The notes under the pieces are model-generated. The model did no database searches. It was not told where the DNA came from and was given only the letters and a program-made list of their open reading frames with translations. Below, piece by piece: positions 1 to 45,910 of a stretch of 45,910 nt of DNA. This DNA comes from Bacillota bacterium (GTDB lineage Bacteria > Bacillota > Sulfobacillia > JAJYWN01 > JAJZPE01). Position 1 is the stretch's first letter; the number at the start of each line of letters is the position of its first letter. Both the position numbers and the translations under genes were made by a program. The stretch covers positions 1 to 45,910 of the forward strand of contig JAJYMC010000011.1 of the NCBI GenBank assembly GCA_021787335.1. Reading direction: 5' to 3'.

Positions 1-105
1 TCTCAGGCGTTCCACCAGCTCCCGGCCGAGATTGCTCTGAGCCAACTCGGCCAACGCCGTCCTTATCTTGTCGAACTCGAGGATGGTCAACGTTCTCTGA
101 TTCAA
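1..105 (-). CDS. mutS2: MutS2 family protein, N-terminal fragment
   Basis: Only the first 35 codons lie in the window; the gene runs off the left edge. Translation from a TTG codon at 105-103 gives MNQRTLTILEFDKIRTALAE and then a run ending LVERLR. This is the characteristic MutS2 amino terminus (an 'RTL..LEFDKI...LA' opening). A strong ribosome site, GGAGGTGG at 111-118, lies 5 nt before the TTG and fixes the start. MutS2 proteins are MutS-like ATPases, often with a C-terminal Smr nuclease domain; in Bacillus MutS2 acts on collided ribosomes and in other bacteria it suppresses recombination. The rest of the protein cannot be seen. No promoter is visible between the ribosome site and the terminator immediately upstream, so transcription probably comes through the leader at 130-408. 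Confidence 0.85.
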   Translation of the reverse strand, partial: MNQRTLTILEFDKIRTALAELAQSNLGRELVERLR

Positions 106-129
106 GGCTTCCACCTCCCGGGGCAAATG

Positions 130-161
130 AAAAAGCCGCAGGGACAGAGTCCTCCCGCGGC
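130..161 (-). terminator. Intrinsic terminator 2 in the mutS2 leader
   Basis: Read on the minus strand, the arms at 149-161 and 135-145 form a GC-rich hairpin with a three-base loop, followed by five U (134-130). It ends only about 12 nt before the mutS2 ribosome site. Confidence 0.7.
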
Positions 162-164
162 CTG

Positions 165-372
165 ACGATGGTAACGAAAAAGCCGTGGAGGCTCCACGGC
201 TCAACCATCATGGTCTGGCGGTGTTGTTGTCCTCATGAGGTAGCGCGAAGCGAGGGCCGTCAAACACCCAATCTGCGGCGACGGATTCACGCGCCGCCCT
301 TCGCTTTGGCGCCTATTCTATTCCCTCAGATGAGGACAGATTCCGACATGAAAAATCCTCCTGATAACAACC
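165..372 (-). ncRNA. Structured RNA or attenuator leader upstream of mutS2
   Basis: A minus-strand transcript from the promoter at 379-408 would start near 372 and end at terminator 1, about 200 nt. Its ends pair (GGUGGUUGUU near 375-365 with AACAACACC near 229-220). Inside, GUCCUCAU pairs with AUGAGGAC and GCGAAG/GGGC pair with CUUCGC/GCCC, giving a long imperfect rod with a large unpaired 5'-side region. The size and rod shape recall 6S RNA, but the placement just before tandem terminators and mutS2 also fits an attenuator. The family is not recognised. A mini reading frame of 7 codons with a good ribosome site (ATG at 350-348) lies in the unpaired region. No protein gene of normal size is seen between 106 and 428. 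Confidence 0.4.
176..201 (-). terminator. Intrinsic terminator 1 in the mutS2 leader
   Basis: On the minus strand AGCCGTGG and CCACGGCT form a perfect 8-bp stem around a five-base loop, followed by a U-run. It is the first of two tandem terminators between the promoter at 379-408 and mutS2. Confidence 0.75.
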
Positions 373-378
373 ACCCAA

Positions 379-408
379 ATTCTATCGCCTGAGGCCTGAC
401 CCTGTCAA
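379..408 (-). promoter_or_regulatory. Sigma-A type promoter for the mutS2 leader
   Basis: The -35 box TTGACA (408-403) and -10 box TAGAAT (384-379) are separated by 18 bp. It lies 20 bp past the stop of the upstream CMD-like gene and points at the mutS2 leader. Confidence 0.65.
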
Positions 409-428
409 GCGTCCCACTTACCCGCGTC

Positions 429-731
429 CTACTTACCCGCTGGCGGGAAGGCGGCGTTGCCTGTCAGGAGCGCGTTCATGCCGCTGACGAGGTGGGCCAG
501 GCGAAGAGCCTGGGCGATCTCGCCGTCGGTCGCTCCCAGGCCGCGGGCCTGATTGGCGAGGGACGTCACGCCGCCTGCGGCGCCGTGCGAGCAGTCCAGG
601 GCCATCGTGATGAGCGTGCGCGTCTTGGCGTCGAGCGGGCCAGAGTTGGCGGCCTGCCAGAGCCGGTCAACCGCCTCGGCCAGCGCCGGGTCGCGCGTCG
701 TGAGACCTTGCAGGAACGGGGGAAGAGCCAT
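429..731 (-). CDS. Small carboxymuconolactone decarboxylase (AhpD)-like protein without the CxxC pair
   Basis: A 100-residue all-helical protein. Start ATG 731-729 is chosen because AGGAGGT stands a few bases upstream; the frame is open further upstream but has no ribosome site there. Residues ~35-95 follow the CMD/AhpD pattern: 'LDAKTRTLITMALDCSHG', then 'LGATDGEIAQAL' and a last helix with 'SGMNALLTGNAAF'. Active CMD peroxidases have a CxxC pair about where this protein has AAGG, leaving a single cysteine (DCSH). It is therefore probably not a thiol peroxidase, or uses another chemistry. It is co-directional with the methyltransferase gene upstream (47-bp gap), so the two may be co-transcribed. 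Assignment is by fold pattern only. Confidence 0.6.
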   Translation of the reverse strand: MALPPFLQGLTTRDPALAEAVDRLWQAANSGPLDAKTRTLITMALDCSHGAAGGVTSLANQARGLGATDGEIAQALRLAHLVSGMNALLTGNAAFPPAGK

Positions 732-778
732 CCAGGATACCTCCTGATATTCGCCGGCCCGCCTTGGGAGACGGACCG

Positions 779-1528
779 TTACGGCTTCCGCGCTAGAAAC
801 GTCATCCAGTTCTCGTCGGCCGAACCTGTGCCTCCGAGGTAGCTGAAGCCGGCCACCTCCACTTCGCGGTGATACTGCTCCTCGGACCGCCCGCGGGCGG
901 CGATGAGCGGCAAACGGATCCTGACTGGACGCCCGTCCTCCCAGGCCTCGCGCTCGACGGGGGTGTCCACATCGGTACCGGAAAGGCGCAACCACTGCTC
1001 ATAGCCGGTGACCGGTTCATCGGCGGCGCCGGCCCGGAAGGCCTCGTGGCAGAATAGAACAGGCGCCCCCGGCTTCAACAGACGGAAGGCCTCCTTCAAG
1101 TACGCCGAGCGGTCTCGGTCCACGACCAACATGTGCAGGGTCGACACGTCGACCGCCGCGTCGAAGAAGTCGGCCGACAGGTCCTTGAGGTCAGTCAAAT
1201 CCGCTTGTCGGACCCGGGCTTTCGCCCCAAAGCGGGCCAGCCGGGCCCGGGCTTTCTCCAGCGCCGATGGAGCGATGTCAAGGCCGGTGTAGTCAAACCC
1301 GCGTTCGGCCAACCACACACCGACAAACCCCTCGCCGCAACCGAACTCGACGATTCGAGGGGTCGCCTCGGGGGTCAAGGAAAAATCCACGAGGAACGCG
1401 TTGACGTCGGCGGCCACCGCGTCGAGTTCAGCGGGGAAGGCGCTCCAATGAGTTATCCCCTGACCATAGATCGCCCGATAACGTTCCTCGTAGGCGGTGT
1501 AATACGGCTGCCCTTTCCGTGGTCGCAT
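779..1528 (-). CDS. Class I SAM-dependent methyltransferase
   Basis: A 249-residue soluble protein. The start ATG 1528-1526 has CGGAGGCG six bases upstream; the frame is open for 44 more codons but without a better ribosome site. Motif I of the Rossmann methyltransferase fold is plain (VEFGCGEGFVGVWL, residues ~56-69), followed by the acidic strand-2 end 'GLDIAPSALEKAR', motif II/III 'FDAAVDVSTLHML' and post-motif 'LKEAFRLLKPGAPVLF'. This is the general small-molecule methyltransferase pattern (Methyltransf_11/25-like); the substrate is not predictable. It is divergent from the MFS gene, with the two starts 109 bp apart, so the promoters probably overlap there. Confidence 0.8.
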   Translation of the reverse strand: MRPRKGQPYYTAYEERYRAIYGQGITHWSAFPAELDAVAADVNAFLVDFSLTPEATPRIVEFGCGEGFVGVWLAERGFDYTGLDIAPSALEKARARLARFGAKARVRQADLTDLKDLSADFFDAAVDVSTLHMLVVDRDRSAYLKEAFRLLKPGAPVLFCHEAFRAGAADEPVTGYEQWLRLSGTDVDTPVEREAWEDGRPVRIRLPLIAARGRSEEQYHREVEVAGFSYLGGTGSADENWMTFLARKP

Positions 1529-1637
1529 CGGTTTCGCGCCTCCGAGAAGGTCTTTGGTCCCTCTCTTTCCCGACCGCGGCGCGTCTTTCCTTCCGACCGC
1601 TGAAGGAGTTGGCTCCAGCGTCACGAAAGCTACGCGC

Positions 1638-2894
1638 ATGCCTGAAATCAACCAACCCATGTCGCAGACAGTACTGATATCAGAAGCAGACGAGGCCTTG
1701 ACCTCAGGGGCTCCGGCGGCCCGCGGGTCGGCCGTCTTTTGGCTGACCGGCGGGCATTTTCTGGTCGACTTCTACACCAACCTGCTCCCGCCGCTGATTC
1801 CGCTGATCGCCCCGGACCTCGGTTTCTCTCTGACCGCCGGCGCGGCCATCGTCTCGGCCTCGACGGTCACGTCCTCGCTGTCCCAGCCGGTCTTCGGTTA
1901 CTTCATCGACCGCATCGCCGGCGGGGCTCTGCTCATCCCGGCGGTGGTCTGGGCCACCCTGTGGATCTCCGCTGTCGGGCTGACCCGCAACTACTGGCTG
2001 ATCATGGCCCTGGCCATCATCGGCGGTCTGGGGTCGGCCCTCTATCACCCACTCGGTTCGGTGACCATCGGCGGCCTCAGCCATCGTCGCCGCGGGTGGA
2101 ACATGTCCCTCTACTCGACCGGCGGGAGCCTCGGGTACGCGCTGGCCCCGTTGCTCATCATCCCGCTCGAGGCCCACTTCGGCCCCGGCGCCCTGGTCTG
2201 GATGTTCCCTCTCGGCCTGGCGGCCGCCATCTTCATGCGGCGGGCCGGGGTGAACCGCCTGCGGGCCAAGCCCAGACAGAGCGGCGCGGCCGGGCTCGCC
2301 GGGGTCTGGCAGGCCGTCCGTGAGCGGCTCTCGACGCTGGTGTGGCTGAACCTCATCGTCGGCGTCCGGGCCTGGGCCAGCTACTCCGTGACCTTCCTGA
2401 TCCCGCTCTTCTACCTCCGGCACGGCTACACCAAGGCCATGGTCAGTCTGCCGCTGTTCATCTACCTACTGGTGAGCACCGCCGGCTCCATCGTCGGCGG
2501 TTATTTCTCCGACCGTTACGGCCGCCGGAACACCATCATCGCCTCGTCCCTGTTGGCGGCGGCCCTTTTCGCCCTGTTCCTCAGGTCAGGGTCCGGTTAC
2601 TCCTCATGGGCCGTCCTGGCCCTGGGCGGCGCGGCCTTCCAGGCCGCCTTCCCGGTCAGTATCGTCTTCGCTCAAGAACTCTTCCCGCGCAGCGCCGGCA
2701 TGGCTTCCGGGATGATGATGGGTCTCGCCTGGGGGGTCGGCGGGCTCGGGCTCTCCGTCACCACCTACATCAGCGAGCACTTCGGCCTCGTGCAGGCCCT
2801 CGTCGCCAGCCCGGTCCTCCTCATCGTAGCCGCGGCGTTCTGCTTCTTCCTGCCGAGTGAAAGGGGGCTCACCCGTGGCCTCGCCCGGCGCTGA
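1638..2894 (+). CDS. MFS transporter, fosmidomycin-resistance (Fsr)-like
   Basis: A 418-residue membrane protein with about 12 hydrophobic segments. The start is uncertain: ATG 1638 is used; AAGGAG near 1603 is rather far upstream, and the frame also opens at 1554 and has an ATG at 1659. The first helix 'GGHFLVDFYTNLLPPLIPLI' and the loop 'FGYFIDRIAGG' resemble the Fsr branch of the major facilitator superfamily, as do 'GLGSALYHPLGSVTIGGL' and, in the second half, 'GGYFSDRYGRRN'. Fsr-like carriers are inner-membrane drug/proton antiporters; the real substrate is unknown. It overlaps the EamA transporter gene at its 3' end, so the two are likely co-transcribed and translationally coupled. Confidence 0.8.
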   Translation: MPEINQPMSQTVLISEADEALTSGAPAARGSAVFWLTGGHFLVDFYTNLLPPLIPLIAPDLGFSLTAGAAIVSASTVTSSLSQPVFGYFIDRIAGGALLIPAVVWATLWISAVGLTRNYWLIMALAIIGGLGSALYHPLGSVTIGGLSHRRRGWNMSLYSTGGSLGYALAPLLIIPLEAHFGPGALVWMFPLGLAAAIFMRRAGVNRLRAKPRQSGAAGLAGVWQAVRERLSTLVWLNLIVGVRAWASYSVTFLIPLFYLRHGYTKAMVSLPLFIYLLVSTAGSIVGGYFSDRYGRRNTIIASSLLAAALFALFLRSGSGYSSWAVLALGGAAFQAAFPVSIVFAQELFPRSAGMASGMMMGLAWGVGGLGLSVTTYISEHFGLVQALVASPVLLIVAAAFCFFLPSERGLTRGLARR

Positions 2895-3846
2895 GGACAC
2901 CCGTGGGCGATCAGACCCCGGGGAACCCTCGGCCGGCGGGGGCGGACCGGCAGGTGTCCTTCTGGCCGCCGCCGCCACGGTCTTCTTCGCATCAGCGGCC
3001 GTCCTCGTGCGGTCCGCGCCCGGTCTGCCTCCGGCGGGCCTGGCCGCGGGCCGCCTGTTGATTGGGGCCGTCTTTGTCGCCTTGCTCGGGCTCCTTACCC
3101 GCACGCCGATGGCCGTGCGCTTCCGCGACCTGCCGGCCCTCGCCGGCATCGCCGCCGTGGCCGCCCTTCATTTCTTGTTCTACATCCTGGCCCTCGAACG
3201 GACGAGCATCGCCCATACCCTGGTGCTGGTCAACCTGTCGCCGGTCTTCGTCGCCGCGCTCAGCCCATGGTGGCTCGGCGAGCGGCTCCGGCGCGGCCAG
3301 TCCGCCGGCCTGGCCCTGGCGGTAGCGGGCCTGGCGGTCATGGTCGGCTTCGAACCCCGCCTGACCCTGGCCTCGGTCGCCGGCGACGTTCTGGCCCTGG
3401 GTTCAGGCCTGATGTACGCGGTCTACTCACTGGCCGGGCGGTCGACGCGGGAGAGGCATCCCCTGTTCCGCTACACCTTCTGGGTCTACCTGCTGGCGGC
3501 CATCCTCTTGTGGCCGTTCGGCCGGCCGGCGACGACGCTCGCCGCCCTGCGCGGATCGAGCCTCTTCGTCGTGCTCCTTCTGGGGTTGCTTCCGACCGGT
3601 CTGGGGCACACGCTCTACAACGCCTCCCTGCGGCGCGCGCCGGCCGCGATGGTCAACCTCATCGCCACCCAGGAGGTCACCGGTGGGGTCCTTCTCGGGT
3701 ATATCTTTTTTCGTGAAGGGCTGACCGGCGCGGCCATCGGCGGTGCCCTGGCGCTGCTAGGGGTAGCCCTGGTGACCCTTTTTGCCGAAACGTCTATGAT
3801 TCGACAACCGGGAGGAAACCCCCCTGGGCCGTCGAATACCACTTAG
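2875..3846 (+). CDS. EamA-family (drug/metabolite) transporter
   Basis: A 323-residue membrane protein with about 10 transmembrane segments in two EamA repeats (residues ~20-155 and ~165-300). The start GTG 2875 has AAAGGGGG about 8 nt upstream; GTG 2857 is an in-frame alternative. Typical features are 'LERTSIAHTLVLVNLSPVFVA' at the end of the first repeat and 'RRAPAAMVNLIATQEVTGG' near the end of the second. The first ~20 residues are a Gly/Pro-rich cytoplasmic tail. Family members export amino acids, nucleobases or other small metabolites; no substrate is predictable. The start lies inside the upstream MFS gene, which argues for one transcript. Confidence 0.8.
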   Translation: MASPGAEDTRGRSDPGEPSAGGGGPAGVLLAAAATVFFASAAVLVRSAPGLPPAGLAAGRLLIGAVFVALLGLLTRTPMAVRFRDLPALAGIAAVAALHFLFYILALERTSIAHTLVLVNLSPVFVAALSPWWLGERLRRGQSAGLALAVAGLAVMVGFEPRLTLASVAGDVLALGSGLMYAVYSLAGRSTRERHPLFRYTFWVYLLAAILLWPFGRPATTLAALRGSSLFVVLLLGLLPTGLGHTLYNASLRRAPAAMVNLIATQEVTGGVLLGYIFFREGLTGAAIGGALALLGVALVTLFAETSMIRQPGGNPPGPSNTT

Positions 3847-3883
3847 ACAAAATTTGGATGACGTTTCGGGGTGTGGGGTCTTT

Positions 3884-5077
3884 ATGAAGGAACCCGTGTC
3901 CGCCCGAATCTATCAGGCTGCTATCGGGACCATCGGGGCCCTCCTGATGGTCTATCTGACTCCGACCATCCCGTCCGGGTCGGTCTGGTCATTGTTCTTC
4001 CTGACGTTGCTCTATATCTTCTTTAGCCAGCTGGTCGTCTCTCTCCCTTCTGGGATCAAGATCTCCGCGGCTTTTCCCATCGCCCTGGCCGCCGTCATCG
4101 CGCACGGTCCGGCCGCGGCCATGTGGGTGACCTTCCCGGCCGTCATCCTCTTCACCTGGACGCTGAAGTTCTCTCCCCTCCGGACGTTCTTCAACGTCGG
4201 CCACTTCGCCCTGTCCATCGCCGCGGCCGGCCTCGTCTACCGGGCCACGGCCGGAGTGTACGGGGAGGTCGCTCTACCTTACGGGTTCATCCCGCTCTTC
4301 CTGGCGGCGGTGGTCTTCGACCTCGTCAACCTCGCCCTCGTCGGGGTCCGCCTGGCCTTGCTCGAACACCAACGGGTGATGCCCGTGGTCTATCGGACCC
4401 TCCGCGAAAGAAAGACCGCCACGCTCCTGTACTATGTCCTCGGGGTGACCATGGCCCTCCTGTATGTGGACCGTGGTCCCTATGGGGCCCTGCTGGCTTC
4501 GGCCTCGCTCGTCGGTCTGAACCAGTTCTTCAAGGTCATCAACGAGGTCGAGGAGGTCCGTCTGCAGGCCGTCACCGACCGCCTGACGCACGTCTACAAC
4601 TACCGCTACTTCGCTGACTGGCTGGAGAACCGCTTCCCGACCCTGACCAAGTTGGGCGACCCGGTCTCGGTGCTCTTCGTCGACATCAACGACCTCAAGA
4701 CCTTCAACGACACCTATGGTCATCACGCCGGCGACCTGGCCCTGCAGACCGTGGCCCGCATCCTTCAGGGCTACACCCGCAACACCGACAAGGTCGTCCG
4801 CTACGGCGGCGACGAGTTCGTCGCCATCCTCCCCAAGACGGACACGGAACAGGCGGCGCGAATCGCCGAGCGCATCCGCGACGTCCTTGTGGAATCCCGC
4901 GTGACCCTCGGAGAGAACGAGGTCCCCGTCGCCGTCAGCATCGGGGTCAGCACCTACCCGAGGGACACGGCCGTGCCCGAGGAGCTGGTCAAGGTGGCCG
5001 ATCAGGCCATGTATCTGGCCAAGGCCAAGGGAGCCAATTTCATCTGCAACGCCGCGGAGCTTTCCATCAAGGGCTGA
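3884..5077 (+). CDS. Membrane-bound diguanylate cyclase (GGDEF)
   Basis: A 397-residue protein that should make cyclic di-GMP from two GTP. Residues 1-215 hold about seven hydrophobic helices, an integral-membrane sensor of the MASE type; residues ~228-390 are a GGDEF domain. The catalytic GGDEF is intact (308-312), preceded at the right spacing by an RxxD inhibitory site (RNTD, 299-302), so product feedback is expected. The substrate-side 'DINDLKTFNDTYGHHAGD' motif is also intact. ATG 3884 is chosen as start because the upstream TTG at 3854 adds only ten polar residues and no good ribosome site. The gene ends four bases from the converging penicillin-binding protein gene. No cyclic di-GMP phosphodiesterase is in the window. 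Confidence 0.9.
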   Translation: MKEPVSARIYQAAIGTIGALLMVYLTPTIPSGSVWSLFFLTLLYIFFSQLVVSLPSGIKISAAFPIALAAVIAHGPAAAMWVTFPAVILFTWTLKFSPLRTFFNVGHFALSIAAAGLVYRATAGVYGEVALPYGFIPLFLAAVVFDLVNLALVGVRLALLEHQRVMPVVYRTLRERKTATLLYYVLGVTMALLYVDRGPYGALLASASLVGLNQFFKVINEVEEVRLQAVTDRLTHVYNYRYFADWLENRFPTLTKLGDPVSVLFVDINDLKTFNDTYGHHAGDLALQTVARILQGYTRNTDKVVRYGGDEFVAILPKTDTEQAARIAERIRDVLVESRVTLGENEVPVAVSIGVSTYPRDTAVPEELVKVADQAMYLAKAKGANFICNAAELSIKG

Positions 5078-5081
5078 GGTC

Positions 5082-7313
5082 TCAGGGACGATAGCCAAAG
5101 CCCGGCCGTTCGGCCGGGCTTCTTATGTTCATGCCGCGCCCAGGGCCAGGCGGGCGCCCGGGGCGTCCTGGACGCGTCCGCGGTCCGAACGGCCAGGGCA
5201 GGGAGCCGGTCGTGGGCGGGATCCACTGGCCGGGAAGCGGGACCGGTGAGCCCTGCCCGGTGTCGTAGGTGGTCGGCTCGGTGCCGGAGATGAAGATCTC
5301 GGACATCGTGGGGCAGTTGTAACCTGGCAGCAATCCTGAGTCGGCGCAGACCACCACGTCGACGAGCCCCGGCGGGCGGGCGAAGTCGTGCGGAGCCACG
5401 TTGGCCAGGGCTGCGCGGATGAAGTTGGCCCAGATCGGACCGGCGAGGCGCCCGCCCGGTGCCGACACTGGAACACTCGGGTCGTCATGACCGACATAGA
5501 CCGCGGCCACGATGTCCGGCGTGTAGCCGACGAACCAGGCGTCGCGATAGTCCTCGGTCGTCCCGGTCTTGCCCGCGGCTGGTCGGTTGATGATGGGGGA
5601 CAGGAACGAGGCGGTCCCGCCCGGTCCGAGCACGCTGGTCAGGACATTGGTCACCAGGTAGGCCACCCGCGGGTTGACGGCCTGGCGGATGGCCGGCCGG
5701 TTCTCCTCGATGATCCGACCGTTACGGTCCTTGATCCGCAGGATGGACAGCGGGGTCACCCGGTTCCCGCCGTTGGCCAGGGTCGCGTAGCCGACGGCCA
5801 TCTCCAGGGGTGTCACCTCGTAGGCCCCGAGGGCGATGGACAGGTTGGCCTCGAGGGGGCTATCGATGCCCATCAGATGGGCGTATCGGACGACCTGGTC
5901 CGGCCCGATGACGTTGGCCCACTTGACGGCGACGACGTTGTCGGAGATGCGCACGGCCTGACGGATGGTGAGGGTCTGGTAGAGATACGGATTATCGCCG
6001 TAGTCGGTGGGCGTATAGGGCTGGCCGCCGGGCTGCTGGAAGGTCACCGGTTCATCGACCTGCTGGCTCACGACGGTGTAGCCCTGGTCAAGGACCGCCG
6101 TGTAGAGAAAGGCCTTGAAGGACGACCCCGGCTGGCGCTTGGCCTGATAGGCCCGGTTGAACTGGCTCTCGGAGAAGTCGCGGCCCCCGACGAAGGCCTT
6201 GATATAGCCGTTGGACGGGTCAATGGCCACCAGTGCCCCTTGCGGCTGGGTGATGCCGTTCTCGTCCTTGCGGCCGGCCCCGATGCCCGCCTTGAAAGCG
6301 GCCTCAGCGGCCTGCTGCATATCGAGGTCCAACGTGGTCTCGATGGTGTAGCCGCCCACCGGAAGGTCCTTGACGATGTCCGGGTGACGTTCGTTGACCT
6401 GCCTCGTGACATACTCGACGAAGTAGGGGGCGGCCTTGGGGGCCGACTTGGTCGGGTTGAGGGCCACGGTTTCCGTCTTGGCCTCCGCCGCCTGCTTCTT
6501 GGTGATATACCCCTGGACGACCATCTTGTCCAGGACCAGGTTGCGGCGGCTCGTTGCCGTGCTGAGGTTATTGAAGGGGTTATAGACCGAGGGGTTGCGG
6601 ATGGTCCCGGCCAGCAAGGCGCTCTCGGACAGGGTCAGGGAACGGGCCTGTTTGCCGAAGTAGGTCTCGGCGGCCACCTGGACCCCATAGGCGTTCTGCC
6701 CGTAGTAGATCTGGTTCAGGTACATCTCCAGGATCTCTTTCTTGGTATAGACCGACTCAAACTTGATGGTCAGGAGGATCTCGTTGATCTTGCGGGTGAA
6801 GGTGCGGGTCTGGCTGAGGTAGAGGCCCCGGACGAGTTGTTGGGTGATGGTGCTGCCGCCCTCGACGATGCGCCGGGCCAGGATGTTGTGCCAGGCGGCG
6901 CGGAGGATGGCCCGGAAATCGATGCCGTGATGGGAATAGAAGCGGTCGTCCTCGATGGCCACCACGGCGTTCTGCATGTACGGGGAGATGTCGGACAGCG
7001 GGACCACCTGGCGGTTCTCCACGGCCACGCTGGAGATGACGTGCCCATTGACGTCGAGGATGCGGGTCGCCAGGGACGTCTGCGGCTCGGGCAGGCGGAC
7101 CAGGAAGAGCAGGGCCAGGAAGGCGACGAGCACGCCCGAAGCCACGACCAGAAGGATGGTCGCGAGCCGCTTATTGGAACGGCTGGCCCAGGCCGGCCAC
7201 TTGAGGTTCCAGTCCTTCAGGCTCCAGCTCTTTGGAACCCAATTCCACAATGCTTCCACAGAACGGCCAGGCCGCTCTTTGCGGTCATGTCGTGACTCCA
7301 CGTTCTCCACCAC
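5082..7313 (-). CDS. Class A penicillin-binding protein (PBP1A type)
   Basis: A 743-residue bifunctional cell-wall synthase. A cytoplasmic tail (1-48) and one transmembrane helix (~50-73) are followed by a GT51 glycosyltransferase domain with catalytic EDDRFYSHHG (E121) and GGSTITQQL (152-160). Next comes a transpeptidase domain with SxxK (S397-K400), SDN (457-459) and KTGT (582-585). All key residues are present, so both activities are expected: polymerising lipid II and cross-linking stem peptides. The C-terminus is Pro/Gly/Arg-rich and ends in a stretch encoded by the neighbour's terminator hairpin. The GTG at 7313 is a weakly supported start; no clear ribosome site is seen. The gene converges with the diguanylate cyclase gene and diverges from aspS. 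Confidence 0.93.
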   Translation of the reverse strand: MVENVESRHDRKERPGRSVEALWNWVPKSWSLKDWNLKWPAWASRSNKRLATILLVVASGVLVAFLALLFLVRLPEPQTSLATRILDVNGHVISSVAVENRQVVPLSDISPYMQNAVVAIEDDRFYSHHGIDFRAILRAAWHNILARRIVEGGSTITQQLVRGLYLSQTRTFTRKINEILLTIKFESVYTKKEILEMYLNQIYYGQNAYGVQVAAETYFGKQARSLTLSESALLAGTIRNPSVYNPFNNLSTATSRRNLVLDKMVVQGYITKKQAAEAKTETVALNPTKSAPKAAPYFVEYVTRQVNERHPDIVKDLPVGGYTIETTLDLDMQQAAEAAFKAGIGAGRKDENGITQPQGALVAIDPSNGYIKAFVGGRDFSESQFNRAYQAKRQPGSSFKAFLYTAVLDQGYTVVSQQVDEPVTFQQPGGQPYTPTDYGDNPYLYQTLTIRQAVRISDNVVAVKWANVIGPDQVVRYAHLMGIDSPLEANLSIALGAYEVTPLEMAVGYATLANGGNRVTPLSILRIKDRNGRIIEENRPAIRQAVNPRVAYLVTNVLTSVLGPGGTASFLSPIINRPAAGKTGTTEDYRDAWFVGYTPDIVAAVYVGHDDPSVPVSAPGGRLAGPIWANFIRAALANVAPHDFARPPGLVDVVVCADSGLLPGYNCPTMSEIFISGTEPTTYDTGQGSPVPLPGQWIPPTTGSLPWPFGPRTRPGRPGRPPGPGRGMNIRSPAERPGFGYRP
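5097..5125 (+). terminator. Terminator of the diguanylate cyclase gene, inside the converging PBP reading frame
   Basis: AGCCCGGCCG and CGGCCGGGCT form a perfect 10-bp stem (5099-5120) followed by TTCTTAT on the plus strand. The same bases encode the last residues of the penicillin-binding protein on the minus strand. Confidence 0.75.
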
Positions 7314-7370
7314 CCGCCCCGCGCGCCTTGCGTCCCAGCTTCAAGCGGGTGATTCTAGTATGCCCGGCGG

Positions 7371-7411
7371 CGGCCGGCCCCAAGTCCCGTCACACGGCCG
7401 GCCCCAAGTCC
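7371..7411 (+). repeat. 17-bp direct repeat abutting the aspS promoter
   Basis: CGGCCGGCCCCAAGTCC occurs at 7371-7387 and again at 7395-7411 (24-bp period). The second copy ends exactly where the -35 box TTGACA begins. Confidence 0.7.
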
Positions 7412-7440
7412 TTGACAGGCCGCGTCTCGCGGTATAGAAT
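7412..7440 (+). promoter_or_regulatory. Promoter of the aspS T-box transcript
   Basis: TTGACA (7412-7417), a 17-bp spacer and TAGAAT (7435-7440; TATAGAAT as an extended match). Transcription would start near 7447 at the T-box leader. Confidence 0.75.
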
Positions 7441-7446
7441 GGCGAC

Positions 7447-7657
7447 AAAGCTTTTCAGGCCGATGACGAAAAGAGTAGCCCGCAAGCGAGGTCCAGAGAA
7501 CCGGGGGCGGCTGGGATCCCGGTCCGGCGCGGCGCGGCGAAGGACACCTCACGAGGCCCGACGGCATCCGGCCACCGTTACCCGGCCGGAAAGGCTTTAA
7601 GTTAGGGTGGCACCACGAGAACCCCTCGTCCCTTGCGTCGGACGAGGGGTCTTTGTA
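7447..7657 (+). promoter_or_regulatory. T-box leader of aspS
   Basis: The conserved T-box AGGGTGGCACCACG is at 7604-7617. It is followed by a terminator hairpin (ACCCCTCGTCC ... GGACGAGGGGT, 7621-7650) and a T-run. Upstream are Stem I hallmarks: AGAGTAG near 7470 and the CCAGAGAACCGG bulge near 7493. The UGGC of the T-box bulge pairs with a tRNA ending GCCA (discriminator G), as in tRNA-Asp and tRNA-Asn. A candidate specifier is GAC at 7543-7545 (Asp); its identity is inferred. Uncharged tRNA would favour the antiterminator and switch on aspS. Confidence 0.9.
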
Positions 7658-7690
7658 TTCCCGCGGGGCTTCTCGAGAGGAGAGACAGAA

Positions 7691-8986
7691 ATGATCAGTC
7701 GCGTCACCAGCAGAGAGCTGGCGGCCCACACCGGCCGGACGGTCACCGTCGCCGGCTGGGTCCACCGGGTGAGGGCGCTCGGCAATCTGACCTTCGTCAT
7801 CATCAGGGACCGCCACGGCCTCATCCAGGCCGTCGCCGAGGGCCGTAACGGCGACCTCGATGCAATTGCCAACGAAAGCGTGGTCCTCATCACCGGCGAG
7901 GTCGCTCGGGAGGAAAGGGCACCCTCGGGGGCCGAGCTGCGGCTGCAAGACTTCAGGGTCATCGCTCCGGCCGACCCGGCCTTGCCCTTCGAGCTAAACA
8001 AGAAGGACCTCAACACGGGGCTCGACCTTCTGCTCGACCACCGCGTCCTCAGCCTGCGGCACCCGAAGACGCACGCCGTCTTCACCGTTCAGGCCGAGCT
8101 GCTCGCGGCCTTCCGCGACTTCTTGCGGGGCCGCGAGTTCACCGAGGTCTGCACGCCCAAGATCGTTGCCTCCGGCACCGAGGGCGGCTCCGAACTCTTT
8201 CCCGTACGCTACTTCGAGCGCCAGGCCTACCTGGCGCAGAGCCCCCAGTTCTACAAGCAGATGATGGTCGGCGCGGGCTACGAACGGGTCTTCGAGGTCG
8301 GGCATGTCTACCGGGCCGAGGAGCACAACACCTCCCGCCACATCAACGAGTTCACCAGCCTCGACCTGGAGATGGGCTTCATCGACAGCGAGGAAGACGT
8401 GATGGACCTCGAGGTGGAGCTTCTGACCGAGGTTTTCCGGCGGGTGGCCGAGCGTTGCCCGTCGGAGCTCGAACTCCTCGAGGCCCAGGCCCCCGTGGCC
8501 GCTGCCCCGCCGCGCTTGCCCCTGGCCGAGGTCCAGTCCATCCTGGCCAAGGAGTACGGCAAAGAGAGCCCGCCCGAAGGGCTGGACCCCGAGGGCGAGC
8601 GCCTCATCTGCGAGCACGTGGCCCGCTCCGGCGGCGGAGAGATGGTCTTCGTCACCCGCTGGCCGGTCGCCAAGCGGCCCGTCTACACCCACCCCGAGCC
8701 GGCCGACCCGACGCTCACGCGAAGCTTCGACCTTCTTTTCCGGGGTCTCGAGATAACCACGGGCGGGCAACGCATCCACCTCTATGACCAATTGGTGCGG
8801 AACATGGTCGCCTTCGGGCTGAACCCGGCCGCCTTCGAGAACTACCTCGAAGTCTTCCGCTTCGGGATGCCGCCCCACGGCGGCCTGGCCATCGGACTCG
8901 AGCGGCTCACCGCGCGGCTCCTTGGGCTCAATAACCTCCGCGAGGCTTCCCTCTTCCCCCGCGACCGGACGCGCCTGACTCCCTGA
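7691..8986 (+). CDS. aspS: Archaeal-type aspartyl-tRNA synthetase (likely non-discriminating)
   Basis: A 431-residue class IIb synthetase that charges tRNA with aspartate. Residues ~1-100 are the OB-fold anticodon-binding domain ('HTGRTVTVAGWVHRVRALGN', 'IIRDRHGLIQAV'). The catalytic core carries motif 2 with 'VFEVGHVYRAEEHNTSRHINEF' split around residues 205-225 and motif 3 'GLAIGLERL' near the C-terminus. The length (~430) and the lack of the bacterial insertion and C-terminal GAD domain make it the archaeal (AspS2) form, which usually also charges tRNA-Asn and works with GatCAB. GAGAGGAG stands before ATG 7691, and the frame follows the T-box terminator. GatCAB is not in the window, so relaxed specificity is an inference. 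Confidence 0.9.
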   Translation: MISRVTSRELAAHTGRTVTVAGWVHRVRALGNLTFVIIRDRHGLIQAVAEGRNGDLDAIANESVVLITGEVAREERAPSGAELRLQDFRVIAPADPALPFELNKKDLNTGLDLLLDHRVLSLRHPKTHAVFTVQAELLAAFRDFLRGREFTEVCTPKIVASGTEGGSELFPVRYFERQAYLAQSPQFYKQMMVGAGYERVFEVGHVYRAEEHNTSRHINEFTSLDLEMGFIDSEEDVMDLEVELLTEVFRRVAERCPSELELLEAQAPVAAAPPRLPLAEVQSILAKEYGKESPPEGLDPEGERLICEHVARSGGGEMVFVTRWPVAKRPVYTHPEPADPTLTRSFDLLFRGLEITTGGQRIHLYDQLVRNMVAFGLNPAAFENYLEVFRFGMPPHGGLAIGLERLTARLLGLNNLREASLFPRDRTRLTP

Positions 8987-9122
8987 CACCACTGGCGGAC
9001 GTGGCCCTTGACCGCGCCGCCCGGCCTGGCGGTGCATAGCCCCCTGCCCGGCGTCGGATAATGGATATTGCGCCGGGCGGCCCTGCCGCCGGCCGGACGC
9101 GCGCGGGAGGAGGGACCGCCGT

Positions 9123-9581
9123 TTGTTGCCGACCCCCACGAAGGTCACCCTGGTCGCCGGTTCAGGCGTGGGAAACACCGACCTGACGGCCTTTGACAAG
9201 GCCCTCATCGAGGCGGGCGTGGGGAACCTCAACCTGCTCCGGGTGAGCAGCATCCTGCCGCCCGGGGTGAAGGTCGTCGACAGGCTGGACATCCCGCCCG
9301 GTTCGCTGACCCCGGTGGCCTACGGGTCCATCGCCAGCGACCAGGCCGGCACGCTAATCACCGCGGCCATCGGCGTCGGTTTCACCAAGTCGTCCTTCGG
9401 GATGATCATGGAATACTCCGGGTTCTGCAGCCTGGAGAAGGCGGAGGTCATCGTCCGGGAGATGGTCGAGGAGGCTTTCGCCGCCCGCGGCCTCGAACTC
9501 GCCGATGTCCGCGTCAAGGGCAGCGAGCGGCAGGTCGCCGACCACACCTCGGTCTTCGCCGCCGCGGTGATGTGGTACTGA
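9123..9581 (+). CDS. pdaD: Pyruvoyl-dependent arginine decarboxylase, copy 1
   Basis: A 152-residue proenzyme that cleaves itself and decarboxylates arginine to agmatine. The self-cleavage sequence is RVSSILPPG; cleavage would fall between S42 and S43, giving beta and pyruvoyl-bearing alpha chains. The conserved acid in 'MIMEYSGFCS' is present. The start is a TTG at 9123, with GGAGGAGGG upstream. The paralogue at 32583-33041 starts the same way (TTG, MLPTP) and sits beside agmatinase, whereas this copy has no polyamine gene beside it: aspS is 136 bp upstream and a converging glycosyltransferase lies downstream. It could be on the aspS transcript. An enzyme with another amino-acid substrate cannot be excluded. 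Confidence 0.9.
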   Translation: MLPTPTKVTLVAGSGVGNTDLTAFDKALIEAGVGNLNLLRVSSILPPGVKVVDRLDIPPGSLTPVAYGSIASDQAGTLITAAIGVGFTKSSFGMIMEYSGFCSLEKAEVIVREMVEEAFAARGLELADVRVKGSERQVADHTSVFAAAVMWY

Positions 9582-9601
9582 CCTAGCCGATAGCTGGGCA
9601 C

Positions 9602-9640
9602 AAAGACCCCGGCCGTCCAATGGACGCCGGGGTCTCTCGA
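9602..9640. terminator. Bidirectional terminator between pdaD copy 1 and the glycosyltransferase
   Basis: AGACCCCGG (9604-9612) pairs with CCGGGGTCT (9627-9635), with an inner CGTCC/GGACG stem. T-rich stretches follow on both strands, better on the minus strand. Confidence 0.75.
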
Positions 9641-9649
9641 TTCAAAGCG

Positions 9650-11626
9650 TCACTCGCGCGTCCGCGGGGTCTTCACCCAGCCACGCGGCTGCCTGTTCAG
9701 CCCCTTCAGGACCAGCGCGCTGCTGTAGGGAACGGGGAAGAAGAAGGCCGCCAGCGGGAGGAAGAACAACTGTGAGATGACCCCCCAGCGGCCGATGACC
9801 GACATCGGTCGCGAGGTCATATCGAGGTAGGGTGAGTAGCGGAAGTAGGCGTAGATGGTGAAGGAGATGTAGGTCAGGCTGAGGCCGTTGAGGATCCAGC
9901 GGACGAACTCGGGCAGGACGTTGGGGTCGACGTGGCCGGTCCACCAGAGGATGAGGACCGTCGGCGGCACGAAGGTCGCCGCCTGGTACAGGATCCATTC
10001 GACCTGGCCCTTGAAGAAGAGTTGCCTCAGCACGGCCCGCTTGCGGTCGGCCGGGTAGTGGTTCTCTGCGCGGATCTTGTCCATCACCTGCAGGTGGCCC
10101 GTGCCCCAGCGCAGGCGCTGGCGGAAGAAGCCCTTGACCGTCGGCGGGGTCTGCTCGCTGCTGGAGTAAGGCAGGTACTCGGGCCAGGCGCCGCACTCGA
10201 GGTAGGCCCGCGCTCCCAGTTCGAGGTCCTCGGTCAGCGAGGAGTGGTCGTAGCCGGCCATCCGCTCGAGCATCAGCCGGTCGACGAAGAGGTTGGTCCC
10301 GCCGACGAACGGCAGGCGCCGGAAGAGCGCCGGCAGGTACCAGTCATGGGCCAGGGCCTGATAGAGCGAGGCGATCTTGCAGAAGGGGCTCATGTCGTAG
10401 AAGTTGCGGACCTGGAACACCGGGCCCTGGAGGATCTTCACCTCGGCCCCGGAGTTCAGGCGGCGCCAGGCCACATAGAGCAACACCTGACGGTCCGGCC
10501 GGCTCTCGGCGTCGTAGAAGCCGCACATCACAGCCCGCTGGTCGACCATCGGGAGGGCCCAGTTCAAGGCGCGGCCCTTGGTCGACGGGACCGGTTGGCC
10601 GGTCCTCTGGCCGTGCATCGCCCCGTCGTAGTCATAGGGCACGACGATGTGCTTGAGCGTCGGCCGGGCGGCGCCCGCCGCCAACTCGGCCCGCTTGCGC
10701 TCGACGATGTCCTGGGTGGTCGGGAAGCACAGGTCATAGTGGTGCGTCAGCAGGGCTTCGAGTTGGCTCCGCCGCTTGGCCGAGGTCATCCCGTTCCAGA
10801 TCCGCTGGCTGACCATCAGGGTCATCGAACTCAGAATCTCCCGCGTCACCTGGTGGTGGGCGTGGGCGGTGCGGGCGATCATCGCCTGGACGATGCGGCC
10901 GTTGCCGCTGCCCTCACCGACCAGGCGGCAGTAGGCGGCCACCACGGGGATGGCCAAGGCCAGGAAGTACGGATAGACCCGGCGCACGTCGGTGTCGGTC
11001 ACGCCTGGCAGGCCGCGCCGCAACAGCCGGTAGAGGGTCCCGAGCTCGGCCCGCCCCTTCGCGCGGAAGAGCATCTCGGCCACCTCACCGACGATCCTCT
11101 CCTGCTTGTCACGGGGCAATTCCTTGAGGCCGGCCGATTCGAGTAGTTCGGCGTAGGGACCGGGCAACTTCCGTTGGTCGGCCAGGGCGAAATGGGTCAG
11201 GAGCGAGATGATCGTCCGTTCGGCCTCCGGCCCCACGGCCTTGGCCGACGTCCTCGGGCCGGTGATGACCCCGGCGGCGTGCTCCACGACCGCCGGGCGT
11301 TTCTTCTCACGGGCCATCGCCTCCTTCTCATCGGTGACGACGACCACTTCATAGGCCTCATGAGGGTAGTTCAAGCTGGACATGTGCTCGATGGTCTTCT
11401 CGATGACGTCGGCCTCGTTGCGGGCCGGGACGAGCACGGAAATGAACGGGACGCGGGCGCCTTTGGAAGCCGCCAGCTGAGCCACTGACTCCTGGCTCAG
11501 AGCCGGACGACGGTGCCAATAGTGGTCATCGGCGTATTTCTTCCAGGTGAAGAACCTCGCGAAGAGGAGGAAGAAGACGAAGTAGATGCCGACGGCGATG
11601 AGGTAAATGACCTGGGAAGAAGTCAA
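9650..11626 (-). CDS. Membrane glycosyltransferase family 2 with a ~220-residue insertion
   Basis: A 658-residue protein. Order: N-terminal helix (~6-26), GT2 start 'ISVLVPARNEADVIEKTI' (62-79) with 'EVVVVTDE' (93-100), an Ala/Arg/Leu-rich insertion (~100-325), then the rest of the GT2 core. That core has KGRALNWAL (350-358), the metal-binding 'FYDAESRPD' (370-378), TEDLELG (467-473) and the processive-type QRLRW (505-509). At least three C-terminal hydrophobic helices follow. It probably transfers sugars from a nucleotide donor at the inner membrane, making a polysaccharide or glycolipid. In ordinary members the first acidic site and KGRALN are only ~40-50 residues apart, so the insertion is unusual. 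The start is a TTG without a clear ribosome site. No other envelope sugar genes are adjacent. Confidence 0.8.
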   Translation of the reverse strand: MTSSQVIYLIAVGIYFVFFLLFARFFTWKKYADDHYWHRRPALSQESVAQLAASKGARVPFISVLVPARNEADVIEKTIEHMSSLNYPHEAYEVVVVTDEKEAMAREKKRPAVVEHAAGVITGPRTSAKAVGPEAERTIISLLTHFALADQRKLPGPYAELLESAGLKELPRDKQERIVGEVAEMLFRAKGRAELGTLYRLLRRGLPGVTDTDVRRVYPYFLALAIPVVAAYCRLVGEGSGNGRIVQAMIARTAHAHHQVTREILSSMTLMVSQRIWNGMTSAKRRSQLEALLTHHYDLCFPTTQDIVERKRAELAAGAARPTLKHIVVPYDYDGAMHGQRTGQPVPSTKGRALNWALPMVDQRAVMCGFYDAESRPDRQVLLYVAWRRLNSGAEVKILQGPVFQVRNFYDMSPFCKIASLYQALAHDWYLPALFRRLPFVGGTNLFVDRLMLERMAGYDHSSLTEDLELGARAYLECGAWPEYLPYSSSEQTPPTVKGFFRQRLRWGTGHLQVMDKIRAENHYPADRKRAVLRQLFFKGQVEWILYQAATFVPPTVLILWWTGHVDPNVLPEFVRWILNGLSLTYISFTIYAYFRYSPYLDMTSRPMSVIGRWGVISQLFFLPLAAFFFPVPYSSALVLKGLNRQPRGWVKTPRTRE

Positions 11627-11790
11627 CGTTGACGCCTCGCTTTCCAGCGGACACTCCGGGATGGAGGACTGTTTTAGTAGTGGGATGAAGCTGCTTCTTT
11701 TATTCCCGAAGTCCCAGCTTAGGGCGGAACGCGAGGCTTCTGTAATTGGATCTCTTGGCCTTTCCTGGACAATTTGCGCTTTTCCCCCTA

Positions 11791-11831
11791 GGAACGAAAC
11801 AGAAGCCGCGCCCCGCGAGGGGCCGGCTTCT
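11791..11831 (-). terminator. Terminator of the cobalamin operon
   Basis: On the minus strand AGAAGCCG and CGGCTTCT (11801-11831) close a GC-rich hairpin with GCGA-type loop, followed by GTTTCGTT. It lies about 40 bp past the cobC stop. The rest of 11627-11873 shows no gene. Confidence 0.7.
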
Positions 11832-11873
11832 CCTGCAAACGCATCATAGACCCGGGCCGCTCGGGCGTCAATA

Positions 11874-12536
11874 TCAAGTCGGCCGTCCTGGTCGCGGGGT
11901 GATCTGGGATAGTATCCTCAGTCTCAGGGTGCCGTCCGAAGCAAACGGTCCAATCACTGGCGAAACCACAACGGCCGAACCCGGTGGCGCGTCAACGTCC
12001 CAGAAGCGCCGAAGATCGCCCAGAGCAAATCGGGCCAGGACCGCGCGGATCATGCCACCGTGAGTCACGACGATGATCGGTCCTGTCGAGTGGTCGTCAC
12101 CGCGGACGGTCTCGATGATGGCCGCGCCTCCGCGAACCGCCAACTCCTCCAAGCTCTCCCCGCCCGGCGGCGCCCGTCGCACGTAATCGTCGGACCATCG
12201 CCCGGCCGCTTCGGGGTAGGCCGTTTCGATTTCGCCCCAGGTCAACCCTTCCCATTCCCCGAAGGACGCTTCTCGCCAGCCGGGGCTGGTGCGAATGACG
12301 GGGTCGAGCCCGCAGACCACGGCTATCAGTTCGGCCGTCACCCGGGCCCGCCGAAGGTCGCTGGCGAAGACGGCCGACCCGCGGACGACTTGGCCCTTCA
12401 GTGCCAGGCCGATGGACCTGGCCTGCAACTCGCCTTCCGGTGCCAGCGGGATGTCCCTCTGCCCGGAGAACCGTCCCGACAGGTTCCAGGCGGTGACCCC
12501 GTGCCGAACCAGGTAGAGCGTACGCTCAGGAATCAT
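11874..12536 (-). CDS. cobC: Histidine phosphatase, probable alpha-ribazole phosphatase
   Basis: A 220-residue phosphoglycerate-mutase-like phosphatase. The catalytic RHG is at the start ('LYLVRHGVTAWN'), followed by 'SDLRRARVTAELI', the acid 'WREASFGEWEGLTWGEI' and the second histidine in 'IIVVTHGGMIRAVL'. CobC removes the phosphate from alpha-ribazole-phosphate or cobalamin-phosphate as the last step of nucleotide-loop assembly. Sequence alone does not separate it from other family members; position as the last gene of the cobalamin operon supports the role. Its start overlaps the cobD stop (12526-12536), indicating translational coupling. Confidence 0.82.
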   Translation of the reverse strand: MIPERTLYLVRHGVTAWNLSGRFSGQRDIPLAPEGELQARSIGLALKGQVVRGSAVFASDLRRARVTAELIAVVCGLDPVIRTSPGWREASFGEWEGLTWGEIETAYPEAAGRWSDDYVRRAPPGGESLEELAVRGGAAIIETVRGDDHSTGPIIVVTHGGMIRAVLARFALGDLRRFWDVDAPPGSAVVVSPVIGPFASDGTLRLRILSQITPRPGRPT

Positions 12537-13626
12537 GGGCCAGGCTCCTCAGGGCGGCCAGGAGCCGCTTGTTATCGGAACGGTCGCGCACGGCCACGCG
12601 GACGTGATCGGACCCAAGCCCGGCAAAAGAGCGGCAATCACGGACGAGGACGCCTCGGCGCGCCAGGGCGTCGGTCAGGTCGGAGGAGGTCAGGACCGGC
12701 CATCGCCGCCGGTCGGGCGAGCCTGTGATCCGGGCCAGGATGAAGTTGACCGTTGACGGCTGCGGCTGCAGCCACCCGAGGCCCTCCATTCCCTCGGTCA
12801 GGTATTCCCTTTCCTCACCCACCAGGAGCCGGACGCGAGAGGCGAACCCGTGGTCGGCCACGGCGGCCAGGCCGGCCTGCTCGGCGAAGGCGTTGACCGT
12901 CCAGGGGGCCCGCCCGTGTGCGAAGGCCCGGACGAAAGCCGTGTCGGCAACCAGATACCCGAGGCGCAACCCGGGCAGGGCGAAAAACTTGGTCAGCGAG
13001 CCGATGACCGCCAGGCCGGACCTGGCGCCGGCCTCCCTGGCCACCGACTCTGACCGCGGATCGGGCAGGAAATCGAGGAAAGACTCGTCCACCGCCATGA
13101 AGGCGCCCTGAGAGCGGATGGCCTCGGCCACGGCCAGCGTCTCGGGCTTCGGCAGCAGGCCCCCGGTGGGGTTGTTGGGGTTACACAGGAAAACCAGGCT
13201 CCCCTCGTCGACCACGGACAGCAGGGCCTTCGCGTTCAGGCGAAACCCTCGCGCGGCGTCCAGCATTACGCTGAACACTTCAATGCCGATGCCGCGAGCC
13301 GCCGCCCCATACTCCGAGAAAGTGGGGTCCACGACCACCACGGTTCGGGGTCGAACGTGGCGGACCAACTGGTGAATGAGGTCCGCGGCGCCGTTGCCCA
13401 CGGCCAGGCAGTCCACGGGCACCTTCAGAAATCGGCCGAGGGCCCGCCGGAGCCTTCCGTAATCGGGATCGGGGTAGCGTTTGATGGCCTCAAACGACCC
13501 GGTTATCGCTTCCCTGACGCTGGCCGGAGGGCCCCAGGGTACGATGTTGGCGCTGAAGTCGATCAGGCTCCCGGCCGGCACCCGGTAAAGGCGGGCCGCC
13601 GCCGCCACGTTACCGCCGTGGCTCAT
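12526..13626 (-). CDS. cobD: L-threonine-O-3-phosphate decarboxylase
   Basis: A 366-residue PLP enzyme of the aspartate aminotransferase fold. It makes (R)-1-amino-2-propanol phosphate, the linker joined to cobyric acid by CbiB. Visible motifs: N-terminal 'MSHGGNVAAAARLY' (typical of CobD), 'VGNGAADLIHQL', 'LCNPNNPTG', 'AVDESFLDF' and the PLP-lysine segment 'GSLTKFFALPGLRLGY'. ATG 13626 is chosen because it gives the family length and N-terminus; AAGGG lies 10 nt upstream. The frame is open much further upstream, but that part lies antisense-like over cobS and is not coding. It lies 14 bp after cobS and overlaps cobC. Confidence 0.9.
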   Translation of the reverse strand: MSHGGNVAAAARLYRVPAGSLIDFSANIVPWGPPASVREAITGSFEAIKRYPDPDYGRLRRALGRFLKVPVDCLAVGNGAADLIHQLVRHVRPRTVVVVDPTFSEYGAAARGIGIEVFSVMLDAARGFRLNAKALLSVVDEGSLVFLCNPNNPTGGLLPKPETLAVAEAIRSQGAFMAVDESFLDFLPDPRSESVAREAGARSGLAVIGSLTKFFALPGLRLGYLVADTAFVRAFAHGRAPWTVNAFAEQAGLAAVADHGFASRVRLLVGEEREYLTEGMEGLGWLQPQPSTVNFILARITGSPDRRRWPVLTSSDLTDALARRGVLVRDCRSFAGLGSDHVRVAVRDRSDNKRLLAALRSLAHDS

Positions 13627-13640
13627 GTGGGATGAGCCCT

Positions 13641-14399
13641 TCAAGGCGACCACCGGGAGGCCCAGCCAAGGAGCGCCGCGAGCTCCGCGACCTCGTTGAC
13701 AAAACCGTAGGTATCGCCGGTCAACCCGCCCAGACGGTGATTGAGAGCGCGGGAGGCCAGTGCCCCGGCGACCAGGGCCAGGCCGAGGCCAATGGGCGCC
13801 CGCCACCCACCGAGGAGGGCCAAGGCGCCGGTCGCGGCGGCCGCGAGGCCGGCCGCCGACAGGAGGTCGGCTGGCCTCACCCGCCGGGCGAAATGAGAAC
13901 CCAAGCCAGGCACCGCGCGGGCGTATGGGAAGCGGGCGACGGCCCAGACCACCGCGGACCGACCGGCCACGGCGGAACCGATGAGGGCCGGCCATCGCCG
14001 GGCGGGGGCCACCGATGCCAGGAGGGCGAACCTCGTCAAGACGTCGAGGGCCACCGTCAGGGCGCCGAACGCCCCGACCCGGCTGTCTTTCATGATGGCC
14101 AAGGCTTTCTCGTGGTCCCTGCCCCCGGCCAGGCCGTCGGTGGTGTCAGCCGCCCCGTCCAGGTGCAACCCCCCCGTGACGAGGGTCATCGCCACGACGG
14201 CCAGAGCCGGGCCGGCCAGGGGGCCGGCGACGGCCGTGCCGGACCACTCCACCGCCCCCACCAGCCCTCCGACCAGGGCTCCCACCAACGGGAACCAGGC
14301 TACGGCGGCGGCCAGATGGGTCTCACGGACTTCCCCGGGAATCCGGATGGGAAGCCGGGTCAGCAAGCAAACAGCCAGGAGCACGGGCCTCACAGCCAA
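13641..14399 (-). CDS. cobS: Adenosylcobinamide-GDP ribazoletransferase (cobalamin synthase)
   Basis: A 252-residue integral membrane protein with about six helices. It joins adenosylcobinamide-GDP with alpha-ribazole(-phosphate). The hallmark acidic motif 'GGLHLDGAADTTDGL' (residues ~76-90) is intact, as are the opening 'LLTRLPI' and 'HEKALAIMKDSRVGAFG'. The start overlaps the cbiB stop by 10 bp, so the genes are translationally coupled. It lies in the order cobU-cobQ-cbiB-cobS-cobD-cobC on one transcript. Confidence 0.93.
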   Translation of the reverse strand: MAVRPVLLAVCLLTRLPIRIPGEVRETHLAAAVAWFPLVGALVGGLVGAVEWSGTAVAGPLAGPALAVVAMTLVTGGLHLDGAADTTDGLAGGRDHEKALAIMKDSRVGAFGALTVALDVLTRFALLASVAPARRWPALIGSAVAGRSAVVWAVARFPYARAVPGLGSHFARRVRPADLLSAAGLAAAATGALALLGGWRAPIGLGLALVAGALASRALNHRLGGLTGDTYGFVNEVAELAALLGWASRWSP

Positions 14400-15385
14400 C
14401 GCCTCCCCACGGCCAGGGCGAGCAAAGCCGTAATCGTGAAGCTGAACGCAATGGTCACCATGACCAGCCTGATGGTCAGGAGCAGATGGTCGGGGCCGAC
14501 GGGTCTACCCGGGTCCCCCAGGTGGGCTCGAAACGACGGCCTGCCGGAGTAGCGGTTGACCCCACCGAGCCTGACGCCGAGGGCTCCGGCGACGACCGCC
14601 TCCGGGACACCGGCGTTGGGGCTTGGGTGCTTGGCCGCGTCGCGGCGCCCAATCCGAACGGCGTCGCGCCACTTGAGCCCCATGAGCCGGGCCGACGCCA
14701 CCAGGAGCCCGCCGGTTATCCGGGCCGGCAGGAAGTTGGCCAGGTCGTCCAGGCGGGCCGAAGCCCAGCCAAAATCCAGGTACCGCTCGTCCTTGTACCC
14801 CACCATGGAGTCAAGGGTGCTCACGGCCTTGAAGGCCATGGTCAGAGGAGCCCCGCCGATGACGGCCCAAAACACCGGCGACACTATCCCATCGGAGGTG
14901 TTCTCCGCCAGGCTCTCGACGGCGGCCCGGCAGACCTCGGACTGGTCCAGCTCGTCTGTGTCCCTGCCGACAATCATCCCCACGGCCCGTCTTGCCGCGG
15001 GCAGGTCACCCGCTCGCAGCGGTCGGAGGACGGCCAGCCCTGCCTCGACCAGGCTTCGGCCGGCGAGGGCGGTCCCGATAATCCACACCTCCACGAGGAC
15101 GCCGGCGGCTTCGGACAACCTGAAGACGATGGCCACAAGGGCCGCCGTGGCCGCGTAGCTTCCCCCGACCAGGACCAGGACCAACAACACCCCGGCGGCG
15201 CGTCGGCCGAACCCCGGACGGAAACGGGGCCAGAGCGTTCGATCGAGGAAGGCGATGACCTTCCCCATCAGGACCACGGGGTGCGGGAACGAGCGCGGGT
15301 CGCCGACGGCTAAGTCGACAAAGAACGCCAGTGCGGTCAGGGCGGCGCCGGGCAGGGCGACGCCTGGGAAAATGGCGCCGCTCAC
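14390..15385 (-). CDS. cbiB: Adenosylcobinamide-phosphate synthase
   Basis: A 331-residue membrane protein that attaches the aminopropanol (phosphate) arm to cobyric acid. Family signatures include 'FFVDLAVGDPRSFPHPVVLMG' split near residues 20-40, 'SLAENTSDGIVSPVFWA' (~167-183) and 'DSMVGYKDERYLDFGWASARLDD' (~200-222). Four or five hydrophobic helices are seen. It overlaps cobQ upstream by 4 bp and cobS downstream by 10 bp. Confidence 0.93.
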   Translation of the reverse strand: MSGAIFPGVALPGAALTALAFFVDLAVGDPRSFPHPVVLMGKVIAFLDRTLWPRFRPGFGRRAAGVLLVLVLVGGSYAATAALVAIVFRLSEAAGVLVEVWIIGTALAGRSLVEAGLAVLRPLRAGDLPAARRAVGMIVGRDTDELDQSEVCRAAVESLAENTSDGIVSPVFWAVIGGAPLTMAFKAVSTLDSMVGYKDERYLDFGWASARLDDLANFLPARITGGLLVASARLMGLKWRDAVRIGRRDAAKHPSPNAGVPEAVVAGALGVRLGGVNRYSGRPSFRAHLGDPGRPVGPDHLLLTIRLVMVTIAFSFTITALLALAVGRRWL

Positions 15386-16932
15386 GGCCGTCGCCCCCCG
15401 ATCGGCACCGGCAGGCCGAGCAGACGGTAGAACTCATCCACTCGAAGGTGTTCGCGCACGGCGTCGGCCAAGCGGTCGAAGGCGGCTTCCCTGGCGAGCC
15501 GACTCTCACCCGCCGTCGGCAGGGGCGGAGCGCCCTTCAGTTGACGAAGGTGATTCAACCAGGTCCTCCTGAAGAGGTCGTTGTCGAACAAGCCGTGCAA
15601 GTAGGTTCCGAAGACCCGCCCGCCGTCCGCGACGGCGCCGTCAGTGCCCCCCTTCTCCGGGCGCAACAGGGGCACTGCCCCATCCGACAGGACTGTTCGC
15701 CCCATGTGGATTTCATAGCCCTCCAGGGCGGTACCCCTCAGGAGACCGAGGAACCCCTGATTGGCAATAATCTCGCCCCTGGCCCTGACGGTGACTTTCT
15801 CCGCGGTGAAAGTGGTTACGATTGGCAGAAGCCCCAATCCAGGCAACTGAGGCAGGCCGTCCTCGTGGCCGCCCGGGTCCAACAAGTCCATGCCCAGCAT
15901 TTGGTAGCCACCACAGATTCCCACCACACCGCACCCGCGCTGCGACAGGCGGATGACCGCCGTCGCCAATCCGGTCTCCTGAAGCCAGCGAAGACCATCG
16001 ACTGTGTTTTTGGTCCCGGGAAGAATGACCGCGTCCGGATTCCCAAGTTCCTCGGCCCTCTCAACGTAGCGAAGGCGGACGTCGGGTTCCTGGATGAGGG
16101 CGTCGAAGTCGGTGAAGTTGGAGATCCTCGGGAACTTGAGCACCGCGATGTCCAGCCAGGGCCACTTCTCCGGCCCATGGCGACCGGCTCCCGGCGTTTG
16201 GTCGAGGCTCACCGAGTCCTCCTCCTCGATGTCCAGTCCGGTCAGGAACGGCATCACCCCGAACACGGGTCGGCCGGTCCTTTCCTCAATGAAGCGGACC
16301 CCCGAATCGAACAGGCTCAGGTCGCCCCGGAACTTGTTGATCACCCAGCCGGCGATCTGCCGCCGTTCTGCCTCGTCCAGGAGCTCCATGGTGCCGATGA
16401 TGGAGGCGAAGACGCCTCCCCGGTCGATGTCCGCGGCCACCACCACCGGGGCGTCCGCCAGGGCCGCCGCCGTCAGGTTGACGATGTCTCGGTCCTTGAG
16501 GTTCACTTCGGCGATGCTCCCGGCGCCCTCCATGACCACGAGGTCATACTCGGAACGCAACCGGCCCAACGAGTCCTTGACGACACCAAGGGCCACGGGC
16601 AGGTAGTCGCGGCGGTAGCTCATGGCGCTCATGTCCCCCAAGGGCTTGCCCAGGACCACGACCTGCGCCTCCGTGTCCCGTTTGGGTTTGAGCAAGATGG
16701 GGTTCATGTGAACGGTGGGCTCGATGCCCGCCGCCATGGCTTGCGTCGCCTGCGCCCTGCCGATTTCCCCCCCGTCCATCGTGGGATAGGAGTTCAGGGC
16801 CATGTTCTGGGCCTTGAACGGGGCCACCCTGAAGCCATCCTGCCGGAAGATGCGGCAGAGGGCCGTGCAGAGGACGCTCTTGCCGACGTGGGAAGCCGTC
16901 CCGGCGATCATGATCGCCCTGGCCTTGGTCAT
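15382..16932 (-). CDS. cobQ: Cobyric acid synthase
   Basis: A 516-residue glutamine-dependent amidotransferase (also called CbiP). It converts adenosylcobyrinate a,c-diamide to adenosylcobyric acid. Residues 1-230 form a dethiobiotin-synthetase-like ATP domain with P-loop 'GTASHVGKS' (11-19) and 'FKAQNMALNSYPT'. The C-terminal half is a triad glutaminase-like domain with nucleophile 'VVGICGGYQMLG' and a late 'YLHGLFDND' histidine. It overlaps cobU and cbiB by 4 bp each. Its presence means the cell can enter the pathway at cobyrinate diamide, not only at cobinamide. Confidence 0.93.
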   Translation of the reverse strand: MTKARAIMIAGTASHVGKSVLCTALCRIFRQDGFRVAPFKAQNMALNSYPTMDGGEIGRAQATQAMAAGIEPTVHMNPILLKPKRDTEAQVVVLGKPLGDMSAMSYRRDYLPVALGVVKDSLGRLRSEYDLVVMEGAGSIAEVNLKDRDIVNLTAAALADAPVVVAADIDRGGVFASIIGTMELLDEAERRQIAGWVINKFRGDLSLFDSGVRFIEERTGRPVFGVMPFLTGLDIEEEDSVSLDQTPGAGRHGPEKWPWLDIAVLKFPRISNFTDFDALIQEPDVRLRYVERAEELGNPDAVILPGTKNTVDGLRWLQETGLATAVIRLSQRGCGVVGICGGYQMLGMDLLDPGGHEDGLPQLPGLGLLPIVTTFTAEKVTVRARGEIIANQGFLGLLRGTALEGYEIHMGRTVLSDGAVPLLRPEKGGTDGAVADGGRVFGTYLHGLFDNDLFRRTWLNHLRQLKGAPPLPTAGESRLAREAAFDRLADAVREHLRVDEFYRLLGLPVPIGGRRP

Positions 16933-17516
16933 CCTCTTGTCACCTCTCCGGCGAGGGAATCCCGCAGGATCAATGGGATTCCGGCCACCATGTACAGCAC
17001 CTGCTGGGCGTGGGCGGCCACGATCTGGTTGGCTCGCCCGAGCACGTCCCGGAACAGCCGACCGGCGGGGTAAGGCGGAACCACGCCCTGTCCCACTTCG
17101 TTGGAGACGACGATGACCAGCCCTTCTTGGCGGGCGGCGACGACGGCGAGTTCCTCGACCATTTTGATTGCCCGCCGCTCAGCGGCTTCGGCCGTCGGCG
17201 GGGCGCTCTCCGACGCCTTGTCATCCGGGTCCGATGGCGTGCCAAAGAGGATATTGGAGACGAGAAACCCGAGACAATCAGCGATCAGGGTCCGGCCGGG
17301 CCGCGCAGCCACGGCGGCGGTCACCGCCACCGGTTCCTCAACCGTCTCCCACTCCGGCGGCCGTCGTCGGCGGTGCTCGGCCACCCGGGTCTGGAACTCA
17401 TCATCAGCCGCCACAGCGGTGGCCACGTAGGTCACCGGCAGGCCGGCGGATTGCGCCAACGATTCCGCGGCCTGACTCTTACCGCTCCGGGCGCCGCCCA
17501 GAATGAACACCAGCAT
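16929..17516 (-). CDS. cobU: Adenosylcobinamide kinase / guanylyltransferase
   Basis: A 195-residue bifunctional enzyme that phosphorylates adenosylcobinamide and adds GMP. The P-loop GGARSGKS is at residues 7-14; 'EHRRRRPPEWETVEEP' carries the histidine region used for guanylylation; 'LIADCLGFLVSN' and 'VVSNEVGQGVVP' are also family-typical. The start ATG 17516-17514 has AAGGAG about 8 nt upstream; the frame is open for 29 more codons without a better site. A Ser/Pro-rich insert near residue 100 is slightly unusual. It overlaps cobQ by 4 bp. Confidence 0.93.
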   Translation of the reverse strand: MLVFILGGARSGKSQAAESLAQSAGLPVTYVATAVAADDEFQTRVAEHRRRRPPEWETVEEPVAVTAAVAARPGRTLIADCLGFLVSNILFGTPSDPDDKASESAPPTAEAAERRAIKMVEELAVVAARQEGLVIVVSNEVGQGVVPPYPAGRLFRDVLGRANQIVAAHAQQVLYMVAGIPLILRDSLAGEVTRG

Positions 17517-17604
17517 CAGGACACCACTCCTTGCCCATTCAGATGCCGCTTGACAGTCCGCTCCCGGACTCCGTGGCCGCTGGGCTTCACTTCGTGATCT
17601 CATC

Positions 17605-18381
17605 TCAAGGACCCGGTAATCGCAGGATACCCAGGCGATGGCAGGGCCGGCCCATCGAGGCCCGCCAGACCTCGGCTAGGGCGGCCTCGGGCGCGGCCAC
17701 CAGCACCGCCGTGGCGGGGCCGGCCGACTTGTCCAGATCCAGGAACGGGTTGAGGCGGCCGTCCAAGACCACGGTCAAACCGGCCGACCTGGCCAAATCC
17801 TGGCTTTCGGCCCGGATGCCCCTGGAGCCGACCGGGAGCACGTCGTGGACCACCCCGGTCTTCACCACCGCCATGACCATGGTCAGGTCGGCTATCTCCG
17901 GGTCCCCCTCCCGCACCTCGCCGCCGACCTTGGGTAAACCAAGGACCAGCAACACGTCGCCGGGCATAGCGCCACCCGGTAGAAGTCCATCCCGCGGCCC
18001 CCGTCCCAGCACGGTCACGCCCACCGCCGTTCGCGACGTGGCGAAGTTCTTTTCGGTGCTCATCACCAAGGCCTCTTCGTCCAACCCGACCAGGCCCATC
18101 TCCTCGAGCACCCCGTGGCGGACCTCGTCGCCCAGGCTCGGCGGGCCGGCGACGACCAGGGAGGAGGCCAGGGGGGTGGCGCCGGCGGCCACCGTCTCCA
18201 TCAAGGCCACCCTGGCGGTGAAGAGCCCGACCACCCTACCGGGGGCCCTAAGGGCATCGGCCGGGCTGGGCCCGACCCCCCCGGCGGAGTCACAGGCGAG
18301 CACCAGGCAGGCGGCGTCGGTCTCGATGACCAACAAATCTCGAACCCGTTTGGGCAACGCCCAGCCAAATGGGCCGTGCAT
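17605..18381 (-). CDS. cblS: Probable alpha-ribazole kinase (PurM/AIR-synthase fold)
   Basis: A 258-residue protein with the AIR-synthase-related fold: 'LLVIETDAACLVLACDSAGGVG' and 'VVGLFTARVALMETVAAGATPL' form the N-terminal half, 'VLLVLGLPKVGGEV' the hinge. CblS of Listeria and Geobacillus is an AIR-synthase-like kinase that phosphorylates alpha-ribazole, working with the transporter CblT. Here the gene directly follows a CblT-like S component (5-bp gap) within a cobalamin operon that has no CobT. That context drives the call; the substrate is not provable from sequence. An 88-bp gap without a visible gene separates it from cobU. Confidence 0.75.
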   Translation of the reverse strand: MHGPFGWALPKRVRDLLVIETDAACLVLACDSAGGVGPSPADALRAPGRVVGLFTARVALMETVAAGATPLASSLVVAGPPSLGDEVRHGVLEEMGLVGLDEEALVMSTEKNFATSRTAVGVTVLGRGPRDGLLPGGAMPGDVLLVLGLPKVGGEVREGDPEIADLTMVMAVVKTGVVHDVLPVGSRGIRAESQDLARSAGLTVVLDGRLNPFLDLDKSAGPATAVLVAAPEAALAEVWRASMGRPCHRLGILRLPGP

Positions 18382-18386
18382 GAGCC

Positions 18387-18899
18387 TCAGAAGAGCGGGC
18401 GGCGCCGGTGGCCGAGGTACAGAACGAGCGCCCCGCCCACGTTCAGGGCGGAGGCCACCATAAGAGCCGGCGTCGCGGCGGCGAAGAAGGCAAGGCCATA
18501 GCCCGGAAGGAGGATGAAGGCCGCGGGGGCCGCCACGCCGTTGGTCAGTACCGCCAGGGCCGCGCCCAGCAAAGGCTTCCGACGGGCCACCAACCCGAAG
18601 ACGGCGGCCGCTCCGGCCATGAACGCGGCCACCAGCAGGTGAATGGGCAGGGACAGCGGAAAGCCGGCCGTGTAGGCCGTGGCCAGGTGGCCGAAGAAGG
18701 CCACCACGGCTCCTTCGGCTACGCCAATGGCCGCCGCGGCGAAGTATCCCGGGAGGGAGTCAAAGGCCGGGGTACCGAGGACGCTTGGAATCTTGATGAG
18801 GGCGCCGACCGCGCTCAGGGCCGTGAAGAGACCGAGCAGCACGAGGCGCTTGACGTTGCCGGACCCTTTCCCCATTGGCAGGTCCACCTTTCTTGACAT
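18387..18899 (-). CDS. cblT: Probable alpha-ribazole transporter, ECF S component
   Basis: A 170-residue integral membrane protein with about five helices. 'LLGLFTALSAVGALIKIP' near the N-terminus is typical of ECF S components, and 'FFGHLATAYTAGFPLSLPIHLLVA' follows. CblT imports alpha-ribazole with a shared ECF energy module, which is not seen in this window. ATG 18899 and ATG 18875 both have acceptable ribosome sites (GGAAGGT and AAGGTGG), so the true start is open. The adjacent gene is the CblS-like kinase, and the whole set is under a cobalamin riboswitch, which supports alpha-ribazole as cargo. Another cobalamin-related S component would be the alternative. Confidence 0.75.
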   Translation of the reverse strand: MSRKVDLPMGKGSGNVKRLVLLGLFTALSAVGALIKIPSVLGTPAFDSLPGYFAAAAIGVAEGAVVAFFGHLATAYTAGFPLSLPIHLLVAAFMAGAAAVFGLVARRKPLLGAALAVLTNGVAAPAAFILLPGYGLAFFAAATPALMVASALNVGGALVLYLGHRRRPLF

Positions 18900-18940
18900 C
18901 GGCGGTTCGACCTTCCTTTCCGTTCTTGGGCCCCCTCGTC

Positions 18941-19792
18941 TTAAGAGGGTCCGCCGTGACGCTCGATGAGGAACCGGAAGAACCGGTCGTCCCGGCCTCC
19001 GGCGCCAGGCCCGGCCAAGTCCTCCCGAATCGAATCATGCCTTCTCAGCTCATACCGTTCGACCCGGACCGTCGCGCCATAGGCCAGGCTCAACAGTTCT
19101 CCGGTGAGCACGTGGCCGCTGTCCCCGGTGGCCATCACCCGGCCCCCGGCGACCAGGATGAAATCATCGAAGAACTGGGCCGCCAGGTTGAGGTCGTGCA
19201 GCACGGCGATGACCGACAAACCACCGGCGTTCAACCTCTTGACCAGGTCGAGGATCTCCACCTGGTAGGTCAGATCCAGGTGGGCCGTGGGCTCATCCAG
19301 GAGCAGGACCCTGGGCTCCTGAGTCAGGCAACGGGCGACGAGGACCCGCTGGTACTCACCCCCGCTGAGGTCGCCCGCCAGCCTTTCCCGCAGCGCGAGC
19401 ACCCCCGTGGCAGCCATGGCCCTCTCGGCCACGCGCCGGTCGGCCGAACCGGGTGCCTGAAGCCCGCTCAGGTGGGGATAACGCCCCATGAGGACGATGT
19501 CCTCAACGGTGAACTCGAAGTCGGCCCGGCTGACCTGGGGCACCAGGCCGACGATCCGGGCGACGTCGCGCTGGCTGAGGCGCCGCAGGTCGACCCCCTC
19601 CAGCACGATTTTCCCCTGTGAGGGCCTGAGCAGACGGGACAGGGTGCCGAGGAGGGTCGACTTGCCCCCGCCGTTCGGGCCGATCACCGCCGTGAAGCAC
19701 CCCCGCGGGATGTCCAGGGAGAGCCCCTCGAACACCGGGGCCTGCCGGTAGCCGACCGTCACCCCCCGAAGCTCATAGAGCGGACCGGTCAC
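18941..19792 (-). CDS. btuD: Cobalamin ABC transporter, ATP-binding protein
   Basis: A 283-residue ABC ATPase of the FecE/BtuD type. Walker A is 'GPNGGGKST' (~38-46), the signature is 'LSGGEYQRV', Walker B is 'VLLLDEPTAHLDL' and the H-loop is in 'AVLHDLNLAAQFFDD'. It powers import of corrinoids with the permease encoded upstream (4-bp overlap). The C-terminal ~40 residues are charged and extend past the core domain. Iron-siderophore transport is the sequence alternative; the riboswitch and neighbours decide for cobalamin or cobinamide. Confidence 0.88.
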   Translation of the reverse strand: MTGPLYELRGVTVGYRQAPVFEGLSLDIPRGCFTAVIGPNGGGKSTLLGTLSRLLRPSQGKIVLEGVDLRRLSQRDVARIVGLVPQVSRADFEFTVEDIVLMGRYPHLSGLQAPGSADRRVAERAMAATGVLALRERLAGDLSGGEYQRVLVARCLTQEPRVLLLDEPTAHLDLTYQVEILDLVKRLNAGGLSVIAVLHDLNLAAQFFDDFILVAGGRVMATGDSGHVLTGELLSLAYGATVRVERYELRRHDSIREDLAGPGAGGRDDRFFRFLIERHGGPS

Positions 19793-20883
19793 GTCGCCTT
19801 CCTCCCTCCTAGGGGATGAAAACGCCGGCGGCGGCCGAGGACCCAGAGGAAGAATGGCCCGCCGGTCAGGGCGGTGACGATGCCGACGGGTAACTCCGTC
19901 GGGGCGATGATGGTCCGCGCCAGGGTGTCGGCCGCCACCATCAGAATGGCTCCCGCCATGGCCACATCGGGCAAGAGACGCCGGTGTTCCGCGCCGATGA
20001 CTGAACGGACCAGGTGGGGGACGACCAGGCCGACGAAGCCGATGGGCCCGCTCACGGCGACGGCCGCCGCGGTCAGCAGGGAAGCGCCGACCACCAGGAA
20101 CGCTCGAACCCGCTCGGCGTCAACCCCGAGCCCGCGCGCCGTTTCGTCCCCCAGGAGCAAGGCGTCGAGCTCGCGGAAGCGGATGAAGACCAGAGCCCCG
20201 CCAAGTGTCATGTACGGCAGGACGATCAGGATTGAGCGCCAGGTCGTCCCCTCGAACCCGCCCATCAGCCAGAAGGTGATCTGGCGGAGGTGTTCGCCGG
20301 AGAAGTAAATGACGAGAGAGAGGGCGGCCGAAGCGCACGAACCGACAACCACCCCGGCCAAGAGCAGGGCCAGCGGTGACGGGCCGCCCGCCCGCCGGGC
20401 CAGCCCGTAGGAGAGGAAGACCGCCGCCAGCGCGCCGACGAAGGCATACACCGGCGCCAGGCCCACGCCCAAGGCCGAGAGGCTGAGGTTGGCGACCACG
20501 GCGACCGCCGCGCCGAGGGCCGCCCCGGACGAAGCTCCGAGCACATAGGGATCGGCCAAGGGGTTGTGAAAGACGGATTGAAAGGCGGCCCCCGCCACGG
20601 CCAAGGCGGCCCCGCTAAGGGCCGCAAGGACGGCCCTTGGCAGCCTGATCATGGTGACGATGACCTGGTACATCTCACGTTCTCCGGGGCCGGCCGACGC
20701 CCCCGGCCCACCGCCGCCGAAGGGGTCCCAAACCGCGCGGAGGACCTCCGGCAGGGGAATCTTCACCGACCCGATCGCGGCGGCCAGGATTATGGCGGCC
20801 GGCAGGGCCAGCGCCAATCCCAGGGAGAACGCCCGGTGGAGCCGTTCGCGGTGGCCCTGACGGGCCGCGCCCTCACGGTTCAT
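19789..20883 (-). CDS. btuC: Cobalamin ABC transporter, permease
   Basis: A 364-residue FecCD-family permease with about 10 helices. Family signatures include 'RLPRAVLAALSGAALAVAGA', 'NPLADPYVLGASSGAALGA' and 'GPIGFVGLVVPHLVR'. ATG 20883-20881 is chosen because it gives the usual N-terminus and lies 8 bp after the btuF stop. The frame is open further upstream, but that part overlaps btuF and is not family-like. The loop after helix 1 carries a Gly-rich insert ('GGGGPGASAGPGE'). Confidence 0.9.
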   Translation of the reverse strand: MNREGAARQGHRERLHRAFSLGLALALPAAIILAAAIGSVKIPLPEVLRAVWDPFGGGGPGASAGPGEREMYQVIVTMIRLPRAVLAALSGAALAVAGAAFQSVFHNPLADPYVLGASSGAALGAAVAVVANLSLSALGVGLAPVYAFVGALAAVFLSYGLARRAGGPSPLALLLAGVVVGSCASAALSLVIYFSGEHLRQITFWLMGGFEGTTWRSILIVLPYMTLGGALVFIRFRELDALLLGDETARGLGVDAERVRAFLVVGASLLTAAAVAVSGPIGFVGLVVPHLVRSVIGAEHRRLLPDVAMAGAILMVAADTLARTIIAPTELPVGIVTALTGGPFFLWVLGRRRRFHPLGGRKAT

Positions 20884-20891
20884 GGCGGCGG

Positions 20892-21836
20892 CTATTTCCC
20901 AAACTTGTCCGGGTAAAGGATCTTGGCCATCGCCTCGACGGCATCGGCCAGCCGCGGCCCGGGGCGGGAGATAATGTCCGCGTTGATGCCGAAGACCCGA
21001 CCCTTGGCCACCGCCTGAATCTTGTCCCAACCCGGGCGGGCCCTGACCTTATCCGCCGTCAGGGCCTGATCCCCATGGAAGTCTGGATAGACGATGACGG
21101 CGGGGTTACGGGCGACGACCGTCTCCGAACCAACCTCGGGGTAATCCGTCTTGGCGTCGGCGAAAAGGTTGCGTCCCCCGGCCAGGGTGATGACCTGGTG
21201 GATGAAGGTCGCCGGGCCCACGCTCATCAACGGATCCGAGTAGACCTCATAGTAGACCGCGACCCGGTCTTCGGGCCTGACCGTTTTCAAAGCCTCGGCA
21301 ACCTTGGCCAACCTCGTCTTCATGTTGTCCGCGACGGCCTTGGCCTTCTGCTCCGTGCCGGTGACCTTGCCCACGAGGGCGAGGTTGGCGTAGACTTCCT
21401 CAATCGTGCGGGGAGACAGGACCAGGACCTTAAGGTTCAGCTTTTCGAATTGGTCCAACAGTTTTGTATGCATGCTGGTGGCCAGGACCAAGTCGGGCTT
21501 GAGGGCGACGATGGCTTCGATGTTCGGCTTGGAGAGGCTGCCGATCTTGGCCAGGTTCTTGGCTTCGGCCGGATAGTCGCTGTAAGTGTCGACGCCCACC
21601 ACCTTGGGCCCCGCGCCCACCGCGAAGAGGATCTCCGTGTTGCTGGGGGCGAGGGAGACTATCCGGGCCGGCCGGCGGTCAAAGGTCACCTGCCTCCCGG
21701 TGTCATCCGTTACCGTGAGTGGGTTCCAGCCCATCGCTCCTAACTTGAACGCGCAACCCGTGGCCCCAAGTCCCAAGATGATCACGACCACCAGGGACAA
21801 CCGCCAAACTTGAGCCGCTCTTCTTGACATGCGCAA
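20892..21836 (-). CDS. btuF: Cobalamin-binding lipoprotein of the ABC transporter
   Basis: A 314-residue substrate-binding protein. An N-terminal helix ends in the lipobox 'LGATGC' (Cys ~28), so it is an exported lipoprotein. The mature part has two-lobe features of the BtuF/FhuD class: 'RIVSLAPSNTEILFAVGAG', 'VGVDTYSDYPAEAKNL', 'KPNIEAIVALKPDLVLA' and 'NADIISRPGPRLADAVEAM'. A TTG at 21836 follows GGGGAG at suitable spacing; ATG 21830 is the alternative. First gene of the riboswitch-controlled operon; it captures corrinoid for BtuCD. Confidence 0.92.
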   Translation of the reverse strand: MRMSRRAAQVWRLSLVVVIILGLGATGCAFKLGAMGWNPLTVTDDTGRQVTFDRRPARIVSLAPSNTEILFAVGAGPKVVGVDTYSDYPAEAKNLAKIGSLSKPNIEAIVALKPDLVLATSMHTKLLDQFEKLNLKVLVLSPRTIEEVYANLALVGKVTGTEQKAKAVADNMKTRLAKVAEALKTVRPEDRVAVYYEVYSDPLMSVGPATFIHQVITLAGGRNLFADAKTDYPEVGSETVVARNPAVIVYPDFHGDQALTADKVRARPGWDKIQAVAKGRVFGINADIISRPGPRLADAVEAMAKILYPDKFGK

Positions 21837-21900
21837 CGCGAATCACTCCCCTTGCCGGCTTAACCGGCTGATTTTTGCCCTTCGGCCGACGGGGTCGTTG

Positions 21901-21933
21901 GCAAACAAAAACCCCTGCCTCCGAGGCAGGGGT
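21901..21933 (-). terminator. Terminator of the cobalamin riboswitch
   Basis: On the minus strand ACCCCTGCCTC pairs with GAGGCAGGGGT (21933-21911), followed by TTTTTGTTTGC. It lies between the aptamer and btuF and is the likely expression platform. Confidence 0.85.
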
Positions 21934-22020
21934 GTCAGCAGGTGCGCTCTTGATGAAATGGCCACAAAACACCAAGCGCGACGCTGCCCTCTGTCCGCGA
22001 AGGGCATCCACGCAATCCGT

Positions 22021-22192
22021 GGCCAAGGCAGGTCTCCTGACTTCCGTTCATCGCCTCGGACGTCTTCCCACCCTTACGGGCAGTGACTGCTCAAAGTCCT
22101 CGGCTCAACGGTTACAGTGGCGGGACCGCTCAGGATTCGCACCTGATTCCCTTTTAACTCCCGCGAAGCGGAAGCACCTGGACCACCTGTTA
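22021..22192 (-). promoter_or_regulatory. Cobalamin riboswitch
   Basis: On the minus strand the aptamer shows the start 'GGTGGTCCAGGTGC', 'AAAAGGGAATCAGGTGCGAA', the B12-box region 'CCGCCACTGTAACCG', 'GTCACTGCCCGTAAGGG', 'GGGAAGACG' and the closing 'GTCAGGAGACCTGCC'. These are the standard cobalamin aptamer landmarks in order. With the terminator at 21901-21933 it should switch the btuF-cobC operon off when adenosylcobalamin is plentiful. Confidence 0.95.
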
Positions 22193-22205
22193 AGTTGTCA
22201 GCAGG

Positions 22206-22235
22206 AGTGTACCACGTTCAGGGTGTGGTTAGCAA
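22206..22235 (-). promoter_or_regulatory. Promoter of the cobalamin operon
   Basis: TTGCTA (22235-22230), 18-bp spacer, TACACT (22211-22206). The start point would be just before the riboswitch aptamer. Moderate match. Confidence 0.5.
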
Positions 22236-22265
22236 GTACCCGGTACCCGAGTACCCGGTACCCGA
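22236..22265. repeat. 15-bp tandem repeat with nested GGTACC palindromes
   Basis: GTACCCGGTACCCGA is present twice without spacer, directly upstream of the cobalamin operon promoter. No gene is seen between 22266 and 22336. Confidence 0.8.
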
Positions 22266-22336
22266 GTTGCCCCATGTACCCCGCAATCAATACCCTCAAT
22301 CACTCAGCAGACCACTCACTCAGCCCCAGACTGAGG

Positions 22337-24955
22337 TCAAGCTTTGTTAAAGGTCAGCTCGTTGCGGGTGGCGTCGTAATCGACGGTCACCCGGTCGCCC
22401 TCGGCGAACTGACCCTCGAGGATCTTCAGGGCCAACGCGTCCTGGATCTCCCGCTGGATGGTCCGCTTGAGCGGGCGCGCGCCGTAGACCGGGTCGAAGC
22501 CGATCTCGGCCAGGTGCTCGCGGGCTTTGTCGGTGAGGTCGATGGCGATGCCCTTGTCGGCCAACCGCTTCTCCAGGTGGCCCACCTGGATGCCGACGAT
22601 CCGCTTGATCTGCTCACGGCCGAGGGTATTGAAGACGACGACCTCGTCGATGCGGTTGAGGAACTCGGGGCGGAAAGACTTGCGGAGGGCCTCCACCACC
22701 CGGCGCCGCATCTCGGCCTCGTCCGTGCCGGCCAGCTCGCTGATGACCTGACCGCCCAGGTTGGAGGTCATGATCACGACCACGTTGCGGAAGTCGACCG
22801 TCCGGCCGTGGCCGTCGGTCAGGCGACCGTCGTCGAGGAGTTGCAGGAGGACGTTGAACACCTCGGGATGGGCCTTCTCGATCTCGTCGAAGAGGACGAC
22901 CGAGTAGGGCCGGCGTCTAACCGCCTCGGTCAGTTGGCCGCCCTCCTCGTAGCCGACGTAGCCGGGGGGCGCGCCGATGAGCCGGGCCACCGTGTGCCGC
23001 TCCTGATACTCGCTCATGTCGATGCGGATCATCGCCCGCTCGTCGTCGAAGAGGAACTCCGCCAGGGCCCGGGCCAGCTCGGTCTTGCCGACGCCGGTGG
23101 GGCCGAGGAAGAGGAACGAGCCGATGGGCCGGTTGGGGTCGGAGAGGCCGGCCCGGGCCCGACGGACGGCGTTGGCCACGGCCCGGATGGCTTCATCCTG
23201 GCCGACCACGCGGCGCCCCAGGCGCTCCTCCATCTTGACGAGTTTCTGGACTTCGCCCTCCATCATCCGCGAGACCGGGATGCCGGTCCACTTGGCGACG
23301 ACCTCGGCCACGTCTTCCTCGTCGACTTCCTCCTTGAGCATCCGCCGCTTCTTGGCGCCCTTGGTCGTGGCCGTCCCGGCCACCTCGGCGCTGGTCTGGT
23401 CGAGGTCCTTCTGCAGCTGAGGAATGGCGCCGTAGCGTAACTCGCCGGCCTTGGCCAGGTCGCCGCGACGGGTCGCCTCTTCCTCCTGCCGCTTGGCGTC
23501 CTCGATCCGTTTCTTCAGCTCGCGCTGCTTCTCGATGGCCGTCCGTTCCGTCTCCCACTGGGCTTTCAGGCCGGTCAGCTTCTCGCGGAGTTGGGCCATC
23601 TCCTTATCGATCTTGGCCAGCCGGTCGCGGGCCGAGCGGTCCGTCTCCGGCTCCCTGGCCAACGCTTGGCGCTCGATCTCCAACTGGGTCAGGTGCCGCT
23701 GAACCTCGTCGACCTCGCTGGGCATCGACTCGATCTCAATGCGCAGGCGGGAGGCCGCCTCGTCGATGAGGTCGACGGCCTTGTCGGGCAGGAAGCGGTC
23801 GCTGATATACCGGTTTGAGAGGACGGCCGCCGACACCAGGGCCGAGTCCTTGATCTTCACCCCGTGATGGACCTCGTAGCGGTCCTTGATGCCGCGGAGG
23901 ATGGCGATGGTGTCTTCCACCGACGGCTCACCGACATAGATGGGCTGGAAGCGTCGCTCGAGGGCGGCGTCCTTCTCGATGTGCTTGCGGTATTCGTCGA
24001 GGGTCGTCGCGCCTACGGCCCGCAGCTCTCCGCGGGCGAGGGCCGGCTTGAGCATGTTCGAGGCGTCGATGGCGCCCTCGGCCGCGCCGGCCCCGACCAG
24101 CGTGTGCAGCTCGTCGATGAACAGGACGATCTGGCCCTGGGCGGCCTCGATCTCGCGGAGGACGGCCTTCAGCCGGTCCTCGAACTCGCCGCGGAACTTG
24201 GAGCCGGCGATGAGGGCCCCCAGGTCGAGGGCGACGACGCGTTTGCCCTTCAGCGATTCGGGGACGTCGCCGTTGAGGATGCGCTGGGCGAGACCTTCGA
24301 CGATGGCCGTCTTGCCGACCCCGGGCTCCCCGATGAGCACGGGGTTGTTCTTCGTCCGACGCGAGAGGACCTGGACGACCCGGCGGATCTCGTCGTCGCG
24401 CCCGATGACCGGGTCGAGCTTGCCCTGGCGGGCCAGCGCGGTCAGGTCGCGGCTGTACTTGGCGAGGGCCTGGTACTTCTGCTCCGGGTCCTGGTCGGTG
24501 ACCCGCTGGGTCCCGCGGACCTCGACCATCGCCTTGAGGACGGTGTCCCGGGTGACGCCGTGGGTCTTCAGCAGCGAGGCCACGTCGCCGGCGACGGCGT
24601 CGGTCATGGCCAGCAGGATGTGCTCGGTGCTGACGTACTCATCCTTCAGCCGCTCGGCTTCCCTGGTCGCCGCCTCGAGGACCTGGGACGTCCGCGAGGA
24701 CAGGTAGACCTGGGCCGCGGCGGCCCCGCCGTAGACCTTCGGCAGCCGCTCGGCCTCTTCGCGCAGGCGGCTCTCCAGGGCCCCCACGTTGACGCCGAGC
24801 TTGGCCAGGATGGGACGGACGGCCCCCTCTTCTTGGTCGACCAAGGCCAGGAGGACGTGCTCAGGAGCGATCTCCTGCTGGTTGGCCTCGGACACCATCT
24901 GTTGCGCCGCTTGCATGGCCTCTTGGGACTTTACCGTAAACCGATCGAGACGCAC
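22337..24955 (-). CDS. clpB: ClpB disaggregase
   Basis: An 872-residue AAA+ chaperone that, with DnaK, pulls proteins out of aggregates. Order: N-domain repeats (~1-150; '[16 protein letters not shown]'), NBD1 with Walker A 'GEPGVGKTA', '[15 protein letters not shown]' (Walker B), the coiled-coil middle domain (~400-530, Glu/Arg/Lys-rich), NBD2 with 'GPTGVGKTE' and '[16 protein letters not shown]', and the C-terminal small domain. GTG 24955-24953 is chosen: AAGGTGA lies 7 nt upstream and the N-terminus then matches the family. A tnpB element lies between its start and dnaJ, so it has probably lost co-transcription with the dnaK operon. No clear terminator follows the stop. Confidence 0.95.
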
Positions 24956-24990
24956 GCCTGAATCACCTTCCATTCAGCTAAGAAGCTCAC

Positions 24991-25020
24991 TTAACGAACA
25001 TATGTTCGCTGGTGTAAAAT
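24991..25020 (+). promoter_or_regulatory. tnpB promoter with a perfect SOS (LexA/DinR) box
   Basis: TTAACG (24991-24996), 18-bp spacer, TAAAAT (25015-25020). Positions 24995-25008 read CGAACATATGTTCG, a perfect palindrome that matches the Gram-positive LexA/DinR consensus CGAACRNRYGTTCG at every position. It covers the end of the -35 box and the spacer, where a bound repressor would block RNA polymerase. The ATG at 25027 lies only 6 bp past the -10 box, so the message would be leaderless or nearly so. Confidence 0.7.
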
Positions 25021-25026
25021 GGAAAC

Positions 25027-26189
25027 ATGCGGGATCACATTTCGCTCAAGGTTAAGCTTCTTGAGCCAACCGCCAAGAAAGTGCGGGCGCTTTCGGCCAT
25101 GCAGGAGCAGTATACGAAAGCCCTGTCATTGCTGGTGGAGAAGGCAAAGGAACTGGACACCACCTCTCTGGGGCGGTTGCACCGGGAGGCCTACCGTCAG
25201 GTCAAGGGCGAAGTCTTGTTGCCTTCCGAATCGCTACGGGTGGCGTTGAATCAGACCTGCCACATCATGCGATCCTGGAAGGCCCGGCGGGAAAGGGGGT
25301 TAAGGAACGGACCGCCGGTCATGAAGAGGCTTCAGCCAATCGGGATGGGTGCCCGTGGATACCGGATCGTTCAGGATAGAAACAGGTTTGTGCTGCGCCT
25401 GACCACAATCGACGGGTTCCTGTGGCTTCCGCTCAAGAATGAGCCGTATTACCGTGCATGCCTGGAGGCTATCGCTACCGGGAAGGGTCATCAGGGAGAC
25501 TCCAAACTCGTTCAGGAGAAGGGTTGGTGGTATCTACTCTTGCCCACGCGGGGGGACGTACCCGAACCCGCCGGAATCAACATAGTCGGTGTTGACCTGG
25601 GAGTCGCGAACCTTGCGGTTGTCTCCACTCCTGACGGAAAGGTGAACCGCTTCCTCTCCGGCCATGCTATCCAGGCAAAACGGAATCGGTTCTTCGACCG
25701 CCGCTACTCCCTGTCGTGCGCCAAGAAACCACATATCATCAAGCGAGACCGGGACAAGGAACATTGTTGGATGAAAGACGTGAATCATAGGTTTCGCGGG
25801 CCATTATCCGAGAAGCGCGGAAGGTGGTAAGCCCGGTCATCGCCCTGGAGGAACTACGAGGCATCCGGGAGCGGGTCAAGGCTACCAAGAAGGTCAACCG
25901 GATGCTCCACTCCTGGGCATTCGCCCAACTGACCGGCTTCATCGAGTACAAGGCTGCACGGGCTGGCATCCCCGTTGTACGGGTGGACCCTCGCAAGACC
26001 AGCCAGACCTGTTCCAGGTGCGGCCACGCGGAGCGGGCGAATCGGAGTACGCAAGCCCTATTCAGGTGCAGGCGATGTGGATTTGAAATCCACGCCGATT
26101 TGCAGGCCGCCCGGAACATTGCCGTGAAGGCACAATCATTCGTATCAGGCTACATGTCTGGTACGATGGGCCTCCTGACAAGGCCCTGA
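25027..26189 (+). pseudogene. tnpB: tnpB (element 1), single-base frameshift
   Basis: Read through one missing base near 25792-25798 (a TTT run), the two parts give a full ~387-residue TnpB, an RNA-guided RuvC-type nuclease. The first part (to 25830) carries the N-terminal domain and RuvC-I 'IVGVDLGVANLAVVS'; it ends out of frame after 'WMKDVNHR'. The second part (open from about 25797) resumes with 'RAIIREARKVVSPVIALEEL', containing the RuvC-II glutamate, then the zinc finger 'CSRCGHAERA...CRRCG' and RuvC-III 'HADLQAARNI'. All three catalytic acids are thus present in sequence but not in one protein. A sequencing error is possible. The gene faces the dnaJ operon head-on. Confidence 0.85.
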
Positions 26190-26287
26190 AGCCCGGCACT
26201 CTACTCCTTTGGGAGCAAATCCCGACCGGGCAACCTGGTAACTTCCCTTCGGGAATCCCACCCCTTCAGTGGGTGGGAGGATGTCAA
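26190..26287 (+). ncRNA. Probable omega RNA (reRNA) 3' region of element 1
   Basis: About 100 nt between the tnpB stop and the right end, closed by the hairpin CCCAC-CCCTTCA-GTGGG and the end GGGAGGATGTCAA. In TnpB systems the scaffold RNA covers this region and the guide is the flank beyond it, here the antisense of the dnaJ 3' end. By analogy only. Confidence 0.45.
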
Positions 26288-27273
26288 GTCGGTTTATAAG
26301 GATGGATTTGGGACAGTTCGGTGACCAGCTTCTTGGCCTGCTCGTCGAGGTCGGTCGGCAGGACCAACCGGATCTTGACCAGTTCGTCGCCGACCGGGTG
26401 GGCGCCGGAAGCCGGGAGGCCCTGGCCGCGCAGGCGGAAGACCTGCGCCGGTTGAGTCCCGGCGGGAATCTTCATGGTCACCGGGGTCTTCATCGTCGGG
26501 ACCTCGACTTCCCCCCCGAGCATCGCCTCGTACAGGCTGACCGGCACCTCGGTCTCGAGGTTGTCGCCGACAGCCCGGAAGACGGGGTGGGGGAGGTACC
26601 TGATGACCAGGTAGAGGTCGCCACCGGCGCCGCTCTGGCCGGCCACGCGGAGCTTCGCGCCCTCGCGGATGCCGGCCGGGATCTTGACCTCGAGCCGACG
26701 CGAACCGGTCGGGGTCTGCAGTTGCACGGCGCGCTGGCCGCCGGAGTATGCCTCCTCGAGGCTCACCTCCAACGGGTGCTCGATGTCGCTGGTGCCGAAG
26801 CCGGCCTCGGCCCCCGGCGCCTGTTGCCATGTGGCCCGCGGCCGGCGGGTCCGGCGTCCCGCGCCGCGGCCGCCCAGGAGATCACCGAGGTCCTCCGCCC
26901 GCACGCCGCCCCCGCCCAGGTCGCCGAAGACCGTGCGGAAGAAATCGGAGAAGTCGCCCCCGTCACCGGGCGTACCCCACTCGACCTTGACGTTGCGAAA
27001 ACCGCCCGGGAAACCCGGGCCGGCCCCGGGCCCGGCGCCACGGAAGTTCTTCTCCCAGTCCGGACCGAGCTGGTCGTAGCGGGCGCGCTTGGTCGCGTCG
27101 CTGAGGACCTGATAGGCCTCGTTGATGCTCTTGAACTTCTCGGTGGCCTCGCGGTCGCCGGGGTTGACATCAGGATGGTACTTGCGGGCCATCCGCCGGT
27201 AGGCCGTCTTGATGTCCTTCTCGGTGGCCTTCCGGTCGACCCCGAGGATAGCATAGTAATCCTTGTATTCCAC
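26284..27273 (-). CDS. dnaJ: DnaJ-family co-chaperone without zinc finger (CbpA type)
   Basis: A 329-residue type II J-protein. The J-domain (1-70) has 'KDYYAILGVDRKATEKDIK' and the HPD motif in 'ARKYHPDVNPGD'. A Gly-rich/linker region (~80-165) follows, then two substrate-binding C-terminal domains ('LEVSLEEAYSGGQRAVQLQT' onward). The CxxCxGxG zinc repeats of canonical DnaJ are absent. It stimulates DnaK ATPase. The stop codon TGA (26286-26284) lies inside the conserved right end of tnpB element 1, so the insertion set or replaced the original stop; the loss of a few C-terminal residues is possible. Follows grpE by 43 bp. Confidence 0.9.
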   Translation of the reverse strand: MEYKDYYAILGVDRKATEKDIKTAYRRMARKYHPDVNPGDREATEKFKSINEAYQVLSDATKRARYDQLGPDWEKNFRGAGPGAGPGFPGGFRNVKVEWGTPGDGGDFSDFFRTVFGDLGGGGVRAEDLGDLLGGRGAGRRTRRPRATWQQAPGAEAGFGTSDIEHPLEVSLEEAYSGGQRAVQLQTPTGSRRLEVKIPAGIREGAKLRVAGQSGAGGDLYLVIRYLPHPVFRAVGDNLETEVPVSLYEAMLGGEVEVPTMKTPVTMKIPAGTQPAQVFRLRGQGLPASGAHPVGDELVKIRLVLPTDLDEQAKKLVTELSQIHPYKPT

Positions 27274-27316
27274 GGATCAACCTCCGCCCCGTGGGGGGCG
27301 CCGCGCCTATCAACCG

Positions 27317-27877
27317 TCAGGAGGCCGGTTTGGCCACCCGCACCCGGGCCGGTCGCAGGACCTCACCTTCGTAGGTGTACCCGCGCTGGATCTCATCGGT
27401 GACCGTCTCGCGGTCGATGCCTTCCTTCTCCCAGGCGGTCACGGCGTCGTGGAGGACCGGATCGAACTCGGCCCCGATGGCCTCGATGGGGATTACCCCG
27501 TCCGCCGAGAGGGCCGCCAGGAGCTGCCGGCGGATGATCTCGATGCCCGCCAGATGCGGGTCTTCGGCCGCGCCGCCGGCGGCCGCCTCCTTGCGCCAGG
27601 CGGCGAGGGCCCGGTCGAGATTGTCGACCACGTCCAGGATCTTGAGGTACATCTCTTTCTTCCCGCGGCGGATGCTCGCCGCCAGGTCGCGCTGGGCCCG
27701 CTTCTGGAAGTTCTCGAACTCGGCCCTGGTCCGCAGGAAACGGTCCCAGTTCTCGGCCGCCATCACCTTCGCCTTGGCCAGCTCGTCCTCGAGCCCGACG
27801 GCCGCCCCAGTCTCGCCGGTCCGCTCGCTCCCCGCGGGACGCTCGGCCTCCAGGTCTTTCTGGTCCTCTGCCACCAC
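27317..27877 (-). CDS. grpE: GrpE nucleotide exchange factor
   Basis: A 186-residue DnaK partner that releases ADP. An acidic, disordered N-terminus (1-35) leads to a long helix ('AKVMAAENWDRFLRTRAEFENFQKR') and the beta domain with 'GAEFDPVLHDAVTA' and 'IQRGYTYEGEVLRPARVRVA', the family signature. The start is a GTG at 27877 with GGAGGTG upstream. A perfect 11-bp hairpin lies just before that ribosome site, between hsp20 and grpE. Confidence 0.95.
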   Translation of the reverse strand: MVAEDQKDLEAERPAGSERTGETGAAVGLEDELAKAKVMAAENWDRFLRTRAEFENFQKRAQRDLAASIRRGKKEMYLKILDVVDNLDRALAAWRKEAAAGGAAEDPHLAGIEIIRRQLLAALSADGVIPIEAIGAEFDPVLHDAVTAWEKEGIDRETVTDEIQRGYTYEGEVLRPARVRVAKPAS

Positions 27878-27896
27878 TCACACCTCCGCCCCAAAT

Positions 27897-27929
27897 GAAG
27901 GGCGAGGAACTCTACGGCCCTCGCCCTTC
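27897..27929 (-). other. Perfect 11-bp intercistronic hairpin before grpE
   Basis: GAAGGGCGAGG pairs with CCTCGCCCTTC around an 11-base loop. There is no strong U-run on either side (ATTTGGGG follows on the minus strand), so it looks more like an mRNA-processing or stability element than a terminator. Confidence 0.6.
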
Positions 27930-27957
27930 GCCACACGTCAGCGCCCCGCAGGGGGCC

Positions 27958-28379
27958 TCATTCGGCCTCGATCTTGATCTGCCGCGGCTTCGTCTCTTCA
28001 GCCTTGGGCACGAAGACGGTCAGGACGCCGTGCTTGTAGGAAGCCTTGACCCCGGTCGGGTCGATCGGCAGGCCCAGAGTGAAGGCCCGGTAGAACTGAC
28101 CGAAGCGCCGCCCGCCTCGACGGCCTCGGCCTTGCGCTCGCCCTTGATCACCAGGTCCTGGCCGGTCACGTTGATCTCGATGTCCTCGATCCTCATCCCC
28201 GGCAGGTCGACCTGGACCTCGAAACCTTCCTCGGTCTCGGCCACGTCGACCGGGGCGATGAAGTCGCCGGCCTCGGCCACGGACTCCCGGCGCCCCGGCC
28301 CATAGTCGCCGACCATCCGGTTGACCGCTCGCTGCAGCTGATACAGGTCATTGAACGGGTCCCAACGGGTCACGGACAT
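27958..28379 (-). pseudogene. Hsp20 small heat-shock protein, single-base frameshift
   Basis: With one base restored near 28103-28110 the region encodes a ~140-residue Hsp20: 'MSVTRWDPFNDLYQLQRAVN', then 'VDVAETEEGFEVQVDLPGM' and 'LVIKGERKAEAVEAG', and after the shift 'RRFGQFYRAFTLGLPIDPTG', 'ASYKHGVLTVFVPKAEE' and the tail 'TKPRQIKIEAE'. The shift falls at the GC-rich GGGCGGCG. Without correction the protein would end in about 25 foreign residues and lose the last alpha-crystallin strands and the tail. GGGAGGTG before ATG 28379 supports the start. All other genes of the operon are intact, so a sequencing error is as likely as a mutation. Confidence 0.85.
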
Positions 28380-28447
28380 TGATCCGCACCTCCCTGTGTG
28401 GTCTTGCGTCTTCCTCAGACGCTGCAAACCGGGGCGCCATGGGCCCC

Positions 28448-30403
28448 TCAGCTCTTATCCTTGTCGTCCTTGGTCTTGAACTCGGCGTCGATGACGTCGT
28501 CCTGCGGTCCGGCCGCCTTGCCGTGGGCCTCTTCGCCTGGAGCCCCGCCCGGGGCGCCGGGTCCGCCGGCCGGGCCCGCTCCCGCGCCGCCGGCCGCCGA
28601 CGTCTTCTTGTAAAGCTCCTCAGCCATCTTGTACGAAGCCTGCTGGAGTTGGTCCGTGGCCGACTTGATGCGGTCGGCGTTGCCGTCCTTGACCGCGTCC
28701 TTCAGGCCGGTCAGGGCGGTCTCGATGCCCTGCTTGTCGGCGGGGGAGAGGCGGTCGCCGATGTCCTTGAGGTTCTTCTCGGTGGCGTAGATGAGGCTGT
28801 CGGCCTTGTTCTTCAGCTCGACCTCTTCCTTGCGCTTCTGGTCCTCAGAGGCGTACTTCTTGGCCTCATCGACCATCTTGTTGACCTCGTCTTTGGACAG
28901 CTGGGTCGAGGCGGTGATGGTGATCTTCTGTTCCTTCTGCGTCCCGAGGTCCTTGGCGGTGACGTTGAGGATGCCGTTGGCGTCGATGTCAAAGGTCACT
29001 TCGACCTGCGGGATGCCGCGCGGCGCCGGCGGGATGCCGGTCAGGTGGAAGCGGCCGAGGGTCCGGTTGTCCCGGGCGAACTCCCGCTCACCCTGCAACA
29101 CATGGATCTCCACGCTGGTCTGCCCATCGGCGGCGGTGGTGAAGATCTCGCTCTTGCGGGTCGGAATGGTCGTGTTCCGCTCGATGAGCTTGGTCATGAC
29201 CCCACCGAGGGTCTCGATGCCGAGGGTCAGCGGGGTGACGTCGAGGAGGACGATATCCTTGACCTCGCCGGCCAGCACGCCGGCCTGGATGGCGGCGCCG
29301 ACGGCGACCACCTCATCCGGGTTGACCCCGCGGTGCGGCTCCTTCCCGGTGAGCTTGTGGACCAGTTCCTGAATGACGGGCATGCGGGTGGCCCCGCCGA
29401 CCAGGATGACCTCGTCCAGGTCGGACTCGCTGAGCTTGGCGTCCTGGAGGGCCTGCCGGAAGGGCTTGATGGTCCGCTCGGTCAGGTCGGCCGTCAGTTC
29501 TTCGAACTTGGCCCGGGTCAGCTTCTGCTCGAGGTGCTTCGGGCCGTTCTGGTCGGCGGTGATGAACGGCAGGCTGATGGTCGTCTCGAAGACCTGCGAC
29601 AGCTCGGTCTTGGCCTTCTCGGACGCCTCGATCAGCCGCTGCAGGGCCTGGCGGTCCTTGCGCAGGTCGATGCCGTTTTCTTTCTGGAAGTTCTCGGCCA
29701 CGTAGTTGACGATGCGCTCGTCGTAATCGTCGCCGCCCAGGTGGGTATCGCCGGAGGTCGACTTGACCTCGAAGACGCCCTCCCCGACCTCGAGGACGGA
29801 GACGTCGAAGGTACCGCCGCCGAGGTCCCAGACGAGGATGGTCTCGTTGGCCTTCTTGTCCATGCCGTAGGCCAGCGCGGCCGCGGTGGGCTCGTTGATG
29901 ATCCGGAGGACCTCCAGGCCGGCGATGCGGCCGGCGTCCTTGGTCGCCTGACGCTGCGAGTCGTTGAAGTAGGCCGGGACGGTGATGACCGCCTGGGTCA
30001 CCTTCTCACCGAGGTACTTTTCGGCATCTTCCTTCATCTTGGTCAGGATCATCGCCGAGATCTCCTCGGGCGTGAACTCCTTCCCGGCGATGGGGATGGC
30101 CACGCGGACCTCGCTGCCGCGGCCTTCTTTGACCGTATACGGGACGCGCCCGCGCTCCTCGGAGACCTCTCCGAAGCGGCGGCCCATGAACCGCTTGATG
30201 GAGAAGACCGTGTTCTCCGGGTTCATGACGGATTGACGGCGCGCCAGCTGCCCGACGAGCCGCTCACCGGCCTTGGTGAACCCGACGATGGACGGGGTCA
30301 GGCGGTTCCCCTCGCTGTTGACGATGACCTTGGGCTGGCCGCCCTCCATCACCGCGATGACCGAGTTCGTTGTCCCGAGATCGATCCCGACAACCTTAGC
30401 CAT
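28448..30403 (-). CDS. dnaK: DnaK chaperone (Hsp70)
   Basis: A 651-residue Hsp70. ATPase domain (1-~380) starts '[19 protein letters not shown]' and carries '[19 protein letters not shown]' and '[17 protein letters not shown]'. The hydrophobic linker '[17 protein letters not shown]' is followed by the substrate-binding domain, the helical lid and a Gly/Ala/Pro-rich tail ending in an acidic-lysine stretch. It is the central chaperone of the operon and works with the DnaJ, GrpE and ClpB encoded downstream. It lies 36 bp after hspR. Confidence 0.97.
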
Positions 30404-30439
30404 TGTCTACCTCCTCACGACTGTGTCAGATGCGACTGG

Positions 30440-30736
30440 TCAAAAACCTTCGTCCTCGTCGTCCGGGTCTCGGCGGATGATGCGGGTCTCGCTCATCTCC
30501 AGGCGCAGGATGGTCCTGACCCCGGCCAGATTGACATGCTCGACCCGGGTCAGATAACAGATCCTCTGGAGAAGCACCAGGTCGTTCTCGGAATAGAGCC
30601 GGGTGTGCTTCTCCGTCCTGGCCGGTTCGACCAGGCCCGAGCGCTCGATCATCCGAAGGACCTGCGGGTTGACCTTGAGAAGCCTGGCGGCCACCCCGAT
30701 GGTGTAGACCGGTTCTTCCGGACCGTGCAGCCTCAA
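30440..30736 (-). CDS. hspR: HspR-like MerR-family heat-shock repressor
   Basis: A 98-residue winged-helix protein. The MerR helix-turn-helix is clear ('VYTIGVAARLLKVNPQVLRM', then 'RSGLVEPARTEKHTRLYSEN'), and a short helix and charged tail follow. HspR proteins repress dnaK and clpB operons by binding HAIR elements, with DnaK as co-repressor. Here the gene is first in the operon, before dnaK, unlike actinobacteria where it is last. No standard HAIR sequence was found upstream; a TATAGATTTTCTATA palindrome is the nearest operator-like site. Confidence 0.85.
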   Translation of the reverse strand: MRLHGPEEPVYTIGVAARLLKVNPQVLRMIERSGLVEPARTEKHTRLYSENDLVLLQRICYLTRVEHVNLAGVRTILRLEMSETRIIRRDPDDEDEGF

Positions 30737-30772
30737 ATGAGCTCACCCCTAGTGGAGTGGTGTCCGACTGTA

Positions 30773-30801
30773 ATTATAGAAAACAACTTCCAGGGTGTCA
30801 A
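30773..30801 (-). promoter_or_regulatory. Promoter of the hspR-dnaK operon
   Basis: TTGACA (30801-30796), 17-bp spacer, TATAAT (30778-30773): a consensus sigma-A promoter, start near 30766, about 30 bp before hspR. Confidence 0.85.
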
Positions 30802-30821
30802 TAGGTTCCTTGACGACTGCG

Positions 30822-30836
30822 TATAGAAAATCTATA
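30822..30836. promoter_or_regulatory. Palindrome upstream of the hspR promoter, possible operator
   Basis: TATAGAAAATCTATA, a 6-bp perfect inverted repeat with a 3-bp centre, 20 bp beyond the -35 box. The string TATAGAAAA also occurs across the -10 region (30776-30784). It does not match HAIR or CIRCE. Confidence 0.4.
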
Positions 30837-30990
30837 TGGCCGGATAGGCGACCTGTTGCCAAGCAGGCAAGTCCGCTCTCCGACCGACACTTCTAAGTTT
30901 CTTCCGGACCTGCCAGGCTATGCGCTTTTCGCCACCCTGCCCTCCGTGGTAAGATAAGTCCGAGACAAGCCTTTGGGGGGTCCTTCCACC

Positions 30991-31086
30991 ATGCATCGCT
31001 ACCGTCGCCTCATGGCCGCCATCATCGTCGGCTTCCTAATCTTCACGCTACTCGTTGGGTTCAGCCTCTACTACATCAAGCTCTGA
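30991..31086 (+). CDS. 31-residue single-pass membrane miniprotein
   Basis: ATG 30991 follows GGGGGG at 30976-30981. The product has a basic N-terminus (MHRYRRLMAA), one hydrophobic helix (~9-27) and a short C-terminal tail (YYIKL). The layout is that of a small single-pass membrane protein with the N-terminus inside. Firmicutes have such miniproteins (for example the stressosome anchor Prli42, of similar length), but no specific family is recognised here. It is divergent from the hspR operon and followed by a hairpin. The 250 bp between 30737 and 30990 hold the hspR promoter and the palindrome; a clear plus-strand promoter was not found. Confidence 0.55.
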   Translation: MHRYRRLMAAIIVGFLIFTLLVGFSLYYIKL

Positions 31087-31131
31087 ACGAGCCGAAGACA
31101 GGCTTCTGCCGTACCGAAGAGCGCTTCTCCG

Positions 31132-31166
31132 CCACCGTCGCGGGCAAAAGACCCCGACGGTGGTTC
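31132..31166 (+). terminator. Possible terminator after the miniprotein gene
   Basis: CCACCGTCG (31132-31140) pairs with CGACGGTGG (31155-31163), 9 bp perfect, followed only by TTC. Weak U-run. Confidence 0.45.
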
Positions 31167-31228
31167 AAATCTAGAGACATTCAGCGAGAAAGCCCGCGGC
31201 TTCAGTCGTGGGATGAATCGCCTTCCCC

Positions 31229-31257
31229 TTGACCCAAACCCATGTTCGTATTATAGT
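31229..31257 (+). promoter_or_regulatory. tnpB promoter of element 2 with degenerate SOS-box-like site
   Basis: TTGACC (31229-31234), 17-bp spacer, TATAGT (31252-31257). In the spacer, 31235-31248 reads CAAACCCATGTTCG, 11 of 14 identical to the perfect SOS box of element 1 and in nearly the same place relative to the promoter. Confidence 0.55.
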
Positions 31258-31310
31258 GGGATCAGCAGGCCTATCCGGTAAACCTGTCGGTGTAGAAGGG
31301 GTGGTGATAT

Positions 31311-32363
31311 GTGCAGACGTTGACCCTGAGGCTGCAGCTCCACCGTCCGACCAAGGCCAAAGAGAGCTTATACCGTGAACTGACATCCAGGGTCACGGCC
31401 CTCGCGAATAACCTCGTCGCCGCCGGTCGACCGCGCAAGCTGACCAGCAAGACGGCTATGGGATATGCACCTGCCAAGATCCCCTCCGCCGTCTTGAACC
31501 AGGCCATCCGGGACGTAGGGGCAGCCAGGAAGGTGGATCACTTTCGCCAACTACCGCCTTCCTTCAATAACCAGAACCTCCGCCTGCAAAAGGCCGGCGA
31601 CCTCTGGACGGTCAGTTTCCCGACCCATACGGGCCGGGTCCGGGTGCCCCTGGCGGTTACCGGGCGACAAGAGGAACTCCTAAGTCGGCTCGGCACCACG
31701 GTCAAGCAGGGAGCCGCGAAACTCTACACAAAGCGTGGTCGCTGGTATCTCGCCCTGTCCGTGACGGTGCAGGTGACGCCGTGCGTCGGCACCAGGACGG
31801 CCGGGATCGACCTCGGGCTGCGTAACCTCGCGGTGGTCAACGTCGACGGCGCCACGCTTTTCTTCTCCGGTGACCGGGCCGCCTATGTCAGGCGACATAT
31901 GGCTGATCTCCGCCGCCGGATGGGTAAAGCCAAAGCCCTCGGGGCCATCCGGCGGATGAAGGACACAGAAGCCCGGTGGATGAAGGACCTCGATCACCAG
32001 GTCAGCCGGAAGATCGTCGACTGGTGCCTCGCCCGTGGCGTGGGCACCATCCGGATGGAGGACCTGAAGGGGATTCGGCTGCGACGTAAGCGCGAACGCA
32101 GGGACCGTGGCCGAAGCCTTCATTCGTGGAGCTTTGGCCGCCTGCAAAGCTTCATCGCCTATAAGGCGAACCTCGCCGGGATCAAGATGGAGTGGGCCGT
32201 GCCCAGGAACACCAGCCGGACCTGCCCGGTCTGCGGAACAACCTTGAAAGAGAACCGCTCAGGGGTACGCTTCCGATGCCTATCCTGTGGCCACCTGGGC
32301 CATGCGGACGCCGTGGCGGCCCTGAACATCGGGAAAGCAATTAGCGGTCTGGCCGCGGCCTGA
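31311..32363 (+). CDS. tnpB: TnpB, RNA-guided nuclease (element 2, intact)
   Basis: A 350-residue TnpB, the Cas12 ancestor-type nuclease of IS200/IS605 elements. The N-terminal REC/wedge part (1-~155) is followed by RuvC with all three catalytic acids: D167 in 'TAGIDLGLRNLAVV', E250 in 'GTIRMEDLKGI' and D333 in 'LGHADAVAALNI'. The zinc finger is Cys305/308 with Cys323/326. The start is a GTG with GAAGGGG upstream. It would be guided by an omega RNA from its own 3' flank to cut empty sites and help retain the element. It is the only one of the three tnpB genes here that looks fully active. Confidence 0.92.
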   Translation: MQTLTLRLQLHRPTKAKESLYRELTSRVTALANNLVAAGRPRKLTSKTAMGYAPAKIPSAVLNQAIRDVGAARKVDHFRQLPPSFNNQNLRLQKAGDLWTVSFPTHTGRVRVPLAVTGRQEELLSRLGTTVKQGAAKLYTKRGRWYLALSVTVQVTPCVGTRTAGIDLGLRNLAVVNVDGATLFFSGDRAAYVRRHMADLRRRMGKAKALGAIRRMKDTEARWMKDLDHQVSRKIVDWCLARGVGTIRMEDLKGIRLRRKRERRDRGRSLHSWSFGRLQSFIAYKANLAGIKMEWAVPRNTSRTCPVCGTTLKENRSGVRFRCLSCGHLGHADAVAALNIGKAISGLAAA

Positions 32364-32548
32364 ATGGCCGCGAGGACTGCCGCCCGGTGTGGTAACCGTA
32401 TGGGAACACAACCGGGGCGGGCCACTGACTTGGCCCTCAATGGTGGCACCAATGAGGTCCTACCGGAAACGGACTGGGCCTGAGGTAGCCGCCGACCAGC
32501 CCGGGGTATCCCGGGAACTCCACGGCTTCAGCCATGGGAGGATGTCAA
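32364..32548 (+). ncRNA. Probable omega RNA of element 2
   Basis: A 185-nt GC-rich, hairpin-rich region between the tnpB stop and the right end, the usual size for a TnpB scaffold RNA. It ends in CCACGGC-TTCA-GCCATGG and GGGAGGATGTCAA; the guide would start at 32549 with the pdaD leader. Inferred from position and the shared end. Confidence 0.55.
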
Positions 32549-32582
32549 CACAGCCCAAAGCACAAGGAGGCAAGACGCAGCT

Positions 32583-33041
32583 TTGCTACCGACACCAGTC
32601 AAGTTCACCGTGGTCGCCGCCAGCGCCGAAGGCGGGACCGAGTTGAACGCTTTCGATAACGCCATCCTCAAGGCCGGCATCGGCAACCTCAATCTTCTTA
32701 GGGTCTCCAGCATCCTGCCTCCCGGCGCCAAACAGGTGGACAAGCTCGAAATCGCCCCCGGGTCACTGTGCCCGACGGCCTACGGGACCATCGCCGGCGA
32801 GCGGCCGGGCGAGATCATCTCGGCGGCCATCGCCGTCGGCGTTTCGCCTGACACATATGGCGTCATCATGGAGTTCTCCGGCCACTGTCATAAGGAAGAG
32901 GCCGAGGCCAACGCGCGGGCCATGGTCGAGGAGGCCTTCGCCGTCCGCGGCCTGCCCCTCGTGCGGATCATCGTCAAGGCCGTCGAGCACAAGGTGGAGC
33001 GCTGCGGCTGCGCCTTCGCTGGAGTGGCTCTTTGGTATTGA
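32583..33041 (+). CDS. pdaD: Pyruvoyl-dependent arginine decarboxylase, copy 2
   Basis: A 152-residue self-cleaving decarboxylase with the same length, TTG start and N-terminus as copy 1 at 9123. The cleavage site RVSSILPPG is intact (S42/S43), as is the acid in 'VIMEFSGHCH'. AAGGAGG at 32564-32570 precedes the TTG by 12 nt. It is followed 85 bp later by agmatinase, so the pair makes putrescine from arginine by way of agmatine. The C-terminal part differs from copy 1 in having three extra cysteines or histidines ('HCHKE', 'ERCGCAF'). tnpB element 2 inserted directly upstream and may have replaced its promoter. Confidence 0.92.
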   Translation: MLPTPVKFTVVAASAEGGTELNAFDNAILKAGIGNLNLLRVSSILPPGAKQVDKLEIAPGSLCPTAYGTIAGERPGEIISAAIAVGVSPDTYGVIMEFSGHCHKEEAEANARAMVEEAFAVRGLPLVRIIVKAVEHKVERCGCAFAGVALWY

Positions 33042-33126
33042 GCCCGCGGCGCGGCGGCCGTCCGGACCCACGGCATAACGGCCATCCGCGCGGCGCAGAA
33101 TATGGGGACCTTTGGGCGGTGGTTAG

Positions 33127-34038
33127 ATGACCGGTCGGACAGACCCCACGGGGGACGCCTATAACGGTCTCGTCGAGAGGGCACACGGTTTTCTGGCCGC
33201 CGGGGAAGACTACCGGCGGTCTTCGGTCGTTCTCTTCGGCGCCCCCCTGGACGTCACGACGAGCTTCCGGCCCGGCGCTTACCTCGGCCCTCGGCGCATC
33301 CGTGAAGCCTCCATCGGCATCGAGGAGTACAGCTGGGACCTGGATCATGACCTGCGCGAGACGACCTTTTGCGACCTCGGCGACGCCATCCTGCCTCTGG
33401 GTAACCTGGCCGGCTCGCTGGGCGCCATCAAGGGCGTCGCCGAGCGCATTGTGGCCGACGGCCACACCCCGTTCATGCTCGGCGGGGAGCACCTGGTCAC
33501 CCTCCCGGCCGTCGAGGCGGTCATGGCCAAGTACCCGCAGCTGGCCGTCCTGCACTTCGACGCCCACGCCGACCTGCGGGACAGCTACCTCGGAGAGCGC
33601 CTGTCCCACGCGACGGTCATCCGCCGGGTGACGGAACTCCTGCCCCCGAAATCAGTGGCCCAGTTCGGTATCAGGTCGGGGGATAAAGAGGAGTTGGTTT
33701 TCGCCAAGGCGAATACCCTTTTGTTTCGGGAAGGGCCCGTCGCTTCAGTCAAAGCGGCCCTCCGCGAGTTTCGCGGTCGCCCAATTTACGTCACCTTTGA
33801 CATCGACGCCTTCGACCCCGCCTACGCCCCTGGCACTGGGACACCGGAGCCGGGAGGTTTCACCCCCAGGGAGGTCTTCGACAGCCTTTACGCTATGCGC
33901 GAGAGCCATCGGCGCGGAGAGGTCCGCGTAGTCGGTCTGGACCTCGTGGAAGTCGCACCGACCCTCGACTCAAGCGAAAGGACGGCGATCCTCGCGGCCA
34001 AGCTCATCCGAGAAGCAATCCTCTGCTTCGGTCGCTGA
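33127..34038 (+). CDS. speB: Agmatinase
   Basis: A 303-residue ureohydrolase that splits agmatine to putrescine and urea. The binuclear manganese site is complete: 'GGEHLVTLP', 'LHFDAHADLRDSYLGE' and 'VTFDIDAFDPAYAPGTGTPE'. The N-terminal 'RPGAYLGPRRIREASIGIEE' is also typical. Start ATG 33127 with GGTGG upstream. Directly downstream of the arginine decarboxylase. Arginase or formiminoglutamase are the family alternatives; the neighbour favours agmatinase. Confidence 0.92.
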   Translation: MTGRTDPTGDAYNGLVERAHGFLAAGEDYRRSSVVLFGAPLDVTTSFRPGAYLGPRRIREASIGIEEYSWDLDHDLRETTFCDLGDAILPLGNLAGSLGAIKGVAERIVADGHTPFMLGGEHLVTLPAVEAVMAKYPQLAVLHFDAHADLRDSYLGERLSHATVIRRVTELLPPKSVAQFGIRSGDKEELVFAKANTLLFREGPVASVKAALREFRGRPIYVTFDIDAFDPAYAPGTGTPEPGGFTPREVFDSLYAMRESHRRGEVRVVGLDLVEVAPTLDSSERTAILAAKLIREAILCFGR

Positions 34039-34074
34039 GCTAAGCGGGGTGCCATGACGAAGCGCTTTTCAGGG

Positions 34075-34098
34075 GCGGGCCGAGGGGCCCGCTCTTTT
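34075..34098 (+). terminator. Terminator between speB and argS
   Basis: GCGGGCC-GAGG-GGCCCGC (34075-34092) followed by TCTTTT. It stands only ~43 bp before the argS start, and CTTTTCGT/ACGAAAG just after it could form an alternative hairpin, so attenuation of argS is conceivable. Confidence 0.65.
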
Positions 34099-34140
34099 CG
34101 TAACGCGGGGCACGAAAGCCCGCGAGTAGGAGGAGACACC

Positions 34141-35853
34141 ATGTCCCCAGTCAACGAACCACTGACCGAGAGAATCAAGGGCGAACTCATCACCCGGCTG
34201 GAGGCGGCCACGAACGCGGTCGCCGACCGGCTCGGGCTGGCCGCCGAGGCCCGGCCCCAGGTCTTCCTGGAGATCCCCAAAGACCGCAAGTTCGGGGATT
34301 ACGCCTGCAACGCCGCCATGCTCCTGGCCCGGTCGGCCCGGCAGAACCCGCGGGCCGTGGCCGCGAGCCTCCTGGAGGCCCTCGACCTGAGCGGGACTCA
34401 GGTCGACCGGGCGGAGATCGCCGGCCCGGGCTTCATCAACCTGTACCTGAAGCCGACCTGGGTCTACGAGGCCCTCAGGGAAGTGCTCAAGGCGGACGCT
34501 GAATACGGTCGGAGCAGGGCCGGCGCCGGCCAGCGGGTCCAGGTCGAGTTCGTCAGCGCCAACCCCACCGGGCCGCTGGTCGTGGTCAACGCCCGGGCCG
34601 CGGCCTTGGGCGACGCCCTTGCCGCCTGCTTCAAGTGGTCCGGCTATGACGCCCAGCGCGAGTACTACGTGGACAACATGGGCACCCAGGTCGACACCCT
34701 GGGCAAGTCCTTCGAGCTCCGGCTGCGCGAGTTGCTCGGTGAGACCGTCGAGTTCCCCGAGGGCTGCTACCCGGGCGATTACGTGGTCGACCTCGCCAAG
34801 CGGTTCCTCGAGGAGCGCGGCGAGGAGGAAGCCCGGCGCCTCTTGGGCGTCCCTTCCGAACTCGCCCGCCAGCGCCAGTTCGCCGCCTACGGCGTGGAGC
34901 GCGTCGTCACCTGGCACAGGAACCAACTCGACCGGTACGGGGTCCACTTCGACGAGTGGTTCTCCCAGAAGAGCCTGGCCGAGTCCGGGGCCGTCGACCG
35001 GGCCATGGCCACCCTGCGCAAGCACGGCCACGTCTATGAACAGGACGGGGCGGTGTGGTTCCGGACGACCACCTTCGGCGACGACAAGGACCGGGTGGTC
35101 ATCCGCTCCAACGGCGAGCCGACCTACTTCGCTCTGGACATCGCCTACCACCTGAACAAGTTCGAACGGGGCTTCCAGAAAGTCATCGACCTCTGGGGCC
35201 CGGACCACGCCAGCCACGTGACCCGGATGATGGCCATGACCCAGGCCCTCGGTTATCCCGCCGGGAGCCTGGAAATCCTCATCGTCCAGTGGGTCCGCCT
35301 CTTGTCCGGGGGGCAGCTGGTCAAGATGTCCAAGCGGGCCGGCGACTTCGTGACCATGGAGGAACTCATCGACGAGGTCGGGAAGGACGCGGCCCGGTTC
35401 TTCTTCCTGATGCGGGCGGCCGAGAGCCACCTCGACTTCGACCTCGACCTGGCCAAGCTGAAAACGGCCGACAACCCCGTCTTCTATGTGCAGTACGCTC
35501 ACGCCCGCATCTCCAGCCTGCTCCGGCAGGCGGCGCAGGAAGGCTTCGCCCCGCGCGAACTGCCCGTCGAGGCCCTGGCCTGCCTGACCGACCCGAGCGA
35601 GCAGGAACTCATCCGTAAGCTGGCCCAACTGCCCGAGGAGATCGCCGGCGCGGCGGCGGCCCGTGAGCCCCATCGCCTGACCCGTTACGCCATCGACCTG
35701 GCCACCCTGTTCCACAAGTTCTATGACTCGTGCCGCGTCCTCGGAGCCGAGCCCGAGCTGCGGGATGCCCGTCTCGTCCTGGTCCAGGCGACCCGCATCG
35801 CCCTCCGCAACGTCCTCGGCCTCCTGGGGGTGTCCGCGCCCGAGCGGATGTAG
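34141..35853 (+). CDS. argS: Arginyl-tRNA synthetase with altered HIGH motif
   Basis: A 570-residue class I synthetase. N-terminal Arg-S domain (1-~105, 'EIPKDRKFGDYACNAAMLLA'), catalytic Rossmann domain, and C-terminal DALR anticodon domain ('YDSCRVLGAEPELRDARLVL'). The KMSKS loop is KMSKR near residue 395. The HIGH motif, normally HVGH after 'SANPTGPL', reads VVVN (147-150), so both histidines are replaced. The rest of the active-site frame ('EFVSANPTGPL', 'YYVDNMGTQVD') is normal. ATG 34141 has GGAGGAG upstream; the frame is open earlier but only over the terminator. The 3' end carries a 21-bp tandem repeat across the stop codon. Confidence 0.93.
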   Translation: MSPVNEPLTERIKGELITRLEAATNAVADRLGLAAEARPQVFLEIPKDRKFGDYACNAAMLLARSARQNPRAVAASLLEALDLSGTQVDRAEIAGPGFINLYLKPTWVYEALREVLKADAEYGRSRAGAGQRVQVEFVSANPTGPLVVVNARAAALGDALAACFKWSGYDAQREYYVDNMGTQVDTLGKSFELRLRELLGETVEFPEGCYPGDYVVDLAKRFLEERGEEEARRLLGVPSELARQRQFAAYGVERVVTWHRNQLDRYGVHFDEWFSQKSLAESGAVDRAMATLRKHGHVYEQDGAVWFRTTTFGDDKDRVVIRSNGEPTYFALDIAYHLNKFERGFQKVIDLWGPDHASHVTRMMAMTQALGYPAGSLEILIVQWVRLLSGGQLVKMSKRAGDFVTMEELIDEVGKDAARFFFLMRAAESHLDFDLDLAKLKTADNPVFYVQYAHARISSLLRQAAQEGFAPRELPVEALACLTDPSEQELIRKLAQLPEEIAGAAAAREPHRLTRYAIDLATLFHKFYDSCRVLGAEPELRDARLVLVQATRIALRNVLGLLGVSAPERM

Positions 35854-35893
35854 ACCGGACCCGAGCGAATATAGACCGGACCCGAGCGCCGGA
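35839..35893. repeat. 21-bp tandem repeat across the argS stop codon
   Basis: Two units at 35839-35859 and 35860-35880 differ at two bases, and a partial third follows from 35881. The argS stop lies in the first unit. Confidence 0.75.
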
Positions 35894-35944
35894 AAGCGCC
35901 GGGCCCCGAAAGGTACCTTGAGCCCGAAGAGAGGGAGGGAACCG

Positions 35945-37093
35945 ATGATGCCCCGTAGACCAACCAGCGACAACGCACCAAAGACCGCGAAAGCCAAGGC
36001 CACCAGCGGCCTGACCGCCCTCACCGCCCGATCACTCAAGCCTGACCCCTACGGGACTCATCGGGTGCTGGAGCCCGCCGGCTCCCTCCCCCAAGCGGCC
36101 AGGAAGCTGGACAACCGTCCAGAACCTTACGCCAACGAGGTCCTCATCGACGTCGAGACCCTGAACATCGACGCCGCCAGCTTCACCCAGATCGAGAAGG
36201 CGTGCGATGGCGACACCAAGAAGATGGCCGCCATGATCATGGGCATCGTCGCCGAACGCGGGAAGATGCAGAACCCGGTCACCGGGTCCGGCGGCATGCT
36301 CATCGGGACAGTCGCCGAGGTCGGGGAGGAACTGGCCAAGGAGTTCGCCTCCGGGGCCAAGACGCCATCCCTGAAGCGCGGCGACCGCTTGGCCACCCTG
36401 GTCTCGCTGTCCCTGACCCCGCTGACCATCAACAAAATCAAACGTATCAACAAAGACACCGATCAGGTCGATATTGAGGGTAGGGCCATCCTCTTCGAGA
36501 GCGGCCTCTACGCCCGCCTTCCGAAGGACCTGCCGGACCGGCTGTCCCTGGCCGTCCTGGACGTCGCCGGGGCCCCGGCCCAGACGGCCAAGCTGGTCCG
36601 CCCCGGGGACACGGTCTTCGTCCTCGGCGCCGGCGGCAAATCCGGGCTGCTCTGCCTGTATGAGGCGAAGAAACGGGCCGGTGTCACCGGCCGGGTCATC
36701 GGCCTCGGGCACAGCCAGACCAGCTACGACCGCATGGTCCAGTCCGGGTTCGTCGACGTCCCGCTCAAGGGCGACGCCACGAAGCCCCAAGAGGTCCTGG
36801 CCCTCGTGGAGCAAGCTACCGGTGGCCGCCTGGCCGACATCACCATCAACTGCGTCAACATCCCGGGGACGGAGATGTCGTCCATCCTGGCCACCCGGGA
36901 CAACGGGCTGGTCTACTTCTTCTCCATGGCCACCAGCTTCACCGCGGCCGCCCTGGGCGCGGAGGGCGTGGGTAAGGACGTGGCGATGATCATCGGCAAC
37001 GGCTACACCGCCGGGCACGCCGAGATAACCCTTGCGCTGATGCGCGAATCCCCCAAGCTCCGAGCGATGTTCGAGGAGATGTTCGTGAGATGA
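35945..37093 (+). CDS. kdd: L-erythro-3,5-diaminohexanoate dehydrogenase
   Basis: A 382-residue NAD(P)-dependent enzyme of lysine fermentation; it oxidatively deaminates 3,5-diaminohexanoate, the product of KamDE. Recognised from the family N-terminus 'DPYGTHRVLEPAGSLPQAA', 'NIDAASFTQI', the dinucleotide site 'FVLGAGGKSGLLCLYEAKK' and 'TINCVNIPGTEMSSILAT', and the context. ATG 35945 follows GGGAGGGA; the product is some 30 residues longer at the basic N-terminus than usual. Its stop overlaps the kamA start (ATGA), so it is coupled to the aminomutase genes. Confidence 0.9.
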   Translation: MMPRRPTSDNAPKTAKAKATSGLTALTARSLKPDPYGTHRVLEPAGSLPQAARKLDNRPEPYANEVLIDVETLNIDAASFTQIEKACDGDTKKMAAMIMGIVAERGKMQNPVTGSGGMLIGTVAEVGEELAKEFASGAKTPSLKRGDRLATLVSLSLTPLTINKIKRINKDTDQVDIEGRAILFESGLYARLPKDLPDRLSLAVLDVAGAPAQTAKLVRPGDTVFVLGAGGKSGLLCLYEAKKRAGVTGRVIGLGHSQTSYDRMVQSGFVDVPLKGDATKPQEVLALVEQATGGRLADITINCVNIPGTEMSSILATRDNGLVYFFSMATSFTAAALGAEGVGKDVAMIIGNGYTAGHAEITLALMRESPKLRAMFEEMFVR

Positions 37094-38412
37094 GCCGGCG
37101 CGGCTACCGCGAGATACCCCTGTGGAACAAGGTCACGGCGGAGGAATGGAACGACTGGCACTGGCAGATCCGCCACCGCGTGACCACGGTCGACCAGCTG
37201 AAGAAGGTCATCAAGCTGACCCCCGAGGAAGAAGAGGGGGCCCGCTCGACCCTCGGCAGCCTGCGGATGGCCATCACTCCGTACTATGTCTCGCTCATCG
37301 ACCCCGATGACCCGCATGACCCGGTCCGCCGGCAGGCCGTCCCGACCTCCGCCGAGCTGAAGCACACCCGCTTCGAGAGCCCCGACCCGCTCAGCGAGGA
37401 CACCGACGCCCCCGTGCCCGGGCTGACCCACCGTTACCCCGACCGCGTCCTCTTCCTCATCACCGACCAGTGCTCGATGTACTGCCGGCACTGCACGCGC
37501 CGGCGCTTCGCCGGCATCAATGACCGCCCGCGGACCAAGCGGGAGATCGACGCCGGCCTGGCCTACATCCGCCGCACCCCGGGCGTCCGAGACGTCCTCC
37601 TCTCCGGCGGCGACGCGCTGGTCTACGAGGAAGACAAGCTCGAATACATTCTGAAGGAACTGCGAACCATCCCCCACGTGGAGGTCATCCGCCTCGGCTC
37701 GCGGACGCCCGTCGTCCTGCCGATGCGCATCACCGCCTCACTGGTGAGGATGCTTCGCAAGTACCACCCGCTCTGGCTGAACACCCACTTCAACTCGCCC
37801 GCCGAGGTGACCCCGCAGTCCCGCGAAGCCTGCGAGCGCCTGGCCGACGCCGGCGTCCCGGTCGGCAACCAGAGCGTCCTCTTGCGCGGGGTCAACGACT
37901 GCCCGGTGGTCATGAAGAAGCTCGTCCACGAGCTGGTCCGGATGCGCGTCCGTCCCTACTACCTCTATCAGTGCGACCTGTCCTGGGGCCTCGAGCACTT
38001 CCGGACCCCGGTCTCCAAGGGCATCGAGATCATCGAGTCCTTGCGCGGACACACCAGCGGCTTCGCCGTCCCGACCTACGTCATCGACGCGCCCGGGGGC
38101 GGCGGCAAGATCCCGGTCGGCCCGCAGTACCTCATCTCACAGGGTGAGGGCGCCGTGGTCCTCCGCAATTACGAAGGGGTCATCTCGGTCTATCCCGAGC
38201 CCGAGGCCCGCTTCGAGCATGAGGAGGATTGCCCCCTCTGCGGGACGAAGCATCAGCACACCACGGGCGTCGCCGCCCTCCTCTCCGGCGAGCTGAAGAG
38301 CCTGAGCATCGAACCCAAGGGGCTCGAGCGGGTGAAGCGTCGCCCCAAGGGACAGGGACGGGCCGCCCAAGCGCCCGCCCAGGTCGTCAAGACCCAGATC
38401 GAAAGGAAGTAG
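37090..38412 (+). CDS. kamA: Lysine 2,3-aminomutase
   Basis: A 440-residue radical-SAM, PLP-dependent enzyme that turns L-lysine into L-beta-lysine. The iron-sulfur motif CSMYCRHC has C128, C132 and C135. The PLP lysine segment 'YVIDAPGGGGKIPVGPQYL' and the late zinc-type cysteines 'CPLCG' are present. The N-terminal 'EIPLWNKVTAEEWNDWHWQ' is typical of clostridial KamA. It overlaps kdd by 4 bp. The last ~30 residues are a basic Ala/Gln/Lys tail. An EpmB-type protein modifier is unlikely given the length and neighbours. Confidence 0.95.
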   Translation: MSRRGYREIPLWNKVTAEEWNDWHWQIRHRVTTVDQLKKVIKLTPEEEEGARSTLGSLRMAITPYYVSLIDPDDPHDPVRRQAVPTSAELKHTRFESPDPLSEDTDAPVPGLTHRYPDRVLFLITDQCSMYCRHCTRRRFAGINDRPRTKREIDAGLAYIRRTPGVRDVLLSGGDALVYEEDKLEYILKELRTIPHVEVIRLGSRTPVVLPMRITASLVRMLRKYHPLWLNTHFNSPAEVTPQSREACERLADAGVPVGNQSVLLRGVNDCPVVMKKLVHELVRMRVRPYYLYQCDLSWGLEHFRTPVSKGIEIIESLRGHTSGFAVPTYVIDAPGGGGKIPVGPQYLISQGEGAVVLRNYEGVISVYPEPEARFEHEEDCPLCGTKHQHTTGVAALLSGELKSLSIEPKGLERVKRRPKGQGRAAQAPAQVVKTQIERK

Positions 38413-38424
38413 GTCGAGGTCCAG

Positions 38425-39480
38425 ATGGCGTTGATCGAGCTGGTCCTCAAAGGTAAATACCAGAGCGTCTCGGTGGTCGGGATGGCCAAGAACGTCGGCA
38501 AGACGGTGACCCTCAACCGGCTCGTCGACGAATCCGCGGCCCGCGGCCTCTTCCTCGGCCTGACCTCGTCCGGCCGCGACGGAGAGCGGGTCGACGAGAT
38601 AACCAGGCTGCCCAAGCCGGCCATCCGCGTCGGCCAGGGGGCCATGGTGGCCACCGTCGAAAGCGCCGTCGACCTCAAAGAGGGACGCTTCGAACTCGTC
38701 GAGGGCACCCAGTACGTGACCCAACTCGGCCGCGTCCTGATCCTCCGCGCCCGTCAGCCGGGTCCCATCGTCCTCGTCGGCCCGGACACGGCCAGCCAGC
38801 TCCACGAGGTCTGCGAGACCATGCGGCGGAACGGGGCCCAGCTGGTCCTGGTCGACGGGGCCTTCGACCGCGTGGCCACGGCCGCGCCGGCCGTCACCCA
38901 GGCCACCATCCTGGCCACGGGGGCGGCCCTCGGCCACTCGATGGCCCAGACGGTGGCCCGCACGCGGACCGTGGTCGAGCTGTTCAACCTCAAGCGGACC
39001 AAGGACGCGCGCCTCGAGGAGGCCGCCCGCGAGGTCGTCCAGGCCCGCCGGTACGCCCTCATCGACGCGGCCAATCAGCCGCACTACCTCGACATCAAGA
39101 CCGCCCTCGACCAGTCCGGGGTCATCATCCAGGCGGTCACCCCGAACACGCGGGCCATCGCCTTTGGCGGCGCCCTGCCCGGCAGCGTCATCAAGGACCT
39201 CGCCGAGCAGCCCAAGCTGCTGAAGAAGGTCGAGCTCTTCGTGTCTGACGGGACCAAGGTCTTTGTCGACCACGGCCTCTGGAAGAAGTTCATCACCGCC
39301 GGCGGGCGGGTCCACGTCCTCTACCCGATCAATCTGCTCGCCGTGACGGTCAACCCGTATTCCCCCGTGGGACCGTCGTACCAGCCCCGGGAGTTCCTCG
39401 ACCGGATCGGCGCGGCGGTCGCCCCCTTACCCGCCTTCGACCTGGTCCTTGGCGAGGCCGTCAACGCGCCGCATCGGTAG
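38425..39480 (+). CDS. kamB: KamB-like P-loop protein, putative aminomutase reactivase subunit
   Basis: A 351-residue protein with a P-loop near the start ('VVGMAKNVGKTVTLN', 17-31), like molybdopterin-biosynthesis or dethiobiotin-type NTPases. It has 'LVLVDGAFDRVATAAP' as a Walker-B-like strand, then a Rossmann-like C-terminal half. Genes of this type sit between kamA and kamD in lysine-fermenting clostridia and fusobacteria and are annotated as KamB, a partner of the MutS-like ATPase KamC thought to reactivate lysine 5,6-aminomutase. No KamC gene is in this window. The role is from family naming and context; biochemical function is not established here. 12 bp after kamA. Confidence 0.75.
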   Translation: MALIELVLKGKYQSVSVVGMAKNVGKTVTLNRLVDESAARGLFLGLTSSGRDGERVDEITRLPKPAIRVGQGAMVATVESAVDLKEGRFELVEGTQYVTQLGRVLILRARQPGPIVLVGPDTASQLHEVCETMRRNGAQLVLVDGAFDRVATAAPAVTQATILATGAALGHSMAQTVARTRTVVELFNLKRTKDARLEEAAREVVQARRYALIDAANQPHYLDIKTALDQSGVIIQAVTPNTRAIAFGGALPGSVIKDLAEQPKLLKKVELFVSDGTKVFVDHGLWKKFITAGGRVHVLYPINLLAVTVNPYSPVGPSYQPREFLDRIGAAVAPLPAFDLVLGEAVNAPHR

Positions 39481-39552
39481 CGTAGCGTCCAACAAAGCCA
39501 AACGGGAGGTTGTTGCCTAACGCAACGGCAACATTAGAAAGGGGTATCCACC

Positions 39553-41139
39553 ATGGGAGAGGCCCTTCTGGACTTGGACCAGAAGTTAATCGACCGGGCC
39601 CGTCAGGCGGCCCGGCACATAACGTCAGATATCCATCAGCACATCACGGCCAACACGACGACGGCCATCGAGCGGACGGTGGCCCGTCTGTTTGGCGTCG
39701 ACGGTGTGGACGAGGACGACGTACCCCTGCCGAACGTCGTCGTCGAGAACATCCACAAAGACGGCGGCCTCAAGCGTGGCGCGGCCTTCTGGCTCGCCAA
39801 CGCCGTCCACTACTTCGGCTACGACGTCCAAGAGGTGGCCGAGGCGGTCGCCCGGGGGTCCGTCGACCTCTGCAAGGTGCCCGTCAAGGACGCGGCTGAG
39901 GCCCGGCGCATCGCCCAGGACCTCGCCCGCAAGGCGGTCGAGCGCATCGACGCCGCCCGGGCCAAGCGGGAGGAGTACGTCGCCCGCCTGGGCATGGGCC
40001 GCGAACCGTATCTTTACGTCATCGTCGCCACCGGCAACATCGAAGAGGACGTGGTCCAGGCGACGGCGGCCGTCCGCCAGGGGGCGGACATCATCGCCGT
40101 CATCCGGCACACCGGCCAGAGCCTCCTCGACTATGTCCCGTACCACGCGACCAGCGGGGGATTCGGCGGCACCTACGCCACCCAGGAGAACTTCCGCATC
40201 ATGCGGCGGGCTCTGGACGAGACGGCGGAGGACATCGGCCGGTATCCCCGGCTGGTCAACTATGCTTCGGGCCTGTGCATGCCGGAGATCGCCGCCATGG
40301 GCGCCCTTGAGCGGCTCGACATGATGCTCAACGACGCCATGTACGGCATCCTCTTCCGCGACATCAACATGAAGCGGACCTTCGTCGACCAGTCCTTCTC
40401 GCGGATGATCAATGCCTACGCGGGCATCGTCATCAACACCGGCGAGGACAACTACCTGACCACCGATGACCCGGTCGAGGCGGCCCACACCGTGCTGGCC
40501 TCGCAGTTCATCAACGAGCAGTTCGCCCTGCGGGCCGGCCTGCCGATGAAGCAGATCGGCCTCGGGCACGTCTTCGCCATCTACCCGGAGGTCGAGGACG
40601 GCCTGCTCTACTCGCTGGCGCAGGCCCAGATGACCCGGGAAATCTTCCCCGAGGCGCCGCTCAAGTACATGCCGCCGACCAAGCACATCACCGGCAACAT
40701 CTTCAAGAGCTACGCCGAGCACGTCATGTACAACCTCGTGTCGGTGGCCACCGGCCAGGGCATCCAGCTTCTCGGGATGCTCACCGAGGCCATCCACACG
40801 CCCTTCCTCCACGACCGCTACCTGGCCATCGACAACGCCAAGTACGTCTTCAACTTCGCCCGCCACCTGGGCGACGAGGTGATGTACCGCAAGGACGGAC
40901 GGGTCCAGGGTTGGGCCGCCCAGATCCTCACGAAGGCCACCGCCATGCTGGAGGAGATCGAAAAGATAGGGCTGATGACCGCCCTCGAGCGGGGCCTGTT
41001 CGCCAACGTCAAGCGGCCGAAGGAAGGCGGCAAGGGGGCCGACGGGGTCGTCGCCAAGGGCCCCGATTACTTCAACCCCTTCCCCGACCTGATGCTCCCA
41101 CCCGAGCTCCGCGAGCCGCAAGGGGGTGAAGGCCGATGA
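39553..41139 (+). CDS. kamD: Lysine 5,6-aminomutase, alpha subunit
   Basis: A 528-residue TIM-barrel subunit of the adenosylcobalamin- and PLP-dependent enzyme that moves the terminal amino group of beta-lysine (or D-lysine) to carbon 5. Length and signatures match KamD: 'LDLDQKLIDRARQAARHI', 'RTVARLFGVDGVDEDDVPLP', 'GVTNYASGLCMPEIAAMGAL'-type barrel segment (here 'LVNYASGLCMPEIAAMGALE') and 'SQFINEQFALRAGLPMKQIG'. Start ATG 39553 with AAAGGGG upstream; a GTTGCC/GGCAAC hairpin lies in the 72-bp gap after kamB. The stop overlaps the kamE start. Confidence 0.94.
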   Translation: MGEALLDLDQKLIDRARQAARHITSDIHQHITANTTTAIERTVARLFGVDGVDEDDVPLPNVVVENIHKDGGLKRGAAFWLANAVHYFGYDVQEVAEAVARGSVDLCKVPVKDAAEARRIAQDLARKAVERIDAARAKREEYVARLGMGREPYLYVIVATGNIEEDVVQATAAVRQGADIIAVIRHTGQSLLDYVPYHATSGGFGGTYATQENFRIMRRALDETAEDIGRYPRLVNYASGLCMPEIAAMGALERLDMMLNDAMYGILFRDINMKRTFVDQSFSRMINAYAGIVINTGEDNYLTTDDPVEAAHTVLASQFINEQFALRAGLPMKQIGLGHVFAIYPEVEDGLLYSLAQAQMTREIFPEAPLKYMPPTKHITGNIFKSYAEHVMYNLVSVATGQGIQLLGMLTEAIHTPFLHDRYLAIDNAKYVFNFARHLGDEVMYRKDGRVQGWAAQILTKATAMLEEIEKIGLMTALERGLFANVKRPKEGGKGADGVVAKGPDYFNPFPDLMLPPELREPQGGEGR

Positions 41140-41927
41140 TGAAGCCCGAGGACGTCCGTCCGTATGGCGACACCGCCAACGACGGGGCCGTGCAGCTCAG
41201 CTTCACCCTACCCCTGCCGCCGGGCGACCTGGCCATGGAGGCGGCCAAGGTCATCGCCCGCCGCATCGGCCTCGAAGAGCCCTCGGTCGTTCACTCCCAG
41301 GACCTGACCAACGGCTTCACGTTCTTCATAGTCTATGGCAAGGTGCCGTTCGGGGTGGACGTGACCAGGCTCGAGGTCCCCAAGTTCCAGGTCGAGTCGA
41401 TGGACTTCGAGGAGATAAACGCCTTCGTCCGGGATAAGATCGGCCGCAAGCTTGTCGTCGTCGGGGCCTCGACCGGCACCGACGCGCATACCCTGGGGCT
41501 CGACGCGATAATGAACATGAAGGGCTACGCTGGGAAGTACGGCCTCGAGCGCTACCCCGAGTTCGTCGCCGTCAACCTGGGCAGCCAGGTCCCCAACGAG
41601 GTCCTCGTGGCCAAGGCCATCGAACTGGGCGCCGACGCCATCCTCGTCTCCCAGACGGTGACCCAGAAGAACATTCACGTCCGGAACCTGACCGAACTGG
41701 TCGAACTGCTCGAGGCGGAGGGGTTGCGTGACCGGGTCATCCTGGTCTGCGGCGGCCCACGGATAACTCACGAGCTGGCCATCGAGCTAGGCTACGACGC
41801 CGGGTTCGGACCGGGCACGCTACCGCCGATGGTCGCCTCCTACATCGCGCAGGAGGTCGTGAAACGGGGGTTATTTTCGAGAAAGGCCTCTCCCGAGGCA
41901 GGGAAAAAGTGGGAGGGGCGCGAATAG
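41136..41927 (+). CDS. kamE: Lysine 5,6-aminomutase, beta subunit
   Basis: A 263-residue subunit with a dimerisation part (1-~100) and a cobalamin-binding Rossmann domain. The base-off/His-on motif DxHxxG is 'DAHTLG' with H118, and the PLP-binding lysine lies 11 residues later (K129 in 'IMNMKGYAG'), the spacing known from Clostridium KamE. 'GADAILVSQTVTQKNIHV' and 'VCGGPRITHELA' complete the domain. The C-terminal 20 residues are charged. It overlaps kamD by 4 bp. It needs adenosylcobalamin, which links this operon to the cobalamin operon at 11874-22235. Confidence 0.95.
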   Translation: MMKPEDVRPYGDTANDGAVQLSFTLPLPPGDLAMEAAKVIARRIGLEEPSVVHSQDLTNGFTFFIVYGKVPFGVDVTRLEVPKFQVESMDFEEINAFVRDKIGRKLVVVGASTGTDAHTLGLDAIMNMKGYAGKYGLERYPEFVAVNLGSQVPNEVLVAKAIELGADAILVSQTVTQKNIHVRNLTELVELLEAEGLRDRVILVCGGPRITHELAIELGYDAGFGPGTLPPMVASYIAQEVVKRGLFSRKASPEAGKKWEGRE

Positions 41928-41984
41928 GACAGCGAATTGCACCGCCCCAAAAGGTACTTTACCTGCACACGAGAGGTGAACGGC

Positions 41985-42434
41985 ATGGCCCTACGGGGTG
42001 AGGCGGCCCCGCTGCTGGACCCGGAATCCGGAGCGGTAGACCTGGCCTATCGTATCTTGCTGAGCAACGGGCAACCTATGTTCTACAAGGAACTCATCGA
42101 AGAGGTCATCAGGGTCAAGTCCCGGTCGCAGGCGTTTGCCGCAGCCAACGCCAATCCGGCCCGCCTGGTCGCCGAGATCCATACCGAGATCAACATGGAC
42201 AACCGGTTCCAGTTCCTGGGCAAGGGACAGTGGGGTCTCCGGCGCTGGGCGCCGAAGCAGGCGTCCGGAAAGGGAACGCCGCTCATCGCCCCTCTGCGGG
42301 CCCGCCGCGACGACACCTATAGGCACGAGGACGGGGACGACGAACCCCATGACGAAATCGACGCCCTGAGGGTCGATGGTGAAGAGGAAGGCAATGGTTG
42401 GGACCCGGAACCGGAAGGGGACTCGGACGCTTAG
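41985..42434 (+). CDS. rpoE: RNA polymerase delta subunit
   Basis: A 149-residue protein: HARE-HTH winged-helix domain at ~10-85 ('DLAYRILLSNGQPMFYKELI', 'EIHTEINMDNRFQFLGKGQWG', split) and an acidic, unstructured C-terminal tail (~110-149, Asp/Glu-rich). That layout is the delta factor of Gram-positive bacteria, which speeds RNA polymerase recycling and affects start-site choice. ATG 41985 has GAGAGGTG upstream; the frame is open for 16 codons earlier without a site. Normally the gene lies beside pyrG; here it is between kamE and a deacetylase gene. Confidence 0.85.
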   Translation: MALRGEAAPLLDPESGAVDLAYRILLSNGQPMFYKELIEEVIRVKSRSQAFAAANANPARLVAEIHTEINMDNRFQFLGKGQWGLRRWAPKQASGKGTPLIAPLRARRDDTYRHEDGDDEPHDEIDALRVDGEEEGNGWDPEPEGDSDA

Positions 42435-43803
42435 TCGTCCGACCCAGCCCAAGCGAAAAACCGTACTGAGACGGACGAGGCCGGCACTGCCCGGCCTTGT
42501 TCTCGTTGTTCTGCTGGCCGTGGCCCTCCTGGCCGTGGCCGTCGGTCTGCTCGGCCGCCTGCCGGGCTTCGGCCCGTACGCCCTCTATGTCGACGACATC
42601 GCCATCCAGCCGGCCCACGCCTTCGCCGGGCGCTACGATGTCTTCATCCGCCCCCTGACCGAGGCGGCCGGCATCTACACGAACTGGGACGCGGCCACCG
42701 GAAAGGTCTCCATCGGGGGGCAGCCGGTCCGCACCCGCCTCGTCGATGGTGAAGCCGCGACCGACCTGGCGCCTCTGGCCCGCCGGCTCAAGATGAGGTT
42801 CACCGTCAATCACTGGCGGCGGCAGATCCGGGTCTACAGCGGGCGGGCGCTTCTGCCCGTCGTCCCCGCGGGCCGGGTCGCCCGGGTCTTCCTGGACGGA
42901 GCGGTACTCACGGAGAAGGCCATCGAGGCCGGCGACGATGTCCTGGTCTCGCTCAAAGTCGCGACGCTGGCCCTGGGTGCGAGCTCCGGGCGCGGTCCCG
43001 GTGGGGAGGTGCTCTTCGAGGGCAAGCCCATCGCCGGCTATAACCGGGCCGGGGTCATCTACATCCCGGCCGGCGAGGCCTGTGCCCGGAAGGGCGTCCG
43101 CTTCTCGCCGCTGGGGCTCGACCGTTACTACATGAACAGCGGCGCACCCGTCCTGACCCCCGGCGACGAACGGCCGCCGACGGCCATCAAGAAGGTCGCC
43201 ACGGCGGACAAGGTCGTCGCCCTGACCTTCGACGACGAGCTGGTCCCGGAGACCGCGAAGCTTCTGGATATACTGGAAGAGAAGAAGGTCCCGGCCACGT
43301 TCTTCGTCACCGGTCGCAGCATCGCGTGGCAACCGGCGATCGCCACCCGCATCATCGACGAGGGGGCGGAGATCGGCAACCACACCTACGACCATACCCA
43401 TCTCAACGAGATAAGCGACATCGATGAGGTGCGGGCGGAGATCCTCGGCACCCGGCGGGCCGTCTACGCCGCCACCGGGACGGCCACGGAGCTCTTCCGA
43501 CCGCCCGGGGGAATCCTGACCCGCGACGGCGAGAAGGCGATTGCCGGGTCGGGGCAGAAGCTTATCCTATGGACGGTCAGCGTCGGTGACTACCTACCCC
43601 GCAAGAAGGCCGCGGATATCGTCAAGGGCGTGGTCCGAGGGGCTTCCCCCGGGGGCATCATCCTCTTGCACAACGCCCCGCCGGCGACCATCGAGGCCCT
43701 GCCGGCGATCATCGACCAGTTGAAAGCGAACGGCTACCGGTTCCTTACCTTGTCCGAGCTCCTCGGGCTACCGACAAATCAGGGTGGAGGTGGGACCAGA
43801 TGA
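42376..43803 (+). CDS. Membrane-anchored polysaccharide deacetylase (NodB type)
   Basis: A 475-residue protein. A basic tail and one hydrophobic helix (~38-60) anchor it outside the cell. Residues ~70-160 resemble a copper-amine-oxidase N-terminal-type repeat ('DVFIRPLTEAAGIYTNWD', 'RLKMRFTVNHWRRQIRVYSG'). Residues ~270-460 are a CE4 NodB domain with TFDD (~284), HTYDHTH (~335), 'LFRPPGGIL', 'WTVSVGDY' and 'IILLHNAP'. It probably removes acetyl groups from peptidoglycan or another exopolymer. The start overlaps rpoE by up to 59 bp; ATG 42394 is an alternative with AGGAAGG nearby. Its stop overlaps the next gene. Confidence 0.87.
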   Translation: MVKRKAMVGTRNRKGTRTLSRPTQPKRKTVLRRTRPALPGLVLVVLLAVALLAVAVGLLGRLPGFGPYALYVDDIAIQPAHAFAGRYDVFIRPLTEAAGIYTNWDAATGKVSIGGQPVRTRLVDGEAATDLAPLARRLKMRFTVNHWRRQIRVYSGRALLPVVPAGRVARVFLDGAVLTEKAIEAGDDVLVSLKVATLALGASSGRGPGGEVLFEGKPIAGYNRAGVIYIPAGEACARKGVRFSPLGLDRYYMNSGAPVLTPGDERPPTAIKKVATADKVVALTFDDELVPETAKLLDILEEKKVPATFFVTGRSIAWQPAIATRIIDEGAEIGNHTYDHTHLNEISDIDEVRAEILGTRRAVYAATGTATELFRPPGGILTRDGEKAIAGSGQKLILWTVSVGDYLPRKKAADIVKGVVRGASPGGIILLHNAPPATIEALPAIIDQLKANGYRFLTLSELLGLPTNQGGGGTR

Positions 43804-44438
43804 AGCTCCGCTGGTTGGGACACTCTTGTTTCCTGCTCACGGCGAGTGACGGCACCAAAATAGCGACCGACCCCTTCAACGAGACGGTCGGCTACCTACC
43901 GCCCACGGTCTCGGCCGATTTCGTGACCGTCAGCCATGAGCACTTCGACCATAACTCGGTCCGGGCCATCGACGGGAAGCCGCGGACCATCAAGGGCCCG
44001 GGTGAGCACAAAGCGGGGAAGCATAAGGTCATCGGGGTTGAGAGCTTCCACGACGAGTCGATGGGCGCCAAGCGTGGCCAGAACACCATCTTCGTGCTGG
44101 AGATCGACGGGATGCGCCTGGCCCACCTGGGCGACCTCGGCCATCTCCTGACCGAGAAGCAGCTCGAGGCCATGGGCCAGATCGACGTGCTGATGATCCC
44201 GGTCGGCGGGACCTACACCATCGACGCCCCCCAGGCCGTCGAGGTCATGCGGCAGCTCAGCCCCAAGGTGACCATCCCCATGCACTACAAGACCGAGGTC
44301 CTCTCGCTGCCCCTGAGCCCGGTCGATGACTTCCTGAAGCTGGCCAAGCTGCCCTACCGGAAGCAGGGCACGACGACCGAGATGCTCCCAGGCGGCCTGC
44401 CGCAGCGCCCGGAGATCTTCGTCATGTCCTACGCGTGA
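43800..44438 (+). CDS. UPF0173 metal-dependent hydrolase
   Basis: A 212-residue metallo-beta-lactamase-fold protein of the YtkL/UlaG-like group. The metal site 'VSHEHFDHN' (44-52) is intact, with 'LGHSC' at the start, 'LAHLGDLGHLL' and 'IPMHYKTE' as the later ligands. Substrate unknown for the family. It overlaps the deacetylase stop (ATGA-type). Its own stop TGA (44436-44438) lies in the right end of IS element 3, so the insertion supplied the present stop and the last residues (MSYA) may differ from the ancestral end. Confidence 0.88.
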   Translation: MKLRWLGHSCFLLTASDGTKIATDPFNETVGYLPPTVSADFVTVSHEHFDHNSVRAIDGKPRTIKGPGEHKAGKHKVIGVESFHDESMGAKRGQNTIFVLEIDGMRLAHLGDLGHLLTEKQLEAMGQIDVLMIPVGGTYTIDAPQAVEVMRQLSPKVTIPMHYKTEVLSLPLSPVDDFLKLAKLPYRKQGTTTEMLPGGLPQRPEIFVMSYA

Positions 44439-44470
44439 CGTACTCCGCTGACTGAAGTCAGCGGCATCTC
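44436..44470 (-). ncRNA. 3' end of the probable omega RNA of element 3
   Basis: Only about 30 nt lie between the tnpB stop and the right end, so the scaffold would overlap the tnpB coding end. The hairpin with TTCA loop is shared with the other two elements. The guide would be antisense to the UPF0173 gene 3' end. Confidence 0.35.
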
Positions 44471-45713
44471 AGGCGGCAAGAGCCACCTTCGACTTGGTTT
44501 CGTGGACCGTATGCCATCCGAGGCGGATCGGCAAGACCACGGGCCGCGCCACGCGGCCACTACTCCGCTCCGTGAGGGGAGATACCTTGAAGGCATTCTG
44601 GAAGATGTTTGCGGCGCCGTTCGCATCAGCTTGAACCTGCCAGCCGCAGGCGCAAACGTACAGCCCACGATGCTTGCGGCCCGACTTCTTCACTTCGCCA
44701 CAGGCGTGACAGGTCTGGGACGTGTAGCTTTCGCTGACTTCAGTCACCCGGATGCCGTGGAGCCCGGCCTTGTACGTGACCATGCCGACGATCTTGCGGA
44801 ACGGCCAGGCGTGGAGCCGCTGGTTGAGTGCGTCGGTGTAGTCGATGCGCTCCCGGATGCCCGTCAGATCGCCCACCGCAATCGTGTCCACCCCGGCCAG
44901 CCAGCAGCGATGCACAAAGTCAGCCGTCAAGATGTGGAGCAACTGTTCCACCTGCCGCGACTCCTTCCGCTCGATCTGCCCAAAGCGGCGGCTCTTTCGC
45001 CGATTCTCCGCACCCGGTGGCTTGACCTTGGCCCGCACCTTGTTCCAGTACCGGCGGATGGACTTGACCAGCCTGCCGCTGTACAGGAGCGTGGCGCCAT
45101 CATCGAAGATCGCCGTGATGGCCTGCGTCTCGCCCAAGTCAACGGCCACCCTGCGGTTGCCCAGCGGCTGTTTCGCCGCGACCTCCACCACCAGATGAGC
45201 GCATGGCCCATGCGTCTTGTCGTAAGTGAGGAGGACGCCCCGAACCCGCTGGAAGGATAGATCCTGGCGCATCTGCAAAGTGACGGTGACCGATTTGACT
45301 CCATCCTGGCGGCCAGTGCCCAGGCTCAGGTTTAGCTGGTCGCCTTCCAGGGTGAAGCCAAAGCCCTCGTAGTATCGGAGCGGCGAGTAATCCGTCTTGC
45401 GGCGAAACCCCGGCGTCTGGTGCTGTGTCCGTCCCGCCTTCCGCAGGGCAAAGAAGCTCTTGTAAGCCTGAATCACCTCGTCACGGGTCGCCTGAGCAGA
45501 CAGCGAGTAGTAGCCCTTCGCCCTCGGCAGTGTCTTCAGCACCGCATTCAGGTTTTTGCGGGTAGCCTTGGTCTTGCCTGTGCGCTCGAACTCGTCTCGC
45601 AGATGCCAAATGAGACCGTTGTATACCTTTGTGGCGCAGGACATCGCATCAAGCAGCACAGCCTGAGTCTGTTCATCGGCAATCACCTTGGCCTTCAGCG
45701 TTAGCACCGACAT
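44469..45713 (-). CDS. tnpB: TnpB of element 3, RuvC-II glutamate replaced
   Basis: A 414-residue TnpB from a different branch than elements 1 and 2 (longer N-terminus, zinc finger C335/C338 and C354/C356 with CxC). RuvC-I D192 ('RRVAVDLGETQAIT') and RuvC-III D363 ('QADANGAANIF') are present. At RuvC-II the usual glutamate is a glycine (G281 in 'TIAVGDLTGIRE'). TnpB lineages with rearranged catalytic residues are known, so it may still cut using a nearby acid, or may be a binding-only protein. About 40 residues follow the last RuvC motif. GGGAGGTGA upstream of the ATG is also the end of the truncated tnpA. Confidence 0.9.
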   Translation of the reverse strand: MSVLTLKAKVIADEQTQAVLLDAMSCATKVYNGLIWHLRDEFERTGKTKATRKNLNAVLKTLPRAKGYYSLSAQATRDEVIQAYKSFFALRKAGRTQHQTPGFRRKTDYSPLRYYEGFGFTLEGDQLNLSLGTGRQDGVKSVTVTLQMRQDLSFQRVRGVLLTYDKTHGPCAHLVVEVAAKQPLGNRRVAVDLGETQAITAIFDDGATLLYSGRLVKSIRRYWNKVRAKVKPPGAENRRKSRRFGQIERKESRQVEQLLHILTADFVHRCWLAGVDTIAVGDLTGIRERIDYTDALNQRLHAWPFRKIVGMVTYKAGLHGIRVTEVSESYTSQTCHACGEVKKSGRKHRGLYVCACGWQVQADANGAANIFQNAFKVSPLTERSSGRVARPVVLPIRLGWHTVHETKSKVALAA

Positions 45714-45720
45714 TCCGTGT

Positions 45721-45897
45721 TCACCTCCCTTCCGGGTCGGGCAATGACCTACCGCTCCTCATCTCCCGCAGCAGTTCCTTCGCCGCTTCACCGACCGGTG
45801 GTGTCAGCACCTTACGCCGATACTTTGTAGACCACACGACATGATACCATGTCTCGTAGACGCAATTCCCTGTAGACTTCCACGCTTCGTGCTTCAT
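45721..45897 (-). pseudogene. tnpA: Truncated tnpA (IS200-type Y1 transposase)
   Basis: ATG 45897-45895 gives 58 codons: 'MKHEAWKSTGNCVYETWYHV' then 'VWSTKYRRKVL', the IS200 TnpA amino terminus, ending after an unrelated-looking tail 'RSGRSLPDPEGR'. Full proteins are about 130-150 residues; the HUH metal site and catalytic tyrosine are missing. The element cannot move by itself. The stop TGA overlaps the ribosome site of tnpB, as if an internal deletion joined the start of tnpA to the tnpB leader. Confidence 0.85.
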
Positions 45898-45910
45898 ACC
45901 ATCACGATAC

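Follow-up and report, generated by a model that had tools for sequence, protein, structure and literature searches.

Insertion elements under SOS control have been reported in only a few articles, as a 2026 paper on ISCR elements states in its available portion (PMC13393415). The transposase genes discussed or cited there, those of ISCR (rcr), Tn5/IS50 and IS10, resemble the locus described here in that a LexA box overlaps the promoter of a transposition gene, but they belong to other element families and use the proteobacterial CTGT-N8-ACAG box; the word TnpB is absent from that paper (PMC13393415). ISDra2 of Deinococcus is a member of the same IS200/IS605 superfamily and transposes more when DNA is damaged, but according to the accessible part of its description the response to irradiation does not run through induction of TnpA, whereas at our locus transcriptional control is predicted (PMC2806898). 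Other transposase promoters of Deinococcus are likewise governed by a damage-response repressor, DdrO, although the genes are of the Tn3 and IS5 families and the repressor is a different one (PMC8533742, in part). In the sections available to us, a study of SOS systems in gut metagenomes counts mobile-element dissemination among putative SOS functions and does not mention the term ‘transposase’ (PMC3998124). A literature search of partly accessible texts, with most subscription journals outside its scope, found no paper connecting LexA to tnpB. SOS-controlled mobile elements are already known, and the predicted LexA control of tnpB would be the new part.

The consensus of the Bacillota LexA (SOS) box is CGAAC-N4-GTTCG. 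The site described here has the same dyad and the same variants, and lies inside a promoter, as do the boxes in the lexA/LysM region of its host. The gene under the box here is no repair gene but is predicted to encode a transposon-borne RNA-guided nuclease. The window (the whole 45.9-kb stretch of DNA analysed) corresponds to contig C9 in a genome assembly of 65 contigs and 3.55 Mb, whose genes and relatives point to a host in the Bacillota. It contains two tnpB elements with such a box (Table 1), called element 1 and element 2 in the order of their positions.

Results

A predicted LexA operator in the tnpB promoter of element 2

In a promoter assigned by consensus only (TTGACC-N17-TATAGT), CAAACCCATGTTCG takes up the first 14 of the 17 spacer bases of element 2. 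A sequence-only reading of this DNA had placed an SOS-like box here, and its description of the site is borne out: the box is identical to that of element 1 at 11 of 14 bases, keeps the ATGTTCG half and sits in the promoter spacer. Its further statement that the two boxes occupy the same place holds to within a few bases, but the box of element 1 extends into the last part of a weak -35 (TTAACG) and is farther from its -10 than the box of element 2.

The same reading had called the element 2 box degenerate, which was wrong. Of 30 lexA loci in the class, 23 had upstream DNA that could be read (the other 7 were dropped when the frame motif failed); CAAAC-N4-GTTCG, on either strand, is present in 21 of these 23 regions, including that of the host, whose operator is CAAACAGTTGTTCG. 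The left half of the element 2 box is thus a normal operator form, though only 4/7 complementary pairs of the dyad are kept; the copy on host contig C21 is similar. The lexA loci outside the host family have 36 sites with at most one mismatch, and 34 of these operators went into a scoring matrix. These operators score 13.3–22.9, a range that includes the element 2 box. At a threshold of 17.39, the matrix finds only the boxes of elements 1 and 2 in the window, against 0.05 expected (one match in 20 simulated order-1 Markov windows). A loose scan of the window for CGAAC-N4-GTTCG with up to three mismatches was uninformative, as it gave 222 matches against 242 expected and hence no excess. Genome-wide, perfect CGAAC-N4-GTTCG sites number 20, against 2 for the reversed control. 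By the matrix and genome counts, the site is not a chance match. The host has a single LexA match, through the LexA DNA-binding domain (PF01726, E 2.1e-28).

Table 1. Positions of the boxes, promoter parts and element features in the window, and contigs of the host genome with perfect boxes at tnpB or tnpA loci.
Feature	Position	Strand	Basis or remark
LexA-type operator CAAACCCATGTTCG, element 2	31235..31248	+	Inside tnpB promoter spacer; matrix score 17.39; CAAAC-N4-GTTCG form
-35 hexamer TTGACC, tnpB promoter of element 2	31229..31234	+	Sequence; spacer of 17 verified
-10 hexamer TATAGT, element 2	31252..31257	+	Sequence
Left-end sequence CAGCGAGAAAG-hairpin-GATGAATCGCC, element 2	31182..31222	+	Anchored alignment rows; common to elements with other TnpBs
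tnpB of element 2, 350 aa	31311..32363	+	Pfam PF01385 (OrfB_IS605) and PF07282 (Cas12f1-like TNB); alignment; solved relatives
3' non-coding region and right end of element 2, ending in GGATGTCAA	32361..32548	+	Conserved in 4 relatives
LexA-type box CGAACATATGTTCG, element 1	24995..25008	+	Top possible matrix score, 22.98
tnpB of element 1, broken in two frames (25027-25830, 25824-26189)	25027..26189	+	ORFs and Pfam
Perfect boxes in front of tnpB/tnpA genes or remnants	Contigs C8, C9, C17, C20, C21, C32, C36, C38, C44:151735, C47, C61		

The gene behind the element 2 promoter looks intact. Its product has zinc-finger cysteines and, by alignment, the invariant D167, E250 and D333, which we take to be the RuvC catalytic triad of TnpB; its best relatives of solved structure are IS605 OrfB-type and Cas12f chains, and a nuclease role is predicted. 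Element 2 has no tnpA of its own, with only ~50 bases separating promoter from tnpB, and elements with TnpB alone are recognised as belonging to the IS200/IS605 family. The left-end sequence is probably the transposition left end of the element and presumably its TnpA site. Farther out, ~22 bases ahead of the box, there is a separate hairpin that resembles an end signal. The 3' region probably specifies a putative omega RNA: it is both conserved and foldable, as such an RNA would be, with a consensus fold of 51 pairs, 7 of them kept with change on both sides, a count for which there is no chance control. An Rfam search of the 3' ends of both elements gave no family above its gathering score. 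The sole trace was HgcC below threshold, at 22.2 bits in element 2 (32417-32561) and 23.3 bits in element 1 (26166-26300), against a gathering score of 50; HgcC may itself be a kind of omega RNA.

Genes that carry the box in the host genome

Eleven of the 20 perfect boxes front tnpB or tnpA loci, some of them remnants (Table 1). Another fronts a Y-family polymerase gene (C28) and one adjoins a DUF72 gene (C50), while the remaining seven could be assigned no SOS gene, several of them lying inside coding sequence. Sites matching only GAAC-N4-GTTC front a DEAD helicase gene and a DUF5131 gene, and the lexA-LysM region has three sites with one mismatch each to the 14-base pattern. Together these genes look like a putative LexA regulon in which tnpB/tnpA loci form the largest class among perfect boxes.

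Some of these sites have features of their own. The box beside the DUF72 gene (C50:212752, locus L154) is nested in a more extended inverted repeat, in which it has TAGAAT to one side and the mirrored hexamer to the other, and may serve two diverging promoters. At the DUF5131 gene (L144, G000:C35 near 21645), the box stands beside TATACT, which makes this gene a candidate SOS gene. The element at C44:151735 (L147), of the TnpB type that we call group B, has an internal deletion that removed most of tnpB and kept the left end, the boxed promoter and the right end.

TNB-domain matches number 31 in the host genome, 29 of them above the family cut-off. Our upstream survey took 15 of the 31; the other 16 were truncated, fragmentary, frame-broken, without a locus or overlapped by the box at the start codon, and two of these (element 1 itself and L018) have a box. 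Within 500 bp upstream, a matrix score of at least 12 was reached at 9 of the 15 surveyed genes, compared with 0/15 in the coding control and 0/15 in the reversed control.

The box in relatives and other genomes

By the same measure, all four tnpB rows from the other two genomes of the host family have a box. The frequency falls to 3/23 in the rest of the class (22 class stretches plus L050; coding control 1, reversed control 0) and to 2/24 in a phylum sample (24 of 30 loci, of which L263 repeats a class row; controls 0). Among rows from named genomes, which are the best 80 of 214 relatives found with group B proteins, 5 have a box (coding control 0, reversed control 1), and two of these, L159 and L160, are again loci of G001, a genome of the host genus. 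Most examined TnpBs outside the host family are without a box, and the box is rare beyond the host lineage.

The dyad is present in 4/4 host-family copies of the element 2 type with readable upstream DNA. It is missing from L240 of G294, a near relative with adjacent tnpA and tnpB, and from L076 of G040, a more distant one (46% identical). No fetched group B relative from Alicyclobacillus, Paenibacillus, Sulfobacillus or Streptomyces exceeded the cut-off, and the element 2 protein as query found no relative in the named-genome contigs. A locus in Dethiobacter (L179) has a box.

Boxes also stand upstream of tnpA: in four copies in G003, where the dyad is perfect and lies 64 bases before the Y1 match, at the remnant on host contig C38, and in G416. 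In G370, the lexA operators read TAAAC/TGAAC...GTTTG and the boxes of its four tnpAs TAAAC/TGAAC...GTTTA; the latter score 10.1–10.2 on the class matrix, none reaching 12. This one case hints that element boxes follow the operator form of their own host.

The window itself holds a third element on the minus strand (44469-45864), consisting of a tnpB (44469-45713) and, at the contig end, the beginning of a tnpA (Y1 match 45760-45864); a box placed as in the related tnpAs of G003 would fall just beyond the contig edge. Two tnpBs of Anaerolineaceae (Chloroflexota; L182 and L189) have AGAAC-N4-GTTCG ~40 bases before the start; L189 belongs to Flexilinea flocculi, which has been cultured. In another TnpB type, group E (L025, L028, L129 and L141; host C18, C8 and C25), CGAAC-N4-GTTCT overlaps the start codon and also encodes the first residues, and these copies were excluded from the counts as coding constraint is inseparable there from operator constraint. 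We rejected as boxes the CGATTGTATGTTCG-like sites of group A TnpBs (L003, L005 and L014), where the promoter is placed differently and has the GTTCG within its spacer; the score is 6.8 for both L003 and L005. The four copies of AGAACAGATGTTCT in G026 score 9.3 and were not counted.

Conservation of the dyad and of the promoter

In the element 2 group (host C9 and C21; C161 and C67 of G002), pairwise identity is 90% in the dyad arms, 75% in the -35, 67% in the -10 and 42% in the central four bases. The corresponding values are 94%, 87%, 82% and 68% for the 7 rows of the element 1 group, where the -35 columns overlap the box by two bases, and 97%, 86%, 94% and 55% in group B (6 rows). The AAC/GTT core is 100% identical in all three compared subgroups, and in G114 the two arms depart together, and in a matching way, from the element 1 form (CAAAC...GTTTG). 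All rows in this comparison were chosen as box carriers, and C8, C47 and C61 (element 1 type), C44 (group B) and C38 (group B2), which were found by palindrome search, give no independent evidence that the box is present. Leaving out C8, C47 and C61 from the element 1 group (4 rows remain) gives 90.0% for the arms, 91.7% for the -10 and 66.7% for the centre; group B minus C44 (5 rows) gives 96.0% for the arms, 83.3% for the -35, 93.3% for the -10 and 55.0% for the centre. The palindrome is thus conserved along with the promoter, and the pattern that the sequence-only reading had named as its refutation, conservation of nothing but the promoter, is not what is seen, with the dyad clearly more conserved than the hexamers in the element 2 group and about equally so elsewhere.

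Ancestry of the box

On a tree of 142 TnpBs, presence of the box changes 12 times, at least 10 of the changes being forced by well-supported branches, compared with an average of 19.8 for shuffled labels; the tree is a quick one (LG+G4) with several long branches, which leaves the exact number soft. A single origin of the box on this tree is rejected on these changes, and the TnpBs of elements 1 and 2 fall in well-separated groups. The proposal that damage-responsive control is an ancestral trait of this tnpB group accordingly survives locally, for the host-family copies of element 2, but fails as a broader statement, given the number of changes, the rarity of the box beyond the host lineage and its partial association with a left-end cassette on unrelated TnpBs; the near relative in G294 has no box either.

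The left ends offer a partial account of this pattern. The left ends of element 2, C67 of G002, host C46 (with an unrelated TnpB) and host C38 and G001 C22 (with a third TnpB type) resemble one another closely; they have the form GCGAGAA(A/G)G-hairpin-GATG(A/G)ATCGCC or near it and lead directly into the boxed promoter. It seems that a left-end cassette, probably one that included its tnpA, was joined to different tnpBs; in host C21 and G002 C67, an apparent degraded tnpA, judged by eye, lies between box and tnpB. The left ends of element 1, of group B and of the tnpA elements of G003 differ from the cassette, so the box was gained more than once or exchanged beyond recognition. Overall, the distribution of the box follows the host lineage and, partly, the left-end promoter cassette.

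Discussion

We propose, with a probability of about 0.8, that the host LexA uses 31235-31248, within the spacer of the tnpB promoter, as an operator and thereby keeps tnpB off until DNA is damaged. The suggestion of damage-responsive control in the sequence-only reading is well supported as a prediction by the match to lexA operators, the recurrence of the box at tnpB and tnpA loci and the conserved palindrome. In an undamaged cell, a LexA dimer would sit between the -35 and the -10 and silence tnpB. Upon damage, RecA filaments would stimulate self-cleavage of LexA and open the promoter, so that the mRNA of TnpB, and perhaps the 3' omega RNA with it, would be made. After TnpB cuts the emptied site, recombination restores the element, as set out in the introduction of PMC11870625, seen in part. 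For element 2, the benefit could then be that, once TnpA excises the element, TnpB would cut the emptied donor site and recombination would copy the element back at a time when RecA is active, tying cutting to repair and keeping a harmful nuclease off otherwise. LexA binding, damage induction and this benefit at element 2 are all predictions from the DNA.

A less probable explanation, to which we give a small but real chance, is that the box is a leftover that formerly controlled the tnpA of an intact IS200/IS605 element and now stands passively before a tnpB without tnpA. The apparent tnpA debris in host C21 and G002 C67 would fit such a history, as would the broken frames of element 1 and the host C44 copy, in which the box has outlasted most of tnpB. 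In the element 2 group, however, AAC/GTT does not vary although its centre and flanks do, and in element 2 itself the TnpB frame is still open and the 3' RNA region conserved; even a leftover box could be bound by LexA. About half as probable, in our estimate, is that the palindrome is bound by another factor, such as an element-encoded protein, TnpA at the hairpin of the element end, or TnpB together with its RNA. Its nearness to the left ends of the elements invites this thought, but the end-signal-like hairpin is separate and farther out, similar sites front lexA and SOS-type genes outside mobile elements, and several TnpB groups with different ends have the palindrome in common.

Chance or plain conservation of the promoter we regard as very improbable. 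The mismatch scan of the window shows no excess of loose matches, and once the palindrome-found rows are left out, the -10 of the element 1 group is as conserved as the arms. Chance is nevertheless contradicted by the genomic excess of perfect sites, the matrix counts and the surveys upstream of tnpB, and promoter conservation by the element 2 group, where the hexamers reach 75% and 67% and the arms 90%.

More broadly, LexA control of TnpB nucleases might be a recurrent strategy in which unrelated IS200/IS605 elements place themselves under the SOS switch of the host, and TnpB cuts could in turn raise the SOS response in a self-reinforcing loop of copying back; we offer this extension tentatively and think it rather more doubtful than operator function at element 2. 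How tnpB is switched on seems to be little studied. If LexA does hold tnpB, the timing of RNA-guided cutting at the donor site would be tied to RecA-dependent repair and, if true, this would reveal how such a mobile nuclease keeps its harm to the host in check.
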